Shown in pieces: positions 1-64,000 of a stretch of 64,000 bases of DNA. How positions within the stretch are numbered: the first letter of the stretch is position 1; each line of letters begins with the position of its first letter. The notes under the pieces were generated by a model. It searched no databases. It worked only from the letters and a program-made list of their open reading frames with translations, and was not told the DNA's origin. Origin of the DNA: Stackebrandtia albiflava (GTDB lineage Bacteria; Actinomycetota; Actinomycetes; Mycobacteriales; Micromonosporaceae); the NCBI RefSeq assembly GCF_007994225.1, contig NZ_VLLL01000012.1:1-64000 (forward strand), in the 5' to 3' direction. The position numbers were made by a program, and so were the translations under genes.

Positions 1-479
1 TCGGTCATCGTCACGTCCGCCACACCGTCCTCGTCCTGGTCGGTGATCACCGAGTCCACCAGGCCGTCGGCGTTGGCGTCCACCGCGTAGGTGTCCAACG
101 CCCCGTCACCGTCGACATCGGTACCCACCGAGTCCACCAGACCATCGGCGTTGGTGTCGGCCGCGACCTGATCCACGTCACCGTCACCGTCCAGGTCGGT
201 GTGCACCTCATCGATCAGACCGTCACCATCGACGTCGATCAACTGCGAATCCAGCACACCATCACCATCGGTGTCGGAGAACAACTCCCCGTCGGCGGTC
301 AACACCCCGTCGGCGACCCCGTCGTGATCCACATCGATGAAGGTCTCCTCACCGGCCACCGTCGTGGCGTCCTCGATACCATCACCGTTGATGTCGAAGT
401 AGTCACCCGACGCGTCATCCGCGGTGTAGTCGTCCTCCACCGGCTCATCCGTCGTCGTGTCCTCGAAACCGTCGCTCAT
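1..479 (-). CDS. Acidic Asp-rich repeat protein, C-terminus beyond left edge
   Basis: An open frame reads leftwards from ATG at 479 and runs off the window edge without a stop, so about 159 N-terminal residues are visible. It begins MSDGFEDTT and is very rich in Asp, Gly, Val and Thr. From about residue 30 it carries repeats of the type DxDGDGxxD (DINGDG, DTDGDG, DVDGDG, DLDGDG), spaced about 10-16 residues apart. These resemble the calcium loops of EF-hand or thrombospondin type 3 repeats, so calcium binding is a reasonable inference. No signal peptide is visible at the N-terminus, so location is unknown. It is divergent from the DUF202 gene with a 175 bp gap. The near-identical repeated codon blocks suggest expansion by duplication. 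The frame is firm; the function is only a family-level guess. Confidence 0.75.
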   Translation of the reverse strand, partial: MSDGFEDTTTDEPVEDDYTADDASGDYFDINGDGIEDATTVAGEETFIDVDHDGVADGVLTADGELFSDTDGDGVLDSQLIDVDGDGLIDEVHTDLDGDGDVDQVAADTNADGLVDSVGTDVDGDGALDTYAVDANADGLVDSVITDQDEDGVADVTMT

Positions 480-654
480 CGCGCCTCTCCCATTCGGTGT
501 GTTGTTGCAGACGACATTACGCAGCCTGCGGGGGTCGAGAACTCCCCAAAAAGTGCCACCGTGCGGGCCGAGTCGGGGGTCGTCGGCGACCATACCGGCA
601 GCCGAGGACCGGATCAACCCCTCACCCGGTACGACGGCGAGTGATACTGGGGCC

Positions 655-1065
655 ATGGCAGACCGGAACAAGTCGCAGGTGAGCGTGCTGAAAGCCTCCA
701 TCGACCCGGAACGGTTGCGCGACACCGGTACCACCCCCGACTACCGGTTCTCCCTGGCGAACGAACGCACCTTCCTGGCGTGGCTGCGGACCTCACTCGC
801 CCTCGTCGGCGGCGGGATCGCGGTCGCCCAGTTCCTGCCACCGCTGCGCCTCGCCGGCCTCCGGGAGGGCATCGCCGTCACCCTGCTGGTGCTGGGGGCC
901 GCCTGCGCCGCCCGCGCGATCCTGCACTGGGCGGCATGCGAGCGGGCCATGCGGCAGGGCGGGGACCTGCCGACGTCGCGGTTCCCGACCGCGCTGGCGT
1001 TGCTGGTCGCCGTCGGCGCCTTGGGGCTGCTGGCGGCGGTGCTGACCGGGGCGTTCGCCGAATGA
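655..1065 (+). CDS. DUF202 (YidH-type) membrane protein
   Basis: A 136-residue protein with the DUF202 signature near residues 37-52 (NERTFLAWLRTSLAL), followed by three hydrophobic segments at about 45-65, 75-97 and 112-133. The family consists of small inner-membrane proteins of unknown function. ATG 655 is preferred over the longer upstream frame because the family starts just before the signature and the upstream residues are low-complexity. The stop overlaps the start of the next DUF202 gene by 4 bp (ATGA), so the two are translationally coupled. Family assignment is strong; function is unknown. Confidence 0.85.
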   Translation: MADRNKSQVSVLKASIDPERLRDTGTTPDYRFSLANERTFLAWLRTSLALVGGGIAVAQFLPPLRLAGLREGIAVTLLVLGAACAARAILHWAACERAMRQGGDLPTSRFPTALALLVAVGALGLLAAVLTGAFAE

Positions 1066-1364
1066 GCCGCGACCCGGGCGCGCAACCGGAACGGACCCGG
1101 TTGGCGTGGCGGCGCACCCTGCTGGCGGCGACGGTCCTCGTGTTGCTGGCGGCGCGGGGCGCGGTCATGCCGCCGCTGGTTCCCGCCGACCTGCTGGTCG
1201 TCGGAGGGCTCGCCCTGGTGTGGTTGGGGATGCTGGCGGGGGCGCACCGGCGGATCCAGGCGTTTGCGTCACCGCGTCCGGTCCGAATGGGGTTGCCGAC
1301 CGCGTGGCTGGCGACCGGTTCGGTGGTCGGCCTGGCGGTGTTGGGCTTCGTCACGCTGTGGTGA
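1062..1364 (+). CDS. Second DUF202 membrane protein
   Basis: A 100-residue protein starting at ATG 1062 inside the stop of the preceding DUF202 gene. It carries the shortened signature RTRLAWRRTLLAATV near residues 11-25 and three hydrophobic segments. Tandem DUF202 pairs are common in actinobacteria and may form a hetero-oligomer, though that is inference. It has no recognisable catalytic residues. The gene is followed by a gene-free stretch that carries a copy of the dispersed promoter-like repeat. Confidence 0.8.
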   Translation: MSRDPGAQPERTRLAWRRTLLAATVLVLLAARGAVMPPLVPADLLVVGGLALVWLGMLAGAHRRIQAFASPRPVRMGLPTAWLATGSVVGLAVLGFVTLW

Positions 1365-1787
1365 ACCACGGCCGCCGGCTTCGTGAGCCACGCCTCGCCG
1401 GGCCGCATGCCCGCCGGACCCGCCGTCCCGTTCCCGGCCACATGCCCACGACCCCGTCGTCCACAATCCGCCGGTTATCCACAACCGCCGGTCTTCACGC
1501 TGGACACGCCAGGCGTGGCGTCCGATAGGCTCCAAGCCAAGTGGGGCGGAGGCCGGTGGCCCTGCGGAGAGAACGCCGCCGTGGGGGCGGGAGTGACACC
1601 ACCGGGTCGGGTCACCGTTGTGAGTCGGGCGTGATCCCGTCACCGCACATACCCGGCACGCGCGAATCACCGCGCAAGGCGGCCGAGTCGGGCCGCCGCT
1701 CACCGGCACGGGAATCCGCTCACCGGCCACGCGCCACCGGAGTCACGCTGACCGGCCACCGGCCACCGAACCCGAGCACGCTCACCC
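1365..1787. other. Gene-free region between convergent genes
   Basis: 423 bp between the DUF202 pair and the convergent aldehyde dehydrogenase. Its only structured part is dispersed-repeat copy A (1457-1559). The remainder is GC-rich with many CACCGGC-type words. The frames that cross it lack a plausible ribosome binding site and I see no convincing gene. Confidence 0.6.
1457..1559 (+). repeat. Dispersed promoter-like repeat, copy A
   Basis: Two DnaA-box-like 9-mers, TCGTCCACA (1457-1465) and TTATCCACA (1475-1483), are followed by a -35-like TGGACA (1501-1506), a 19 bp spacer, and TAGGCT (1526-1531) as a -10. Nine bases later comes GTGGGGCGGAGG (from 1541), which aligns with the ATGGGGnGGAGG block of the other four copies. 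It lies just downstream of the DUF202 pair and would fire toward the 3' end of the aldehyde dehydrogenase gene. The motif arrangement is seen directly; promoter activity and DnaA binding are inference. Confidence 0.7.
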
Positions 1788-3224
1788 TCACAGCATGTCC
1801 GGCAGGACCATCACCCTGGGCTCGGTGTAGTCGGCCATGGTGGCCGCCACCCCTTCCCGGCCGATTCCGCTGGCCTTGGTGCCGCCGTATGGCATCTGGT
1901 CGGCGCGGAAACTCGGCACGTCACCGATGATCACGCCTCCGACCCGCAACCGGCGGTGCGCCCGCGCCGCCACGTCGATGCGGCGGGTGAACACCCCCGC
2001 CTGGAGTCCGTAACGGGAGTCGTCGACGGCCGCGAGACCCGCGTCGGTGTCGTCGACGGGCTCCACGACCAGGACCGGACCGAACACCTCCCGTTCGGCG
2101 AGCGGACGACCGGCCGGTACGCCCGACAGCACCGCCGGGGCCACCGTGTTACCGTCGCGTTCGCCACCGCAGTGCAGCGTCGCGCCCGCCGCGACCGCGT
2201 CGTCGATCCAGTCGGCCACCCGTCCGGCGGCGTCGCGTGAGATCAGCGGTCCGACGACGCACGCGTCGTCGCGGGGGTCGCCCGACGGCAGTGCCCTCAC
2301 CTTCGACACCAGCAGTTCCGTGAAGTCGTCACACCGGTCACGTGGCACGAACACCCGCTGCACCGAGATGCAGCTCTGCCCGGCCTGGTAGTTCCCGAAC
2401 GTCGCGATGCGTTCGGCCGCGTAATCGAGGTCGGCGGGGTCGTCCCAGTCGTCGCAGATCAGCGCGGCGGCGTTCCCGCCGAGTTCCAGGACGACCTTGC
2501 GGCGCGGCAGCCGGTCCGCCAACGCCCAACCGACCGTGTCGGAACCGGTGAACGACACGACGGCGAACCGGTCGTCCGCGGCGAGGTCGCCCGCGGCCTC
2601 GTTGGGCACCGGCACGATCGACACCGCTCCCGCCGGGAGGTCGGTGTCCGCGAGCAGTCTTCCCAGGTGCAGGGCCGACAGCGGGGTCGCCGGGGCGGGT
2701 TTGATCACGACGGGAGCGCCGACGGCGATCGCCGGGGCGAGTTTGTGCGCGACGAGGTTCAGCGGGAAGTTGAACGGCGTGATGCCGAGGACGGGTCCGA
2801 GCGGGAACCGACGGGTCAACGCCATGCGCCCGGCGGCGCCCGGGTCGGTGTCGAGTCGCTGCGTGACACCGTCGAAGCGGCGGGCCTCCTCAGCGGCGAA
2901 CGTGAACGTGCCGATGGCCCTGGTCACCTCGACACGCGCCCACCTGATGGGTTTCCCCGATTCGGCGGTGATCAGTTCGGCGACGGTCTCGGCCGAGTCC
3001 CGCAGGGCGTCGGCGACGTGCCGCAACGCCGTCGCGCGCCGGTGGGCCGGGAGTTCGGCGGTCTCGTCGGCGGCCCCGGCGGCGGCCGACACGGCGGCCT
3101 CCACCTGCGTCGGCATGGCCCAGGTGGTGGTGCCCGCGACCTGGTCGTCGAAGGGGTGCCGCACCACCACCTCCGTGTCACCGTGTTCGGGGCGGCCTGC
3201 GATCCAGAACGGTGTGGCGGTCAT
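1788..3224 (-). CDS. NAD(P)-dependent aldehyde dehydrogenase
   Basis: A 478-residue member of the aldehyde dehydrogenase superfamily, oxidising an aldehyde to the acid or acyl product with NAD(P)+ in the cytosol. Visible landmarks are the Rossmann motif FTGSDTVG (about 225-232), the general-base motif ELGGN (247-251) and the nucleophile in GQSC (Cys285). The length is normal for the family. ATG 3224 is chosen because the protein then begins with the usual N-terminal segment; an upstream extension is rich in His and Arg and looks non-coding. It stands alone and is convergent with the DUF202 pair, so substrate cannot be read from context. Glyceraldehyde-3-phosphate or succinate-semialdehyde type subfamilies are possible. 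Confidence 0.9.
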   Translation of the reverse strand: MTATPFWIAGRPEHGDTEVVVRHPFDDQVAGTTTWAMPTQVEAAVSAAAGAADETAELPAHRRATALRHVADALRDSAETVAELITAESGKPIRWARVEVTRAIGTFTFAAEEARRFDGVTQRLDTDPGAAGRMALTRRFPLGPVLGITPFNFPLNLVAHKLAPAIAVGAPVVIKPAPATPLSALHLGRLLADTDLPAGAVSIVPVPNEAAGDLAADDRFAVVSFTGSDTVGWALADRLPRRKVVLELGGNAAALICDDWDDPADLDYAAERIATFGNYQAGQSCISVQRVFVPRDRCDDFTELLVSKVRALPSGDPRDDACVVGPLISRDAAGRVADWIDDAVAAGATLHCGGERDGNTVAPAVLSGVPAGRPLAEREVFGPVLVVEPVDDTDAGLAAVDDSRYGLQAGVFTRRIDVAARAHRRLRVGGVIIGDVPSFRADQMPYGGTKASGIGREGVAATMADYTEPRVMVLPDML

Positions 3225-3409
3225 GGGCTCACTGTAAAGGGTGCGGCGGTGGTGAGACCGTGAGCGGTGATTCCCGCGGCCGGCGGGCACCCGTCACGCG
3301 GGGTGACCGGTCGTGACCCGTCATGTGGAGCGCCGTGGGCGGCGCCGCTGGCAGACGGGTGTGACGTACGTCCAGACCTCCCCACCGGCGATGGTCTCGG
3401 CAGGGCATC

Positions 3410-4042
3410 ATGAGAGGCATGACTGATCCAACTCCCCAACAACAGCCCGGATACCCGACGGCCGAGCAGCAGGCGGCCTACGCCCAACAGCAGCAGGCCG
3501 CGTACGCGGCACAACAGCAACAGGCGGCGGCGTACCAGCAGGCGCAACCACCGGCTCAGCCCGCGTCGCAGATGTTCGACAAGCTCCCGATGAACATGCT
3601 GACGTTCGGACTGGCCGCCGGCGGTGTCGCGGCGATGCTGATCGGTCTGCTCGTCGCCGGAGCCAAGGACGCCGACCTCATCGGCGGCGGGATGCTGTCG
3701 CTGTGGGCGGCGGTCGTGGTGCTCACGGCGATCGTCATCACCACCGGCCCGAAGTTCCGCGGCACGCTGCGGGTGATCGTCCTGGCCCTGGTGGTGCTGG
3801 AACTGGGCAGCACGATCGGTGGACTGCTCGGCAGCGGCGGCAACGCCGACGGCGCCGTCATCATCGGTGAACTGCTGTTCGTCGCGGGCCTGGGCCTGCT
3901 GGCGGCGGCGACCCTGACCATGTCGGAGCGTCCCGCGGTCGCGGCCGGTCACCAGCACACCGGCGTGATCCAGCAGGTGCCGCAGCAGGTCAACCCGCAG
4001 CAGTACCCGGGTCAGCAGCCCCAGCAGGGCGGCTGGCAGTAG
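3410..4042 (+). CDS. Gln/Ala-rich membrane protein
   Basis: A 210-residue protein with an N-terminal tail of about 50 residues made almost only of Gln, Ala, Tyr and Pro, then four hydrophobic segments at about 63-83, 93-113, 120-140 and 147-168, and a second Gln/Pro-rich tail. This layout is common among actinobacterial membrane proteins of unknown function with disordered cytosolic tails. ATG 3410 is used; ATG 3419 (MTDPTP) is an alternative because GAGAGG lies beside it. Its 3' end overlaps the convergent antitoxin-like gene by 53 bp. I recognise no specific family. Confidence 0.75.
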   Translation: MRGMTDPTPQQQPGYPTAEQQAAYAQQQQAAYAAQQQQAAAYQQAQPPAQPASQMFDKLPMNMLTFGLAAGGVAAMLIGLLVAGAKDADLIGGGMLSLWAAVVVLTAIVITTGPKFRGTLRVIVLALVVLELGSTIGGLLGSGGNADGAVIIGELLFVAGLGLLAAATLTMSERPAVAAGHQHTGVIQQVPQQVNPQQYPGQQPQQGGWQ

Positions 4043-4334
4043 CCGACATGTCGTAGACCCGCACGTTGATGGTGGTGCGCTGCTGCAACGCGGCACGCAA
4101 CGCCCGGTGCAGCCCGTCCTCCAGGTAGAGGCCGCCGTGCCAGGCCACGACGTGCGGGAAGAGGTCTCCGTAGAAGGTGGAGTCCTCGGCGAGCAGTTTG
4201 TCCAACGCCAGCTCGCGCTTGGTCGTGATGAGCTGGTCGAGCCGGACCGCACGCGGCGGGACGGTCGCCCACTCCCTGAGCGTCAAACCGTGCTCAGGGT
4301 ACGGGCGGCCGTCCCGCACCGCTTTGAAGATCAC
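3990..4334 (-). CDS. VapB-antitoxin-annotated / ParB-like small protein
   Basis: A 114-residue protein beginning MIFKAVRDGRPYPEHG with a central block (VRLDQLITTKRELALDKLLAEDSTFYGDLFPHVV) and the ending LEDGLHRALRAALQQR. This recalls a widespread actinobacterial family that databases often label VapB-type antitoxin. The DGLHRA segment resembles the ParB/Srx-type fold motif D-G-x-H-R, so a ParB-like nuclease-fold protein is another reading. No toxin gene sits beside it, so a toxin-antitoxin role is doubtful. The last 53 bp lie antisense to the preceding gene, and the C-terminal 20 or so residues may be non-conserved. Confidence 0.65.
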   Translation of the reverse strand: MIFKAVRDGRPYPEHGLTLREWATVPPRAVRLDQLITTKRELALDKLLAEDSTFYGDLFPHVVAWHGGLYLEDGLHRALRAALQQRTTINVRVYDMSATASRPAGAADPGTAAG

Positions 4335-4419
4335 ACGTTCCCCCAGGTCATGTCGAGGCCCTCTCGTTTCACGATAAGACGCCGCACGGTACGCCGCCGG
4401 GTCAAGTCGGTGACCGGTC

Positions 4420-5316
4420 TCACCTACGCGGGGTGATCCCCCAGATGCCGGACCACAGTTCGCCGGGGCCGAGCGTGACGAGGTCGGTGCCGGTACGCAT
4501 CGCGTCGGGCGGGCAGCTCATCGGCTCCACGGCCACGGCGCGGCGGCGACGGTCGCCGTCCAGGGTGTCAGACGTGTAGACCTGGAACCAGTGGAACGAC
4601 TCGTCGGCCCACACCGTGAGCTGCTCGGTGTCGTCGGCGTCGGTCAACACCACCCGGGCCATCCGGTCGGCGTCGCGGGTGAGGTCGCCGAAGGTCGTGT
4701 CGAGCACGGTGTCGCCGATGACGGTGGAGTCCCGGAACCGGGCGTCGGTGACGCCGTTGGGAAGCATCCGGTCGTCGGTGGTCAGTTCGGTCTTCGCGGG
4801 CACCTTGAGCCGCCACTCCTCCAACGGGGAGCCCGGAAGCCGCAGGTAGGGGTGTACACCGAGCCCGAACGGGCAGGCGGTCGCGCCGACGTTGCTGACG
4901 TAGTGGGCGGCGCGGAGCCCACCGGGGCCCACCGACCAGCGGGTCCGCAGCAGCAGCGGGAACGGGTAACCCGGTTGCGCCGGCAGGGCGCACTCCAGGC
5001 TCACCGCGGAATCGCTGACGTCTACGGCCTCCCAGCGCAGCCAGCCGACCAGGCCGTGCATGGCGCTGCGGGTGGCGGGCTCGTTCCACGGCAGCCGGTG
5101 TTCGGTGTCGCCGAACCGGTAGGTGCCGTCGCCGATCCGGCCCGGCCAGGGCGCGAGGACGTGGCCGGCGGCGCCGGGCGCGATCTCGTCGTCGTCGTAT
5201 CCGTCGATGTAGGCCCGGCCGTCGAGGCTGAACAACCTGACACCGCCCCCGACCGAGGCGATCACCGCCTCCCAGCCGGAGTAACTGATCGTCCACTGTT
5301 CACCAGACAACGCCAT
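4420..5316 (-). CDS. Aldose 1-epimerase (GalM-like)
   Basis: A 298-residue mutarotase-fold protein that would interconvert alpha and beta anomers of a hexose. Family landmarks are APWPGRIGDG (55-64, substrate-binding Arg), His87 in MHGLVGW, the catalytic His155 in GVHPYL and the catalytic base Glu264 in VAVEPMSCPPDA. Length fits the family. It is the distal member of a minus-strand pair with pdxH, about 150 bp apart, and seems to have its own promoter region. The sugar substrate cannot be predicted. Confidence 0.88.
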   Translation of the reverse strand: MALSGEQWTISYSGWEAVIASVGGGVRLFSLDGRAYIDGYDDDEIAPGAAGHVLAPWPGRIGDGTYRFGDTEHRLPWNEPATRSAMHGLVGWLRWEAVDVSDSAVSLECALPAQPGYPFPLLLRTRWSVGPGGLRAAHYVSNVGATACPFGLGVHPYLRLPGSPLEEWRLKVPAKTELTTDDRMLPNGVTDARFRDSTVIGDTVLDTTFGDLTRDADRMARVVLTDADDTEQLTVWADESFHWFQVYTSDTLDGDRRRRAVAVEPMSCPPDAMRTGTDLVTLGPGELWSGIWGITPRR

Positions 5317-5466
5317 ACCGCGGATCTCCGTACACTAGAGACGAGTGGTTCTCTGCCGCTCACGAACTCGGACGTCGCCACGCCGACCACGCGGAGACGG
5401 TGGGCCGGGTTGCCGCGCGGTGGCCACGCCCGGGCGGTCGGTCGGGCAGAGCACAAGCTTATTGGC

Positions 5467-6123
5467 TTACGGCGCCAGGCGCGCGACCACCCAACCGCCG
5501 GACTCGGCGCGCCGGTATCGCAACCGGTCGTGCAGGCGGTCGGCGCGGCCCTGCCAGAACTCGATCTCGTGGGGGACCACCCGGTATCCGCCCCAGTGCG
5601 GCGGCGCCGGCACATCACCCGGGAAGCGGGCGGCGGCGCGCCGGTACTCGGCGTCGAGGCTGTCCCGGTCGGGTAGCGGCCGGGACTGGCGGCTGGCCCA
5701 CGCGGCCAGTTGCGAACCGTGCGGCCGGGTCGCGAAGTACGCCTCGGTCTGCGGACGCGGCACCCGCGAGGCGGTGCCGGACACGATCACCTGGCGGTGC
5801 TGCCGGTACCAGCCGAACAGCAACCCGACCCCGGGGCGGGCGTCGATCTGTCGTGCCTTGTCGGACTCGTAGTTGGTGTAGAACACGAATCCGTCCGTGG
5901 AGAACGCCTTGAGCAGGACGGTCCGCTGCCGGGGTGCGCCGTCGGGGCCGGTAGTGGCCAGCACCATCGCGTTCGGTTCCAGGCCGCCGTCGCGGACCGC
6001 GTCGTCGAACCAGCGGGTGAACAGGGTGAACGGTTCCCGGGGCGCGTGGGACTCCAGGAGGGTCCGGCCGGTGTAGTCGCGGCGCATGGCGGCCGGGTCG
6101 GCGGCGAAATCTGTCACCCGCAC
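5467..6123 (-). CDS. pdxH: Pyridoxamine 5'-phosphate oxidase
   Basis: A 218-residue FMN-dependent oxidase converting pyridoxamine or pyridoxine 5'-phosphate into pyridoxal 5'-phosphate in vitamin B6 salvage. Landmarks are the FMN-binding block RQRTVLLKAF...FYTNYESDKA at about 65-90 and the C-terminal signature EFWQGRADRLHDR near 190-203. Length matches the family. It is divergent from a citrate synthase gene across 323 bp, an arrangement I know from Streptomyces. serC, whose product can also feed B6 chemistry, lies nearby but in a separate unit. Confidence 0.93.
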   Translation of the reverse strand: MRVTDFAADPAAMRRDYTGRTLLESHAPREPFTLFTRWFDDAVRDGGLEPNAMVLATTGPDGAPRQRTVLLKAFSTDGFVFYTNYESDKARQIDARPGVGLLFGWYRQHRQVIVSGTASRVPRPQTEAYFATRPHGSQLAAWASRQSRPLPDRDSLDAEYRRAAARFPGDVPAPPHWGGYRVVPHEIEFWQGRADRLHDRLRYRRAESGGWVVARLAP

Positions 6124-6446
6124 AGCGTGCCATCGGCGGGACGCGCCGGGATGATCCGGTCACGGAATCACAACGATTCGGTACCGTCACGTTCACGCAC
6201 TTCAGGCGTTCGACAACAGCCGCGAATGCGGTCATATCGGGCATCTCGGCGCGTTCTCCTGCGCATATGCGCGCGGTTGGGCCACATTCCACACGCCCTG
6301 AGTGCAACCGCGATCGCGGCGGCGGTGCAAGATGGGCGGCAGCCTTTGAACCGAACCGTCACCGAGTGCCGCCCCACCGCGGCCCGGAGACATCCGCGCG
6401 GGACGGCCGGTTCGCCCACGCACGAACCCTCGTCAGGAGTACAACG
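6124..6446. promoter_or_regulatory. Divergent pdxH/citrate synthase intergenic region
   Basis: 323 bp without a gene between two divergent starts. It contains two perfect 12 bp palindromes: GCGCATATGCGC (6261-6272) and CCGCGATCGCGG (6308-6319). AGGAGT at 6435-6440 serves as the ribosome binding site of the citrate synthase. The palindromes are candidate operators, but no matching regulator is known from the sequence. Confidence 0.5.
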
Positions 6447-7556
6447 ATGTCTGATTTCAAGCCGGGGCTGGAGGGCGTGGTCGCCTTCGAGACCGAGATC
6501 GCCGAACCCGACAAGGCGGGTGGCTCGCTGCGCTACCGCGGCGTCGACATCGAAGACCTGATCGGGAACGTGTCCTACGGGCACGTGTGGGGTCTGCTGG
6601 TCGACGGCCGGTTCGGCCCCGGTCTGCCGCCGGCGGAACCGTTCCCGGTACCGGTGCACACCGGCGACATCCGCGTGGACGTGCAGAGTGCCGTCGCGAT
6701 GCTGGCGCCCTACTGGGGCCTGGGCCAGCTGCTCGACATCGGTGACGAGCAGGCCCGGAACGACCTGGCGCGGGTGTCGGTGACGGCGCTGTCGTACGTC
6801 GCGCAGTCGGCGCGGGGTGTCGGCCGGCCCGCCGTGCCGCAGAAGGAGATCGACAAGTCCGCCACCATCGTGGAACGTTTCATGCGCCGGTGGCGCGGTG
6901 AACCGGACCCGCGGCACGTCCAGGCGGTCGACGCCTACTTCATCTCCGCGGCCGAGCACGGCATGAACGCGTCCACGTTCACGTCCCGGGTGGTCGCCTC
7001 CACGGGCGCCGACGTCGCGGCGTGCATCTCCTCGGGCATCGGTGCCCTGTCGGGTCCCCTGCACGGCGGCGCGCCGTCGCGGGTCCTGCACATGCTGGAG
7101 GAGGTGGAACGCACCGGGGACGCCGACGCGTACGTCAAGGGCGTCCTCGACCGCGGTGAACGGTTGATGGGCTTCGGTCACCGGGTGTACCGGGCGGAGG
7201 ACCCGCGGGCGCGCGTGCTGCGCCGGACGGCCCGGGAACTGGGCGCGGAACGTTTCGAGGTCGCCGAGGCGTTGGAGCGTGCGGCGCTGGCCGAACTGAA
7301 GGCCCGCAAGCCCGACCGCGTGCTGGCGACCAACGTGGAGTTCTGGTCCGCGGTGGTCCTCGACTTCGCCCAGGTGCCCGCCGACATGTTCACCGCGATG
7401 TTCACCTGCGCGCGGGTCGCCGGTTGGAGCGCGCACATCCTGGAACAGAAGCGGCTCGGCCGGATCGTGCGGCCCAGCGCCACCTATGTGGGTCCGGCTC
7501 CCCGCACTCCCGACAGTGTCGAGGGCTGGAACGACATCCCGGGCCGCAAGTCCTGA
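6447..7556 (+). CDS. Citrate synthase 2
   Basis: A 369-residue type II-like citrate synthase condensing acetyl-CoA and oxaloacetate to citrate. His171, His206 (GPLHGG) and His245 (GFGHRVY) mark the active site, and GWSAH (326-330) is the usual C-terminal block. The position normally occupied by catalytic Asp in NVDF is Glu here (NVEF, Glu298), which I recall as usual in the actinobacterial second citrate synthase group. ATG 6447 follows AGGAG at a good distance; the frame is open upstream but not family-like. A strong terminator hairpin lies directly after the stop. Confidence 0.9.
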   Translation: MSDFKPGLEGVVAFETEIAEPDKAGGSLRYRGVDIEDLIGNVSYGHVWGLLVDGRFGPGLPPAEPFPVPVHTGDIRVDVQSAVAMLAPYWGLGQLLDIGDEQARNDLARVSVTALSYVAQSARGVGRPAVPQKEIDKSATIVERFMRRWRGEPDPRHVQAVDAYFISAAEHGMNASTFTSRVVASTGADVAACISSGIGALSGPLHGGAPSRVLHMLEEVERTGDADAYVKGVLDRGERLMGFGHRVYRAEDPRARVLRRTARELGAERFEVAEALERAALAELKARKPDRVLATNVEFWSAVVLDFAQVPADMFTAMFTCARVAGWSAHILEQKRLGRIVRPSATYVGPAPRTPDSVEGWNDIPGRKS

Positions 7557-7563
7557 GACGTCG

Positions 7564-7598
7564 ACCGGGCGCCGTGTCCAGTGGGAACGGCGCCCGGT
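7564..7598 (+). terminator. Rho-independent-type hairpin after citrate synthase
   Basis: A perfect 12 bp stem (7564-7575 with 7587-7598) around an 11-base loop, 8 bp after the stop. There is no long U tract, as is common in high-GC actinobacteria. Confidence 0.8.
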
Positions 7599-7705
7599 GA
7601 CCGTTTCTCCACTATACGGAGACTTGATCGTTTCCTTCACCGGTTACCTTTGTCGGTCCGACACGCCTACCGGCAAGGCTTGTCCATTCACGACATAGGA
7701 GAACC

Positions 7706-8470
7706 GTGACCCCGATCCGCCCTGCCCGTCTCAGCGCCATCGTCGCCGCCTCGGGCCTCGCCCTCGCCCTCGCCGCCTGCGGCGGCACCGAATCCCCCGC
7801 CGACGGATCCGCCGAACCGTCGACCACGGAGTCCAGCAGCCCGGCGGTCGACCCGGCGGAGGCCGTGGCAGCCGGTTTCGCCGCCCTGGAGGGCACGCCG
7901 ATATCGGTCACCATGGACAGTCCCGGCCTGATGACCATGACCATCGACACCGACGCCGCCAACGAACTGATGACGATGACCATGGAAATGGACATGGCGG
8001 CGGCTGACCCCACCATGGAGGGCACCGTCGAGATGACCATCATCCGCAACGGCCCCGACATCTGGATGCAGTACGGCGGCGACAACGAGATGGCGACCCT
8101 GATGGGCGACTCGTGGGTCCACACCGACGCCACGTCGGAGGACATGACCGAGCTGGCGGAGTTGCAAGACTTCGGCGCCACCATGTCGAAGGAGATGGGC
8201 GAGATCGGACCGGTCACCGAGACCGGCCCCAACACCTACACCGTCAAGTTCGGCGAGGGATCATCGGTCCTCGACATGGGCCTGAGCGAACTGACCGGCG
8301 CCAAGGCACCCGCCGCGCCCACCGAGTTCACCGTCGTCCTGGACGACCAGGGCCGACTCGCCAGCATGACCGGTGTGGACGAGGCCGGCACCGAGATGAC
8401 GATCACCGTCAACGGCTACGACGTGACCGTGGAGGCGAACGAGCCCGACGGGGAGATCATCGAGGCGTGA
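7706..8470 (+). CDS. LppX/LprAFG-like lipoprotein
   Basis: A 254-residue exported lipoprotein with a short basic N-terminus, hydrophobic core and lipobox ALAAC (Cys about residue 28). The mature part begins with a low-complexity Ser/Thr/Glu linker. It then shows the pattern of the LppX/LprAFG family, which in mycobacteria carries lipids across the periplasm: VDPAEAVAAGFAALEGTPISVTM, a Met/Thr-rich strand region, then EFTVVLDDQGRLASM near the C-terminus. GTG 7706 follows TAGGAG. It is a paralogue of the next gene, with separate terminators between them. Confidence 0.8.
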   Translation: MTPIRPARLSAIVAASGLALALAACGGTESPADGSAEPSTTESSSPAVDPAEAVAAGFAALEGTPISVTMDSPGLMTMTIDTDAANELMTMTMEMDMAAADPTMEGTVEMTIIRNGPDIWMQYGGDNEMATLMGDSWVHTDATSEDMTELAELQDFGATMSKEMGEIGPVTETGPNTYTVKFGEGSSVLDMGLSELTGAKAPAAPTEFTVVLDDQGRLASMTGVDEAGTEMTITVNGYDVTVEANEPDGEIIEA

Positions 8471-8513
8471 CCGCGGGCGGCCCTCTCGGAACGGCCGCCC
8501 GACCCGCGATCTC

Positions 8514-8550
8514 CGGAACCGGCCCGGGCCACCCCACCGGGCCGGTTCCG
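8514..8550 (+). terminator. Terminator hairpin between the two lipoprotein genes
   Basis: A perfect 14 bp stem, 8514-8527 pairing with 8537-8550, with a 9-base loop. A second 9 bp hairpin (8474-8482 with 8493-8501) precedes it, so the two paralogues are probably separate transcripts. Confidence 0.8.
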
Positions 8551-8664
8551 TCGTGTTCACCGCCGGGCCGCCCCGGCGCCCCGGCGGGGGTGCGGTGGGC
8601 CTCTACCCTGGGATCGGAAGCCCGCCTGGTGCGGGGACCGACACCCCTTCCGGGAGGACGCCAC

Positions 8665-9435
8665 ATGAAACCCCCCACAGTGACCGGCCGGATCGCCGGC
8701 CTCACCGCCATCGCCGGGCTGGCCCTGGCGTTGGCCGCGTGTTCCGGCGACCAGGGCGCGATCGACGACACCGGCGCCGACTCCGGCGACACCGGTACCG
8801 AGACCCGGCTCGACCCGGCCGCGGCCGTGGACGCCAGCGTGGCGACCCTGGAGGAGACCAGCTACTCGCTGACCATGACCGTCGGCGACCTGATCGACGG
8901 CACCTTCTCCGTGGACCCCGCCACCGGCGACTACCACGCGCAGACGACCACGGACGCCGCCACGTTCGGCGTCGAGGGCGTCGGGGACATCACCACCGAG
9001 GTCGTCGGCATCGGCACCGACATGTGGATCAAGACGTCCGGGGCGTTGGCCACGCAACTGGGCACCGAGGGCAAGTGGATCCACACCACCACCGACGGCG
9101 CCGCCTCCGACATCGTCGGAATGGACATGAAGCGGCTCACCGAGGAACTGCTCGCGTCCTTCGAGAACATCGAGGCCACCGGCGACAACACCTACACCGC
9201 GACCATCGACCCGGCGAAGATGTCCGACCTGGGCGGTGACGCGCCGGTCGAGGCCGTGATCGTCCTCGACGACTCGGGGCGCCTCCAGTCGGTGACCGCC
9301 GACATCCCCGACCCCCTCGCGGAAGACGGCTCCACCCTCCCCGTCGCCATCGAGGTCACCGGTTACGACGTCGCCGTGGACGCGCAGGAACCCCCCGCCG
9401 ACCAGGTCGTGGAACTCACCGAACTCATGCCGTGA
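8665..9435 (+). CDS. LppX/LprAFG-like lipoprotein, paralogue
   Basis: A 256-residue lipoprotein from ATG 8665 (GGGAGG upstream) with lipobox ALAAC at about residues 22-26. After a Gly/Asp/Thr linker it follows the same plan as its upstream neighbour: LDPAAAVDASVATLEETSYSLTM, a central IGTDMWIKT block and VIVLDDSGRLQSV. The two are diverged tandem paralogues and probably bind lipid or a similar hydrophobic ligand. It ends in a strong hairpin before serC. Confidence 0.8.
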   Translation: MKPPTVTGRIAGLTAIAGLALALAACSGDQGAIDDTGADSGDTGTETRLDPAAAVDASVATLEETSYSLTMTVGDLIDGTFSVDPATGDYHAQTTTDAATFGVEGVGDITTEVVGIGTDMWIKTSGALATQLGTEGKWIHTTTDGAASDIVGMDMKRLTEELLASFENIEATGDNTYTATIDPAKMSDLGGDAPVEAVIVLDDSGRLQSVTADIPDPLAEDGSTLPVAIEVTGYDVAVDAQEPPADQVVELTELMP

Positions 9436-9439
9436 CCCG

Positions 9440-9483
9440 GCACGCCGCCGGCGGCCCCCCGATGGCCGCCGGCGGTGGCGTGC
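9440..9483 (+). terminator. Terminator hairpin before serC
   Basis: A 12 bp perfect core stem (9445-9456 with 9464-9475), extended outward by GCACG/CGTGC pairing with a small bulge. It lies 5 bp after the lipoprotein stop. Confidence 0.75.
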
Positions 9484-9547
9484 GAGAATCGCCGGGTCGG
9501 CAGCGCGGCCGTCACCCCTCTGGTGAACATCCACGACAGGAGAGTGA

Positions 9548-10660
<1,113 letters not shown>

Positions 10661-11059
10661 GACGGCGCGGACGCGGAGCGGGCGAGACGTCCGTTCCCGT
10701 CCCGCGCAGTGCCGGGGGGCCGCCACTCCTCCTCCCCATGGCGTCGAGCCTATGGCGCCGCGGTGGTGGGTGTCGAGGCGGCGGCGGGCGGGTTGTGGAC
10801 GACCACCCGGTTGTGGACAACCCACTGTGGAGGCATGGCGGGACGGGTCGTGCCCCGGCCCGAGGCCCGGCACGGTGACTCCGGTACCGTCGCGGCGTCT
10901 CGCCGTTCCGTCCGCCGGTCCGCGTGACACCGGTGTCGTGCCGAACTACGGCATCGACGACCACGGCCGCCGGGCTTCGCACCGTCTCGGCCGGTCACGG
11001 CCCCCTGGGTTCCCCCCCACCGCCCGGCCGGCTCGTGGCGGCCCCTCCCCGTCAGCCGT
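10661..11059. other. Gene-free region between serC and the phosphodiesterase
   Basis: 399 bp between convergent genes. It holds dispersed-repeat copy B (10711-10820, minus orientation) and, further right, GC-rich sequence with small inverted repeats such as CGTGCC...GGCACG near 10850-10875. I see no convincing gene. Confidence 0.6.
10711..10820 (-). repeat. Dispersed promoter-like repeat, copy B
   Basis: Read on the minus strand: TTGTCCACA (10820-10812), TCGTCCACA (10802-10794), -35-like TCGACA (10776-10771), 18 bp spacer, TAGGCT (10752-10747), 7 bases, then ATGGGGAGGAGGAGTGGC from 10739. TTGTCCACA equals the usual actinobacterial DnaA-box consensus. The frame from this ATG encodes a peptide of about 38 residues beginning MGRRSGGP, reading antisense across the serC terminus. 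Confidence 0.75.
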
Positions 11060-11632
11060 TCAGGCCGCTCCGGTGAACGGCGCCTCCGCGACCGGTTCGT
11101 AGTGTGGCGTGTCGCCGGCGTGGCTGTGGTAGAGCCCGATGCGGTCGGCCGTCCAGTCCGGTCCGCGATACCGCCGCAGCCGCACCAGGTCCTCGGCCGA
11201 CTCGGCGTTGCCGATTCCGGCTCCGGCGCCGGCGAGTGTCAGGTGGGGGCGGTACGGGCGTTCGTCGTACGGGATCCCCGCGGCGCGGAACGCGGTCCTG
11301 GTCCGTTCCGCCAACCGGGTGAGCCCGGCGACGTCCGCGGCGAGTCCGGTGTAGACGATGTTGCTCCGGCCGCGCCCGAAGCGCCCGCCTCCCGCCAGTG
11401 CCAGCGTCAACGGGGGTGTCTCGGCGGCCGCCTCGGCCATCGCCCCGGTCGCCTCCGGTAGCCGCTCGGCGGGCAGGTCGCCGACGTACGCGACGGTGAC
11501 GTGCCACAGGTCGTGGCGGAGTACGCGCCGCCACGCCTCGGCGACGTGCAGCTCCTCGACGACCTCGGTGAGGTGGGTGATCGCGGTGACCGGTGGGCGC
11601 AGTGCCGCGAACAGCCGACGCCGCCCGGTCAC
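11060..11632 (-). CDS. thpR: RNA 2',3'-cyclic phosphodiesterase (2'-5' RNA ligase family)
   Basis: A 190-residue 2H phosphoesterase. The two catalytic HxTx motifs are HVTV (His44, Thr46) and HLTL (His130, Thr132), spaced as in ThpR/LigT. The family hydrolyses 2',3'-cyclic phosphate ends of RNA; the physiological substrate in actinobacteria is unclear. ATG 11632 overlaps the stop of the upstream gene by 4 bp, giving a translationally coupled pair. Confidence 0.88.
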   Translation of the reverse strand: MTGRRRLFAALRPPVTAITHLTEVVEELHVAEAWRRVLRHDLWHVTVAYVGDLPAERLPEATGAMAEAAAETPPLTLALAGGGRFGRGRSNIVYTGLAADVAGLTRLAERTRTAFRAAGIPYDERPYRPHLTLAGAGAGIGNAESAEDLVRLRRYRGPDWTADRIGLYHSHAGDTPHYEPVAEAPFTGAA

Positions 11633-12054
11633 GCCCAGTCCCTCGGTTGTTCGTCGCGGCGGGTGCCGACGACGAGGCCCGCCCGGTGCAGTTCCTCGGT
11701 GACGCGGAGGCGTTCCAGTTCCAGGTCCATGCCGCTGAGCCGGCCCAACCGGTGCGGGACGTCCAGGGCCGCGCAGGCGCGCCGAAGCGCGACGTCGTAC
11801 CGGTCGGTGAGGTCGGCGCGGCGGGTGGCCTCGGTGAGGGGGGTGTCGGCGAGCCGAGCCGACAGCGCGCGTAGTTGCGCCGCGGTGTGCTCCACCGGCG
11901 GGACGGTCGGCGCGGTCGGCCGGAGGCGCGCGACCGCCTGGTTCGCGCGTTCGCGGGCGTCGTCGCCGGAGACGATCAGCCAGGCGATGAGGCAGGGCAG
12001 GCTGGCGAGCGTCACGAGTGCCGCCGCGACGGCGGCGGGGTGTCTCACGTCCAC
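11629..12054 (-). CDS. Membrane-anchored hypothetical protein
   Basis: A 141-residue protein with one N-terminal hydrophobic segment (about 8-30) and a soluble, helical, Arg/Leu-rich remainder. The C-terminal half has heptad-like Leu spacing (LDLELERLRVTEELHRAGL). No family is recognised. It overlaps the phosphodiesterase start by 4 bp and is probably cotranscribed with it, so a link to RNA end processing at the membrane is possible but speculative. Confidence 0.65.
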   Translation of the reverse strand: MDVRHPAAVAAALVTLASLPCLIAWLIVSGDDARERANQAVARLRPTAPTVPPVEHTAAQLRALSARLADTPLTEATRRADLTDRYDVALRRACAALDVPHRLGRLSGMDLELERLRVTEELHRAGLVVGTRRDEQPRDWA

Positions 12055-12117
12055 TGCTCCACCTTAGGACGGGGTGCGGGTTTCATCGACGTCCGTCACA
12101 TCGTGCGGCGCCGGGGG

Positions 12118-12861
12118 TCACTGCGAGAACGCCGCGAACACGTCGTGGAGGCGGGTGACGGCCGCGGTGTCGCCTTCCACGGTGACGGTCTCGGGGTCGT
12201 GGCGGCGCCACACCCAGCGGTACAGGGCCGAGGCGTCGCCGGTGACGGTGGCCGTGGCGGGGGCGTCGGATTCGGCGATCACCATGGCTTCGGGGGTCAC
12301 GGTGACGAGCCGGCGGCGGCCGGGGGTGACCAGCGCGACGGCTTCACCGGTGGCGTCGGCGGCGGCGGAGGCGAGGCGTTCGGGCCGTCTCCCGGCGCCC
12401 CAGACGGCGCAGACGTCGAGGAACTCGTCAATGCCGTCCTCGGCGAGCGCGGCGTCGACGGGGGTCACGGGAATCCCGGCGGCCAGTTGCGCGTCGACGC
12501 GGTGGATGGTGGTCTCGTGCGCCATGCGGCGCATCCAGAATCCGACGGTCTGGTCGGGGTCGTACCAGGTGTAGGTGGGGTCGGTGGGTTCGCGTCCGGT
12601 GAACTCGGCGAGCAGGTCGCCCAGGGCGATCCTCAGCCGGGTGACCGGGTCGCCCTCGTCGGCGGGGGGCCACGGCTGCGGCGGGGCGCCGGTCCGCATG
12701 CAGAGGGTCTTGTGTTCATACACCATGGCGACGTGGTGGACGAGATCGGCGACGGTCCACTCCGGACAGGTGGGGACGACGGCGTCCGACCGCCCTTCGG
12801 CCGCCGCCGCTAGTGCGGAGGCCTCGGCGGCGGTTCCGGTGGTGAATCGACTGAACTCCAT
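12118..12861 (-). CDS. Mycothiol-dependent maleylpyruvate isomerase family protein
   Basis: A 247-residue protein with the N-terminal DinB-like MDMPI domain: CPEWTVADLVHHVAMVYEHK at about 31-50, and a His/Glu pair near MAHETTIHRVDAQLA at about 130-145. A C-terminal SCP2-like domain contains the VTPEAMVIAESDAPATATVTG block. The family uses mycothiol or is structurally related to enzymes that do, which supports an actinobacterial host. ATG 12861 is preferred because residues downstream match the family start; ATG 12891 is a weaker alternative. Substrate unknown. Confidence 0.85.
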   Translation of the reverse strand: MEFSRFTTGTAAEASALAAAAEGRSDAVVPTCPEWTVADLVHHVAMVYEHKTLCMRTGAPPQPWPPADEGDPVTRLRIALGDLLAEFTGREPTDPTYTWYDPDQTVGFWMRRMAHETTIHRVDAQLAAGIPVTPVDAALAEDGIDEFLDVCAVWGAGRRPERLASAAADATGEAVALVTPGRRRLVTVTPEAMVIAESDAPATATVTGDASALYRWVWRRHDPETVTVEGDTAAVTRLHDVFAAFSQ

Positions 12862-13029
12862 GATCGCCAGTGTGGCAGTCGGGGGTGACATCCGCACTCG
12901 GCTTTACGTGTGCCTACTTCGGGATGTTTGGTGACGCAGCCGACATAACGCTAGCGGTATGCCAGTAGCCGCGTTAGGGTCTAAAGCGATTCCACTCCTT
13001 ACCGCCCCGAGGAGGCCGACCCGCACCCC

Positions 13030-14322
13030 ATGAGACGACAGCTGGCAGACACCTTCGAATCACTCAAAGTCCGTAACTACCGGCTGTTCGCCTCGGGTCA
13101 ACTGACCTCATTGGTGTGCCGATGGATGCAGGTCATCGCGATCGACTGGCTCGTCCTGGAGATGTCCGGCGACTCCGGTACCGCGCTGGGCCTCGTCATG
13201 GCGTTCCAGTTCCTTCCGGTGCTGCTGCTGAGCCTCTACGGCGGGAAACTCGCCGACCGGTACGACAAGCGGCGGCTGCTGCTGGGCGCGAACGTCGCCT
13301 GGCTGCTGCTGTCGACCGGTCTGGCCGTCCTGGTCCTGTCGGGCGCGGCACTGCTGTGGCACATCTACGTGTTCGCGTTGCTGCTAGGCGTGGTCAACGC
13401 ACTGGAGACCCCGGTCCGGCAGTCGTTCGTGTCGGAACTGGTGGAGCCGGCGCTGCTGCCGAACGCCCTGGCGTTGTCGGCCGCGACGTTCAACGGTTCC
13501 CGGATCGTCGGCCCGGCCGTCGCCGGTGGCCTCATCGCCCTGTTCGGCTCGGGTGTCGTCATCGCCGTCAACGCGGTGGCGTACATCGCGCCGCTGGTGG
13601 CGCTGTTGATGATGAGCGCCGGAAGGCTGTACCGGGCGAGTTCCCGCCCCAAGGACACCCGGATCCGGGAGGGGCTGCGTTACACGGCGCGCCGACCCGA
13701 TCTGCTGCTCCCGCTCGCGCTCATGTTCGTCGTCGGCGGGCTGGGCTTCAACTTCCCGATCACCCTCGCGCTGCTGGCCAAGACCGTGTTCGCGACCGGC
13801 CCCGAGGCGTTCGGCCTGTTGACGACCATGTTGGCGGTGGGTGCGCTGGCCGGGGCTCTGGCCAGTTCGAAACGGCGCGCCCGTCCCAGCGCCCACGTGG
13901 TGATGGGGGCGGCGGCGCTGTTCGGCGCCCTGGAGATCGTCACGGCGTTCGCGCCCTCGTTCTGGACGGCGTCGCTGCTGCTGATACCGACCGGGTTCGC
14001 CATGGTCTATCTCGCGCAGGCCGCCAACCAGCGGGTGCAGTTGGGCGTGGACCCGGCCTTCCGCGGCCGGGTGATGGCGCTGTACGTCCTGGTGTTCCTC
14101 GGCTCCACCCCCATCTTCGCCCCGATGATCGGTTGGCTGGGCGAGGTCGTGGGTCCGCGTTCGGGCCTGTGGGTCGGCGGCGCGGGTGCGCTGCTGGGCG
14201 CGATCGCGGCCTTCGCGATCCGGTGCCGCCGCCGCGACGTGCAGATCAGCATCGACATCCGGCCGCGTCCCCGGGTCCGCATCATCGAACCGGCCAGGAC
14301 GCCCGTCGAGCAGGCGGCCTGA
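13030..14322 (+). CDS. MFS efflux transporter
   Basis: A 430-residue major facilitator of the MFS_3/EntS-like type with about 12 predicted helices. The A-like motif [16 protein letters not shown] sits in the first cytosolic loop (about 73-88). [25 protein letters not shown] (about 121-145) is typical of this export group. The basic, hydrophilic C-terminal tail is cytosolic. The ligand is unknown; drug or siderophore export are the usual options. ATG 13030 follows GAGGAGG. A strong hairpin after the stop is shared with the convergent sepH gene. Confidence 0.87.
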
Positions 14323-14336
14323 CGGCGCACACGTGA

Positions 14337-14369
14337 ACGGGGGCGCATCCGGTGGGGATGCGCCCCCGT
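14337..14369. terminator. Bidirectional terminator between MFS gene and sepH
   Basis: A perfect 14 bp stem (14337-14350 with 14356-14369) with a 5-base loop, placed between two convergent stops. It can act in both directions. Confidence 0.85.
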
Positions 14370-14395
14370 CTCGTGTCGGGACCACCGGTGGGTGG

Positions 14396-15454
14396 TCAGT
14401 GTGACGACCGTGGCGTCGTGTCGCCGCCGAACAGGACGTCCTCCCAGGCGGGCAACCGGTTCCGGGGCTTGCTCCCGGCTCCGGCGACCACCGCGACCTT
14501 GCCGTTGTCCTCGCCGGTGTCGTCCGACGCGGGGTCGTTGCGGCGGGGCCGCAGGACCGCCAACGACGGGACACTCGGGGTGTCGCGCACCTCGGCCGGT
14601 TCGGACCCGGGAAGGCCCAGCGCCGCCGGCTGCCGTTCGCCCCGGGCCGGTTCACCGAGCGGCCGCTCCAGCGCGGCACGCAGGGCGTCGCGGCGCAGCG
14701 GGTCGGGACGTGACGCGGGCCGGGTCTTGTCGGCCGCCGGGGTCTCGGGCTTGTCGCGGCGGGTGACGCCGTACAGCGGGTCGCGCGAGGGCCGGGCCGT
14801 CGGCGACGGCGCCGGTGACGGCGCACGGGTCACGGTCGAATCCGGTTCCTTGCGGGCGGACGCGGGCGACGGCGTGGACAGGAACTGGGCCATCTCGTCG
14901 TGCGGCTGCACGGTCTGGCGGCTCCGGTCGAGTTCCCACATCGCCTTGGCGGTCGACTTGCCGCTGGTCCAGGTCGCGGTGACGCGCCAGGTGCCGTCCT
15001 CGCGGCGCCAGGCGTCCCAGGAGACGGCGGCGGCGTCGACGCCGTGCTGCCCGAGCTTGACGTCGACCACATCGGACATCCGCTCGCCGCGATCCGATGT
15101 GGACAGGCGGGCGCGGCGGGCGGCCTGCGCCAGCATCGCGCGCTCCTGAAGCACCGGCCCCGCGTACCGCAGGACCTTGTCGACCTGCACACCCGCCCCC
15201 TTGGCGATGTCCTCGGCGGACTCACCGGAGCGGATGCGGGTCTGGATGTCACGCGGCGACAGGGTCACGAGGCCGCCGCGGCGTTCCGGGGCGGCGGAAC
15301 CGGCGGAGCCGGACTCGGAGTCGGCGGCGGCGTCCCCCCGGACGGCCGAGTTGACCCGCTCGTCCAGCGGCAAACCCAACAGGCGGCCCAGCTCGTCAGC
15401 CAGAACCAGTGCCTGGCCGTCTTCCGACAGGGCGACGAAGCGTACCGGTCGCAT
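14396..15454 (-). CDS. sepH: Septation protein SepH (DUF3071)
   Basis: A 352-residue protein with the SepH N-terminus MRPVRFVALSEDG, a helix-turn-helix-like segment (LSPRDIQTRIRSGESAEDIAKGAGV, about 60-85), and a long, Pro/Arg/Ala-rich disordered C-terminal half. SepH is an actinobacterial cell-division protein that binds FtsZ through its conserved N-terminal region and promotes its assembly. The start at ATG 15454 is chosen because MRPVRFV is the family N-terminus; the longer frame adds non-conserved residues. The C-terminal tail is expected to vary between species. Confidence 0.88.
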   Translation of the reverse strand: MRPVRFVALSEDGQALVLADELGRLLGLPLDERVNSAVRGDAAADSESGSAGSAAPERRGGLVTLSPRDIQTRIRSGESAEDIAKGAGVQVDKVLRYAGPVLQERAMLAQAARRARLSTSDRGERMSDVVDVKLGQHGVDAAAVSWDAWRREDGTWRVTATWTSGKSTAKAMWELDRSRQTVQPHDEMAQFLSTPSPASARKEPDSTVTRAPSPAPSPTARPSRDPLYGVTRRDKPETPAADKTRPASRPDPLRRDALRAALERPLGEPARGERQPAALGLPGSEPAEVRDTPSVPSLAVLRPRRNDPASDDTGEDNGKVAVVAGAGSKPRNRLPAWEDVLFGGDTTPRSSH

Positions 15455-15589
15455 CTCCCACGCACCCCTCTGCGGTCTCGGCATCACTGCCGCCAAGTAG
15501 CGCCTCGGTCACCGTGATCGCGGAAGGACACGGCGACACCACTTGACAGTACGCTCCACGGTACAGGTACAACACCCGCCACCGCGGCA

Positions 15590-16894
15590 TCAAAGAGCGC
15601 AAGATCGCAAATATCTCCAGGTTTCGGCCGTCCGACCGATCTGCACGCCTGGAAACCCGGGTAAGTTTGCCCCGTGCCACCGATCAAGACCCGTGCCGTC
15701 CCCAAACCGGTCGACTTCCCCATGACGCCCCTGGCGCTGGGCGGTACCGCGCTGTGGCTGATCGCCGCGGCGATCCTGTGGCTGTTCTTCGCCGACGAGC
15801 TGGCCGCGACCGGCCGCTCCTGGTGGATCCACTGCGCCCTTGCCGGTGCCGCGTTGGGCGTTCCCGGCACCATCACCATGATCGTGCACGACCGCGGCCG
15901 GAACCGCCACCGTCGCGCCGCCTCCGAATAAGCCGCTCCTGGTCGCCTCCGGATCACCCTCGCCGGGGGTCTCGCCCGAGACGGTCGGCTCCTCCGGGAC
16001 GGAGGCGGTCTCCGTTTCGGGGCTCTCGGCGGCGGCGGTGGGTTCCACCGGGTCCGCCACCGGTTCCTTCGCCTGCGCGGAGTCCACCGCGACGACCTGG
16101 TCGGCGGTCTCGTCGTCCCGGCTCACCGGGTCGACCTGTTCGATCAGGTTGTCGTCGTACACGGTGTCCAGGTGCTCGACGTCCTCCTCGGCCACCTCAC
16201 CGCCGGTGAGGACCTCCGAGTGCGCGCCGCAGCCGTGGTCGGCCGACACCACCTTGGCGTCGTCCGAGGCGTACAGGTTCCCGCAGACACCGAACACCTG
16301 CCGCAGCGATCCCGCCAACGGCAGGTAGAAGCCGCACGTGCCGCACCGGGCGTCGGCGGGCGCCGACACCGAGATGTCGGCCTGTGGGCCGCGGTCGCCG
16401 TCGTACCAGCGTTGCGCCGTCTCGCCGCGCCCCTCCCGGCTCATCACCCGGGCGCGGCCCACGCCCAGTTCGAAGGCGATGTCCTCGACGGCGTCGTCTT
16501 CGGAGAGCACATAGGACGGCATGAGCCGTTCGTCGTCCTCGTCGGTGGGGAGCAGGTCGCCGACACCGACGTCCCCGGCGCGCAGCCGCTCCGCCCACGG
16601 CACCCACACCGGGGCCGTCAACGCGTCCGGGCCGGGCAGCAACGCCACCTCCGACACCGTCACGTTGCGCGCCCGGGGTGCCCGGGCGACCACGACGGCC
16701 CACCGCCAGCCGCGGTAACCCGGCAGTTCGCAGTCGAACAGGTGCGTCACGACCCGGTCGGCCTCGGCCTCCGCCGACAGGTGGTCGCCCACACCGTCGC
16801 CGGTCTCCTCCGCCGCGGAACGGGCAAGGTCGACGGCCTCCGCGCACACCCGGTCTAGCCGGGCACGGCGGGCGATGGTGGATGACTGTGACAC
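15590..16894 (-). CDS. DUF3027 family protein with antisense-overlapping C-terminus
   Basis: The frame from GTG 16894 (VSQSSTIARRARLD) encodes a recognisable actinobacterial DUF3027 protein for about the first 290 residues. This part includes a C-x2-C motif (CGTCGFYLP) with a later CGNLY and CGAH, suggestive of a zinc-binding site. It is followed by an acidic Glu/Pro/Val tail. No stop occurs until 15590, so the last 115 or so residues lie antisense over the whole DUF2530 gene and look compositionally unlike the rest. Either the overlap is real, or the gene should end earlier and a stop has been lost. The function of the family is unknown. Confidence 0.7.
   Translation of the reverse strand: MSQSSTIARRARLDRVCAEAVDLARSAAEETGDGVGDHLSAEAEADRVVTHLFDCELPGYRGWRWAVVVARAPRARNVTVSEVALLPGPDALTAPVWVPWAERLRAGDVGVGDLLPTDEDDERLMPSYVLSEDDAVEDIAFELGVGRARVMSREGRGETAQRWYDGDRGPQADISVSAPADARCGTCGFYLPLAGSLRQVFGVCGNLYASDDAKVVSADHGCGAHSEVLTGGEVAEEDVEHLDTVYDDNLIEQVDPVSRDDETADQVVAVDSAQAKEPVADPVEPTAAAESPETETASVPEEPTVSGETPGEGDPEATRSGLFGGGATVAVPAAVVHDHGDGAGNAQRGTGKGAVDPPGAAGRGQLVGEEQPQDRRGDQPQRGTAQRQGRHGEVDRFGDGTGLDRWHGANLPGFPGVQIGRTAETWRYLRSCAL
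15674..15931 (+). CDS. DUF2530 small membrane protein
   Basis: An 85-residue protein with two hydrophobic segments (about 20-40 and 50-72), flanked by the basic tail RGRNRHRRAASE. It matches the DUF2530 family of small actinobacterial membrane proteins that usually neighbours DUF3027. It starts at GTG 15674. The whole gene lies antisense within the open frame of the DUF3027 gene. Function unknown. Confidence 0.72.
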   Translation: MPPIKTRAVPKPVDFPMTPLALGGTALWLIAAAILWLFFADELAATGRSWWIHCALAGAALGVPGTITMIVHDRGRNRHRRAASE

Positions 16895-16997
16895 CCGCCA
16901 AGGATACGACGTCCGGCCCGGTCCGCGACGGCCTACCTGGATGCCGCGGGTCACCGGCGCCCCGGCCGCCCGATGACGCCACCGGTACGGCGGTAGC

Positions 16998-17630
16998 GTG
17001 ATCGGCGTGAGGCTCCTCATCGTCACCGCCGTATCCGCCGAGGCCGACGCCGTCAGGCGCGGCCTGGCACCCGGGCACGAGGTGGTCAGCGTGGGCGTCG
17101 GACCCGCCGCCGCGGCCGCCGGAACGGCGCGCGCGATCGCGACCGCCGCCGCCGAGGGCGTCCGCTACGCGGGTGTCGTCAACGCCGGTGTGGCCGGTGG
17201 CCTCGCCGGCCGGGTCCGGATCGGTGACACGATCGTGGCCACCGAGTCGGTCTCGGCGGAACTGGGCGTGGCCCTGGCCGACCGGTTCCAACCGTTGGAC
17301 GAGCTCGGCTTCGGCACCAACACGATCGGCTGCGACCCCGCACTGACCCGTGACGTCGCGGGTCACCGGGGGGCCGTGCTGACCCTCGCCACCATCACCG
17401 GCACCGCCGAACTCGCCGGTTCCCTCGCCGCCCGTTACCCCGCCGCGCTCGCCGAGGCCATGGAGGGTTTCGGTGTGGCGACGGCCGCGCGGCAGGCGGC
17501 ACTGCCGTTCGCGGAGATCCGGACCGTCTCCAACGCCGTCGGCGACCGTGACGTCGCCGGGTGGGACTGGGACGCCGGTTTCGCCGCCCTGGCCGCCGCC
17601 GCCGCGACGCTTCCCGCCCCGAAGGACTGA
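16998..17630 (+). CDS. mqnB: Futalosine hydrolase
   Basis: A 210-residue nucleoside phosphorylase-fold hydrolase that splits futalosine to release dehypoxanthine futalosine in the alternative menaquinone pathway. Visible features are LLIVTAVSAEADAV at the N-terminus, GVGPAAAAAGTA (about 33-44), NAGVAGGL (about 59-66) and MEGFGVA (about 152-158), with an SNAVGDRD C-terminal motif. GTG 16998 is used; GTG 17007 is possible. Four bases separate its stop from mqnD, so the two form an operon. Confidence 0.9.
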   Translation: MIGVRLLIVTAVSAEADAVRRGLAPGHEVVSVGVGPAAAAAGTARAIATAAAEGVRYAGVVNAGVAGGLAGRVRIGDTIVATESVSAELGVALADRFQPLDELGFGTNTIGCDPALTRDVAGHRGAVLTLATITGTAELAGSLAARYPAALAEAMEGFGVATAARQAALPFAEIRTVSNAVGDRDVAGWDWDAGFAALAAAAATLPAPKD

Positions 17631-17634
17631 AATC

Positions 17635-18447
17635 GTGCTGAATCTGGCGTTCTCGCCCTGCCCGAACGACACGTTCGTGTTCCACGCGCTGGTGCACGGT
17701 CTCGTCCCCGGCGCCCCCGCCGTCGACGTCACGTACGCCGATGTGGACGTCACCAACACGCGCGCCCTCGACGGGGCGTTCGACGTGGTGAAGGTGTCGT
17801 ACGCGGCGTTGCCGTGGCTGCTCGACCGGTACCGGTTGCTGCCCACCGGGGGCGCACTCGGGCACGGTTGCGGCCCGCTGGTCCTCACCCGGGACCGGCG
17901 CCGCCCCGAGGATCTGGCCGGTGCCACCGTCGCGGTCCCGGGTGAGCGCACCACCGCCTACCTGCTGTTCCGGTTGTGGTCGGCCGGGTTCGCGCCCGGC
18001 CGTATCGAGGTCGTGCCGTTCGCGGAGATCATGCCGGGTGTCGCGGCGGGTAGGTTCGACGCCGGGCTGGTGATCCACGAGGCCCGGTTCACCTACCCCG
18101 AGCACGGTCTGACGATGCTGGCCGACCTGGGTGAGTGGTGGGAGGGCGAGACCGGGCACCCCATCCCGTTGGGTGCGATCCTGGCGCGCCGGGAACTCAA
18201 CGCCGACGCCCTCACCGGCTGGATACGCTCCAGTGTGGAGTACGCGTGGCGGCATCCGGAGGCGAGCGCCGACTACGTGGCGTCCCACGCGCAGGAGATG
18301 TCGGCCGACGTCACCGGACGGCACATCGACCTGTACGTCAACGAGTTCACCGCGGACCTCGGCGACGCCGGTCACGCCGCCGTGGCGGACCTGCTGGGCC
18401 GGGCCGCCGCCGCCGGGTTGGTGCCCCCGATCGCCGGGCTGCGGTGA
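17635..18447 (+). CDS. mqnD: 1,4-dihydroxy-6-naphthoate synthase
   Basis: A 270-residue periplasmic-binding-fold enzyme that converts cyclic dehypoxanthine futalosine to 1,4-dihydroxy-6-naphthoate. Typical features are FSPCPNDTFVFHAL at 5-18, VSYAALPWLLDRY near 52-64, and VIHEARFTY near 147-155. His148 corresponds to the conserved active-site His. It starts at GTG 17635 just after mqnB. The remaining pathway genes (mqnA, mqnC, mqnE) are not in the window. Confidence 0.92.
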   Translation: MLNLAFSPCPNDTFVFHALVHGLVPGAPAVDVTYADVDVTNTRALDGAFDVVKVSYAALPWLLDRYRLLPTGGALGHGCGPLVLTRDRRRPEDLAGATVAVPGERTTAYLLFRLWSAGFAPGRIEVVPFAEIMPGVAAGRFDAGLVIHEARFTYPEHGLTMLADLGEWWEGETGHPIPLGAILARRELNADALTGWIRSSVEYAWRHPEASADYVASHAQEMSADVTGRHIDLYVNEFTADLGDAGHAAVADLLGRAAAAGLVPPIAGLR

Positions 18448-18587
18448 CGCGGACCCGCCCGCGGCGGGAGCCACCGGGCCATAACAGCGTGGTGGCGGCG
18501 CGGAGCGGACAGCTACGCTAGGGACACGCCGCCACCGGAACGGAGGCGGCCCGAATGGGTTCCTGCGTCGCGAGTAGAGGTTTGCCT

Positions 18588-18989
18588 GTGCCTACCGGTC
18601 GAGTCAAGTGGTACAACACCGACAAGGGTTTTGGCTTCGTCTCCCGGGACGACGGCGGCAGTGACGTGTTCCTGCACCGGGACGCGCTGCCGGAGGGCGT
18701 CACCGATCTCAAGCCCGGCCAGAAACTGGAGTACGGGATCGTGGACACCCGCCGTGGTGTGCAGGCGATGTCGGTGACGCTGGTCGAGGCGCCGCAGCGA
18801 CTCAAGAAGGCCGAACCGGCGCCGCAGCGCCGCTCCCCCGACGAGCTGCACGGCCTCATCGAGGACATGATCAAGGTCCTGGAGGACCAGGTGATGCCGC
18901 CGTTGCGGCACGGCCGCCGCCCCGACCGCAAACAGACCGCCAAGATCGCCGAGGTGGTCCACGCGGTGGCGCGGGAACTGGAGCAGTGA
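18588..18989 (+). CDS. Cold-shock domain protein with C-terminal extension
   Basis: A 133-residue protein. Residues 1-66 form a cold-shock domain with RNP1-like KGFGFVSRD and RNP2-like DVFLHRDAL, binding single-stranded nucleic acid. A helical extension of about 65 residues follows (DELHGLIEDMIKVLEDQV...EVVHAVARELEQ). GTG 18588 is preferred because VPTGRVKWYN is the normal domain start and TAGAGG lies upstream. It follows mqnD, a neighbourhood I recall from Streptomyces. Its last 25 codons are duplicated further downstream (19779-19854). Confidence 0.9.
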   Translation: MPTGRVKWYNTDKGFGFVSRDDGGSDVFLHRDALPEGVTDLKPGQKLEYGIVDTRRGVQAMSVTLVEAPQRLKKAEPAPQRRSPDELHGLIEDMIKVLEDQVMPPLRHGRRPDRKQTAKIAEVVHAVARELEQ

Positions 18990-19080
18990 CCGACCGGTCC
19001 CGTCCGCGGGGCCGGTTGCCCTCACCTGGCCGGGCCGTTAGTCTTGCGCTTCCCCACCGCCCGATCCCCCAGGAGTGACG

Positions 19081-19752
19081 TTGTCCCGCAACATCGTGTC
19101 GCGTCGGCTCGTTCCGTTCGCCGTCGCGGCCGTCGTCCTCGCCGCGCCGGTCGCCGCCCAGGCCGACGAGACGGTCGGCATCGACATCAACCCAGGAAAC
19201 GTGCCGACGACCGCCGTAGGCCACGACGACATCTCGTGTGACGGCCTGCCGGACGATTCCGACTCCACTCAGGACGGATGGGTCTTCGTGTTGCCCTCCG
19301 ACCGTGGAGACAAGGGCGCCTTCGTCTCGGTGACGGCCACGTACACCGACCTCGACGGAGTGACCCACGTGTACACCACGGACGCCGAGGGTGGGATCGT
19401 CACCTCCCCCGGCGCCTCGGCCACCTCCAAGGCCTACATCCTGACGCCCGCCGGATGGACGTTGACCGCCGCGACCGCGGAGGTCACCGGCGTCGGCGCG
19501 GGCGCGAAGTTCAACCTGACCCACACCTGCCCGGCCGACTCCGGTGATCAGTCGCCGAGCCCCTCGGACGGTGCGAGCCCGTCCGGTGACGCCTCACCGT
19601 CCGACGATGAGTCCACGGAACCGGCCGAAGGCGTCCTCCCGGTGACGGGTTCTCCGATGACGCCGCTCATCGTCACCGGCGCCGCCCTCGCCCTCGTCGG
19701 CGGGGCACTGCTGTTGGCGTTGCGGCACCGGCGCGCCACGGCGCGCGGCTGA
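19081..19752 (+). CDS. LPXTG-type cell-wall-anchored protein
   Basis: A 223-residue surface protein. It has a signal peptide (cleavage near AQA-DE, about residue 29), a mature beta-type domain with a possible Cys pair (ISCDG and HTCPAD), a Ser/Pro/Asp/Glu stalk and the sortase motif LPVTG (186-190). A hydrophobic helix and basic tail RHRRATARG follow. Sortase would attach it to peptidoglycan. TTG 19081 is chosen because AGGAG lies 5 bp upstream; the in-frame GTG 19075 overlaps that site. The gene is flanked on both sides by copies of the cold-shock gene 3' end, suggesting it arrived by insertion or duplication. Confidence 0.83.
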   Translation: MSRNIVSRRLVPFAVAAVVLAAPVAAQADETVGIDINPGNVPTTAVGHDDISCDGLPDDSDSTQDGWVFVLPSDRGDKGAFVSVTATYTDLDGVTHVYTTDAEGGIVTSPGASATSKAYILTPAGWTLTAATAEVTGVGAGAKFNLTHTCPADSGDQSPSPSDGASPSGDASPSDDESTEPAEGVLPVTGSPMTPLIVTGAALALVGGALLLALRHRRATARG

Positions 19753-19778
19753 CGCACCCGGCGGGCGTCCGTGCGGCG

Positions 19779-19854
19779 CCCGCCGCCCGACCGCAAGCAG
19801 GCCGCCGAGATCGCCGAGGTGGTTCACGCGGTGGCGCGGGAACCGGAGCAGTGA
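19779..19854 (+). pseudogene. Duplicated 3' end of the cold-shock gene
   Basis: These 76 bp match 18914-18989, the last codons of the cold-shock gene including its stop, with about five differences, all transitions, over about 70 aligned bases. Translation of the relic reads PPDRKQAAEIAEVVHAVAREPEQ against RPDRKQTAKIAEVVHAVARELEQ. No start codon or cold-shock domain precedes it. The LPXTG gene is therefore bracketed by direct repeats. Confidence 0.85.
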
Positions 19855-19892
19855 CGGCGTTCCGGTGACGGCGGGGTGCTCCGAGGTGGCGT

Positions 19893-20414
19893 TCACGCCC
19901 GTCCGGTCCGGCGTCGCAACCCGGTGCGGACGGCCGCCAGGAACAGCCGCACCGCGGCGCCGAGGATCACCAGGCCGGACAGCATCTGAATGGTCACCAG
20001 CAGCCGGGCGGCACCGGTGCGGGGTGTGATGTCCCCGAATCCCACCGTCGCGAAGACCGTGACGGTGAAGTACAGGGCGTCGACGCGGTCGAGCGGTTCG
20101 GAGAACGCGCCGTCGCCGGACAGCCGGTAACCGGTGGCGAACGCCAGCAGGAACAACAGCACCGAGAACCCGAACGCGCCCACCGCCCGCAGCCGGGGCC
20201 GCGGGTCGCGGGATATCGCGCGCAGCTGCCACACCGTGACGGCCGTGACCGCCGCCAACGTCACCGGCCACCACCAGACGGCGGCGTCACGGCCGGTGTC
20301 GAGCGGGATCAGGAAGTACCCGGCGGTGACGGCCACCGCACCGGCGACCGGGCGCGCGAGGGTTCGCACCGCCCGGCGCCGTTCGGCCCGTGGGCTCGAC
20401 GGGTCCACGTCCAC
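19893..20414 (-). CDS. Two-pore-helix-type potassium channel
   Basis: A 173-residue ion channel of the Kch/ion_trans_2 type. Hydrophobic segments lie at about 22-38, 47-65, 78-96 and 132-158. The selectivity filter TVGFGD (123-128) sits in a re-entrant loop before the last helix. It lacks an RCK/TrkA-N regulatory domain, so gating would rely on voltage, protons or a partner. The basic C-terminus RTGLRRRTGRA is cytosolic. It is a single gene. Confidence 0.87.
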   Translation of the reverse strand: MDVDPSSPRAERRRAVRTLARPVAGAVAVTAGYFLIPLDTGRDAAVWWWPVTLAAVTAVTVWQLRAISRDPRPRLRAVGAFGFSVLLFLLAFATGYRLSGDGAFSEPLDRVDALYFTVTVFATVGFGDITPRTGAARLLVTIQMLSGLVILGAAVRLFLAAVRTGLRRRTGRA

Positions 20415-20487
20415 TCCCTCCCCCGACGACGTGACGCCTCCACTGTGACATCGTCTCGGCCCGGTGGGACGGGGTTCGCGGTGATGC

Positions 20488-21348
20488 TCAGCGGTACCGG
20501 TCGGGGTCGGGTAGGAGTTCGTTCATCGCCCCCGACCGGAAACCGGCGGGGTCCAGGACGACGGTGGTGAACCCGTCGAGGTTCCGCCACAGTTCCGGGC
20601 GTTCCCGCAACCGTGGCACGAGCGCGGCGTCGACCTCCACCCGGGCGGTGTCGTCACCGAGGTCGCGTACCCGCAGGTCACGGACGGGTAGGCCCGCGTC
20701 GTGGAGTGCGAGCCGCAGTGCCGTCTCGGCGCGCCCGACGCGGGCGAGCCCGCCGCCGGTGACCGGGACGCCGTAGGCGATCCGGCTGGACAGGCACGCC
20801 GCCGCCGGTTTGTCCCACGTCGGGAGGCCCCACATCCGGGACACCTCACGGACCTGGTCCTTGCGGAACCCGGCGTCGCGCAGCGGTGTGACCGCGCCGC
20901 GTTCGGCCGCCGCCCGGATGCCCGGCCGGAAACCGGCGACGGCGTCGTCGGCGTTGGTGCCGGTCGCGACGTGGTCGAGACCGTGCCGGGCGGCCAACGG
21001 CAGCAGGGTGTCCAGCAGTTCCGACTTGCAGAAGTAGCAGCGGTCGCCGGCGTTGGCGCGGTATCCCTCCTGGGACAGTTCGTCGGTGGTCGGGGTGAGG
21101 TGCCGGACACCCAGGTCGGCGGCGAACCGGGCGGCGGCGGCGAGTTCGGCCGCCGGGAGGCTGGCCGACACCGCGGTGGCGGCGGCGACCCGGTCGGTGC
21201 CGAGGGTGCGGGCGGCGGCTGCCAGCAGGAACGCGGAGTCGGCGCCGCCGGAGAACGCCACGAGTACGCCGCCGAGTTCACGCAGCCGGTCCTCCAGCGT
21301 GGCGAGCCGGGCGGCGGTGTCGGTGTCGAGGGCGTTCGCTGTGGTCAC
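20488..21348 (-). CDS. larE: ATP-dependent sacrificial sulfur transferase LarE
   Basis: A 286-residue PP-loop ATPase. The loop SGGADS is at 33-38 and a CxxC pair (RCYFCK, Cys104/Cys107) follows. Cys185 in PAAACLSSRI aligns with the sacrificial cysteine of LarE, which donates its sulfur to the nickel-pincer cofactor precursor of lactate racemase-type enzymes. LarB and LarC are not adjacent, so either they lie elsewhere or the gene serves another sulfur transfer. Start and length fit the family. Confidence 0.9.
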   Translation of the reverse strand: MTTANALDTDTAARLATLEDRLRELGGVLVAFSGGADSAFLLAAAARTLGTDRVAAATAVSASLPAAELAAAARFAADLGVRHLTPTTDELSQEGYRANAGDRCYFCKSELLDTLLPLAARHGLDHVATGTNADDAVAGFRPGIRAAAERGAVTPLRDAGFRKDQVREVSRMWGLPTWDKPAAACLSSRIAYGVPVTGGGLARVGRAETALRLALHDAGLPVRDLRVRDLGDDTARVEVDAALVPRLRERPELWRNLDGFTTVVLDPAGFRSGAMNELLPDPDRYR

Positions 21349-21561
21349 GCCGCGAGCCTAGCGCGGCGCGGGCCGCCGACGGCCGGGACGCGGAAGGCGG
21401 GCACGGACGAGCGCGCCGAGACGCCGCCGGCACGCTCACCTTCAGTCCACTGTGGCTGTGACTGTCCGCGGAGTACGCGACACGTGCGCAAGCCCGCCAT
21501 GTGACGGATCGGCTCGAACGGCCACAAGAGACACGGGACGGGAATCGCGGCCGCGTTGACC

Positions 21562-21593
21562 CGGGTGGCCCCCTGGCATGAGGGGGCCACCCG
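21562..21593 (-). terminator. Terminator after the Tat-exported esterase
   Basis: A perfect 13 bp stem (21562-21574 with 21581-21593) and 6-base loop, 11 bp beyond the esterase stop on the minus strand. Confidence 0.82.
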
Positions 21594-21604
21594 CCCGTAT
21601 CCGG

Positions 21605-22600
21605 TCAGCCGGCGCGTCGCAGCCGCGCCAGCATGCCGTTGAGGTCGTGGACGAACATGTCGTGCCGGAAGACGTGCCCGCCGGGCATTTCGAGGCCCTC
21701 GTGCGGGATGCCCGCCTGCGAGAGTGCGGCGCGGAATTCGCGTTGTCCCGCGAGGACCTGGGTCTCGTTGACGGTGTCGAACCAGTTCACCGGGTCCGGT
21801 GAGGTACCCGCGACCAGGAACACCCGCTTGTGGTGGTAGCTCGGGATGCGTTCCATCGGGTTGTCGGCGCTGACGCGCGCCTCGTCCCACAGCGGCGCAC
21901 CGTAGACGGTGCCGCCGCCGAGGTCGAGCGCGGCGGATGTGGCGTTCGCCCAGTGCACCACCAGCCCGAAGTCGCGGCGCAGGCTCGCGGGGCCGGAGTG
22001 GGAGCTGACCGAACAGAAATGGCCGTAGTACTTGGCGGCGTACTTCAACGCCCCGAATCCGCCCATGGAGAACCCGGCGACGGCGCGGCCGTCGTATTCG
22101 GGGAAGGTGCGGAAGTTCTGTTCGATCCACCGCAACAACTGTTCGATGTGGAAGAACTCCCAGTTGCGGGGTCCCGTGTTGGTGCTCACCGGGTTCGAGT
22201 ACCAGCCGGTGGACGCGTCGGGCATCACGACGATGATCTCGCGGCCCGCGGTCAGGTTGACGATGTTCTCGTGCATGTGGAAGTGCCGGAAGTCGGAGTT
22301 CCCGCCGTGCAGCAGGTACAGCACCGGGTAGCGTTTCCCGCTGGTGTGGTATCCGTCGGGGAGCAGCACGTTGACGCCGGGGTCCCATTCGATGGCGTCG
22401 GTGGCGAACCGGTAGTACTGGAGGCGGCCGGGGTTCTCGTTCCGGTCCACGATGCGCAGGCCGTGTCCGTCGACGGCGGCGTGTGCGGCGCGGGGCCGGA
22501 GGGCTCCGCCCGCGAAGGCGCCAGCCACGGTGGCGGCGGCGGCTCCGGTCAGCAACCGCCTGCGGCTGATCAGCGGCGGGGAGGCGGGGGTGTGGTCCAT
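21605..22600 (-). CDS. Tat-exported esterase (antigen 85 / esterase D-like)
   Basis: A 331-residue alpha/beta hydrolase with a twin-arginine signal (SRRRLLTGAAAATVAG, about 12-27, cleavage near AHA-AVD). The fold landmarks are YLLHGG (95-100), the nucleophile elbow GFSMGG (Ser178) and a C-terminal GGHVFRHD supplying the catalytic His. It resembles secreted carbohydrate or mycolyl esterases of the antigen 85/esterase D group. ATG 22600 follows AGGAGAAGG. The AT-rich stretch 22601-22719 upstream should carry its promoter. Confidence 0.87.
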   Translation of the reverse strand: MDHTPASPPLISRRRLLTGAAAATVAGAFAGGALRPRAAHAAVDGHGLRIVDRNENPGRLQYYRFATDAIEWDPGVNVLLPDGYHTSGKRYPVLYLLHGGNSDFRHFHMHENIVNLTAGREIIVVMPDASTGWYSNPVSTNTGPRNWEFFHIEQLLRWIEQNFRTFPEYDGRAVAGFSMGGFGALKYAAKYYGHFCSVSSHSGPASLRRDFGLVVHWANATSAALDLGGGTVYGAPLWDEARVSADNPMERIPSYHHKRVFLVAGTSPDPVNWFDTVNETQVLAGQREFRAALSQAGIPHEGLEMPGGHVFRHDMFVHDLNGMLARLRRAG

Positions 22601-22719
22601 CGTTTCCTTCTCCTGACGTGATGCCGTGTCGCTCCGGGCGGCGGGCACGGCGGAGTACGCCAGGTTATCGAAGGAGGACGTATCGTGATAGAGGCAAATC
22701 CCCTTTTTTAGATATGTAC

Positions 22720-24186
22720 CTATAAATTCACCACGGGGCGCGCGCCGGGCAGCACCTCCACCGGTTCGCGACCCGGCACCAGCGCGCCGTCCGCCACGTA
22801 GCCCTCCGGGCTGTCGGCCAGCAGCGACACCAGGACCGAGCGGCGGTCGGCGAGCGCACCGGCCGACTCCGGCGCGGCGGCCAGGTCCCGCAGTTCCTCC
22901 CGGTCGTCCACCATGTCGAACAACTGCTCGTGGCCGTCGCCGGAGAACCACACGTACTTGAACCGCTGATCCACCACGGCGTGAACCGACTGCCCGCCCT
23001 GGTAACTGTGTTCGATGTGGACGTATTCGCGGGGCGTCTCGGGTGCGCCGCCGGCGGCCACCGCCCGCAACGACCGCCCGTCCAGGCCGTCCGGGACCTC
23101 CAGACCCGCACAGTCCAGCAGGGTCGGCATCACGTCCTGCAACGTCACCAGTTCACCGCTGACGCCGCCCGGCTCCGACTCCGGCCCGGCCAACAGGAAC
23201 GGGATCCGCGCCGAACCCTCGTACGGCAAGGACTTGCGCCACAACCGGTGTTCGCCGAGCATCTCGCCGTGATCGGAGGTGAAGCAGAACCACGTGTTCT
23301 CGACGGTGAAGCCGAACTCCGCGGCGGCCTCCATGAACCGCTGGATCTGGTGATCTATGTGGACCATGTTGCCGAGGTAGCCCGCCCGGGCACGGTGCAG
23401 ACTCTCCCGGTCGTACTCCGCGACCGGTGCGTCGGGCCGGTCGTCCTGGCGGAACCGGTCGAAGCGGCCCGCCCAGTCCCCCACCACCGGTGCGTAGGGC
23501 GGCGCGGCCATGAACTGGTCGAACGCCCACTGTGGCGGGTCGAACGGCGGGTGCGGCCGGTGGAACGACAGGTTCAGGAAGAACGGGCGCGTGGGGTCGC
23601 GCCGGTACATGAACTCCACGGCCTCCGTCACCACCCAGTTGGTGGGGTGGAGGTGCTCGGCGCGGGGCCACGGACGCGCCACCATCGAGTTGCAGTCGAC
23701 ACCGTGGTCGGCGTAGTCGCTGTCCACGGTCTGGCCCGGCTGCCGGGTCAACCAGGTGCGGTAGTCGTCGGTGAACCGGGGGTCCTCACGCCTACGGCGG
23801 CTGTGGTGCATGTAGCCGTCGTGCAACACCACCTCGTCGAACCCGACCCGGTTACGCGCGGGCGCCGCGTGCATCTTCCCGATCGCGCGGGTCTGGTAGC
23901 CCTGCCGGCCGAACTCCCCCGCCATCGTCACCGGGAAGTCCCACGGGACGCCGTCCTCGTATCCGACCCGGCCGTGCGTGCGGGGTGCCAGGCCGGTGTG
24001 CAGCGACGCACGCGCGGGGATGCAGCTCGGCGACGGCGTGTACGCGCGATCGAACCGGGTGCCGCGCCGCGCCAGGTCGTCCAGGAACGGGGTGCGCGCC
24101 ACCGGGTGACCGGCGGCCGACAGGTGGTCGCCACGCCACTGGTCGGCCGTGATCAGGACGATGTTGGGGAGTGCGGCAGCGGTCAT
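22720..24186 (-). CDS. Type I sulfatase (arylsulfatase-like)
   Basis: A 488-residue alkaline-phosphatase-superfamily sulfatase. Residues 55-59 (CIPAR) match the CxPxR site whose Cys is converted to formylglycine, within SPSCIPARASLHTGL. Metal-binding features include LITADQWRGDH (11-21) and FTSDHGEMLGEHRLW. It would hydrolyse sulfate esters; no signal peptide is visible, so it is probably cytosolic. ATG 24186 is used; ATG 24198 adds four residues. An FGE-like candidate activator lies about 24 kb away at 48382. Confidence 0.9.
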   Translation of the reverse strand: MTAAALPNIVLITADQWRGDHLSAAGHPVARTPFLDDLARRGTRFDRAYTPSPSCIPARASLHTGLAPRTHGRVGYEDGVPWDFPVTMAGEFGRQGYQTRAIGKMHAAPARNRVGFDEVVLHDGYMHHSRRRREDPRFTDDYRTWLTRQPGQTVDSDYADHGVDCNSMVARPWPRAEHLHPTNWVVTEAVEFMYRRDPTRPFFLNLSFHRPHPPFDPPQWAFDQFMAAPPYAPVVGDWAGRFDRFRQDDRPDAPVAEYDRESLHRARAGYLGNMVHIDHQIQRFMEAAAEFGFTVENTWFCFTSDHGEMLGEHRLWRKSLPYEGSARIPFLLAGPESEPGGVSGELVTLQDVMPTLLDCAGLEVPDGLDGRSLRAVAAGGAPETPREYVHIEHSYQGGQSVHAVVDQRFKYVWFSGDGHEQLFDMVDDREELRDLAAAPESAGALADRRSVLVSLLADSPEGYVADGALVPGREPVEVLPGARPVVNL

Positions 24187-24365
24187 GGCGGTGATCATAG
24201 TCGGGGGCCGGGGCGGCGAGACCCGGACGGCAAGCGCATTCCCCGCGCTCGCGGCGACACATGGTGCCCGCGACGCCACGCCGTGTGAAACCCGCCTCGC
24301 GGTGTTGACGGCGAAGCCGTCCACCGGCGACAGTTGAGTCGCCCCACGAACCCGAACCGAATCCG

Positions 24366-25253
24366 ATGCCGAACCTCCCCTCATTCCTCCCCGACCGGAG
24401 GCAGCTCACGCGTAGGCTGCCCGGCGTCGCCGTGGCCGCGCTGGTGGCGCTCATCCTCACCGCGTCGGTCCTCGCGAGCGCCCCCGCCACCGGGCGGCTG
24501 CACCCCGGCACGTCCGCCTCCGACATCCCCTCGACCCCGGAACCGGAGTCCTCGACCGACCCCGCCGGGGACCGGCAGGACCGGCTGGAGGAACTGGTCG
24601 GCGACTACCTGGCGGCCCACCCCGGATTCACCGCGACCGTGGCGATCGGCGACGACCTCGGTCGCCACGAGATCGCCGGTCCCGCCCTGGAGTCGGCAAG
24701 CGTCGCCAAGCTGGAGATCCTGGTGCGGTGGCTGCTGGCCCGGCAGTCCGGACCACTTCCCCAGGACGAGTACGCGCTGGCGCGACGCATGATGAGCGAG
24801 AGCGACAACGAGGCCACCGACACGTTGTGCATCGACATCATCGGTGACACCGCCCCCGAGGACGTCCCCGGCGGGACGGGCCTGTGCACCTCGGACGGCT
24901 GGTGGGGTGCCCACGAGACGACCGCCGCCGACCAACTCGACGTGCTGGCGGCGGCGTGGGACCCGGGACTGCTCAGCGAGGAGAGCCGAGAGGTCGTGCG
25001 GGACCTCATGTCGCAGGTGGTGCCGTGGCAGGTGTGGGGCATCAGTGCCGCCGCGCGGGACGGCGAGGCGGTGTGGTTGAAGAACGGCTGGGACGAACGG
25101 GACGGCTGGCTGGTCCACAGCGTCGGTGTCGTCGGTGGGCCGACGCCGGTACGGATCGCGGTGCTGACCGGCGGCCACACCGACTACGAGACCGGTGTCG
25201 CCCACGTCGAACGGATCGCCGCACTCGCCCGCCAGGCCCTCGACGGCCACTGA
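24366..25253 (+). CDS. Secreted serine hydrolase, class A beta-lactamase-like
   Basis: A 295-residue protein with an N-terminal hydrophobic segment (about 20-40) that acts as signal or anchor, then an acidic linker and a penicillin-binding-type domain. The active-site triad is SVAK (Ser112, Lys115), SDN (146-148) and KNG (239-241), in the order and spacing of class A beta-lactamases. The class A Omega-loop ExxLN is not evident, so it is better described as a beta-lactamase-related hydrolase than a resistance enzyme. A repeat copy lies just downstream. Confidence 0.82.
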   Translation: MPNLPSFLPDRRQLTRRLPGVAVAALVALILTASVLASAPATGRLHPGTSASDIPSTPEPESSTDPAGDRQDRLEELVGDYLAAHPGFTATVAIGDDLGRHEIAGPALESASVAKLEILVRWLLARQSGPLPQDEYALARRMMSESDNEATDTLCIDIIGDTAPEDVPGGTGLCTSDGWWGAHETTAADQLDVLAAAWDPGLLSEESREVVRDLMSQVVPWQVWGISAAARDGEAVWLKNGWDERDGWLVHSVGVVGGPTPVRIAVLTGGHTDYETGVAHVERIAALARQALDGH

Positions 25254-25274
25254 GCCACCGGACCACGCGGTTCC

Positions 25275-25380
25275 TCGTCCACAACCGCCCGGTTATCCAC
25301 AGCCCTCGGTTCACCGGCTTCACACCGCCCGATTCCGGCCGTAGGCTCGACGCCATGGGGAGGAGGAGTGGCGGCCCCCG
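25275..25380 (+). repeat. Dispersed promoter-like repeat, copy C
   Basis: TCGTCCACA (25275-25283), TTATCCACA (25293-25301), -35-like TTCACA (25319-25324), 17 bp spacer, TAGGCT (25342-25347), 7 bases, then ATGGGGAGGAGGAGTGGC from 25355. This is the best-formed copy: TTATCCACA is the classic DnaA-box consensus. It lies between convergent genes and would transcribe into the 3' end of the Pip/YhgE-type permease gene, antisense to it. Confidence 0.78.
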
Positions 25381-25428
25381 AACCAGGGCGGGCCGCGACG
25401 CCCGCCCCCCGTTCCACCGGCCCCCCGG

Positions 25429-27210
25429 CTACGGCAGGGTGACCGGGTGCAGGCGAGCGACGGTCCAGCGGCGGCGATACGCGGTCACGAGGGTGGACGC
25501 CAGCAGCGCCGCGACACCGAACACCGCGAGCACCAGCACCGCCTGCCACAACCGTCGCGGCTCGCCGCCGGTCACGGTGATCCGCAGGGCGTCCACCAGG
25601 TACGTCATCGGCATCAGCGGATGCAGCGCCTGGAAGAACGCCGGAGACGTCTGGATCGGATACGCCCCGCCGGAGGCGGGCACCTGCACCGTCAACAGCA
25701 CCAGCATGGCGACACCCCCCATACCGCCCCACACCAGTCGCAGCAGTTGCCCGACCGCGGTGAACACCGCCGCCCCCGACAGCGCGACCGCTACCGTCGC
25801 GACGGGGTCGACCGCGTCGAGTCCGAGCCCGAGCCCGGCGGCCGCGTACAGGATCGCGACGGCGGCGACCGCCAGCGGCAGGCTGGGTAGCCATCCCGCG
25901 AGCGCGATCGTCGCGGTGCGGGTCCGGCCCGCGAGGGCACGGGGGTTGCAGGAACGCAACACCAGGTACCCGGCGGTCGCGAACAGCCACAGCGCGATCC
26001 CGAACCACAGTGGCGCCATGCCCCGGCCGTACACGTCGGCCGGGTGCGCGTTGACGTTTCGCACGTCGACGGGTGAACCGAGCAGGTCCGCGATGGCGGC
26101 GTTGCGGGCGGGGTCCATGGCGGGCAGCGACCGGGCGGTCCCGGTCAGCGTGTCGGCGAGGCCGCCGGACTCGGAGGCGAAGTCGTCGGTGGCCTCGGCG
26201 AGCCGTTCGGCGCCGGTGCGGGCCGCCGCCGTGTCGCCGGTGAGGCGCTGGGATTCCGCGACCAGGTCGTCGATGCGTCCGTCGGTCACGCCACCGCCGC
26301 CCGGCGACAACGACTGGATGTCCTCGTCGAGTGTGGTGACGCCGTCGTCTATGGCCCGGGCGTCGGCGACGGCGGCGTCGAGGTCGCGGCAGGCGTCGCC
26401 GGTGTCGCCGTCGCACAGCAGCCCGTGGATGTCGGAGAGGCGTCCGGCGAATCCGTCGGTGAGTTCGGCGGCGGCGCGGGAGTCCGACTGGATCGCCGGC
26501 CACCGCCCGGCGAGGGTGGACTCGGCGGGTCGGATGTCGCCGCGCAGGTCGGCGACGTCCTCCGAGAGCCGCTGTGCGGCGAGTTCGAGGTCGGTGAGGC
26601 CGGTGTGGAGCCGGTCGGCCTGGTCGGCGGTGTTCCGGGCGTCGTCGGTGAGGTCGCCGGCGGCGTGGGCGGCCTGTTCGACACCGGTGTCGAGTCGGGT
26701 GAGGTCGCCGACGGCGGCCTTGGCGGCCGTCACGTACACGGCGGTGTCGATCTGCTGCCGCAGGTCGAGGGCGGCCGTGTCGGCGATGACGCCGGACAGG
26801 TAGCCGTTGGAGTCGTCGCGCCGCACGGTGACGTGGGGTCGTTCGCTTCCGGCGAGGGCGCGTGAGAAGTCGGCGGGTACGACGACGGCGAAGGCGTAGT
26901 CGCCTTCGGTGACGCCTCGGATCGCCTCGGTCTCGGTGACGGGATGCCAGTCGAAGGCGTCGCCGGCCTGGAGTTGCCCGGCGAGTTCGGCTCCTGCGTC
27001 GATGTGGCGTCCCTCCACGACCGCGCCGGTGTCCCGGTCGACGAGCGCGACGGGGATGCGTTCGGTCGATCCGTAGGGGTCCCACTGCGACCACAGGGCC
27101 AGGCCGCCCACCAGGATCGGCACCGCGACCACCAGGCCGAGGACGACGCACCGGAGCGGTCGGCCCCGGAACCGGCGTAGTTCCAGTAGGGCGAGGCGTA
27201 GCGCGGTCAT
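25429..27210 (-). CDS. YhgE/Pip-type ABC transporter permease
   Basis: A 593-residue membrane protein with an N-terminal helix (about 20-40), a large extracellular domain of about 330 residues rich in Asp, Ala and Thr with coiled-coil character, and five or six C-terminal helices (about 370-575). This is the layout of YhgE/Pip-type permeases, used for export and in secretion-associated membrane proteins. The motif SVAxxP is not evident. ATG 27210 overlaps the upstream ATPase stop by 4 bp, so the two form an ABC unit. Substrate unknown. Confidence 0.8.
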   Translation of the reverse strand: MTALRLALLELRRFRGRPLRCVVLGLVVAVPILVGGLALWSQWDPYGSTERIPVALVDRDTGAVVEGRHIDAGAELAGQLQAGDAFDWHPVTETEAIRGVTEGDYAFAVVVPADFSRALAGSERPHVTVRRDDSNGYLSGVIADTAALDLRQQIDTAVYVTAAKAAVGDLTRLDTGVEQAAHAAGDLTDDARNTADQADRLHTGLTDLELAAQRLSEDVADLRGDIRPAESTLAGRWPAIQSDSRAAAELTDGFAGRLSDIHGLLCDGDTGDACRDLDAAVADARAIDDGVTTLDEDIQSLSPGGGGVTDGRIDDLVAESQRLTGDTAAARTGAERLAEATDDFASESGGLADTLTGTARSLPAMDPARNAAIADLLGSPVDVRNVNAHPADVYGRGMAPLWFGIALWLFATAGYLVLRSCNPRALAGRTRTATIALAGWLPSLPLAVAAVAILYAAAGLGLGLDAVDPVATVAVALSGAAVFTAVGQLLRLVWGGMGGVAMLVLLTVQVPASGGAYPIQTSPAFFQALHPLMPMTYLVDALRITVTGGEPRRLWQAVLVLAVFGVAALLASTLVTAYRRRWTVARLHPVTLP

Positions 27211-28025
27211 GGCGGCTCCCTTCCGACGACCCGCGTGACGACGGTGTGGGCCTGGACGCCGTGGGGGCGGGGGAGGCCGCCGGTGGCGGGGTGGAGCCGG
27301 ACGACGACGTCGGGGGTCAGATCGGGCCGGACGGCGGTGGCGATGACGACGTGGTCCTGGTCGGCGAGTAGCCGCAGTGCCGCCCAGACCCGGGCGGCGG
27401 CGACACCGCCCAGGCCGGCGTCGACGTCGTCCACGGCGATGACGGGGGTGCGGGCGGCGGCGGCGAACGCGAGCGCGAGCAGCGTCCGGTCGACGGGCGC
27501 GAGGTCGCCGCACCGGGTGCCGGTGTGTGCGTCGACTCCGAGCAGTTCCCAGACGCGGCGGAGGTTGTCGCGGGTGGCGGGGCAACCGGTGAGGATGGTC
27601 TCGGTGATGAGTTCACCGACGGTGTGGTGGGGGTCGAGGGTGACGGCGGGCGCGGCGGCGGCGACGGCGACCTTGCGGCGGATCGCCTCGGGGCGACGGT
27701 CTCCGCCGACGGAGACGTGTCCGCGGCGGTGCCGGAACCGGCCCGCCAGGGTCAGTAGGAGGCTGGTCTTGCCGCTGCCGGAGTCGCCGACGAGGGCGAC
27801 GAGTTCGCCTCGGGCGGCGGTGAGGTCGACGTCGCGGTAGACCGGTCCCGCGGGGCCGGTGGCGGTGAGCCCGTGTGCCTCCAGGTAGGGGGGTTCGCAG
27901 GGCGGCGGCCGGGTGGCGGGGTCGGGGAGTTCGACGGCGGGGAGTTCACCGGTGTCGGAGAGGGTGGGTGGCCCGGGGGCGTGGTGGGGTGAGGGGTGGT
28001 GTGGTGTGTTGTCGCTCCCCGTCAC
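27207..28025 (-). CDS. ABC-type ATP-binding protein with degenerate signature
   Basis: A 272-residue ATPase from GTG 28025. An N-terminal His/Pro-rich tail of about 50 residues precedes the nucleotide-binding domain. Walker A is GDSGSGKTS (about 82-90) and the Walker B-like strand is TPVIAVDDVD. The ABC signature LSGGQ is replaced by GDLAPVDRT and the residue after Walker B Asp-Asp is Val, not Glu, so hydrolysis may be weak or may use another mechanism. It overlaps the permease gene by 4 bp. Confidence 0.78.
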   Translation of the reverse strand: MTGSDNTPHHPSPHHAPGPPTLSDTGELPAVELPDPATRPPPCEPPYLEAHGLTATGPAGPVYRDVDLTAARGELVALVGDSGSGKTSLLLTLAGRFRHRRGHVSVGGDRRPEAIRRKVAVAAAAPAVTLDPHHTVGELITETILTGCPATRDNLRRVWELLGVDAHTGTRCGDLAPVDRTLLALAFAAAARTPVIAVDDVDAGLGGVAAARVWAALRLLADQDHVVIATAVRPDLTPDVVVRLHPATGGLPRPHGVQAHTVVTRVVGREPP

Positions 28026-28102
28026 CCGGTCATTCTCACACCGGCGGCGACACACCGTGATATTACCGACCGGTAACGTGCGCGTGGGTCGTGCGCCACC
28101 GC

Positions 28103-28139
28103 GACCGGGTCGGGCTGCTCGTGAAAGCCCGACCCGGTC
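28103..28139. terminator. Terminator hairpin upstream of the ABC operon
   Basis: A perfect 13 bp stem (28103-28115 with 28127-28139) and 11-base loop. It lies between the L,D-transpeptidase stop and the ABC ATPase start, so it ends transpeptidase transcription before the ABC pair. Confidence 0.8.
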
Positions 28140-28210
28140 ACGGCGCGTCGGTGGCGGAGGTACCGCGACCCACCGCGGTCCCGTGCCGCCACCGTGCCCC
28201 GCCCCAGGTA

Positions 28211-29014
28211 TCAGGTCCCCGGCTTGTTGCCGAAGATGTGCAGTACGTCTCCCACGTCGAGCATCTCGTACAGGGCCACGGCGTCCTCGTGGAGCAGGTT
28301 GACGCAGCCGTGCGAGCCGAAGGAGTCGTGGATGTAGGTGGTGGTCTCGTGCAGGCCCTGTCCCATGTAGAAGTGCTGCCAGTACGGCAGCCACACCTTG
28401 TAGGGCTTGGACCACTCCTGTTCGGCCCGGTTGGTGATCTCCAGCTTGCCGGTCTGGGTCTTGTACTGGCCGGCCATGCCGGTGCGCACGATCGTCGGGC
28501 CGTAGACGATCTCCCCGACGTCGGTCACCCACAGGGTCTGGTGGGTGAGGTCGATGCAGACGACGATGCCGCCGCCCGGGTCGCACTTGTCCAGGTCGGA
28601 CTCGTGGATGCGCACCGCGACGTCCCGGGTGAGGTCACCGGCGTGACCCTCCGCCGGGGAGATGCCCATCCGCTCCTGGAACTCGGTGATGGCCTCGCAG
28701 TCCTCCCTGGACTGCTCACCGTCGACGAACACCTCGCCGTAGCCGCCCAGGTCGGCGAGGATCTCCTCGACCTGCTTCTGGTGGGGACCGGTGTCGCCGC
28801 AGTCGTGGTCGACCGTGGGCGTGGCGGTCTGGGTCTCCTCCTGCGGGTCGGGCTCGGGAGTCTCGGTGTCGGTCTCGGGCTCGGCGGTGTCGGAGACGGG
28901 CTCGGCGATGACGCCTCGGTCGTCGCCGGAACCGGCCCAGGCGAAGGCGCTCACGCCGACGGTCAACGCGACGGCGAGGGCGGCGGCCACCACGATGGGC
29001 CGACGGATTTTCAT
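28211..29014 (-). CDS. L,D-transpeptidase (YkuD family)
   Basis: A 267-residue exported enzyme. A signal peptide (1-27) precedes a Thr/Glu/Pro-rich linker, a short peptidoglycan-binding-like region (about 75-140) and a C-terminal YkuD domain. The catalytic motif is SHGCVN (234-239) with Cys237 as nucleophile and His229 as a candidate partner. The family forms 3-3 crosslinks between peptidoglycan stems. ATG 29014 has GGGGGAG upstream. It is a monocistronic unit ending in the hairpin at 28103-28139. Confidence 0.9.
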   Translation of the reverse strand: MKIRRPIVVAAALAVALTVGVSAFAWAGSGDDRGVIAEPVSDTAEPETDTETPEPDPQEETQTATPTVDHDCGDTGPHQKQVEEILADLGGYGEVFVDGEQSREDCEAITEFQERMGISPAEGHAGDLTRDVAVRIHESDLDKCDPGGGIVVCIDLTHQTLWVTDVGEIVYGPTIVRTGMAGQYKTQTGKLEITNRAEQEWSKPYKVWLPYWQHFYMGQGLHETTTYIHDSFGSHGCVNLLHEDAVALYEMLDVGDVLHIFGNKPGT

Positions 29015-29244
29015 GTGGATCACTCCCCCGGGAACGGGCTTTGCATCTGAGACGGAAGCGGGCACCCGTCTGGTTGCCGTCGTAATAGAAACGTGACCGA
29101 AGTGGTCACCGTCACGACTCGTCCAGCCTCGCGCGGGTTCGGGGCCGCGGACTCCCCAGGTCGTGCCATTCGCGTTCCGGCTGACGTCGGCGGTTCGTGC
29201 CAGACTGGTAGATCGACTCGGCGGCCCCGTGCGGTGAGGAGCAG

Positions 29245-30885
29245 GTGACGGTGACCGGTGGACCTTTGATCGTGCAGAGCGACAAGACGTTGCTGTTGGA
29301 GACCGGCCACCCGCTCGCGGACGAGTGCAGGCTCGCGATAGCGCCCTTCGCGGAGCTGGAACGTGCCCCCGAGCACATCCACACGTACCGGTTGACGCCG
29401 CTGGGGCTGTGGAACGCGCGTGCCGCCGGCCACGACGCCGAGACCGTCGTCAACGCCCTCCTGACGTATGCCCGGTTCCCCGTCCCGCACGCGCTGCTGC
29501 TGGACCTCACCGAGACCATGGACCGGTACGGGCGCCTCGAACTGCGGAAACACCCCACGCACGGCCTCGTCCTGCACGGTGTCGACAAGGTGGTCCTGAC
29601 GGAGGTGTCCCGCAGCCGCAAGCTCGCCGGGATGCTGGGAACCCGCATCGACGACGAGACCGTCGTCGTACACGCCAGTGAACGCGGCCGGCTGAAGCAG
29701 GCGCTGTTGAAGCTGGGCTGGCCCGCCGAGGACCACGCCGGTCACGTCGACGGCGAGTCCCACCCGATCAAGCTCGCCGAGGACGGCTGGACGCTGCGCC
29801 CGTACCAGCGGCAGGCGGTGGACGCGTTCTGGGCGGGTGGTTCCGGGGTCGTGGTGCTGCCGTGCGGCGCGGGGAAGACGCTCGTGGGCGCCGCCGCGAT
29901 GGCGCAGGCGTCGGCGACGACGTTGATCCTGGTCACCAACTCCGTGTCGGTGCACCAGTGGCGGCGGGAACTGGTCGCCCGGACCAGCCTCACCGAGGAC
30001 GAGATCGGCGAGTACTCGGGGGAGCGCAAGGAGATCAGGCCGGTCACGATCGCGACCTACCAGGTGTTGACGGCGCGCAGCAGGGGCGAGTTCCGTCACC
30101 TCGACGTGTTCGGCGCCCGGGACTGGGGTCTGGTCGTGTACGACGAGGTGCATCTGCTTCCCGCACCGATCTTCCGGTTCTCGGCGGATCTGCAGGCGCG
30201 GCGGCGGCTCGGGCTGACGGCGACGCTGGTCCGCGAGGACGGCCGGGAGGCGGACGTGTTCTCGCTGATCGGCCCGAAGCGGTTCGACGCGCCGTGGCGG
30301 GACGTGGAGGCGCAGGGCTGGATCGCCCCGGCGCGCTGCACGGAGGTGCGGGTCACCCTCACCGACGCCGAGCGGATGGCGTACGCGGTGTGCGAGGAGG
30401 TGGACCGGTACCGGGCCGCCGCGACCATGGACAGCAAGCTCCCGGTCGTGGAGTCGCTGGTGGCGCGGCATCCGGGTGAGCAGATCCTGGTGATCGGCGC
30501 GTACCTGGACCAGTTGGAGGCGTTGGCGGCGCGGTTGGACGCGCCGCTGGTGCAGGGGAACACCCGCACGAAACAGCGTGAGGAGTTGTTCGCGGCGTTC
30601 CGGTCGGGAGAACTGCGGACCCTGGTGGTGTCACGGGTGGGGAACTTCTCCATCGACCTGCCGGAGGCGACGGTGGCGATCCAGGTGTCGGGGAGTTTCG
30701 GTTCCCGGCAGGAGGAGGCGCAGCGGCTCGGCCGGGTGCTCCGCCCGAAGGCGGACGGCCGTACCGCGCACTTCTACACCGTGGTGTCACGGGACACCGT
30801 GGACACCGAGTACGCCGCGCACCGGCAGCGCTTCCTGGCGGAACAGGGCTACGCTTACACCATAATGGACTCCGCCGACGTCTGA
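29245..30885 (+). CDS. XPB/ERCC3-type DNA repair helicase
   Basis: A 546-residue superfamily 2 helicase. The N-terminal 170 residues match the bacterial XPB damage-recognition region. Motif I is PCGAGKT (206-212), motif II is DEVH (300-303), motif III is LTATLVREDG and motif VI is QRLGRVLRP. Bacterial XPB homologues unwind DNA and are linked to nucleotide-excision repair, though the role in actinobacteria is not settled. GTG 29245 follows GAGGAG; GTG 29251 is an alternative. The pentapeptide gene follows on the same strand. Confidence 0.92.
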   Translation: MTVTGGPLIVQSDKTLLLETGHPLADECRLAIAPFAELERAPEHIHTYRLTPLGLWNARAAGHDAETVVNALLTYARFPVPHALLLDLTETMDRYGRLELRKHPTHGLVLHGVDKVVLTEVSRSRKLAGMLGTRIDDETVVVHASERGRLKQALLKLGWPAEDHAGHVDGESHPIKLAEDGWTLRPYQRQAVDAFWAGGSGVVVLPCGAGKTLVGAAAMAQASATTLILVTNSVSVHQWRRELVARTSLTEDEIGEYSGERKEIRPVTIATYQVLTARSRGEFRHLDVFGARDWGLVVYDEVHLLPAPIFRFSADLQARRRLGLTATLVREDGREADVFSLIGPKRFDAPWRDVEAQGWIAPARCTEVRVTLTDAERMAYAVCEEVDRYRAAATMDSKLPVVESLVARHPGEQILVIGAYLDQLEALAARLDAPLVQGNTRTKQREELFAAFRSGELRTLVVSRVGNFSIDLPEATVAIQVSGSFGSRQEEAQRLGRVLRPKADGRTAHFYTVVSRDTVDTEYAAHRQRFLAEQGYAYTIMDSADV

Positions 30886-30943
30886 AGGCCGGAGCGCCCT
30901 CCTGCCGCTTGCCGTGGTTCGCGCGGGCGTGGACGATGGTGTG

Positions 30944-33214
30944 ATGGGCCGAGTCCGGTTGGCGCGGTGGCGGAGTGCCGTCATATGGACGGGTGCCGTC
31001 TGCTCGGGCCTGGGCTTCATCGCGGTCATGGGTTGGGGCACCTGGTTGCTGGTGGACACCGGGACCGGCGGGGCCGCGTCGGGCAACGTGGATGCGATCC
31101 GCACCGTGTTGACCGCGATGGTGGGTGCCGGTGGCCTGGTGACGCTGGTCGTGGTGATCCGCCGGCAGTGGAGCCAGGAGCGGGCGCACGAACTCGCGAC
31201 CCGGGTCGCCGACGACAACCGCACCGAGGCCGACCGGCGGCACCGGATCGAACTGGAGTCGCTGCACCACACCAGGGAAGAGGCCGACCGCAGGCACCGC
31301 CTCGATCTGGAGAACGCGGACCAGGTGAGGCACGACGCCACCGAACGTCGCATCACCGACCTTTACATGGCCGCCGCCGAACAGCTCGGGCACGAGAGGG
31401 CACCGGTGAGACTGGCGGCGCTGTACGCCCTGGACCGGTTGGGCCAGAACCATTCCGGTCATCGGCAGGTCATCGCCGACATCTGGTGCGCCTACCTGCG
31501 GCAGCCGTTCACCCCACCGCGACGGGTGTTCGGCGAGACGGCCGACACCGGATCGGGGCCGATCGATTCCACGGTGGACGCCTATCTCACGGCTTCCGTG
31601 GAAGACCACGCGGCCGAGGAGACGCGAGAACAGGAGTACGAGGTGCGCGCCACCGCGCAACGCCTCCTACAGCGCCACCTCACCGATCCCCGAGATACCG
31701 CCGCCTGCCGAGACGATCCACCACCGGAAGAGCCCGCCGGATACTGGCGTCTGGACCGGATCGAGTTGCGCGGCGCCACCCTCGTCGACGTCGACCTCAG
31801 CGACTGCCACCTCCCCGAAGCCGACTTCACCCGCACCCGGTTCCACGGCGACTCCCGGTTCGTCGCGGCACGGTTCGCGGGTGCGGCCCGGTTCGACAGG
31901 GCGCTGTTCGCCGAGGACGCCGAGTTCGGGCGGGCGCGGTTCGCCGGGGTCACGGGTTTCCGTGGGACACGGTTCGAGGACGCGGCCGGGTTCGCCGGGG
32001 TGGAGTTCGACCGGGAGGCCGGGTTCGGCGATGCGCGGTTCGCCGAGCACGCGGGGTTCGGGAAGGCACGCTTCACACGTGAATCCGAGTTCGACCGGGC
32101 CTGGTTCGACGGGACTGCGGATTTCGCGGAGACGGAGTTCCACCGGGCCTGCCGGTTCAACGACGCTCAATTCGTCGGAGACGCGGGGTTCGGGAAGGCG
32201 TGGTTCGGCGGGTCGGTGAGGTTCGAGGACACCCGGTTCGGCGGCCGGGCCGAGTTCCACGAGGCGCGGTTCGACAAGTCCACCCGATTCAGCCGGGCAC
32301 GGTTCGAGGGCGACGCCGTCTTCGATGAGGCGCGGTTCGGAAAGACGGCCCGGTTCGATATGACGTGGTTCTCCGGGCGCGCCGGGTTCACCGGCGTGTG
32401 GTTCTCCGGGCACGCCGGATTCGAGGCGACGCGGTTCCTGGGCGGCGCCGGGTTCGGGAAGGCGTGGTTCGCCGGGGACGCCCGATTCACCGAAGCGGAG
32501 TTCACCGGTAGGGGGCTCCTCGGAGGAGCCTGGTTCAGCGGTGTGCGGTTCGGCGGAGACGTCGACTTCTCAAGTGGACGGTTCGCCGGGGCGACGTGGT
32601 TCGACGACGCGGAGTTCCCCGGACGCACCGGTTTCGTCGCGGCACGGTTCGGTGGCGTGGCCAGATTCGAGCGGGCACGGTTCCACGGGGAGACACGGTT
32701 CACGGAGGCACGCTTCGACGGTCAGGCGTGGTTCGGGGAGACGCGGTTCGCCGCCGACGTCCGGTTCGGGAAGGCCCGGTTCGCCTCGGACGCCTGGTTC
32801 GGCAGTGGAGCGACCTACGGCGGTGGAGGTAGGTCCAATCCCGCTCGCATGATCGGGGCTCCCACATTCCAGGCCGAAGCCGATTTCAGCCGTGCGGTCT
32901 TCGCGGGGGCCGCCCGGTTCACCGGGACGGAGTTCGCCGGTCGCAGCCGGTTCTCCGCAACGGAGTTCGGTGGTGACGTCGGGTTCAACGGTGCCCGGTT
33001 CGAGACGGACGCATGGTTCGTCGGAACCCGGTTCGGCGCGCGGGCCTGGTTCGGCGGCGTCCAGCTCGCAAAGGGTGTCGTCCTCGACTGTGATGGCGCG
33101 TGCGCGGTCATGAACGTGGGCCATACCTGGCCGACCGGTTGGGAGTTCACGCCGTTCACCGACGGCTGGATGAAGTCGGGGTGGCGAAGGTTGACGAGGT
33201 TACGACCACCGTGA
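30944..33214 (+). CDS. Membrane-anchored pentapeptide-repeat protein
   Basis: A 756-residue protein. Two hydrophobic helices (about 12-36 and 53-73) anchor it. A charged helical stretch rich in RRH and DLE (about 77-125) and a helical globular part follow. From about residue 294 to 706 (31825-33060) every fifth residue is Phe, in units of the type A(R/W)Fxx, giving roughly 80 repeats with one break near SGATYGGGG. Such repeats form a right-handed quadrilateral beta-helix, here about 20 coils long. ATG 30944 is preferred; GTG 30914 would add ten residues. Function unknown. Confidence 0.8.
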   Translation: MGRVRLARWRSAVIWTGAVCSGLGFIAVMGWGTWLLVDTGTGGAASGNVDAIRTVLTAMVGAGGLVTLVVVIRRQWSQERAHELATRVADDNRTEADRRHRIELESLHHTREEADRRHRLDLENADQVRHDATERRITDLYMAAAEQLGHERAPVRLAALYALDRLGQNHSGHRQVIADIWCAYLRQPFTPPRRVFGETADTGSGPIDSTVDAYLTASVEDHAAEETREQEYEVRATAQRLLQRHLTDPRDTAACRDDPPPEEPAGYWRLDRIELRGATLVDVDLSDCHLPEADFTRTRFHGDSRFVAARFAGAARFDRALFAEDAEFGRARFAGVTGFRGTRFEDAAGFAGVEFDREAGFGDARFAEHAGFGKARFTRESEFDRAWFDGTADFAETEFHRACRFNDAQFVGDAGFGKAWFGGSVRFEDTRFGGRAEFHEARFDKSTRFSRARFEGDAVFDEARFGKTARFDMTWFSGRAGFTGVWFSGHAGFEATRFLGGAGFGKAWFAGDARFTEAEFTGRGLLGGAWFSGVRFGGDVDFSSGRFAGATWFDDAEFPGRTGFVAARFGGVARFERARFHGETRFTEARFDGQAWFGETRFAADVRFGKARFASDAWFGSGATYGGGGRSNPARMIGAPTFQAEADFSRAVFAGAARFTGTEFAGRSRFSATEFGGDVGFNGARFETDAWFVGTRFGARAWFGGVQLAKGVVLDCDGACAVMNVGHTWPTGWEFTPFTDGWMKSGWRRLTRLRPP

Positions 33215-33371
33215 GGCGATTCCCCAGAATCGAGCCGCGACCGTCCTGTGTGTCCACTCCGGTGACGGGACGTTTCTACTCCCGGAGGGCGAGCGGGTAG
33301 TCCTGTGGGTGGAGAGGGGTTTCGCCACCGGGAAGGACGCCGGTACACGTCATGATCATTAATCTTGCGAC

Positions 33372-34616
33372 ATGCGTAGACCACTGACCCTGGCCGCCGC
33401 CGCGATGCTGGGAGCGCTCGTCCTCCCCGGTGTCGCCTCCGCCGACCCCGCGGCCACCCCGTCCGATTCCGCGCTCGACCCCGCCCTGCTGGAACGCACC
33501 ATGGACGCCCTCGTCGACGTGGGTGTCCCCTCGGTCGTCGCGGAGGCCCGCGACGGTGACGAGACGTGGGCCGGCGCGGCGGGCGACCGGGACCCGTGGA
33601 CCGGCATCGACACCCGGCCCACGGATCTGGTCCGCATCGGTTCGGTGACGAAGACGATGGTGTCGACCGTGGTGCTCCAGCTCGTCGAGGAGGGGAAACT
33701 GGAGCTCACCGACACCGTCCAGGAGCTGCTGCCGGGCACGGTGCCCTACACCGAGCCGATCACGGTCACCCAGCTGCTGAACCACACCAGCGGAATCCCG
33801 GACTACTTCCTGAAGGTGTACCCGTCGCTCCTCGAGGGCTCCTATGAGGACATCCAGACGGAGCGGTGGCGGTACTACACGCCGCAGCGGCTGGTGAGCA
33901 AGGCCACCGCCGATCCGCTGTACTTCACGCCGGGTTCGCAGTTCAGCTACTCGAACACGAACTACTACCTGGCCGGCATGATCATCGAGGAGCTCACCGG
34001 CACCTCGTGGGAGCGGCAGGTCAAGACCCGGGTGTTCGCACCGGCCGGGATGTCGGACACCCAGCTTCCGCAGTACAGCCCGTTCATCCTCGGGCCGCAT
34101 CCGCGCGCCTACTTCGTGTCCGGCGTCGAGGACCCGGAACGGTACGACACCACCGAGTTCGCGCCGAACCAGCTGTGGGCGGCCGGTGTCGCGGTGTCCG
34201 ACATGGCGGACGTGAACCGGTTGTTCGCGGCGTTGTCGGACGGGACGCTGCTGTCGCCGGAGTCGCTGGCGACGATGCGTGACCTGTCGCCGCAGTCGGA
34301 GGGTTCCTACGGCCTGGGTCTGCAGGCGATCCCGGTCGGAGGCTGCGATCCCATTCCGGAGGACATCGCCTACGGCCACACCGGCGGCACCTTCGGCTAC
34401 AGCACGATGTCCTTCCACTCCCCCGACGGCGACCGGCAGTTCTCGTTCACGATGACGCTCGACGACCAGGCGGCACCGTCGCAGGAGGTCGCCGTGGCGC
34501 TGGGGAACCTGCTCAACGCCGGTCTGTGCTCTGTGGACACGACCGGGGTGTCGACCATGTCGGCGACCGACCCGTTCGACGGCGTCATGCTCGACCGGTG
34601 GGCACGACAGGACTGA
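33372..34616 (+). CDS. Secreted serine hydrolase / D,D-carboxypeptidase-like (class C type)
   Basis: A 414-residue exported protein with a signal peptide cleaved near ASA-DPA (24). The class C beta-lactamase/DD-peptidase triad is complete: SVTK (Ser91, Lys94), YSN (193-195) and HTGG near 337. NHTSGIPDY (137-145) and GxxFSYSNTNYYLAG are typical of Streptomyces R61 DD-peptidase relatives. It probably trims stem peptides or acts on related esters. ATG 33372 fits the signal. A hairpin is shared with the convergent regulator gene. Confidence 0.9.
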   Translation: MRRPLTLAAAAMLGALVLPGVASADPAATPSDSALDPALLERTMDALVDVGVPSVVAEARDGDETWAGAAGDRDPWTGIDTRPTDLVRIGSVTKTMVSTVVLQLVEEGKLELTDTVQELLPGTVPYTEPITVTQLLNHTSGIPDYFLKVYPSLLEGSYEDIQTERWRYYTPQRLVSKATADPLYFTPGSQFSYSNTNYYLAGMIIEELTGTSWERQVKTRVFAPAGMSDTQLPQYSPFILGPHPRAYFVSGVEDPERYDTTEFAPNQLWAAGVAVSDMADVNRLFAALSDGTLLSPESLATMRDLSPQSEGSYGLGLQAIPVGGCDPIPEDIAYGHTGGTFGYSTMSFHSPDGDRQFSFTMTLDDQAAPSQEVAVALGNLLNAGLCSVDTTGVSTMSATDPFDGVMLDRWARQD

Positions 34617-34631
34617 CCCGGCACGACGTAC

Positions 34632-34663
34632 CGACGCCCTCGCGGACGACCGCGGGGGCGTCG
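34632..34663. terminator. Terminator between serine hydrolase and RpiR regulator
   Basis: A 13 bp stem with one G-U pair (34632-34644 with 34651-34663) and 6-base loop between convergent stops. Confidence 0.78.
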
Positions 34664-34668
34664 TCGTG

Positions 34669-35568
34669 TCAGCGGGGTTTGGCGATGGGGCGGTGGATCG
34701 CGGCGTAGGTCTTGCGCAGCGCCGACAGCGACCGGTCGTAGGACGCCTGCGCCACCCCGATGAACAGGCAGTCCACCACCATCAGTTGCGCGATGCGGCT
34801 GCCGAAGGCGCCTGACCGGAACCGGGTCTCGCGGGCGGCGGTGGTGAGGACGACGTCCGCGGCCTCCGCCAGCGGGGAGTCGCCGTGGTTGGTGATGGCG
34901 ATGGTGCGGGCGCCGCCGGAACGGGCCAGTTCCAGGAACTCCACGGTCGCGGCGGTGGTGCCCGAGTGCGAGATGGCGACGGCCACACAGGACGGATCGA
35001 GGGTGGCGGCGGCCGACCAGGCGGCGTCGGAGTCGGGCCAGTTGAGCGCGGTGCGGCCGATCCGGGTGAGTTTCTGCTGCAGGTCGAGGCCGACGAAGGA
35101 TCCGGCGCCGACGCCGAAGCCGTCGACGCGGCGGGCCGCCAGGACGTACTCGACGGCCTGGGCGAGTGCGTCCCGGTCGAGGGCGTTCCCGGTGTCGGAG
35201 ATGGACAGCGTCTCACTGAACACCACTTTGGACACGATGTCGTCGATGGTGTCGCCGCGGTCGATGTCGCCCGACGCCGAGGGCAGGTTCGCCGTCTCCA
35301 GGTTCTCCCTCGTGGACTCCTGGATGAGGTCGGCGCGCAGGTCGCGGTACCTGGAGTAGCCGATGCGGTGGTAGAACCGCACGACCGAGGTGGTGGAGGT
35401 GCGGCAGTGCTCCGCGAGTTCGGCGACGGAGCGGTTGGCGGCGTCGAGCGGACTGGCCAGGCACGCCTCCGCGATCCGTCGTTCCGACGGCCGCAGCGAC
35501 GGCAGTGCGGCCCGCATCCGCACCAGCACGGTACGGGACTCGGACCTCTCGGCTACATCACTGGTCAC
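34669..35568 (-). CDS. MurR/RpiR family transcriptional regulator
   Basis: A 299-residue regulator. The N-terminal helix-turn-helix (about 20-80) includes LRPSERRIAEACL and TSTTSVVRFYHRIGYSRYRDLRADL. The C-terminal SIS domain (about 130-270) contains ISHSGTTAATVEFLELAR and AITNHGDSPLAEAAD, which bind sugar phosphates. It is divergent from the muropeptide uptake operon. MurR-type proteins respond to MurNAc-6-phosphate, the product of the AnmK encoded in the same locus, so that is the likely effector. Probably it controls the operon through the operator-like repeats at 35652-35688. Confidence 0.9.
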   Translation of the reverse strand: MTSDVAERSESRTVLVRMRAALPSLRPSERRIAEACLASPLDAANRSVAELAEHCRTSTTSVVRFYHRIGYSRYRDLRADLIQESTRENLETANLPSASGDIDRGDTIDDIVSKVVFSETLSISDTGNALDRDALAQAVEYVLAARRVDGFGVGAGSFVGLDLQQKLTRIGRTALNWPDSDAAWSAAATLDPSCVAVAISHSGTTAATVEFLELARSGGARTIAITNHGDSPLAEAADVVLTTAARETRFRSGAFGSRIAQLMVVDCLFIGVAQASYDRSLSALRKTYAAIHRPIAKPR

Positions 35569-35651
35569 AGGGGCTCCGTATACGGATGGGTCGTGGGGTG
35601 ATCGCGATAAGTATCCATGTTCGTCGCATCGGCACGGTAACCGCTCCGTCG

Positions 35652-35688
35652 CGAGATTGTTACGCGAACCATAGTTACACGAATCTCG
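35652..35688. promoter_or_regulatory. Operator-like repeats upstream of the recycling operon
   Basis: In a locally AT-rich stretch, an inverted repeat CGAGATT (35652-35658) / AATCTCG (35682-35688) encloses two direct repeats TTACGCGAA (35660-35668) and TTACACGAA (35675-35683), 15 bp apart. It lies between the RpiR gene and the operon start. This is a good candidate binding site for the divergent regulator; binding itself is inference. Confidence 0.6.
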
Positions 35689-35779
35689 ATCATGATGTAC
35701 TTTTGTGCCCTCTCCCAGGTGGCGGCGCCGCCCGGGAGGTCAGAAGTCAATCGTGCTCAGTTCCCTCCCAGGAGCCACC

Positions 35780-37315
35780 ATGTCCGTAGGTACTCGCGCA
35801 CGGCGGGGCACGGTCGCGACGATCGGTATCGCCGCCTCCGTCGCGCTCGCCCTGGCCGGTTGCTCCGGCTCACCCCAATCCGAAGCCGAAGGGCCGTTCG
35901 TGATCGGTGTCACCACCGACCCCGACACGCTCTTCCCCTGGAAGGCCACCCAGTTCCAGGCCGTCAACGTGCTGCAGAACATCTACGGCACCCTCACCGA
36001 GTACGACGCCGACCTCAACGTCGTCCCCGGTCTCGCCGAGTCCTGGGAGGTGTCCGAGGACGGCCTCACCGTGACGTTCCACCTGCGGGAGGGCGTCAAG
36101 TTCGCCGACGGCAGCGACTTCGACTCCGAAGACGTCAAGTTCTCCCTCGACGCCATCAAGGCCGAGGAGACCGCCGCCGTCGCCGCGTCCTCGCTGGGCT
36201 CCGTCGAGGAGGTCACCGCCGTCGACCCCGCGACCGTCGAGGTCTCGCTGACCGCTCCCGACGCCGCGCTCGCCTCCAACCTCGCCGTCGTCAACATGGC
36301 GATGCTGTCCAGCGACGACACCGAGGAGGAACTGAACACCACCCCCAACGGCACCGGCCCGTTCGCGTTCGACGGCCGTGTCGCCAGCCAGTCCCTCACC
36401 CTCAAGAAGAACCCGAACTACTGGGGTGACGCCGCCGCGCTCGACACCGTCGAGTTCCGGGTCATCCCCGACGAGGACTCGATCCTGTCGGCGATGCAGT
36501 CCGGCAACGTCCACCTGGCCGTGTTCGACAACCCGCTGGTCGCCCAGACCGCCACCGACATGGGCCTCGACGTGGCCGAGACGCCGCAGCTGAGCTACCA
36601 CACCCTGCAGCTCAACGCCCACAACGGCGACGTCTCCGACGTCAACGTCCGGTTGGCGATCCAGTGCGCCATCGACCGCCAGGAGGTCCTCGACACCGCC
36701 GCGTTCGGCGAGGGCGAGGTCACCGGCCCCATCACCTCCCCGGCGTACAAGTCGGACCCCGCGGCGCGGCCCTGCCCGACACGTGACCTCGACAAGTCCG
36801 CCGAGTACCTCGCCGAAGCCGGCATGGAGGACGGCGTCACCATCGACGCCATCGTGTCGCAGGGCGAGTACGCCAGCTCCGTCGACGAGGCGCAGAACCT
36901 GAAGGACCAGCTCGCCGAGGCGAACATCGAACTCGACTTCGAGGTCCTGGAGTCCGGCGCGTTCGTCGACGCCTGGATCGCCGGCGAGTTCGAGGCCGCC
37001 ATCGCCCTCAACGGCGGACGGCAGGACCCGGACGGCATGTACGGCCGGTACTTCACCAGCGACGGCAACCTCAACCCCGTCGCCGGGTACAGCTCCCCCG
37101 AACTGGACGAACTGTTCGCGCAGGGACGCGCCACCTCCGACGAGGCGGAACGCAAGGAGATCTACGCACAGGTCAGCCGGGAACTGGAGGACAACGCGGC
37201 GTGGATCTGGCTGTTCACCAGCTACACCTTCACCGCGACCACCTCGAACGTCGACGGTTTCGTCCCCGTCGCCACCGGATCCCTGCAGTACCTGCGCACC
37301 ACCACGTTCAAGTAA
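35780..37315 (+). CDS. ABC transporter substrate-binding lipoprotein (family 5)
   Basis: A 511-residue extracellular solute receptor. The lipobox LALAGC places the acylated Cys at 28. The domain opens with FVIGVTTDPDTLFPWKA and contains VVPGLAESWEVSEDGLTVTFHLREGVKFADG (the SBP_bac_5 signature, about 84-115), then GTGPFAF and an ALNGGRQDPDG block. Family 5 receptors bind peptides, and some bind murein peptides. AGGAG precedes ATG 35780. It is the first gene of the operon and is followed by a 34 bp palindrome that may set expression ratios. Confidence 0.92.
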   Translation: MSVGTRARRGTVATIGIAASVALALAGCSGSPQSEAEGPFVIGVTTDPDTLFPWKATQFQAVNVLQNIYGTLTEYDADLNVVPGLAESWEVSEDGLTVTFHLREGVKFADGSDFDSEDVKFSLDAIKAEETAAVAASSLGSVEEVTAVDPATVEVSLTAPDAALASNLAVVNMAMLSSDDTEEELNTTPNGTGPFAFDGRVASQSLTLKKNPNYWGDAAALDTVEFRVIPDEDSILSAMQSGNVHLAVFDNPLVAQTATDMGLDVAETPQLSYHTLQLNAHNGDVSDVNVRLAIQCAIDRQEVLDTAAFGEGEVTGPITSPAYKSDPAARPCPTRDLDKSAEYLAEAGMEDGVTIDAIVSQGEYASSVDEAQNLKDQLAEANIELDFEVLESGAFVDAWIAGEFEAAIALNGGRQDPDGMYGRYFTSDGNLNPVAGYSSPELDELFAQGRATSDEAERKEIYAQVSRELEDNAAWIWLFTSYTFTATTSNVDGFVPVATGSLQYLRTTTFK

Positions 37316-37322
37316 CCCGAAC

Positions 37323-37356
37323 CACCGGCGGGCCACGACGTCGTGGCCCGCCGGTG
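37323..37356 (+). promoter_or_regulatory. Intra-operon hairpin after the binding protein
   Basis: A perfect 34 bp palindrome (17 bp arms, 37323-37339 with 37340-37356, no spacer). It lies between the receptor gene and the first permease gene. Such hairpins often stabilise the upstream mRNA or attenuate transcription so the receptor exceeds the membrane parts. Confidence 0.7.
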
Positions 37357-37374
37357 CACCGGAAGGACCAGGCC

Positions 37375-38343
37375 ATGCTCCGAACCATCGCCCGCAACCG
37401 CGTGGTCAAGCGGCTCGCGGCGGCACTGCTGACCCTGTTCGGGGTCGCGGTGTTCGTCTTCGTGATGCTGCGGGCAATTCCGGGCGACCAGATCAGCGCC
37501 AACCTGGGCACCGAGGCCGCGGCACTCACCCCCGCGCAACGCGCCGCCCTGGAGAGCTACTACGGCCTGGACCAGCCGCTTATCACCCAGTTCTTCTCCT
37601 GGATGGGGAACCTGCTCACCGGCAACCTCGGTTTCTCGTCCCGCGCCCAGGCCAGCGTCCTGGACCTCACCCTGGCGGCCCTGCCGGTGACGTTCGAGCT
37701 GGCCGTCCTGTCGATCCTGTTCGCGCTCGTCATCGGGATCCCGCTGGGCATGCTGTCGGCGTCGAAACCCGACTCGCTGCGCGACGGACTCGGCCAGACC
37801 GTCGGACTCGCCGGACTGTCCGTCCCGGCGTTCCTGCTGGCGACGATGCTGCTGTCACTGCTGGCGACCTGGTTCGGGTTCAACCCCAACGGCCGCGGCT
37901 TCGCGCCCCTGTTCACCGACCCGCTACTGAACCTGCAGCAGATGCTGCTTCCGGCACTGGTACTGGGATTCGGTATCGCCGCCCCCATCATGCGCACCAC
38001 CCGCACCGCCGTCCTCGAAGTCCGCTCCGACGACTTCATCCGCACCGCCCGTGCCAAGGGCGTCCCGCCGCGGCGGCTGCAACTGCGGCACGTGCTGCGC
38101 AACGCGCTGGTCCCGATCGTCACCATGACCGGCCTCCAGTTCGGTTACCTGCTGGGCGGCGCGGTCGTCGTCGAACAGATCTTCTCGGTCCCCGGCATCG
38201 GACGGCAGGTGCTGCTGGGCATCCAACAGAAGGAGTACGCGCTGGTGCAGAGCACCGTGCTCGTCATCGCGTTGACCTTCGTCATCGTCAACCTGCTGAC
38301 CGACCTGCTCTACCGGGTCATCGATCCTCGGGTGCGCTCATGA
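37375..38343 (+). CDS. ABC transporter permease (DppB-like)
   Basis: A 322-residue permease with six helices. The N-terminal segment RLAAALLTLFGVAVFVFVMLRAIPGD is typical of the DppB/OppB family. The coupling motif DDFIRTARAKGVPPRRLQLRHVLRNALVPIV occurs near 220-250, with EQIFSVPGIGRQVLLGIQQ after it. It pairs with the next permease, which it overlaps by 4 bp. Confidence 0.9.
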   Translation: MLRTIARNRVVKRLAAALLTLFGVAVFVFVMLRAIPGDQISANLGTEAAALTPAQRAALESYYGLDQPLITQFFSWMGNLLTGNLGFSSRAQASVLDLTLAALPVTFELAVLSILFALVIGIPLGMLSASKPDSLRDGLGQTVGLAGLSVPAFLLATMLLSLLATWFGFNPNGRGFAPLFTDPLLNLQQMLLPALVLGFGIAAPIMRTTRTAVLEVRSDDFIRTARAKGVPPRRLQLRHVLRNALVPIVTMTGLQFGYLLGGAVVVEQIFSVPGIGRQVLLGIQQKEYALVQSTVLVIALTFVIVNLLTDLLYRVIDPRVRS

Positions 38344-39227
38344 CCGACATCAGCCAGACCGCGCAACTGCCGCCCGCGACCCGGTCCGGTTCCGGACGGC
38401 TCCGCAGCCTGTGGCGTTCCGGCAGCGGACGCGCCGGACTCATCATCGTCGGCGTGCTCGTCCTGTTCAGCCTCGCGTCGTTCGCGGGACTCATGCCGTA
38501 CGACGCCATCGCCCAGGACCCGCCCAGCCGGCTGCTGCCGCCGTCGGGCGACCACCTCCTCGGCACCGACCAGTTCGGCCGGGACGTGTTCTCCCGGGTC
38601 GCGGCGGGCGTCGCCAACTCCGCGCTCATCGCCGTCGTCGCGGTCGCGTTCGCGGCGGTCGTCGGCACGCTCGGCGGTCTCGTCGCCGGGTTCTACCGGG
38701 GTTTCTCCGACAGCGCGATCGGCGGTGTCACCAACGTCCTGTTCGCGTTCCCGCCGCTGCTGCTGGCGTTGGCGCTGGCGTCGGTGTTCACCCGCAACTG
38801 GTTCACCATCGCCGTCGCGATCGCCGTGGTGTACGTGCCGATCTTCATCCGCGTCGTGCGGGGACCCGTACTGACGCTGCGGGAGATCGAGTACGTCAAG
38901 GCCGCCACCAGCACCGGGCAACGCAAGTCGGCGATCATGATGCGGCACGTACTGCCCAACATCACCTCGATCATCATCGTGCAGGTCACCCTGTCGCTGT
39001 CGTGGGCGGTCCTGACGGAGGCGTCGCTGAGCTTCCTCGGGCTCGGCACCCCGCCGCCGGCACCGTCCCTGGGCCTGATGATCTACGACGCCCGCGCGCT
39101 GCTGACCGTCGCGCCGTGGACGATGATCGCCCCCGGCGCCGTCGTGGTGCTGCTGGTCGTCGGCCTCAACCTGCTCGGTGACGGGCTCCGCGACACCCTC
39201 GACCCGCGCAACCGGGGACGGCGATGA
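38340..39227 (+). CDS. ABC transporter permease (DppC-like)
   Basis: A 295-residue permease of the DppC/OppC type with six helices. [19 protein letters not shown] (about 64-82) is the family hallmark, and [24 protein letters not shown] is the ATPase-coupling loop. ATG 38340 lies within the preceding stop. Together the two permeases form the membrane channel of the peptide importer. Confidence 0.92.
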
Positions 39228-39258
39228 GCCGCGCCCCGCTCGTCACAAGGAGCACCGC

Positions 39259-40431
39259 ATGAAGATCCTCGGCATGATCTCCGGCACATCGCACGACGGC
39301 ATCGACGTCGCCGTGGTCGACTTCCAGGCCGACGGGACCGCCCTGACCGGGGAGATCCTGCACACCGACAGCACCCCCTACGACAAGGCGCTGCGGAACC
39401 GGCTGATCGCCGCGCTGCCGCCCGCCGACACCAGCTTCGCCGAGGTCTGCGAACTCGACACCCTCATCGGGCAGACCTTCGCCGCCGCCGCCGAGACCGC
39501 CATCGCCGCGGCCGGACCGGTCGACCTGATCGTGTCGCACGGCCAGACCGTGTACCACTGGGTCGGCGCGGAGACCGCCCTGGGCACCCTCCAGATCGGA
39601 CAGCCGGCCTGGATCGCCGAACGCACCGGCACCCCCGTTCTTTCCGACGTACGGATCCGCGACATCACCGCCGGCGGGCACGGCGCCCCGCTCGTGTCCT
39701 ACCTGGACGGACTGGTGCTCGGCGCGGCCGGCGGCACCCCCGCCGCCCTCAACCTCGGCGGCATCTCCAACATGACCGTCGTCCGGGGACCCGACGACGT
39801 CACCGCCTACGACATCGGCCCCGCCAACGCGCTCATCGACGCCGCCGTCATCGCCACCGGAGCCCACCCGCAGGGCTACGACGAGGACGGCCGCATCGCC
39901 GCGTCCGGCACAGTGGACGAACGACTCCTCGCGGTCCTGCTCGCCGAACCCTACTACCGGCTCCCCGCGCCCAAGAGCACCGGCAAGGAACTCTTCCACG
40001 CCGACTACGTGCGGCAGGCCGTCGCGGCGTCCGGCGGTGAACCCTCACCCGCCGACCTCATCGCCACCCTCACCGAACTCACCGTCCGCACCGTCGCCGC
40101 CGACGTCCGCGCCGCCGGGATCACCACCCTCGCCGTCTCCGGCGGAGGCTCCCGCAACCCCGTCATCCTCGCGGGCCTGCGCGCCGCCCTCCCCGGCACC
40201 GACGTCGTCCTCACCGACGAGTACGGCGTCCCCGCCGACGACAAGGAGGCCATCGCCTTCGCCCTCATCGGCTGGTGCACCCTCCACGGCCTCCCCGGCA
40301 ACAACCCCGGCGGCACCGGGGCACGCGGCGGCCGCATCCTCGGCACCCTCACCCCCGGCGACGGACCGCTGCGGCTGCCCGAACCGGCCACCGAGGCACC
40401 GCACTCGCTGCGACTGCACCGGAGGAACTGA
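39259..40431 (+). CDS. anmK: Anhydro-N-acetylmuramic acid kinase
   Basis: A 390-residue ASKHA-fold kinase that opens the 1,6-anhydro ring of anhMurNAc and phosphorylates it to MurNAc-6-phosphate. The phosphate loop reads [11 protein letters not shown] (6-16), with His in place of the usual Met of GTSMDG. The catalytic Asp region [10 protein letters not shown] and [10 protein letters not shown] (adenosine side) are present. AAGGAG precedes ATG 39259. Its presence between permeases and ATPase strongly ties the transporter to cell-wall turnover products. Confidence 0.93.
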
Positions 40432-40435
40432 CCCC

Positions 40436-42049
40436 ATGACCCCCCGGCTCCGTACCGCCGTCACCGCCGACCTGCCCGGCATCGTCGAGGTCTTCCTCGA
40501 CTGCTGGCGGGTCGGCTACGCCGGCGTGCTGCCGGAGCCCGTCACCGCCGCCATGACCACCGACCGCGCCATGACACTGTGGACGGACATACTGGAGTCA
40601 CCGGCGGCCGCCGGGGTCGTGGTCGCCGAGACCGACGACGGCATCGTGGGCGTCACCCGCCACGGCCCCGTCACCGATCGGCGCGGCGTCGTCGAATCCC
40701 TGTACGTGTCGCCACGCCACCAGGGACACGGCACCGGCCGCGCCCTGCTGGCCGAGGCCACCGGCCGGCTCCGCGACCACGGCGCCGACACGGCGGCACT
40801 GTGGGTGTTCGCGGCCAACACCCCCGCCATCGGCTTCTACCGCGCCCAGGGCTGGATACCCGACGGCACCGGCCGCACCCAGGACGCCTTCGGGGCACCC
40901 GAGATCCGCCTCGTCCGCCGCCTCGACCCCGAACCCGCCGACGCGTTCGGGCGGCTCGCGGCCCGCATCGCCTCCGGCGCACCCGGACGACCCGCCGGCG
41001 CCTCCGTGGGACTACGCGCCCCCGGGGTCAGCCGACACGGCGTCGCCGGATTCCGCACCCTCGGCGACGACCCCCGGCCCATGACCCGCGACACCGCGCA
41101 CGACCTCGCGTCCGTCACCAAGATCGTCGCCACCACGACCGCGCTCATCCGACTGGTGTCCGACCGGCACCTCCGGCTCGACGACCCGGTGAGCCACCAC
41201 CTGCCCGGCTTCACCGGCGACGGCAGGGAATCCGTCACCGTCCGGCAACTCCTGCGGCACCGCGGCGGACTCCGCGAATGGCAACCCGTCTACCTGCACG
41301 CCGACAACCCCGACGCCGCCCTCGCGTACGTGCAGCGACTCCCGCTGCGGTACCGGCCCGACACCGGCAGGCACTACTCCGACCTCGGATTCATGCTGCT
41401 GGGCGGCATCGTCGAGACCGTCACCGGACTCGGACTCGCCGACGCCGTCACCACACTCGTCACCGCACCCCTCCGCCTCGACCACACCCGGTACGCGACA
41501 CCGCTCGGTACCGACATCGCCGCGAGCGCCCCCGGTGACGACGTCGAACACGACATGGTCGCCACCGGCGAACCCCACCCCGTGCTGCCACCGGCACCGG
41601 AGTTCACGCGGTGGCGGACCCGGCCACTGATCGGAGAGGTCAACGACGGCAACGCCTTCCACGCGTTCGGCGAAGTCGCCGGACACGCCGGCCTGTTCTC
41701 CACACTGGACGACCTGCTGACGTTCGCGGATACCCTCGCCCACTACCGCGACCACACCCGGCTGTGGCGGCCCGAGGTCGTCGACGAGTTCCTGGCCCCC
41801 GGACCCGACCCCGAACAGGCCCTCGGGTTCCGCCGCCACCCCTTCTCCGTCGACGGCCGCACCGTCACCATGTACGGCCACCCCGGATTCGTCGGCTGCG
41901 TCGTCGGATTCGCGCCCGAAACCGGGACCGCGCTCGCGATGTGCGGCAACCGGCTCACCACCGGACGGCCCCCCGTCCCCACCGACGAACTCTGGACGCA
42001 GGCCCACGAGGCCGCGAGCGCCGAGCTCACAACGAGATCGCAGAGGTGA
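40436..42049 (+). CDS. GNAT acetyltransferase fused to a serine hydrolase
   Basis: A 537-residue fusion. Residues 1-165 form a GNAT domain with the acetyl-CoA loop RHQGHGTG (94-101). Residues 175-537 form a class C beta-lactamase/DD-peptidase-like domain with SVTK (Ser226, Lys229), YSD (314-316) and HAGLFST. No signal peptide is visible, so the hydrolase part should be cytosolic, unlike most of its family. It starts 4 bp after anmK with GGAGGA upstream. Possible substrates are imported muropeptides or amino sugars. The fusion is in one uninterrupted frame. Confidence 0.88.
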   Translation: MTPRLRTAVTADLPGIVEVFLDCWRVGYAGVLPEPVTAAMTTDRAMTLWTDILESPAAAGVVVAETDDGIVGVTRHGPVTDRRGVVESLYVSPRHQGHGTGRALLAEATGRLRDHGADTAALWVFAANTPAIGFYRAQGWIPDGTGRTQDAFGAPEIRLVRRLDPEPADAFGRLAARIASGAPGRPAGASVGLRAPGVSRHGVAGFRTLGDDPRPMTRDTAHDLASVTKIVATTTALIRLVSDRHLRLDDPVSHHLPGFTGDGRESVTVRQLLRHRGGLREWQPVYLHADNPDAALAYVQRLPLRYRPDTGRHYSDLGFMLLGGIVETVTGLGLADAVTTLVTAPLRLDHTRYATPLGTDIAASAPGDDVEHDMVATGEPHPVLPPAPEFTRWRTRPLIGEVNDGNAFHAFGEVAGHAGLFSTLDDLLTFADTLAHYRDHTRLWRPEVVDEFLAPGPDPEQALGFRRHPFSVDGRTVTMYGHPGFVGCVVGFAPETGTALAMCGNRLTTGRPPVPTDELWTQAHEAASAELTTRSQR

Positions 42050-42051
42050 CC

Positions 42052-43677
42052 ATGGAAACCACGAAACCGGTACTGGACATCCGCAACCTGTCGGTGTCGT
42101 TCCGGACCGGCAAGACCGAGGTCGAAGCCGTCCGCGACGTGTCCATCACCGTGCAGCCCGGCCAGACCGTCGCCGTCGTCGGCGAATCCGGCTCCGGCAA
42201 GTCCACCACGGCCACCGCCGTCAACCGGCTGCTGCCCGAGAACGGCCGCATCACGTCCGGACAGGTCCTCTTCGACGGCCGTGACCTCGCCACCCTCACC
42301 GAACGCGAGATGGGCGCCATCCGGGGCGCCGGAATCGGACTCGTCCCACAGGACCCCATGTCCAACCTCAACCCGCTCATGCGGATCGGCGACCAGGTCG
42401 CCGAAGCCCTCGAAGTCCACGGCCGCGCCCGCGGAAAGGCCGCCAGGGATCGCGCCGTCGAACTCCTCGACATGGTCGGCATCCCCGACCCCGCGCGCCG
42501 CGCCGACCAGTACCCGCACGAGTTCTCCGGCGGCATGCGGCAACGCGCCCTCATCGCCATGGGCCTGGCCTGCAAACCGACCCTGCTCATCGCGGACGAA
42601 CCCACCTCCGCGCTCGACGTCACCCTGCAACGCCGCATCCTCGACCAACTCGACGCGCTCACCGACGAGATGGGCACCGCGGTCTTCCTCATCACCCACG
42701 ACCTCGGGCTCGCCGCCGAACGCGCCGACACCGTCGCCGTCATGTACCGCGGCGAGATCGTCGAATCCGGTGGCGCCCGGCAGATCCTCGGCGACCCGCA
42801 ACACGAGTACACGAAACGACTGCTGCGCGCCGCGCCCAGCCTCACCTCCGTCAGCATGGTCGCCGAACCCGCCACTCCCGCTGGCGACGACCTGGTACGG
42901 GTATCCGGGCTCACCAAACGGTTCTCGATCCGATCCGCGCGCGGCGGCGAACCCACCGAGTTCACCGCCGTCGACGACGTGTCGTTCAGCATCCCTCGTG
43001 GACTCACCGTGTCCATCGTGGGCGAATCGGGGTCCGGGAAGTCCACCACCGCCAACCTCGTACTGGGCCTGGAGACGCCGACCGCCGGGACCATCGAGTT
43101 CGACGGCGTCGACGTCGCCGGACTCCGCCGTAAGGAGATGTTCGCGCTGCGGCGGCGGGTACAACCGGTGTTCCAGAACCCGTACGCCTCACTCGATCCC
43201 CGGTACACGGTGGAGGAGTCGATCGCGGAACCGTTGAAGGTCCACAAGATCGGCGACAAGCGGTCCCGGCGGGAGTCGGTGCGGAAACTGCTCGACCAGG
43301 TGGCGCTGCCCGCCGCCATGGCCGAACGACTGCCACACGAACTGTCCGGCGGGCAACGGCAACGCGTCGCCATCGCGCGTGCGCTGGCGCTGAACCCGGA
43401 ACTCGTCGTCCTCGACGAGGCGGTGTCGGCACTCGACGTGCTGGTACAGGCGCAGATCCTCGAACTGCTCGGCGAACTGCAACGCGAACTCGGCTTGAGC
43501 TACCTGTTCATCAGCCACGACCTCGCGGTGGTGCGGATGATCTCGCACCAGGTGCACGTCATGCGGGCCGGACAGATCGTCGAGAGTGGAACACCGGACG
43601 AGCTGTTCGCGGCCCCGCAGGACGACTACACCCGAGAACTCCTCGCCGCCATCCCCGGCGCCGCCCTACAGGCGTGA
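42052..43677 (+). CDS. Fused double ABC ATPase of peptide importer (DppD-DppF type)
   Basis: A 541-residue protein with two nucleotide-binding domains. The first has Walker A GESGSGKST (44-52), signature FSGGM and Walker B LLIADEPTSALD. The second has Walker A GESGSGKST near 318-326, signature LSGGQ and VVLDEAVSALD. Each half has the oligopeptide-family extension (HEYTKRLLRAAPSL in the first, DDYTRELLAAIPGA in the second). The start lies 2 bp after the fusion gene. It powers the two permeases. Its stop is only 21 bp from a degenerate CRISPR repeat. Confidence 0.93.
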   Translation: METTKPVLDIRNLSVSFRTGKTEVEAVRDVSITVQPGQTVAVVGESGSGKSTTATAVNRLLPENGRITSGQVLFDGRDLATLTEREMGAIRGAGIGLVPQDPMSNLNPLMRIGDQVAEALEVHGRARGKAARDRAVELLDMVGIPDPARRADQYPHEFSGGMRQRALIAMGLACKPTLLIADEPTSALDVTLQRRILDQLDALTDEMGTAVFLITHDLGLAAERADTVAVMYRGEIVESGGARQILGDPQHEYTKRLLRAAPSLTSVSMVAEPATPAGDDLVRVSGLTKRFSIRSARGGEPTEFTAVDDVSFSIPRGLTVSIVGESGSGKSTTANLVLGLETPTAGTIEFDGVDVAGLRRKEMFALRRRVQPVFQNPYASLDPRYTVEESIAEPLKVHKIGDKRSRRESVRKLLDQVALPAAMAERLPHELSGGQRQRVAIARALALNPELVVLDEAVSALDVLVQAQILELLGELQRELGLSYLFISHDLAVVRMISHQVHVMRAGQIVESGTPDELFAAPQDDYTRELLAAIPGAALQA

Positions 43678-43698
43678 GTCTGCGGGCGCCGGGTTGAG

Positions 43699-44520
43699 GT
43701 GTCGGCGCCGCGTGCGCGGGGAGCACGTCTCTCAATCCCAGTTCGCCCGCAAGTGTCGGGGACCATCCCCGCGTGTGCGGGGAGCACTGGACACATGTCG
43801 TCCAACCTGTCTGAAATCACGGACCATCCCCGCGTGTGCGGGGAGCACTCATGTGGTGTCAATGCCTTGGCGTGCATCGCAGGACCATCCCCGCGTGTGC
43901 GGGGAGCACCATGACTTTGTCCTGATTGGCGCGTTTCGGGAAGGACCATCCCCGCGTGTGCGGGGAGCACAGATGTGCGGGCGTCCCACGTGACACCGAC
44001 CGAGGACCATCCCCGCGTGTGCGGGGAGCACCCATTCGTCATTCTCACCTAGCGGCTCATGGTAGGACCATCCCCGCGTGTGCGGGGAGCACGCGAATCT
44101 TCCCGAACTTCCGCCGCGCCATCAGGGACCATCCCCGCGTGTGCGGGGAGCACCATCGCGCCCTTGTTTTTGCGTCCCGCCTCCGTGGGACCATCCCCGC
44201 GTGTGCGGGGAGCACGACATGACCGAGTTCCACCCGAAGCTGGCGCGCGGACCATCCCCGCGTGTGCGGGGAGCACGGCCGAGAGCTGATCAATCGTGTC
44301 GGTCACGAAGGACCATCCCCGCGTGTGCGGGGAGCACGATACGGCGATCCTGGGTGACGGTCAACCCCAGGGACCATCCCCGCGTGTGCGGGGAGCACCC
44401 TTCACGTCGCGGCGCCGCCACACTGGGACGAGGACCATCCCCGCGTGTGCGGGGAGCACGGCCGAGGGTCCCCCGGGTAGGCGCGGGTGCGCGGACCATC
44501 CCCGCGTGTGCGGGGAGCAC
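43699..44520 (-). CRISPR. CRISPR array 1, type I-E-like, 14 repeats / 13 spacers
   Basis: Thirteen identical 28 bp repeats start at 43760, 43821, 43882, 43943, 44004, 44065, 44126, 44188, 44249, 44310, 44371, 44432 and 44493. A degenerate one sits at 43699-43726. In transcript orientation the repeat is GTGCTCCCCGCACACGCGGGG plus ATGGTCC. Spacers are 33 bp, with one of 34. The degenerate copy is at the leader-distal end, which agrees with minus-strand transcription from the leader at 44521-44576. Repeat form and length match type I-E. No cas genes are in the window. Confidence 0.97.
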
Positions 44521-44576
44521 ACTTGGTGACCTGCGGGTCTACCGGTGGGTAACCGCATTTCTCACCAAGATCATTT
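44521..44576 (-). promoter_or_regulatory. Leader of CRISPR array 1
   Basis: The 56 bp next to the first repeat are an inverted, near-identical copy of the sequence beside array 2 (45521-45576), with about 50 of 56 positions the same. Conservation at the leader-repeat junction is expected of the site where new spacers are integrated. Confidence 0.85.
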
Positions 44577-44789
44577 ACGCTCCGCCTTTCGTGACGCGTT
44601 GCCGTCAAGGTTACCCGTGACGGTTCCCCAGCGCCGGTGGCCGTGCGCTCGACCACCGCACCGGCGAACCCGCGATCGGTGATGACCGACACCACCGACG
44701 CAACGGTTCGGAGGACTAGTCTTGGCCTCCGTCAACCCCGGACGTCCCGGTTCCGCGTGAACCGGTGTCCCCGTGAAAAGAGGTCGCCC

Positions 44790-45344
44790 GTGTTCTCGGT
44801 CGCGTTGCGTGAAGACGCAGAACTTCGTCCCCTTGAGGTGTGGCATGCCGAGGAGTTCGCGGCGCACATGGACAAGGCGCGGGAGCACATCCGGCCGTGG
44901 GTCGGTCCGACCTTCGTCACCGAGGACGTCGACAAGGCGCGTGACCTGTTGCGTCGATATGCGGAACGCCGCGCCGCCGACTCCGGTGGCCTGTTCGGTA
45001 TCTGGTGGCGAGGGGAACTCGTCGGCGGTGTCCTCCTGGTCGGCTTCGATGCCGACTGGGGGAACTGCGAGGTGGGTTGCTGGCTGGAGCCGGGCGCAGA
45101 GGGGAACGGACTCATCACGGCCGCCAGCCGGACGCTGCTCGACTGGGTCTTCCACACGCGCGGTCTACACCGGGTGGAGTGGGTGTGCCGGGCCGACAAC
45201 GAACGCAGTGCGGCGGTGGCGAAGCGGCTCGGCATGACGATGGAGGGGCAACGACGCGAAGCCTGGCCGTACCAGGGGAAGCGTTACGACAAGCAGATCT
45301 GGGCGATCCTGGCCCCGGAGTGGAAGGCCCAGTCGTCCACATGA
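44790..45344 (+). CDS. GNAT N-acetyltransferase (RimJ/RimL type)
   Basis: A 184-residue acetyltransferase from GTG 44790 with AAAAGAGG upstream. The fold markers are LFGIWWRGELVGGVLL, the acetyl-CoA loop region LEPGAEGNGLITAASRTLLDW and HRVEWVCRADNERSAAVAKRLGM, as in RimJ/RimL relatives. The target is unknown. It is the only protein gene between the two CRISPR leaders, and has no known CRISPR role. Confidence 0.85.
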   Translation: MFSVALREDAELRPLEVWHAEEFAAHMDKAREHIRPWVGPTFVTEDVDKARDLLRRYAERRAADSGGLFGIWWRGELVGGVLLVGFDADWGNCEVGCWLEPGAEGNGLITAASRTLLDWVFHTRGLHRVEWVCRADNERSAAVAKRLGMTMEGQRREAWPYQGKRYDKQIWAILAPEWKAQSST

Positions 45345-45452
45345 GCTTTTCCACAACCCGTTGATCGTCCACACCGGCACAGTCTCACGCTGGACGCCGC
45401 CACTCTCCAAGCCCTAGGCTGAAGCCATGGGGTGGAGGAGTGGCGGCCCCCG
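45333..45452 (+). repeat. Dispersed promoter-like repeat, copy D
   Basis: Three DnaA-box-like 9-mers: TCGTCCACA (45333-45341, overlapping the acetyltransferase stop), TTTTCCACA (45347-45355) and TCGTCCACA (45365-45373). Then a -35-like TGGACG (45391-45396), 18 bp spacer, TAGGCT (45415-45420), 6 bases and ATGGGGTGGAGGAGTGGC from 45427. The ATG opens a 43-codon frame ending at TAG 45556-45558 inside the leader of array 2. The predicted transcript runs into the array. Confidence 0.75.
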
Positions 45453-45520
45453 ACACCATTGCTGTGGAGGGGCACCGAATCACAGAACACCGTATTCTCA
45501 AGGTGATCAGGTGAGCCGAC

Positions 45521-45576
45521 AAATGATCTTGGTAAGAAACTCGGTTACCGGCGGGTAGACCCGCAGGTCACCAAGT
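45521..45576 (+). promoter_or_regulatory. Leader of CRISPR array 2
   Basis: A 56 bp leader immediately before the first repeat, about 50 of 56 bases identical to the inverted array 1 leader. Repeat copy D lies directly upstream and may supply the promoter. Confidence 0.85.
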
Positions 45577-46459
45577 GTGCTCCCCGCGCACGCGGGGATG
45601 GTCCTCTCGACTACCTCGCCGCGGCGGGGATAGTCCGGTGCTCCCCGCGCACGCGGGGATGGTCCGTGGCTGTCGATGCCCGTGGACTTCTTCACCTCGT
45701 GCTCCCCGCGCACGCGGGGATGGTCCGGCGCTGTACATCGCCCGGAACCATCGGGAACCGTGCTCCCCGCGCACGCGGGGATGGTCCGTGACAGCCTCGA
45801 TGCGGCCCTTCGGCAACGCGGTGCTCCCCGCGCACGCGGGGATGGTCCGGCCGGCGCAGTGGGAGCCGCTGGTCGACATCGGTGCTCCCCGCGCACGCGG
45901 GGATGGTCCCTCGGTCTGAGGGCTCACCCCGCGCCACCAGGCGTGCTCCCCGCGCACGCGGGGATGGTCCTTGGGTGCGAATCGCTCAATTCGGTGTCGG
46001 TGCGTGCTCCCCGCGCACGCGGGGATGGTCCCGTGCCGACCGCCACGCTCGTGGCTGTCTACCAGTGCTCCCCGCGCACGCGGGGATGGTCCCTGCATGC
46101 CGCCACATACCGCCTGGTCACGGCCCGTGCTCCCCGCGCACGCGGGGATGGTCCCTGCTCTCTCGTCATGGTCGGGTACTTCGCGATGTGCTCCCCGCGC
46201 ACGCGGGGATGGTCCTGCGTCGATGACCGCGTTCCCTGCCCCGTCGCTGTGCTCCCCACGCACGCGGGGATGGCCCCTGCGACACCAGAGTATCCAGAAG
46301 GGACGGAATGTGCTCCCCGCACACGCGGGGATGGTCCCGGACCCGTCGTGTCCGGGGTCCGGGTGGGTCGTGCTCCCCGCGCACGCGGGGATGGTCCTTT
46401 TGTTGGCGAGTTGTTCGCGGTCACCCCCACGTGCTCCCCGCCCCCTGCGGGGATGGTCC
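45577..46459 (+). CRISPR. CRISPR array 2, type I-E-like, 15 repeats / 14 spacers
   Basis: Repeats start at 45577, 45638, 45699, 45760, 45821, 45882, 45943, 46004, 46065, 46127, 46188, 46249, 46310, 46370 and 46431. The main repeat is GTGCTCCCCGCGCACGCGGGG plus ATGGTCC. It differs from array 1 by one base in the loop. The copies at 46249, 46310 and 46431 are variants. The one at 46310 equals the array 1 repeat, and the last (29 bp) is the most degenerate. Spacers are 32-34 bp. Decay at the right end fits plus-strand transcription from the left leader. No cas gene is adjacent. Confidence 0.97.
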
Positions 46460-46471
46460 GGCTTCGTCGTC

Positions 46472-47026
46472 TCACCGGTGCGCGGCGGCGCGGCGGTTGT
46501 TCCGGCGGATGCGGCCGATTCTTCGGAGGGTGCGGGTGCCGAAGTCCTCGATACTCTCGCCGATCACGAGCACGGTGATTCCGGTCGGCGGGTCGTAGGC
46601 GACGGGCAGGGTCACCCCTTCCGCCAGCAGGTCGCGGTGTTGCAGTTTCACCCGCTGAGTGGTGAAGGCGTCGAACGAGTCGCGGCCGGAGTCGGCGGCG
46701 GGCACGACTCGTAGCCACAGGTCGAACCAGTGGTATTCCGGCTCGCCTTCACCGCTTCCCCACCGGCCTCGGTATTTCAGGCGGGTGATGGTGCCGCTGC
46801 CGGGCCGGCCTTCGGCGAACAGCCGCACGAACAGTCGGGCACGTACCCGGCCCTTCGCCAACAGGCAGAACACCGCCACACCGAGCATGCCCCAGAAGTA
46901 CTGCCGCGGCACATACGGGAGCACCACCGCCACGACGCCCAATCGCAGTACGCCCCACACCACCCAGGTGGCGAGGAGTCCCCAGCCGGCCCACGAGAAC
47001 ACCCGGTACCACCACACGAACTCCAT
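46472..47026 (-). CDS. Membrane protein of unknown function
   Basis: A 184-residue protein with two hydrophobic segments (about 8-34 and 41-57) and a soluble C-terminal domain that ends in an Arg-rich tail (RRIGRIRRNNRRAAAHR). The soluble part has a beta-like pattern (GSGTITRLKYRGRW, LPVAYDPPTGITVLV) that recalls DUF3592-type proteins. It ends 13 bp from the distal repeat of CRISPR array 2. No firm family. Confidence 0.65.
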   Translation of the reverse strand: MEFVWWYRVFSWAGWGLLATWVVWGVLRLGVVAVVLPYVPRQYFWGMLGVAVFCLLAKGRVRARLFVRLFAEGRPGSGTITRLKYRGRWGSGEGEPEYHWFDLWLRVVPAADSGRDSFDAFTTQRVKLQHRDLLAEGVTLPVAYDPPTGITVLVIGESIEDFGTRTLRRIGRIRRNNRRAAAHR

Positions 47027-47243
47027 CGGGTCTCCGTTCGATCGTCACCGGACGCACCGAAGCGGTGCCCGTTCACAGTGCCCAGGGCTCGCAACTCTCG
47101 GCCGTCCCGTCGACGCCTCATCCCTCGTCTCGGTATGTCACGGAGTACGGCTCCGTCGAAGGCCCTCCGCGAGCCGTTGTCGCAGCGGCGAAGTGCCGTC
47201 GGGTAGTAGGCGACCCGGGTCCGTACCGGCCACTCGGCCCCGA

Positions 47244-48236
47244 TCAGGGCTGTAAGGCATGGCACGGCCCGACGGTCAGCCCGTATACGTATTGGAGAAC
47301 CAAGGGGGTCACCGGGCCGTGATCCGCGACGCTGCGGCCGTCCGCGTCGACGACCAGGAGATTGAACCGGTCCTCGTCCACCTCGTGCAGGGTGGCGGAC
47401 CGACCGTCCGGCAGTGGGAACATCGGGAACTCGCCGTGGGAGGGACTCGGGAGGTGATACATCGTGGCATCCGCCGGATCGATCCGATAGATGCCGCTCT
47501 TCATGTCGGATTCCCAGTGGACGGTGGTGAGGAATGCCGTGTCGTACGCCGTCCACACCGGCTGCCTCAACTGCACCTCTCCCTCGCTGGTGACCACGTG
47601 GTCGATCCGTTCGCCGGATTCCGGGTCGGTCCAGACCGCCGAGTCGATCACGATCTCCTCGACCTGTCCGTCGGGAACGGAGATCGTGAGAATCCGGTTC
47701 TCGCTCGCCGATGCGAGTCGAGTGGAGTCGTACGACCACGTCAGGTTGGTCGCCGTCTCGTCGACCAGCAATACATCTGTTTCACCGCCCGGCGTGACGA
47801 GACGAGTCTCGTTCCTTCCGTCGCCCTCGTCGCCCGGGGGCAGGTCCGCCTGATATGCGATCCACCTTCCGTCCGGTGACCACACCGGGTCGTATGTGGA
47901 CTCGTCCGCCAACGGGCGACGGTCGCTCCCGTCGACGTCCATGACATACACCTGGTAGTCGCCGTATCCGAACGACGACAGGTCACCGCTGTACTGGGTG
48001 TACGCGATACGCGAACCGTCGGGTGACAGGCTCGGCATCCCCGACGCCTGGTCGTGGGTGAGGAGTTCGATCTCGTCGCCCACGAGCCGATGGAGGTCGG
48101 GTTGGTCCATGTCCGTCTCCCTTGTGAAGATCCACTGGAGACCGAGCGGACCGCAGTCGCCCTCCGGCTGGCCTTGACAGCCGGTCACGGCGACGGCCCC
48201 CATGACGACCGCCATGGTCTTCACGTAACGCCTCAT
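47244..48236 (-). CDS. PD40/TolB-like beta-propeller lipoprotein
   Basis: A 330-residue lipoprotein with lipobox VTGC (Cys20) and TolB/PD40-type blades: MPSLSPDGSRIAYTQ, YDPVWSPDGRWIAYQAD and LTWSYDSTRLAS. These form a beta-propeller used for protein or ligand contacts at the cell surface. ATG 48236 follows GGGAG at 8 bp. Third-codon-position GC appears lower than in flanking housekeeping genes, hinting at acquisition. Partner unknown. Confidence 0.78.
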   Translation of the reverse strand: MRRYVKTMAVVMGAVAVTGCQGQPEGDCGPLGLQWIFTRETDMDQPDLHRLVGDEIELLTHDQASGMPSLSPDGSRIAYTQYSGDLSSFGYGDYQVYVMDVDGSDRRPLADESTYDPVWSPDGRWIAYQADLPPGDEGDGRNETRLVTPGGETDVLLVDETATNLTWSYDSTRLASASENRILTISVPDGQVEEIVIDSAVWTDPESGERIDHVVTSEGEVQLRQPVWTAYDTAFLTTVHWESDMKSGIYRIDPADATMYHLPSPSHGEFPMFPLPDGRSATLHEVDEDRFNLLVVDADGRSVADHGPVTPLVLQYVYGLTVGPCHALQP

Positions 48237-48381
48237 CGCATGCACTCCCGGTGACGACTGAACGTATCCCTGCGGGCTGATGAGCCTGCCACACAACGGA
48301 TCCGGTGCCCCCTTCCGCCCGTGGTGACGGAACGGTTCGCCCAGGTCGGCGCCGTCCGCGTGGTCGCGTAGCATCGCGGCG

Positions 48382-49035
48382 GTGGGGTTGGAGATGATCA
48401 CCGTGGCGGCCGGGCGGGTGACGCTGGCGGATCGGCGTACCGAGACACGCTGGGAGGTGGAGTTGGCGCCCTACCTGCTGTCCCGGTTCCAGGTGACGCA
48501 ACGCGTGTACGCGGACGTCACCGGTGAGCGTCCGAGCGCCGCCGAGGGCGACGGAATGCCGGTGGAATCGGTGTCGTGGAACGACGCGGTCCGGTTCTGC
48601 AATGCCCTGTCGGAGCGGGAGGGGCTGTCCGTCGCGTACCGGTTCACGGACGACGACGTGGTGTGGGACGAGTCGGCCACCGGTTACCGGCTGCCGACCG
48701 AAGCCGAGTGGGAGTACGCGTGCCGGGCCGGCACGACGGGTCCACGCTACGGCGCGCTGGATGAGATCGCCTGGTATCGCGGCAACTCCGGGGAACGGCC
48801 GCATCGGGCGGGTGAGTTGGCGCCGAATCCGTGGGGCTTCCACGACATGCTCGGCAACGTGTGGGAGTGGTGCTGGGACCTCTACGACACCGCCGTGTAC
48901 GGCGACTACCGGGTGTTGCGCGGCGGCGGATGGTGTGACGAGCAGTGGAGTTGCCGCGCCGGGGTGAGGCGGCGCAGCATGCCGACGTTCCGTATCGACG
49001 ACGTCGGTTTCCGGGTCGCGCGCAACGCGGGCTGA
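48382..49035 (+). CDS. Formylglycine-generating enzyme / SUMF1 family protein
   Basis: A 217-residue FGE-sulfatase-domain protein. Characteristic blocks are FQVTQRVYADV, PVESVSWNDAVRFCNALS, YRLPTEAEWEYACRAG, NPWGFHDMLGNVWEWCWD and VLRGGGWCDEQWSCRAGVRRR. The two Cys in the last block sit close to the FGE copper/Cys pair, so catalysis is possible, though many family members only bind ligands. It is short for an FGE. GTG 48382 lies 8 bp after TAGCAT (48368-48373), which suggests a leaderless start; ATG 48394 is an alternative. Confidence 0.82.
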   Translation: MGLEMITVAAGRVTLADRRTETRWEVELAPYLLSRFQVTQRVYADVTGERPSAAEGDGMPVESVSWNDAVRFCNALSEREGLSVAYRFTDDDVVWDESATGYRLPTEAEWEYACRAGTTGPRYGALDEIAWYRGNSGERPHRAGELAPNPWGFHDMLGNVWEWCWDLYDTAVYGDYRVLRGGGWCDEQWSCRAGVRRRSMPTFRIDDVGFRVARNAG

Positions 49036-49186
49036 AGGGTGGGCGTCGGCGGTGTCCACACCGTCCATCCACAATGTCCTGCGATCGGCGGGAGGTGGGA
49101 CGGTGGTCACCGCCCCACCTCGACTCCGGGGGTCGCGGGTCCGCCGGCCGCGCGGGATACCGGGCGCGACGGACCCGACGTTCTGG

Positions 49187-50065
49187 TCAGCTCCGCTTGT
49201 ACTTCTCCCACCACGTCAACGGGACCCGGTACGCGCTGGGCGTGTTGTCCGCGGCGTGGTTCGCGAGGCCGTTCTTGCCGTAGTAGTAGTCGTGGACCTG
49301 GGATTGTGCCTGCGAGGACAGGTCCGGGTCGGAGATGCCGACGGCGTGGATGTGGTACGCGAAGCCCTGGTCCGGGGTGCGCAGCCAGGCCGCGAAACCG
49401 ACGGTCCGTAGCGCCTTCACCATCTGCCACCGTTGCGTGGACGTCAATCCGCTCACGCTGATGTCGATGACGCCGCCGCCGTCGTGGGTTCCGGCGGAAC
49501 CCGGGTTGGACGAGGTGTACGAGCCCTGTGTGAGGGTGATCCGCCACGACAGCATCGCGTCGGCCGCCGCGAGCATGTTGACGGTGCGGGTGTTGGTGCG
49601 TTTCCCGCCGTAGCTGTCGGTGCGGGAACCGGGGCTGACCGGGCGGGTCACGGACCACGCGCTGCCGCCGAGCTGGGTGAGTGACGTCCGGCCGGGGAGG
49701 CCGTTGGCGTCGAGTCCGGTGTATCCGAGCGACCGCTGGTAGGCGGAGTAGCCGGAGATGGTGGAGGTGCCGTAGTGGCCGTCGACCTGCGCGGAGTTGA
49801 GGTGGCCGCGTCCGTTGAGGCGTTGTTCGACGCGCAGGACGTGGTCGCCGCAGCCGGGGGTGATGCCGGTGCCGGACTTGCGGGGGTCGACCTGGGCCGC
49901 CAGCAGCACCATCTCCATGTCGACGGTCGCCAGGGTGCCGACGTCCTCGGCGGCGGCGGTGCCCGCCGCGAAGGCCGAGGGGACGGCGACCGCGGCGGCG
50001 GCCAGACCCGCCCGGGACAACAGCCATCGCCTGCTGCGGCGGATGTCGGTGGGATCGTCTGCCAT
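49187..50065 (-). CDS. Tat-exported peptidoglycan-binding / M15-like peptidase
   Basis: A 292-residue exported protein. The twin-arginine signal (SRRWLLSRAGLAAAA) is followed by a peptidoglycan-binding-like domain (about 60-135, with VDGHYGTSTISGYSAYQ and LNGRGHL). The C-terminal domain shows an M15-type zinc pattern: HDGGGVID (His194, Asp201) and YHIH (His238/His240). These enzymes cleave D-Ala-containing stem peptides. ATG 50065 has AGAGGAAATGAC upstream. It is a single gene, convergent with the FGE-like gene. Confidence 0.82.
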   Translation of the reverse strand: MADDPTDIRRSRRWLLSRAGLAAAAVAVPSAFAAGTAAAEDVGTLATVDMEMVLLAAQVDPRKSGTGITPGCGDHVLRVEQRLNGRGHLNSAQVDGHYGTSTISGYSAYQRSLGYTGLDANGLPGRTSLTQLGGSAWSVTRPVSPGSRTDSYGGKRTNTRTVNMLAAADAMLSWRITLTQGSYTSSNPGSAGTHDGGGVIDISVSGLTSTQRWQMVKALRTVGFAAWLRTPDQGFAYHIHAVGISDPDLSSQAQSQVHDYYYGKNGLANHAADNTPSAYRVPLTWWEKYKRS

Positions 50066-50314
50066 GTCATTTCCTCTCTGACAGTCATCCACATTCGGCG
50101 CGGCGCCCGTGAAATGCCGGGTGCGGGTCGCTCGCGGGGCTGCCACCTGCGGATGTGAGGCGGATTCACCGTCTCGGAGGCAGACTATGACCGGCGACAA
50201 CAACCGGTCCATATATGGATGAATTGTTCTCGGGGATGCAATGTGGACGGCTGTGAATCGGTAGGGGGTGTGTCGGGTCGGTACGATGTGGACACGACGT
50301 CCGGAAGGAGTGGC

Positions 50315-50494
50315 ATGGACGGCAACATGGGAGGCGATTCGGGTGCCGGCTGGAGCGGCGCGGGACTACCGAGCCGCCCGTCACGACGATCGAAGGATTC
50401 ACCGTCACGAATGTCGGTCACCGGTTGGATCATCACGATCGGCGGTGTCGCCCTGGTCGGCGGGATGATCGCGTGGGGGATCCTGACCCGGTAA
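50315..50494 (+). CDS. Small single-helix membrane protein
   Basis: A 59-residue protein starting at ATG 50315, four bases after AAGGAG. A Gly/Ser/Arg-rich cytosolic part (1-32) precedes one hydrophobic helix (about 36-57, GWIITIGGVALVGGMIAWGIL). Its 3' 90 bp overlap the end of the convergent gene 50405-50899. No family recognised; the ribosome binding site and helix make a real gene likely. Confidence 0.6.
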   Translation: MDGNMGGDSGAGWSGAGLPSRPSRRSKDSPSRMSVTGWIITIGGVALVGGMIAWGILTR

Positions 50495-50899
50495 CGGCCG
50501 GTCGGGCAGCCTGAAGCCGTGCGCGGTCAGCGCCGCCGTGAGGGCCACCTTGAACGCGGTGACGTCCTTCCCGCAGGCGTCGAGCTCGGCGGCTCCCAGG
50601 ACGTGCGTGAGACCGGAGCCGGTGCGGGCGAGCACACACGGCGTCCGTCCACTACAGGCGGCGCGTATCGGCTCGTCACATTCGTTACGGTGCAACAGGG
50701 TGAACGGCACACCCGAGTCCTGGACCATCCGGTCCCATTCGGGTTTGCGGCCGAGGCCGCGGTGCGTGATGTCGCACAGGCCGCAGTGCGCGGTGCCACG
50801 CAGCTTCCCCACCACGTAGCTCAGCTCGCCGAGTAGTCCGCCGTCGGCATGGTAGACGCCGATCAGCTCGGTGATCTCGGAGTCGTCTCCTGCCGCCAT
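50405..50899 (-). CDS. Conserved-looking hypothetical protein
   Basis: A 164-residue protein from ATG 50899. The conserved-looking core is ITELIGVYHADGGLLGELSYVVGKLRGTAHCGLCDITH, with a CxxC motif and later Cys (NECDEP, RAACSG, TPCVLA), then VTAFKVALTAALTAHG. The type is familiar from actinobacterial genomes but has no function I know. An ATG at 50947 would add 16 residues. The C-terminal 25 residues are hydrophilic and overlap the small membrane gene in antisense, and may be poorly constrained. Confidence 0.62.
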   Translation of the reverse strand: MAAGDDSEITELIGVYHADGGLLGELSYVVGKLRGTAHCGLCDITHRGLGRKPEWDRMVQDSGVPFTLLHRNECDEPIRAACSGRTPCVLARTGSGLTHVLGAAELDACGKDVTAFKVALTAALTAHGFRLPDRPLPGQDPPRDHPADQGDTADRDDPTGDRHS

Positions 50900-51019
50900 G
50901 CGGTGACTGTATCCGTCCCGCACCCCCGACTCGGGCGTGACATCCATCCGACGATTCAGCCATTGCCACATGCCGATACCGTGATGAGCCGGTGACGGAG
51001 TAGACGCGGAGGGGCTTAC

Positions 51020-51724
51020 ATGGCGTCGTTGGATGAGTTCATCTCGTCGGTGCGGGGGAACGTGTCGGCGGTGAACGAGGTGACGGCCGCGTTCGCGTCG
51101 AGTGGGAGTGTCGCGGACGAGTTGGTGGCGACGTTTCAGGGCTTGGCGGCGCATGGTCTGGTGGACGGGTCGTTGTTGTTGAAGCGGCAGGTCGAGGAGG
51201 CGCAAGAGCTGCTGGGTCCGGTGGTGGCGAAGCTGGAGGAGGCGATCGCGACGGCGGAGGGGTTGAAGGGTTTACTCGACGACGCGGCGGGGGCGGTGGC
51301 CCGGCCGGCACCGACCCCGATGACGCGCGCACCGGCGGCGGTGCGTGAACCGGTCGCCAAGGTCGGTGACCCGGTCACGGCGCCACCGGCTGCCCTGCCC
51401 GACCCCCACCGGCAGGAACTCGCGGGGCATGACGAGGAGGACAAGTCGAAGAGTAGGTTCCGTCGTGCCGGGCGAGCCGCCATCCGCCACGCGGAGACCA
51501 TGCAGAAGCACTCCAAGGAGGCGACGAAGGTGGTCGTCAGCGACCGACGGATCTTCGATCCCCCCGCCTCCGGTACGTACACCACGGTCGGAGTCCCGGA
51601 ACCCCCGCCGACCTCCATCACGGCGGACAAGATCGACCCGACCGATATCGTCGGGAACGCCGCTGTCATGACCGCATTCGCGTTCGAGGCATTCGCCAGA
51701 AGATTCCGGAGGAAGAAGAAGTGA
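51020..51724 (+). CDS. Hypothetical protein, first of a coupled pair
   Basis: A 234-residue protein from ATG 51020 with GGAGGGG upstream. Residues 1-92 are a long alpha-helical, possibly coiled-coil segment. A Pro/Ala linker (95-130) and a basic helical part (RFRRAGRAAIRHAETMQKH) follow, and the C-terminus ends RRFRRKKK. The helical N-terminus recalls small secretion-chaperone or ESX-like helices but has no WxG motif. It overlaps the next gene by 4 bp. Function unknown. Confidence 0.65.
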   Translation: MASLDEFISSVRGNVSAVNEVTAAFASSGSVADELVATFQGLAAHGLVDGSLLLKRQVEEAQELLGPVVAKLEEAIATAEGLKGLLDDAAGAVARPAPTPMTRAPAAVREPVAKVGDPVTAPPAALPDPHRQELAGHDEEDKSKSRFRRAGRAAIRHAETMQKHSKEATKVVVSDRRIFDPPASGTYTTVGVPEPPPTSITADKIDPTDIVGNAAVMTAFAFEAFARRFRRKKK

Positions 51725-52176
51725 AGATCTCGGCTACACACCACGACTTCATCAGGGCGATCGTCTCGGGTGACACACGTACCGCCGACGAGCTCAACGA
51801 ACGAATTCCACAGACCGAACGGCGAGACTTCCACGTATTCGTGTCGGCGTTCTTCGCGCTCATGCTGGAGCAGCGGTTCAAGGACGACTCAAGCCGCGAG
51901 ACGATTTCGACATTCGTCGACGAGATGCGACACGACTTCCGCAACGCGAACCCCCCGATGCAGCCCCTGGTGGTGGAAGCCCTCATCCGGGCGCATTGCG
52001 GTGAGGACCACCTGTTCGAGGAGTTGTCGGCCACGGACGTGTACCGCGCGGAGTTTCAGGTCATCGTCAAGGTCGGTACCCAGACTCCGGAGGTGAGGGA
52101 GCGGCTGGGCGACTTCCTGGCCGACGCGGAACGACTCGCGCAGAGTTGGAGTGCCGAAGCCGAGGAATCGGCGTGA
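51721..52176 (+). CDS. Hypothetical protein, second of a coupled pair
   Basis: A 151-residue, largely helical acidic protein (MKISATHHDFIRAIVSGDTR...). GTG 51721 lies within the stop of its partner, so the two are translationally coupled and probably act together. The basic partner and acidic second protein would suit complex formation, but no toxin or effector domain is visible in either. Repeat copy E begins 13 bp after the stop. Confidence 0.65.
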   Translation: MKISATHHDFIRAIVSGDTRTADELNERIPQTERRDFHVFVSAFFALMLEQRFKDDSSRETISTFVDEMRHDFRNANPPMQPLVVEALIRAHCGEDHLFEELSATDVYRAEFQVIVKVGTQTPEVRERLGDFLADAERLAQSWSAEAEESA

Positions 52177-52188
52177 TTCAGCCGGCGG

Positions 52189-52292
52189 TTTTCCACAACC
52201 GCGAGTTATCCACAAGCAGCGGCCGACCGGCTGGACGACCCGCGCGAATCCGTTCTACGCTCAAAGTATGGGGCGGAGGTTGGAGGCCCCCT
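52189..52292 (+). repeat. Dispersed promoter-like repeat, copy E
   Basis: TTTTCCACA (52189-52197), TTATCCACA (52206-52214), -35-like TGGACG (52232-52237), 18 bp spacer, TACGCT (52256-52261), 6 bases, then ATGGGGCGGAGG from 52268. The frame closes after only 8 codons in the ascending arm of a terminator-like hairpin. It would transcribe toward the 3' end of the DUF397 gene. Confidence 0.72.
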
Positions 52293-52316
52293 GAAGCCTT
52301 GGACCTCAAGGGGGCC
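52285..52316. terminator. Hairpin downstream of repeat copy E
   Basis: GGCCCCCT (52285-52292) pairs with AGGGGGCC (52309-52316), an 8 bp stem with a 16-base loop. It lies between the convergent pair gene and the DUF397 gene, and could also end a very short transcript from copy E. Confidence 0.65.
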
Positions 52317-52320
52317 AGGG

Positions 52321-52524
52321 TCACGAGGCTGCACGTAGGGCGGTCGTCAGACCTCGCCAGTCGGCCCGACTGCAATACAGCAGCCCCAACGCGGGATTCT
52401 TCGAGTCACGTACGGCGATGTGGTCGTTGAGGGCGCTCACTTCAACGCAGTTTCCAGCGTTGTCGCCTGATCGGGAGGATTTTCGCCAGGTCATGCGCGC
52501 CGTTGCGGGGAATCCGGGAATCAT
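52321..52524 (-). CDS. DUF397 protein
   Basis: A 67-residue DUF397 protein with the family core MTWRKSSRSGDNAGNCVEVS and VRDSKNPALGLL. Such proteins pair with XRE/DUF5753 regulators in Streptomyces and relatives and are thought to act as their partners in development or antibiotic control. ATG 52524 overlaps the stop of the regulator by 4 bp. The first ten residues before MTWRKS are an extension. Confidence 0.88.
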   Translation of the reverse strand: MIPGFPATARMTWRKSSRSGDNAGNCVEVSALNDHIAVRDSKNPALGLLYCSRADWRGLTTALRAAS

Positions 52525-53366
52525 ACTTCCTTCGCGATCGTCTTGATGAGAGTTCTGCTCTCCGTTTCAGACAGCGATGCCTTGATGAGGTGTTTGAAGG
52601 CGCCGTCATACTGCTCGACTTCGCCCGGATCGTCCATGTAGAGCGAACCGGTCAAATAGTCCAGGTATGCCACACGATAGTGCGGCGCGAGTGCGAATCT
52701 CAAGATCGAGAACGGGTTGGTCATGGAACGATGCGCTCCATACGAACTGGGGAGGACCTGGATCGTCACGTTGGGCCGCTGCGACAAGACCAGAAGATGT
52801 TCGAGCTGACCCCGCAATGTCTCGGTTCCTCCGACCAGGCATCTCATCGCCGATTCGCAGATGATGACCCAGTATTCGGGCGCCGTTTCGTCGTTCAACA
52901 ACTCGGTTCTCTTGAGCCGAAGCGCTAGATGCTCCTCGACTCGGTCCGCCCTCGCGCCGGCTCGTAGCACTGCTCGGGCGTATTCCTCCGTCTGCACGAG
53001 TCCCGGCAACACGTGTATCGCGAATTCGTGGATCGCGGAAGCGTCCCGCTCCAATGCCACCAGCCCCTCGAACCACTCCGGGACTACACCCGTATAGCCC
53101 TTCAACCATCCTCGCCGACGAGAACCTTTCACCAGGTCCAATAGCGCGTCACGTTGGGCGTCTTCAACGCCGTAGAGATCGAAAAGCCTCGCTGCCACGT
53201 GAACGGTCATCGAGGATTTCGCTTGTTCGTACCGCGACAGTGCGCTGGGATCGATGTCCACGGCAGCGGCGACATCCTGCTGTTTCATCGCGGCTATCAG
53301 GCGAAGCCTCCGCAGTTCGGACGCGACGATCCGCCGTCGAACGGTGGGTCCTTGTGACTGGCTCAT
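52521..53366 (-). CDS. XRE-family regulator with DUF5753 domain
   Basis: A 281-residue regulator. The N-terminal helix-turn-helix (about 8-62) includes KQQDVAAAVDIDPSALSRYEQ, and a DUF5753 domain (about 90-275) with WFEGLVALERDASAIHEFAIHVLPGLVQTEEYARAV follows. ATG 53366 lies 7 bp after GGAGGGG. Codon use is less GC-biased than in flanking genes. It is coupled to the DUF397 gene and is divergent from the gene pair at 53851. Palindromic and direct repeats just upstream (53386-53450) are likely self-binding sites. Confidence 0.9.
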   Translation of the reverse strand: MSQSQGPTVRRRIVASELRRLRLIAAMKQQDVAAAVDIDPSALSRYEQAKSSMTVHVAARLFDLYGVEDAQRDALLDLVKGSRRRGWLKGYTGVVPEWFEGLVALERDASAIHEFAIHVLPGLVQTEEYARAVLRAGARADRVEEHLALRLKRTELLNDETAPEYWVIICESAMRCLVGGTETLRGQLEHLLVLSQRPNVTIQVLPSSYGAHRSMTNPFSILRFALAPHYRVAYLDYLTGSLYMDDPGEVEQYDGAFKHLIKASLSETESRTLIKTIAKEV

Positions 53367-53385
53367 GCGACGCCCCTCCGCCATA

Positions 53386-53450
53386 AATCACAACTTGCTA
53401 GTTACCATCAGTGATGGTACGGTGTGTGAACATCGAATCACAAGTCGCTC
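53386..53450. promoter_or_regulatory. Operator-like repeats upstream of the XRE regulator
   Basis: A palindrome TACCATCA-G-TGATGGTA (53403-53419, 8 bp arms, 1 bp centre) is flanked by direct repeats AATCACAACTTGCT (53386-53399) and AATCACAAGTCGCT (53436-53449), set 50 bp apart. The region is unusually AT-rich for the window and begins 20 bp from the regulator start, fitting autoregulation. Confidence 0.68.
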
Positions 53451-53850
53451 CATTGAGACAGGATCGGAGTGACGACCGGGGCGGTCCACAGGTCCCCAAA
53501 CCAGCCCGCCCCGGCCCCCTGAACAGATCGGAGGTGTGGCCCCGGATCCAGCTCTCAGTGTGCCATGCGTGACCGGTCGGTCGCGCACAGCGGTGGCGCT
53601 CGTACCCGGTCGGGGGCGGCCGGTGGGCGCTCGCCTTCCACGACGCGCGATTCCGCGTCGTCCTCATTCTCCCGCCGGCGTGCACGACATCCGTCCATGT
53701 TGTACCGGCGGTCTCCCGCAGTCGGGCGACACCCGGCGCCCTGCTGCTCCGGGGCGGGCAGATGTCCACCGGTGGCACCTCCGGGCCACTTCACGGTGCG
53801 TCCCTGCCCGCTCCGGCTCACCGTTCTCCGTCTCGAAAGGTTCCGCCGTC
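53451..53850. other. Gene-free stretch upstream of the 53851 gene
   Basis: 400 bp with no frame that has both a ribosome binding site and family-like residues. Open frames exist in several phases but look like composition effects. A long 5' leader for the gene at 53851 or unrecognised small genes are possible. Confidence 0.5.
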
Positions 53851-54525
53851 ATGGTGATACGCCGCTGCGACTACGAGATCCACCGTCCCGACGCCGATCC
53901 GCCCGAGGCCACCGGGCATCCCGACCCGGAGGTGCAGGCGCGACTGGTCGCTGCAGTCCGGGCGAAACGGCCACGCCGGTTCGCGTTCGTGCAGGCCGCG
54001 ACCCATCCCGACCACCGGACCGAGATCGGGTTGATCGTGCACGGCATCCGGCACGTCGACGGTTCGGCGGTGCTGCTGGGCGACGGCGGGCACCCGTTCG
54101 GGTGGTACGTGTCGGTCGATTCCGCGCTGGCCCGGATGCCGTTGCCGGGCATGCACCTGGTGTGGGTGGACGCGGACCGCGACACCGCACTGTGCTCGGA
54201 CGCGGCGGTCGAAGCCGAACGGCAGGACGGGCGGTACTGGATCGTCTCGCTGCCGCTGATCGCGTTCGGTGCCGCCGACGCCAGGGCGCGGGCGTTGGAC
54301 ATCCTCGACGTCGTGGCGGAGTCCGAGCCCGGCCTACTCCGGCAGGGCACCACGGTCTGCCACGAGTCCGGCAGCCCGATGTCGTTGTTCTGCGAACGGG
54401 AGGGGTGTCTCCGGCCGCCGTTCCACGACGGCGCGCACGACGTCCCGGAATCCGTGCCCCAGCTCGCTCCGGCTCCGGACGCCGCGACCGAACCGTCCGC
54501 CGAGACGGCCGAACGGAGTTCGTGA
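53851..54525 (+). CDS. Hypothetical protein with C-terminal Cys motif
   Basis: A 224-residue protein from ATG 53851 (AAAGG upstream). The mixed alpha/beta core includes RRFAFVQAATHPDHRTEIGLIVHGIRHVDGSAVLL and LVWVDADRDTALCSD. Near the C-terminus a CEREGCLRPPFHDGAHD motif has Cys and His suited to metal binding, followed by a Pro/Ala-rich tail. I do not recognise the family. It overlaps the next gene by one base (TGATG). Confidence 0.65.
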   Translation: MVIRRCDYEIHRPDADPPEATGHPDPEVQARLVAAVRAKRPRRFAFVQAATHPDHRTEIGLIVHGIRHVDGSAVLLGDGGHPFGWYVSVDSALARMPLPGMHLVWVDADRDTALCSDAAVEAERQDGRYWIVSLPLIAFGAADARARALDILDVVAESEPGLLRQGTTVCHESGSPMSLFCEREGCLRPPFHDGAHDVPESVPQLAPAPDAATEPSAETAERSS

Positions 54526-54791
54526 TGGACATCGAGGTCACCGCCGCCGACATCGAATGGGCGGACCGGTACGGGCACGCGCGGGTCTGCGGGCATCTGC
54601 TGCGCGCCGTGGACATCCTGGCGTTGGAGCAGGTCGGGGACCGGCGGCTCGACGGAGAGCTCCGGCGTTCCGCGCGGGAACGGCTCGCCGCGGACTTCAC
54701 GGAACGGTTCCGGCGCAAGGAGGCCGCCGCACGGGCCGACTGGGAGACCCGCAACGGCCGGCCCGCGACCGTCCGCGACTGCGACGGCTGA
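54525..54791 (+). CDS. Small helical hypothetical protein
   Basis: An 88-residue, Arg/Ala/Glu-rich helical protein starting at ATG 54525, which overlaps the previous stop by one base. It is coupled to the 53851 gene. No family is seen. It ends just before a pair of tandem 21 bp repeats. Confidence 0.6.
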   Translation: MDIEVTAADIEWADRYGHARVCGHLLRAVDILALEQVGDRRLDGELRRSARERLAADFTERFRRKEAAARADWETRNGRPATVRDCDG

Positions 54792-54810
54792 ACCACACCG
54801 CTGTCAAACA

Positions 54811-54913
54811 CGGCTTGGGTGGCCTGAGGCCCGGCTTGGGTGGTCTGAGGCCCGCGTCAAATCGGACATCCGCGCCTATTCGAGGCATGTCGATGGGCTC
54901 CAGGCCACCCAAG
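54811..54913. repeat. Tandem 21 bp repeats with a downstream complementary arm
   Basis: Two direct 21 bp repeats (54811-54831 and 54832-54852) differ at one position. Each contains CTTGGGTGGYCTG. At 54901-54913 the sequence CAGGCCACCCAAG is the exact complement of the first repeat core (13 bp) and pairs with the second through one G-U. Two alternative stem-loops are therefore possible in the transcript. Confidence 0.65.
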
Positions 54914-54969
54914 GCGCGGAAACGGAGAGTCGAGAACCGGGTGACACCGATCGATCATGGAGGGGCATC

Positions 54970-55440
54970 GTGTCCATCGTTCACCACGGCGGCGGCGTTC
55001 ACCGCACCACCGTTCACGCCATCACCGCCACGTCCGGCCGTCCCGCCGTCGGGTACCGGCCGGCGCGGGAGTTCCGGGTCTCGCTGCTGCGTTATCCGCA
55101 CGCGCCGTTGGCCCGTCGCGCGGCACGGATCCGCGCCGAACGTGAGGCCGCCGCGCGCATCCCGCGCGAACACCTACCGGTGCGCAGGCTGCGTTTCGTG
55201 ATCGCGCTCGGACTGTTTCCGATCCTGTGGTTCCTGCCGCGTTGCGGCCATTCGCGGTGCGGTGAGCCGTGGCCGTGCAATCCGCTCATCGCGCATCTTC
55301 GCCGCGTCCACGGCTGGCACGGCGGAATCCAGCATCACGTTCACGCCCTCGCGACCCGGCGACGTCGCAGGCGCGCCACCCGCCGCAACCCCGGGGCCGT
55401 CACTCACCGGCGCGTACGCACCGGGGCGACTCGGGCGTGA
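54970..55440 (+). CDS. Basic hypothetical protein
   Basis: A 156-residue, His/Arg-rich protein from GTG 54970 with GGAGGGG upstream. A hydrophobic segment (about 75-93, LRFVIALGLFPILWFLP) is followed by two Cys (CGHSRCGEPWPC) and a strongly basic tail. The composition leaves some doubt that it is translated. No family recognised. Confidence 0.45.
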   Translation: MSIVHHGGGVHRTTVHAITATSGRPAVGYRPAREFRVSLLRYPHAPLARRAARIRAEREAAARIPREHLPVRRLRFVIALGLFPILWFLPRCGHSRCGEPWPCNPLIAHLRRVHGWHGGIQHHVHALATRRRRRRATRRNPGAVTHRRVRTGATRA

Positions 55441-55485
55441 CGGCCCGTCGCGGCAACGGACCGGCCGCCGAGGCGGGAACACGAA

Positions 55486-55516
55486 GAAGCCGCCCGGGCG
55501 AGACCCGGGCGGCTTC
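55486..55516. terminator. Terminator after the amidase gene
   Basis: A perfect 13 bp stem (55486-55498 with 55504-55516) and 5-base loop, 14 bp beyond the amidase stop on the minus strand. It can also serve the convergent upstream gene. Confidence 0.82.
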
Positions 55517-55529
55517 GGTGGGCCGTCGG

Positions 55530-57473
55530 TTACGGGCGGCCCTTGAGTTTCACGTCGGCCGCGTCGACGTACATGACGCGGTTGCCCAACTGCACCTGGT
55601 AGTACACCCGGTCGCCGTTGACGACGATGTTCGGTCCGTCGAAGGTCTTGGCCCAGTAGTACTGCGACTGCACGGTCATGCCGACCGAGTACGCCTCGCC
55701 CTTGTCCAAGGTGTACGGAAGTGCCTCGACGGTCTGTACCGGGACGCCGGTGCCCTCGTACGCCTCCGGTTCGGGGTAGGCGACGCCGTAGACGGGCGTG
55801 TCGTCCCGCTTGGGTTCGATCCACTGGCCTGCGGCGGGGATCAGGGTCGGCTCCCACCAGGGGTTGTAGATCCAGCCCTTCTGGCCCAGGTACCACACGG
55901 CCGTCCAGTTCCACCTGACCTCGGCGACGGCGAAGGTCGCGCCGGTGCCCGCGCGGGAACCGAGATCGCTGACCTGCGTGGTGGAGTCGCCGCCGTCGGG
56001 CCGCAGCCCGATGTCCTTCAACAGTGGAGCGTCGTGGTTCGGTTCACTGTAGAGGAACACTGTGGACGACGGCCGGGACGGGCACGGTTCCGCCGGGGCG
56101 CCGGAGTCGCAGCCGATCATCTCGGGACGGTTGTCCTCGAAGTCGGGCGCGACGGTGACCAGGCGGGAACCCCACTGGAACTCCGGTTCAAGCGGCGCGT
56201 CGAGCAGTTCGAAGTAGTGCGCCCAGTCCCAGTACGGTCCCGGGTCCCAGTGCATTCCCCGGATCGTGGCGGGGCGGGTACCGGGGACGTTGTCGTGGCC
56301 GATGATGTGAGCGCGGTCGATCGGGACGTCGAACCGGTCCGCGAGGTACTTGACCAGCCGCGCGGACGACCGGTACAGCGACTCGGTGTACCAGGAGCCG
56401 TCGGCGGCGTAACCCTCGTGTTCCAGGCCGATCGAGTGCGAGTTGACCGACCAGTTCCCGGCCTGCCAGGCGACGTCCTCGGGCTTGACGTGCTGCGCGA
56501 CGTGCCCGTCCGCGGACCGGAGCGTGTACTGCCAGCTCACGTACGTCGGGTCCTGCACGAGCCGCAGCGTCGTGTCGTAGGAGCCCTCGGTGTCGTGGAT
56601 GACGATGTAGTCGATCTCCATGTCCTCGGGCCGGTTGGCCTGGTCGTGGTTGCCGTAGTCACCGGGTCCCTCGCCGTACTGCTCGTACGGTGCCGGAATC
56701 CATTCGCAGCCCAGTTCGGCGGGGCAGTCGGTGGGCGCGTCGCTCGCCTCGCGCAGTCCCGTGTCGGCCAGTTGCATGGTCTCCGGGGTCACCGGGGACG
56801 CCGCCAGGGTGACGGTGCCGTCGTCGGTGGCCGCCGAGGCGCCCTCGTTGATCAACGCGAACACGTCGTCGGCGAAGCGGGCGGCGGTGTCGGTGTCGGA
56901 GGCGCCGGAGAACATCGCGACCGCGCCGTACCAGTCGGCCGGATCGGCACTGGGGCCGCCGAAGCCGTCCTGGTGTTCGGCGAGCAACGCGGCACCGCCC
57001 ATGATGTTGGCGGCGCTGTCGGTACGCAACTCCTCTGCCGTGAACCCGGTCAGTGCGGCGGCGGCGTCGACGGTCTGCAACGCCTCGGAGTCCAGTGGGG
57101 CGTCCGGGGTCTCGGCGGTGACCGTCATGGGCCGCCGGTCGTCGCCGCGCGGATCCTCCTCACCGTCGTGGTGGTGGCCGGTGCCGCCCGCCGTGGCGTA
57201 GGCGACGTCGGTCAGGTGCATGGGACCGAACCCGCCGGTGGTGCTGTGCTCACCGTCGTGGTCCCGCCACCGCGACTGCATGTAGGACACCGCGAGCAGC
57301 ACCTCTTCGGGCACCGCGTACTGGGCGGCGGCCTGACCGAACTCGGCCTGCCGGTCGGCGGGGGGTTCCGCCTGCGCGGTCCCTCCGGAACCGGCCGCGA
57401 CGCCGGCCGTCATGGCCAGTGCCGTCAGGGCGACGGCGGCTCGCCGGCCGTGCCTGAGATCTCGTGGTCGCAT
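55530..57473 (-). CDS. Secreted N-acetylmuramoyl-L-alanine amidase (Amidase_2)
   Basis: A 647-residue exported protein. A signal peptide (cleavage near AQA-EPP, 36) leads into a helical, lysozyme-like region (VPEEVLLAVSYMQSRW...YGAVAMFSG, about 55-190) found in large actinobacterial amidases. The Amidase_2 domain (about 280-430) has IDYIVIHDTEGS, HSIGLEHEG and AHIIGHDNVPGTR, supplying the zinc His ligands. The C-terminal 200 residues hold SH3-like segments (WTAVWYLGQKGWIYNP). ATG 57473 follows a GGGAGGG-type site. Confidence 0.9.
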   Translation of the reverse strand: MRPRDLRHGRRAAVALTALAMTAGVAAGSGGTAQAEPPADRQAEFGQAAAQYAVPEEVLLAVSYMQSRWRDHDGEHSTTGGFGPMHLTDVAYATAGGTGHHHDGEEDPRGDDRRPMTVTAETPDAPLDSEALQTVDAAAALTGFTAEELRTDSAANIMGGAALLAEHQDGFGGPSADPADWYGAVAMFSGASDTDTAARFADDVFALINEGASAATDDGTVTLAASPVTPETMQLADTGLREASDAPTDCPAELGCEWIPAPYEQYGEGPGDYGNHDQANRPEDMEIDYIVIHDTEGSYDTTLRLVQDPTYVSWQYTLRSADGHVAQHVKPEDVAWQAGNWSVNSHSIGLEHEGYAADGSWYTESLYRSSARLVKYLADRFDVPIDRAHIIGHDNVPGTRPATIRGMHWDPGPYWDWAHYFELLDAPLEPEFQWGSRLVTVAPDFEDNRPEMIGCDSGAPAEPCPSRPSSTVFLYSEPNHDAPLLKDIGLRPDGGDSTTQVSDLGSRAGTGATFAVAEVRWNWTAVWYLGQKGWIYNPWWEPTLIPAAGQWIEPKRDDTPVYGVAYPEPEAYEGTGVPVQTVEALPYTLDKGEAYSVGMTVQSQYYWAKTFDGPNIVVNGDRVYYQVQLGNRVMYVDAADVKLKGRP

Positions 57474-57654
57474 CGACCCTCCCTGGGCATTCGAGGAGAG
57501 CCCACCAACACCGGGAGGCAGCGCGCCGCCCAGCGGCATCGAGGGCAGCCGACCGGGCTGGTCGGCATTCGAGGAATACCACCAGCAGGTTCCATGAGGC
57601 GGCCATAATCCGCCGGCCGCCGCCACCCGGTGTGCGGGCCGATGTGGAGACGGG

Positions 57655-58392
57655 TCAGGCGATGGGGACGTTCTCGGCCGAGGCGGACACCACCATGGCG
57701 TCCTGTTCCAGCCGCAGGTCCTCCAGCGTCAACCCGTACGGCAGTTCCGGGACCGCGATCTGCCGTGTGAAGTTCTGCGCCATGGTGTCCAACAGGCCCT
57801 GGCCGCCCTGGGGCAGTTCGACGCCGTCGGCGGTGAAGCCCTGCCCGGTCACCTGGAGGACGGTGCCGTCGAAGGTGACGGACGCCGTTCCCGTCACCGG
57901 GATCTGTTGCCCGAACACGTCGACGTTCGCCTTGATCTCCAGCATGCCGTCGCCCAGGGGCGTGATCGTCGCCGACGTCGCCTCCTCCAGCACCGTCGTC
58001 AACGACTCGTAGGAGATGTGGCCGTCGGCGGTCATCCGGCCGGCCACGATCGGCCCGGAACCGTTCATGACGTCCGACAGGGCGGCCGTCACCGAGGTCG
58101 CCTGGATCTCCAGTCTCGGCAGTGTCAGTTCACCCGACGACAGGTCGACGAGGTTGATGTCTATCTGCTGGTACTCGCCTCCCAACACCTGGGTCAGAAA
58201 CGGGAAGCCCGCGATGTCGACGTCCGGTGGCCGTTGGGAACGCACCCCGTGGTCGGCCGCCCGGTCCGCGATCAGTCCGGAGATCCTGTCCTCGGCGACG
58301 CCGGCCGCCACCCGGTCGCCGACGACCAGGATCCCGGCGACGACGCCCAGTGAGATCAGCGAGATGATCAGCTTCTTACGACGTGATGCCAT
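57655..58392 (-). CDS. LmeA-like phospholipid-binding protein (DUF2993)
   Basis: A 245-residue protein with an N-terminal signal-anchor (about 8-30) and the DUF2993 domain. DIAGFPFLTQVLGGEYQQIDI is the family hallmark, and LPYGLTLEDLRLEQDAMVVSASAENV closes the domain. In mycobacteria LmeA is a periplasmic lipid-binding protein needed for mannan elongation. It precedes the CdsA-like gene on the same strand by about 27 bp, so the two are probably cotranscribed. Confidence 0.85.
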   Translation of the reverse strand: MASRRKKLIISLISLGVVAGILVVGDRVAAGVAEDRISGLIADRAADHGVRSQRPPDVDIAGFPFLTQVLGGEYQQIDINLVDLSSGELTLPRLEIQATSVTAALSDVMNGSGPIVAGRMTADGHISYESLTTVLEEATSATITPLGDGMLEIKANVDVFGQQIPVTGTASVTFDGTVLQVTGQGFTADGVELPQGGQGLLDTMAQNFTRQIAVPELPYGLTLEDLRLEQDAMVVSASAENVPIA

Positions 58393-58419
58393 CGAGGAGT
58401 GCTCCTGTCGGAAGAGAGG

Positions 58420-59334
58420 TCAGAGTCCGCGGACGATGTAGTACACGCTGAGCAGGTACACCACCGGCGCGACGGTGGCGAACGCCAGGAGCGGCCCGAG
58501 CCCGTGGCGTACCGGCCATGGTGCCACGCCGTCGCCATCGATCCGGCGGCCCGCATGGCTGTACCCGGCCGACAGGTCTCCCAAAACGGCGACCAGGCCG
58601 ATCACGAGGCCCCCCATCGCGGCCTTGTCGGGTGTGGGACCGTCCAGCAACACCCCCGCGTACGCGGCGGCGGCGGTGCCGACCATCCCGCCGATGACGA
58701 CGCCGAACGCGCCGCGCGGCACCTGCCGGTTGATGCGGGGCTTCGGGATCGTCAGGTCGATGGCGCGGGCCGTCATGACGGCGGTCCCGGCGGCGATGAC
58801 GCAGGTCCACAGGGCGGCCTGCCCGCCGGGGTGCCGGAGCAGGCCGATGAACCCGGAGTACGCGGCGGCCAGGACGGCCAGGTACGCGGCGGCGCCCATC
58901 GACACCGTCAACTTCTCGCGGGCCTCGCCGCGGAAGAACTGACCGATCACGGCGACACCGAACGCGCCCGCGAGGACGTAGACGAGGCCGCCCGGGTCGA
59001 ACGGGTCGGTGTAGAGCATCACGAGGTCGGCGCCGAGCGCGGCGACCAGGCCGGCGCCGGCGACCACGAACGGGCCGGGCGGTCGGCGGTGCAGGACGTA
59101 ACCGACCACCGTGAGGACCTGCAGGCCGGCGATTCCGGCGGTGAACACGAGCCGGTCGAGCCCGGCACCGAACAGGATTCCGCAGGTCACGAGCAACACC
59201 CAGACGACGACCGCGGCCGAGGCGAGCCGCCGGGGCGTGGGCGGCGGCATCGTGGGGTCACTGTAATCGGGCTCGGCGGGCGCCGGAGCGGCTTCAGGCC
59301 GGGGACGGGCGGGCCGGTGCCTGGGATCAATCAC
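58420..59334 (-). CDS. Polytopic membrane protein, CdsA-like
   Basis: A 304-residue protein from GTG 59334 with a Pro/Ala-rich N-terminal tail and about eight hydrophobic segments. The C-terminal region (RGAFGVVIGGMVGTAAAAYAG, then GLVIGLVAVLGDLSAGYSHAGRRIDG) resembles phosphatidate cytidylyltransferases in placement of a Gly-rich helix and a Gly-Asp-Leu motif, but the strict CdsA signature S-x-x-K-R-x-x-x-x-K-D is absent. It may be a related transferase or a transporter. A start at 59373 is also possible. Confidence 0.6.
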   Translation of the reverse strand: MIDPRHRPARPRPEAAPAPAEPDYSDPTMPPPTPRRLASAAVVVWVLLVTCGILFGAGLDRLVFTAGIAGLQVLTVVGYVLHRRPPGPFVVAGAGLVAALGADLVMLYTDPFDPGGLVYVLAGAFGVAVIGQFFRGEAREKLTVSMGAAAYLAVLAAAYSGFIGLLRHPGGQAALWTCVIAAGTAVMTARAIDLTIPKPRINRQVPRGAFGVVIGGMVGTAAAAYAGVLLDGPTPDKAAMGGLVIGLVAVLGDLSAGYSHAGRRIDGDGVAPWPVRHGLGPLLAFATVAPVVYLLSVYYIVRGL

Positions 59335-59602
59335 GCCGTCGAGATTACGTGTCGCGTCGATCCGGTACGGCACGGCCGGACGGGCGTGACTGATTCACAC
59401 GGGAAACGGGTATGACGGCTCTGCACGGCGTGGAGGCGGGCCCTTTCACCGGGCCGAAACGGCGGAAACACCGCTGTAACGATTCGGGGGCATGATGTCA
59501 ACGATCGAGGTCGACAAGCCGCCCGGGCACCGATAGGGTGGCAGGCAGTCCCCCCGCCGCCGACGTCGGGCCGCCCGATACGCGCTGCATGTAGGAGACA
59601 CT

Positions 59603-60316
59603 GTGGACATCACCATCCTCACCTCACTGGCCTCGCCGGAGACGGCGGGGACGGTGCTTCCGGCGCTGGACCTGCTACCGCATCGATGCCGTTGCACCCG
59701 CCCCGACGTGGGGGTGCTGCTGGCGGGGCCGCACGCCGACGTGGTGATGGTCGACGCCCGCGCCGACCTGGCCGAAGCGCGTTCCACGTGCCGTGTCCTG
59801 AAATCGACGGGACTGACGGTGCCGTTGATCGCGGTACTGACCGAGGCGGGGCTCGCCGCCGTTCACGCCGACTGGGACGTGGACGACGTCATCGTGGCGG
59901 GCGCGGGGCCGGCCGAGGTGGAGGCGCGGCTGCGGCTCGCGGCGGGACGTTCCGCCGCCGAGGTCGACACCGGCCGTTCGGTGATCCGCTCCGGCGACCT
60001 CACGATCGACCCGGACACGTACGCGGCGAAGCTGCGGGGCCGCCCGCTCGACCTCACGTACAAGGAGTTCGAGCTGCTCCGGTTCCTCGCGCAGCACCCC
60101 GGCCGGGTGTTCTCACGGGACCAACTGCTGCGGGAGGTGTGGGGCTACGACTACTTCGGCGGCACCCGCACCGTGGACGTCCACGTGCGGCGGCTCCGCG
60201 CGAAACTCGGCAGCGAGAACGAGGCGATGATCGGCACCGTCCGGCAGGTCGGTTACAAGTTCGTGTCGCCGCCGGCGAAGCCGCTCCCCGAGGACGCGAC
60301 GGTCAAGACCGGCTGA
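59603..60316 (+). CDS. glnR: GlnR-type OmpR-family regulator
   Basis: A 237-residue regulator. The receiver-like N-terminus (1-110) contains [14 protein letters not shown] and the [25 protein letters not shown] block typical of GlnR. The winged helix (about 130-225) contains [51 protein letters not shown]. Acidic-pocket residues of true receivers are missing at the N-terminus, so phosphorylation is unlikely. GlnR controls nitrogen metabolism in actinobacteria. The LmeA gene nearby agrees with the glnR neighbourhood I recall, though a paralogous regulator cannot be excluded. Confidence 0.75.
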
Positions 60317-60322
60317 CCGGCG

Positions 60323-62671
60323 TCACGGGACGGCCCGGTAGGTGAGGTAGTAGTCGGTGAGCACGTCGAGGTCCATGGCGGGCACGGTGTTCACCTGGCG
60401 GGCGTCCAGGACCGCGAGGCACCGCGGATGGTCCTCGTCCCAATAGGACAGCGACGCGGACGTGTGGTAGGCGTACGAGCGGTGGGCGGTGTCCGCCGTC
60501 CCCTCGTGGTCCTCCCTCAGATGCGCGGTCCGGGCGGCGAGGGCGACGGTCTCCAGGCGCATGAAGTGCACCTCCTGGATCTCGGGCTCGTCGACGGTGC
60601 ACACGTGGGCCTCGAAGGACTTCGCGACCTCCTCGGGTTCACAACCGGTCAACACCTGCGGCCAATCACCGATGAACGCGATCATCTCGTCGGACATGCC
60701 CTCGGTGACGGTGCCGACGTGGTCGAGCCACTGGGTGACCTCGTACGTCGCGGTGCCGATCGGGATCAAGGCCGCCATGGCGGTGACGCCGACGCGGACC
60801 GACCGGCCGCGCAACCAACGCGGCACACCGTGGAGCACCGATCTCCACGGCCGCAGGCCGAACAACGCGCCGGCGACCATCAGCGCGCCTCCACTGTAGA
60901 GTGCGATCGTGTCGTAGGTGCCGAAGACGTTCAGGCAGCACATCGCGCCCGCCGGTATCGCCATGGCCGCGAGCATCGGATTGCGGTGGCGCGTCAACAG
61001 GGCCGGCACCGCCACCGCCGTCGCCGCCGCGCCGAGGTCCAGCAGGAACCACCACTCCGTGGACTCCATGGCGACGACCCGTCCCAGACCATATGCCCCC
61101 GTGGCCGCCACGTTGACGAAGTACACCACCTGCAGGGCGAGGACGGCCACCCGCACGGCCCGCCGGTGAAGCAGCCACGAGAGTCCGAACACGGTGAGTG
61201 TCAGCGCCACGCCCACCCAAGCGGGAAGATCCACGACCGACACCCGCAACGCGAAGAGGACCTGCACCGCCATCGTCACCCGGGCGATGAGCAGTGCGCG
61301 ACGCGGCGGGACACCGTTTGGACCGGGGTCGGCGGCCGGGTCCGGCTGCGACGGCGGGCGCGAGGATTCGCCGCCGGCCGGCCTCGGTCGCGACTCTGCA
61401 GCGATCGGCGGCGGGGCCACGGCTCCCGGAGGTGGGGTCGTGACCGGAGGTGACGGCGGGAGCAGTGTCACGGGTTGCGGCTCCGACGCGATCGGCGAAG
61501 ACAAGACCGCCACCGAGTGCGACGACACCGGCGGCGCGGCCGCCACCGCCGGTTCCGGTGGCACGGTGGCCGGGACGGGCGGCACCGCCGAAGGGGCCGT
61601 GGCCCGGTTCGCCGTGTCGGCCGACAGGAGTGCACCGTGGGCTACCACCTGCTCCACCTGGTCGGTGATCGTCGGCGCGTGGCCGAGTTCCCGGTGCATC
61701 GTGGTGGCGACCGACGGCATCCGGGAGGCGCCGCCGACGAGGAAGACACCGGCGATCTCCGAGTCGGTGACACCGGAGGACCGGATCACCGCCCGCATCA
61801 CCCGGACCGCCCGGGCCAGCAGCGGCCGGGTGAGCGCGTCGAGTTCGTCCCGGGTGAGATGGGTGTCGACGTCGAGTGTCGGCACGTACAGGTCCGCCCC
61901 ACTGCGCCGCGACAGGGTCTCCTTGGTCTGCCGGATGTCCTCGTGGAAGTTGCGCCAGGCGCGGCGCTGCGCACCCGTCGTCGGGGACAGCAGCGCGTTC
62001 CAGTCGCCGGGCCGGTCGATCCGGTGACGGAGGTGCGTGATGATCGCGGCATCGACGTCGACGCCGCCGAGGTCGTCGAGCCCGTCGACCGTCACCACCT
62101 CGAAACCGGTGCCGGTGCGTCTCACCACGGCGGCGTCGAAGGTGCCGCCGCCGAAGTCGTGCACCACCACCACCGAACCCGTCGGCACGTCGTGTGCCAG
62201 CCGGGTCAGGTAGTAGTGCGCGGCGGCGACCGGTTCCGGCACGAACACCGGCGAGACGAGGCCGGCCTGCTCGGCGGCGTCCCGCAGTACGAGCAGCCGG
62301 GTCGGGCCCCACTGCGCGGGGTGTGTGAGGACCGTGGTGCCGGGTGTCTCGCCCAGGACCCGCACCGCCTCGTCCCACGCCCGGCCCAGCACCGCGGCGA
62401 ACAACGCCACCACGGTGAACTCCTCGTCCCCCAACAGGACGGTGACGTCGTCGATGCGGCGCTTGGGATGCGGTTCGAAACAGGCGGGCCTGAAGTGGGC
62501 CGCGTCCACCGCCTCCCGGCCCACCGTCAGACCCTCGGCCGCCGCGAACACGGCCGAGGGCAGCAACGGCGTCGCGTCGAACAGCAACGGCTCCACCCGC
62601 CCGTCGGCACGCCTCACGACGGCGACCGTGTGTGAGGTTCCGAAGTCGACAGACAGTGCGGCACCGGGCAT
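60323..62671 (-). CDS. Hsp70-like ATPase fused to a membrane domain
   Basis: A 782-residue protein. Residues 1-360 are an Hsp70/actin-type ATPase with VDFGTSHT (8-15), DFGGGT (172-177) and VGGASRMP near 318. A long Pro/Ala/Ser linker (about 365-450) replaces the substrate-binding domain. About six hydrophobic helices (460-640) follow, then an acidic soluble tail with EIQEVHFMRLET. It therefore looks like a membrane-bound Hsp70-type sensor rather than a chaperone. The upstream membrane gene ends 13 bp away, so they form a unit. Confidence 0.85.
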   Translation of the reverse strand: MPGAALSVDFGTSHTVAVVRRADGRVEPLLFDATPLLPSAVFAAAEGLTVGREAVDAAHFRPACFEPHPKRRIDDVTVLLGDEEFTVVALFAAVLGRAWDEAVRVLGETPGTTVLTHPAQWGPTRLLVLRDAAEQAGLVSPVFVPEPVAAAHYYLTRLAHDVPTGSVVVVHDFGGGTFDAAVVRRTGTGFEVVTVDGLDDLGGVDVDAAIITHLRHRIDRPGDWNALLSPTTGAQRRAWRNFHEDIRQTKETLSRRSGADLYVPTLDVDTHLTRDELDALTRPLLARAVRVMRAVIRSSGVTDSEIAGVFLVGGASRMPSVATTMHRELGHAPTITDQVEQVVAHGALLSADTANRATAPSAVPPVPATVPPEPAVAAAPPVSSHSVAVLSSPIASEPQPVTLLPPSPPVTTPPPGAVAPPPIAAESRPRPAGGESSRPPSQPDPAADPGPNGVPPRRALLIARVTMAVQVLFALRVSVVDLPAWVGVALTLTVFGLSWLLHRRAVRVAVLALQVVYFVNVAATGAYGLGRVVAMESTEWWFLLDLGAAATAVAVPALLTRHRNPMLAAMAIPAGAMCCLNVFGTYDTIALYSGGALMVAGALFGLRPWRSVLHGVPRWLRGRSVRVGVTAMAALIPIGTATYEVTQWLDHVGTVTEGMSDEMIAFIGDWPQVLTGCEPEEVAKSFEAHVCTVDEPEIQEVHFMRLETVALAARTAHLREDHEGTADTAHRSYAYHTSASLSYWDEDHPRCLAVLDARQVNTVPAMDLDVLTDYYLTYRAVP

Positions 62672-62684
62672 GCGTGAATCCTAT

Positions 62685-64000
62685 TCATTCTCGCTGTCGT
62701 TGCGCCACAATGCTTACCGTGGACCCGTCCGCCCCGGCCGCGCCGTCGCGTTCAAGCCATCCCTTCCCTTCCGCGGCGATCCCCTCCAGCAGCCGCAACG
62801 CGTGAGCGAATCCCGAGGCGGCGAGATTTATCCTCTGCAAATCCTTCGGCTCATCGCCCGCGTCAGCGGTTAGCTCTTCGCTCTCGGTGACGGTGATGCC
62901 CCTAGCAGGTCCATTCATCAAGGTCAGCTTCATCGTGAGTCGCTTGCCCGAATCCGACTCCACCCGGACCGAGGAAACCGCCTCGAATCGATAGTTGTCG
63001 CGTTGTTCTCCGATGAACTTCGGCGCCCGGAAGTCTAGTTCTGAGGCGACCTCCCTGACGCCGTCCTCGGTGATGAGGAACAAGCGGAGCGCGTACTTGG
63101 AGAACCGCCACGGCCCACCGGATACCCGCGCCCGCGTCCGTCCCTTGGCCGGTCCCTGGAACACGGCGTGAGAGACGACATCTCGCCACGAGAGCCGGTA
63201 ATGCCGAAGAGCGTTGTCGATCAGGACCGTTCTGTCGCATTGCAGCCAGGTCTCCATCTCGTTCTCAGAGGGCCGGGTCGCGTCGAGTTTGGCCTTCCAA
63301 CGACGGTATTCCGCCAGTCTGTCGGCGTGGCGCCGTTCGCAATCCTCCATGTCCTCCGCCTCACGACGTTGTTCGCGAAGTATGAACTCCCACTTCCGCG
63401 CGGCATAGGTACCCGTGGCTGCGATCCCGATGATCGTCATCGCACCGGCCAGCGGTTCGATCCTCAACACCGACACCGCGACGACGACCGCACACGACAG
63501 AACGACGGAGAGACCCAACAGAGTGTGGACCCTGGTGGATAGTGCGATCCGATACCGTTCAAGATGCGCGTACAGTTCACCGTTCCGCCAACGGGTTCTG
63601 GCGTCGCGTGCCAGGTATCCGATCAACCACTTGACGCGTCCTACCGGGATGCCTGTCTCGCGGTATACACCGGCCACCTCCTTGCGGAGTCGGCCTCGGA
63701 TGTCGGCGATCTCATGAAGCCACGCCTCCACGCCCACACCATGGGGTCGATACTTCACGAAGTAGTGGTCGAACGCCACGCTCACCGCCTTGGCGAACCC
63801 GGTACCACGGAGGTGACCGATGGCCGTATGTCGTCGGTAATCCCGGTTCTCCGAATCGATACGACGAGCGCTATAGCACCATTCGAATCCATGACGCGCC
63901 CCGATGAAGCCGGCCACGACGGCACTCGGAAACGCGAAGAGCGGCAAGACGTCGGCGGTTCCGAGCGTCAACCAGCCCAGGTACGCGGCCAAGGCACCGA
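62685..64000 (-). CDS. Membrane hypothetical protein, N-terminus beyond right edge
   Basis: An open frame of about 439 residues that runs off the right edge; an in-frame TTG at 63992 is the first candidate start inside. Hydrophobic stretches occur at the very start (LGWLTLGTADVLPLFAFPSAVVAGFIGA) and centrally (LLGLSVVLSCAVVVAVSVLRI...AMTIIGIAATGTYAA). These are followed by a charged helical region (EQRREAEDMEDCERRHADRLAEYRRWKAKL) and a beta-type C-terminus. Codon use is less GC-extreme than in neighbours. It precedes the Hsp70-like gene by 13 bp. No family recognised. Confidence 0.7.
   Translation of the reverse strand, partial: GALAAYLGWLTLGTADVLPLFAFPSAVVAGFIGARHGFEWCYSARRIDSENRDYRRHTAIGHLRGTGFAKAVSVAFDHYFVKYRPHGVGVEAWLHEIADIRGRLRKEVAGVYRETGIPVGRVKWLIGYLARDARTRWRNGELYAHLERYRIALSTRVHTLLGLSVVLSCAVVVAVSVLRIEPLAGAMTIIGIAATGTYAARKWEFILREQRREAEDMEDCERRHADRLAEYRRWKAKLDATRPSENEMETWLQCDRTVLIDNALRHYRLSWRDVVSHAVFQGPAKGRTRARVSGGPWRFSKYALRLFLITEDGVREVASELDFRAPKFIGEQRDNYRFEAVSSVRVESDSGKRLTMKLTLMNGPARGITVTESEELTADAGDEPKDLQRINLAASGFAHALRLLEGIAAEGKGWLERDGAAGADGSTVSIVAQRQRE

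Follow-up and report, generated by a model that had tools for sequence, protein, structure and literature searches.

Positions 25275-25380 of the plus strand hold one of five copies (A to E) of a dispersed element found in the window, the 64,000-nucleotide stretch analyzed here (positions 1-64000 of contig 8 of genome G000; 5.55 Mb, 13 contigs). This copy (C) begins with two DnaA-box-like 9-mers, TCGTCCACA (25275-25283) and TTATCCACA (25293-25301), set 18 bp apart. They are followed by the -10 hexamer TAGGCT (25342-25347) and a G-rich core of subtype T1, GGGGAGGAGGAGTGGCGGCCCCC (25357-25379); judging from these signals, transcription would start at about 25355. All five copies described in a first-pass annotation of this DNA were recovered at their positions. 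Copy A (plus strand) has boxes TCGTCCACA (1457-1465) and TTATCCACA (1475-1483), 18 bp apart, a -10 TAGGCT (1526-1531) and a core of subtype T3, GGGGCGGAGGCCGGTGGCCCT (1543-1563). Copy B, on the minus strand, carries TTGTCCACA (10820-10812) and TCGTCCACA (10802-10794), again 18 bp apart, TAGGCT (10752-10747) and the T1 core GGGGAGGAGGAGTGGCGGCCCCC (10737-10715). Three boxes occur in copy D (plus strand; starts at 45333, 45347 and 45365, spanning 45333-45373), 14 and 18 bp apart, ahead of TAGGCT (45415-45420) and the core GGGGTGGAGGAGTGGCGGCCCCC (45429-45451). Copy E (plus strand) combines TTTTCCACA (52189-52197) and TTATCCACA (52206-52214), 17 bp apart, with TACGCT (52256-52261) and the T2 core GGGGCGGAGGTTGGAGGCCCCC (52270-52291).

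These coordinates bear out the box spacing of 17-18 bp reported earlier, as well as the start of the promoter-proximal box 49-51 bp ahead of TAGGCT/TACGCT. Two further claims needed revision. Copy D does have a third box, but so does copy B, in the form of a third TCCACA upstream; and the -35-like hexamer corresponds, in a profile of 55 copies, to a CTSGAC-like region of only partial conservation. In the window copies an ATG (GTG in copy A) lies 6-9 bp past the -10 and opens GGGGnGGAGG. The leaderless start proposed on this basis is correctly placed in all five, but it is not conserved: relatives have TAGGGG, CATCGGGG and other sequences at this point. We therefore excluded it from the definition of the element.

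Searches of G000 returned many more copies. A model built from the copies gave 82 matches with E values up to 1, of which 63 scored at least 42 bits. The pattern TCCACA-N35-65-TASGCT-N4-10-RTGGG had 88 matches, in which many copies are counted twice, against 1 for the reversed pattern; the TCCACA...TASGCT route yielded 55 distinct copies. By core grammar the number rises to about 67, a density of ~1 per 80 kb. Together with 57 copies collected outside G000, the whole set comprises 124.

The geometry of the element is rigid, consistent with the earlier suggestion that box phasing is held. The box pair, a direct repeat with a YYnTCCACA-like consensus, is present in 63 of the 67 G000 copies, with a spacing of 18 bp in 52, 17 bp in 10 and 19 bp in 1. 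The distance from the end of box 2 to the -10 is 41 bp in 50 of these 63 copies, 40 bp in 9 and 42 bp in 4. TAnnnT stands 6-11 nt upstream of 107/107 strict cores in the sampled DNA (chance expectation 0.75%), and the gap between -10 and core is 7-11 nt in the collected copies. Thus, each G000 copy with a pair has its own promoter with a shared regulator-type site, as in a multi-copy small RNA family. The pair is rarer in relatives, occurring in only 8/20 copies of G002 and 2/10 of G004 (a genome of 6,841,557 bp that we take to be S. nassauensis), where all copies keep the core. Many copies in G002, G003 and G004 are preceded by 11-bp TTMAGS repeats, which accompany or replace the boxes and, we assume, resemble response-regulator sites. 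The pattern TTAAGS-N5-YTCAGC-N10-TA has 22 matches in five genomes (control 0). As 22/22 lie inside elements, a TTMAGS regulon that includes protein genes was rejected.

The core reads GGGGnGGnGG(2-3 nt)GGnGGnCC and fits 123/124 collected copies, a share biased upward by the similarity of the collecting pattern to the core itself. Its variable bases are those between the G runs, and its subtypes, whose lengths differ by 1 nt, reappear across species. When quadruplexes were allowed, a two-layer quadruplex was part of the predicted best fold of 55/55 distinct 25-nt cores, compared to 96/1100 shuffled sequences, and most of these quadruplexes were enclosed by a GGG(G):CCC(C) stem of 3-4 bp. Note that these folds are predictions, and that energy parameters for quadruplexes of two layers are only approximate. 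The quadruplex was retained in the best fold of 99/124 transcripts of 60 nt, and the 60-nt RNA of copy C acquired a strong alternative fold once the quadruplex option was switched off. Actinobacterial terminators frequently lack a U run. Downstream of the core we detected no folding or terminator signal over the 124 copies. Likewise, no conserved transcript body was found beyond the core; only the first 10 nt past it are somewhat alike (identity 0.451 against 0.292 expected from composition, in the 36 G000 copies with the commonest core sequence).

Two neighboring features of contig 8 were recorded in passing. A CRISPR array with the 28-nt repeat GTGCTCCCCGCGCACGCGGGGATGGTCC and a period of mostly 61 nt occupies positions 45577-46462. 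It starts 125 bp past the core of copy D on the same strand, and transcription from copy D could run into it; no cas domain was seen among the Pfam matches of the scanned genes neighboring the array. Beyond the window, many closely packed TCCACA boxes, not accompanied by a core, lie at G000:C8:96044-96131 (L174, about 2000-2140).

Genomic setting and distribution

Gene calls around the G000 copies, made with a home-made gene finder, placed 64 of 65 examined copies in intergenic DNA, and the next downstream gene lies on the opposite strand for 46/65. Among 64 copies, 27 sit between convergent and 6 between divergent genes, compared to length-based expectations of 3.3 and 28, values usable for direction only because the baseline omitted element-bearing intervals and depends on the same gene finder. 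In general, the G000 copies lack the appearance of protein-gene promoters.

Pattern and model searches of 100 relatives, 300 genomes of the family and 396 of the phylum found full elements in Stackebrandtia only, though such searches miss diverged cores. A scan of 84,980 species, which may leave out genomes close to that of the window, returned Stackebrandtia (with contigs of Candidatus Stackebrandtia excrementipullorum among the matches) and two contigs of one Thermoleophilia metagenome-assembled genome (MAG). Four of 12 inspected model matches outside the genus have a full G-run core, none with TAnnnT in place, and none of 6 pattern matches in other genera has a core. Downstream of the Thermoleophilia copies, in the same orientation, lie a carboxyl-transferase gene and genes for glycyl-tRNA synthetase; no box pair was found at these copies. 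Their two cores (L180 2592-2631 and L183 1851-1890) share the upstream sequence GTGGCAC...TCGTCAC before the -10.

Restriction to Stackebrandtia and this one MAG was nevertheless rejected, since G029, which belongs to another genus of the same family, has diverged copies in a dialect of its own, TACGGTC...AGGGCGGAGGCCGGGAGGCCCC. Sampling 800 kb of its roughly 8.3 Mb turned up three, one of them 385 bp upstream of the box pair at comEA. No copy was present in 200-kb samples from G026 and G007. As the searches had missed the G029 copies, they may also have passed over dialects elsewhere.

Box pairs at DNA-uptake genes

G000 has 68 pairs spaced 17-18 bp apart, of which 62 belong to elements and 6 do not; the reversed control also gave 6. 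With no more pairs outside elements than in the control, what ties the pair to uptake genes is its recurrence in several species, not its number. We examined 20 coreless sites in four species, 19 taken from the list of pairs and one from that of model matches; about 15 more coreless pairs, including all those of G001 except the one at comEA, lie outside this set. Thirteen of the 20 precede ssb, comEA, ssd, DUF4192 or M23-peptidase genes, each in at least two species, a count that includes the DUF4192 and M23-peptidase genes, whose tie to uptake is not established. The pair stands ahead of ssb in G000, G002, G003 and G004, with a Pfam SSB match in all four. It precedes comEA in G000, G003 and G004 (with comEC, PF03772, next in G000) and an ssd/CpaE-like gene adjoined by a T2SSE gene in G003 and G004. 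DUF4192 and M23-peptidase genes are each preceded by the pair in G000 and G003. The other seven sites have no recurring partner gene, and one of these precedes an element. Three G000 elements are located 141-146 bp upstream of the pairs at ssb, DUF4192 and comEA.

At comEA the pair is present upstream in 5/5 genomes of the genus, with no TAnnnT after it in the scanned stretch. The G003 locus has five TCCACA boxes with an exact 18-bp period (G003:C1:4196684-4196761; L275 1285-1362). For comEA outside the genus, we read 25 genomes, being the best 30 of 58 with a match minus the five of the genus. A TCCACA pair spaced 17-20 bp apart and no more than 900 bp upstream of the comEA match was found in 17 of the 25, and in 0/75 control stretches. 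Pairs were seen at 13/17 loci within the family and at 4/8 in other families of the order. TAnnnT follows 25-56 nt past box 2 in 16 of the 17 and at 38-42 nt in 15, or 14 when G029 is set aside, where the TAnnnT belongs to the pair of an element. Several of these loci have a GTG or ATG a few bases further on. The boxes include CTGTCCACA and CCGTCCACA, suggesting that they may be recognized by DnaA or by another protein with similar specificity.

Given its recurrence ahead of uptake genes and, in other genera, of comEA, the pair resembles a site of competence promoters, and the TCCACA pair at comEA is a candidate for a conserved, order-wide competence promoter. The elements of G000 thus carry the same promoter site as DNA-uptake genes, whereas those of G002 and G004 mostly do not.

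Candidate function, rival readings and known systems

The reading that we favor, with little more than even confidence, is that the copies are non-coding transcription units co-regulated with competence. Each copy would be a short, self-standing unit in which the YYnTCCACA direct-repeat pair, spaced at 17-18 bp and placed some 41 bp ahead of the -10, serves as the activator site for DnaA or for another protein that recognizes the same sequence. With a like site upstream of comEA, ssb and ssd, the family should switch on together with competence. RNA polymerase would start a few bases past the -10, giving an RNA that opens with a purine just ahead of GGGG, and the first ~25 nt could fold into a two-layer G-quadruplex enclosed by a GGGG:CCCC stem. 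The functional part would be this 5' end rather than the unconserved remainder of the transcript, acting most likely in trans as a multi-copy small RNA, either a protein sponge or a base-pairing RNA. The earlier description of a multi-copy promoter module that might make small RNAs agrees with this in part: the promoter module with DnaA-box-like sites stands and small RNAs are plausible, but the segment shared past the promoter has no conserved ORF, as in a multi-copy small RNA family. The TTMAGS-type sites on some copies would wire one 5' end to more than one regulator, which makes it likelier that the 5' end is the functional product and less likely that competence is its sole setting. The equal numbers of outside-element and control pairs in G000 likewise lead us to hold the competence reading slightly less firmly.

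A clearly less probable alternative is that the boxes are true DnaA boxes, making the elements DnaA-regulated promoters or titration sites that buffer DnaA or time RNAs to replication initiation. The region around dnaA in G000, which presumably also includes dnaN, carries the same box variants (TTTTCCACA, TTATCCACA, TCGTCCACA and TTGTCCACA). A copy lies 4-5 kb from dnaA at one locus in G000, G002 and G003; its subtype is T1 in G000 but T2-like in G002 and G003. Moreover, the copies of G003 crowd near dnaA (n = 25; mean relative distance 0.248; KS p 4e-5), with a weaker trend in G004 (n = 16; mean relative distance 0.353; KS p 0.17; mean p 0.02). Yet G004 shows its trend although boxes are few, and titration would require neither promoter nor core, which are the best conserved parts. 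The recurrence of the pair at comEA and ssb, and boxes such as CTGTCCACA and CCGTCCACA outside the genus, also speak against this alternative. Were DnaA the competence activator, this alternative would merge with the reading that we favor. A rule of orientation relative to the replication fork was rejected (12/24 copies in G003 and 12/16 in G004).

We give somewhat less weight still to a MITE-like mobile or self-copying repeat that carries a promoter and spreads passively. Copy numbers vary between species, most collected G000 sites share no neighbors with copies of other species, and the three G029 copies are alike along their whole length, spacers included, all of which such a repeat would explain. 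However, the 55-copy profile shows no conserved termini (terminal inverted repeats) and no conserved sequence outside the motifs. An identical 37-mer running from the -10 (TAGGCT...CCCCC) is found in 36/67 G000 copies, while 2 differ from it at one base and 29 belong to other subtypes; the core identity of 1.0 within the 36 is circular, these having been chosen by exact match, and 36/67 is the unselected count. Spacer identity among these 36 is close to the expectation from composition (0.427 against 0.356, 0.412 against 0.373 and, further up, 0.317 against 0.320). With 37 nt identical between diverged spacers, the motifs appear to be held by selection and not freshly copied; had the copies arisen by copy-and-paste in recent times, their spacers should still be similar. 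In addition, the linker that joins the membrane half of CydD to its ATPase half contains an entire element, together with its boxes, that preserves the reading frame in G000, G003 and G004. By flank similarity G002 has an element there too; the G003 protein passes TIGR02857.

Unlikely, in our estimate, is a role of the copies as landing sites for transforming DNA, opened by transcription and promoting strand invasion by incoming single strands. Firing at the time of competence into a quadruplex start, they would form an R-loop kept open by the nascent transcript together with the displaced G-rich strand, exposing DNA at dozens of origin-weighted sites. This would amount to a chromosome-wide, regulon-driven system for priming recombination, with a core dialect per lineage. 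We regard as very improbable that the element is a DNA uptake sequence marking own-kind DNA for competent cells. The tie to competence genes and the differing core dialects of species and genera are in line with such a mark. DNA uptake sequences number hundreds to thousands of short copies per genome, however, far above the roughly 67 copies (~1 per 80 kb) seen here, and in the element promoter parts are conserved along with the core. Hardly credible, finally, are leaderless small-protein genes opening MG[RW]R: an ATG or GTG stands directly ahead of the G run in all five window copies, but relatives replace the start codon, ORF lengths range from 8 to 482 codons with no common sequence (by eye) past the first eight residues, core subtypes differ by 1 nt in length, and the variable bases do not fall at third codon positions.

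We found no published description of the element or of the comEA box pair in the open-licence PubMed Central literature; in the excerpts of PMC12457610, matching letters occur in primers only. No Rfam family matched at gathering score in the whole 64-kb window, and a search of 25200-25500 down to E 10 gave three matches at copy C (E 2-9), all far below gathering. A close functional setting is the natural transformation of Micrococcus luteus, which depends on Flp pili (excerpts of PMC4322843) and has its genes in common with the present case, namely comEA/comEC and those of the Flp (tad) pilus. The excerpts of PMC8467076 and PMC12849477 name no promoter site for these genes and no dispersed element, and according to those of PMC12849477 the upstream signals or regulatory cascade of competence in this organism remain to be identified. 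The YYnTCCACA site paired at comEA offers a concrete pull-down target for competence control in Actinomycetota. Because it resembles the DnaA box, it also suggests a link, open to experiment, between the initiation of replication and the uptake of DNA.

Among DnaA-binding loci, datA and DARS are clusters of close-set DnaA boxes. The element resembles them in its close-set TTnTCCACA boxes and its tendency to lie near the origin, but adds a promoter and a core at fixed distance, and the same pair precedes uptake genes. In the naturally competent Neisseria, a promoter at pilE directs the synthesis of a small RNA whose transcription begins at a G-quadruplex sequence, and recombination has been demonstrated there. 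The promoter of the element would similarly fire at a sequence predicted to form a G-quadruplex. However, pilE is a single site with a more stable quadruplex, in contrast to the many sites and the stem-closed two-layer motif described here.

If the copies are indeed competence-coregulated non-coding units, the nearest counterparts are LhrC and the CiaR-dependent csRNAs, the latter linked to competence. These families comprise a handful of unlinked intergenic loci with sites for one regulator and a shared RNA segment. The element would share all three traits, but has about 67 copies, is G-rich and is conserved over the first ~25 nt only. Should the pair be the competence site, its main targets in G000 by number would be about 60 non-coding units and not the uptake genes. 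To our knowledge, about 60 units with one conserved G-rich 5' end exceed any known small RNA family. What is new in comparison with multi-copy small RNA families is the copy number, the limitation of conservation to the 5' end and the link to uptake promoters.
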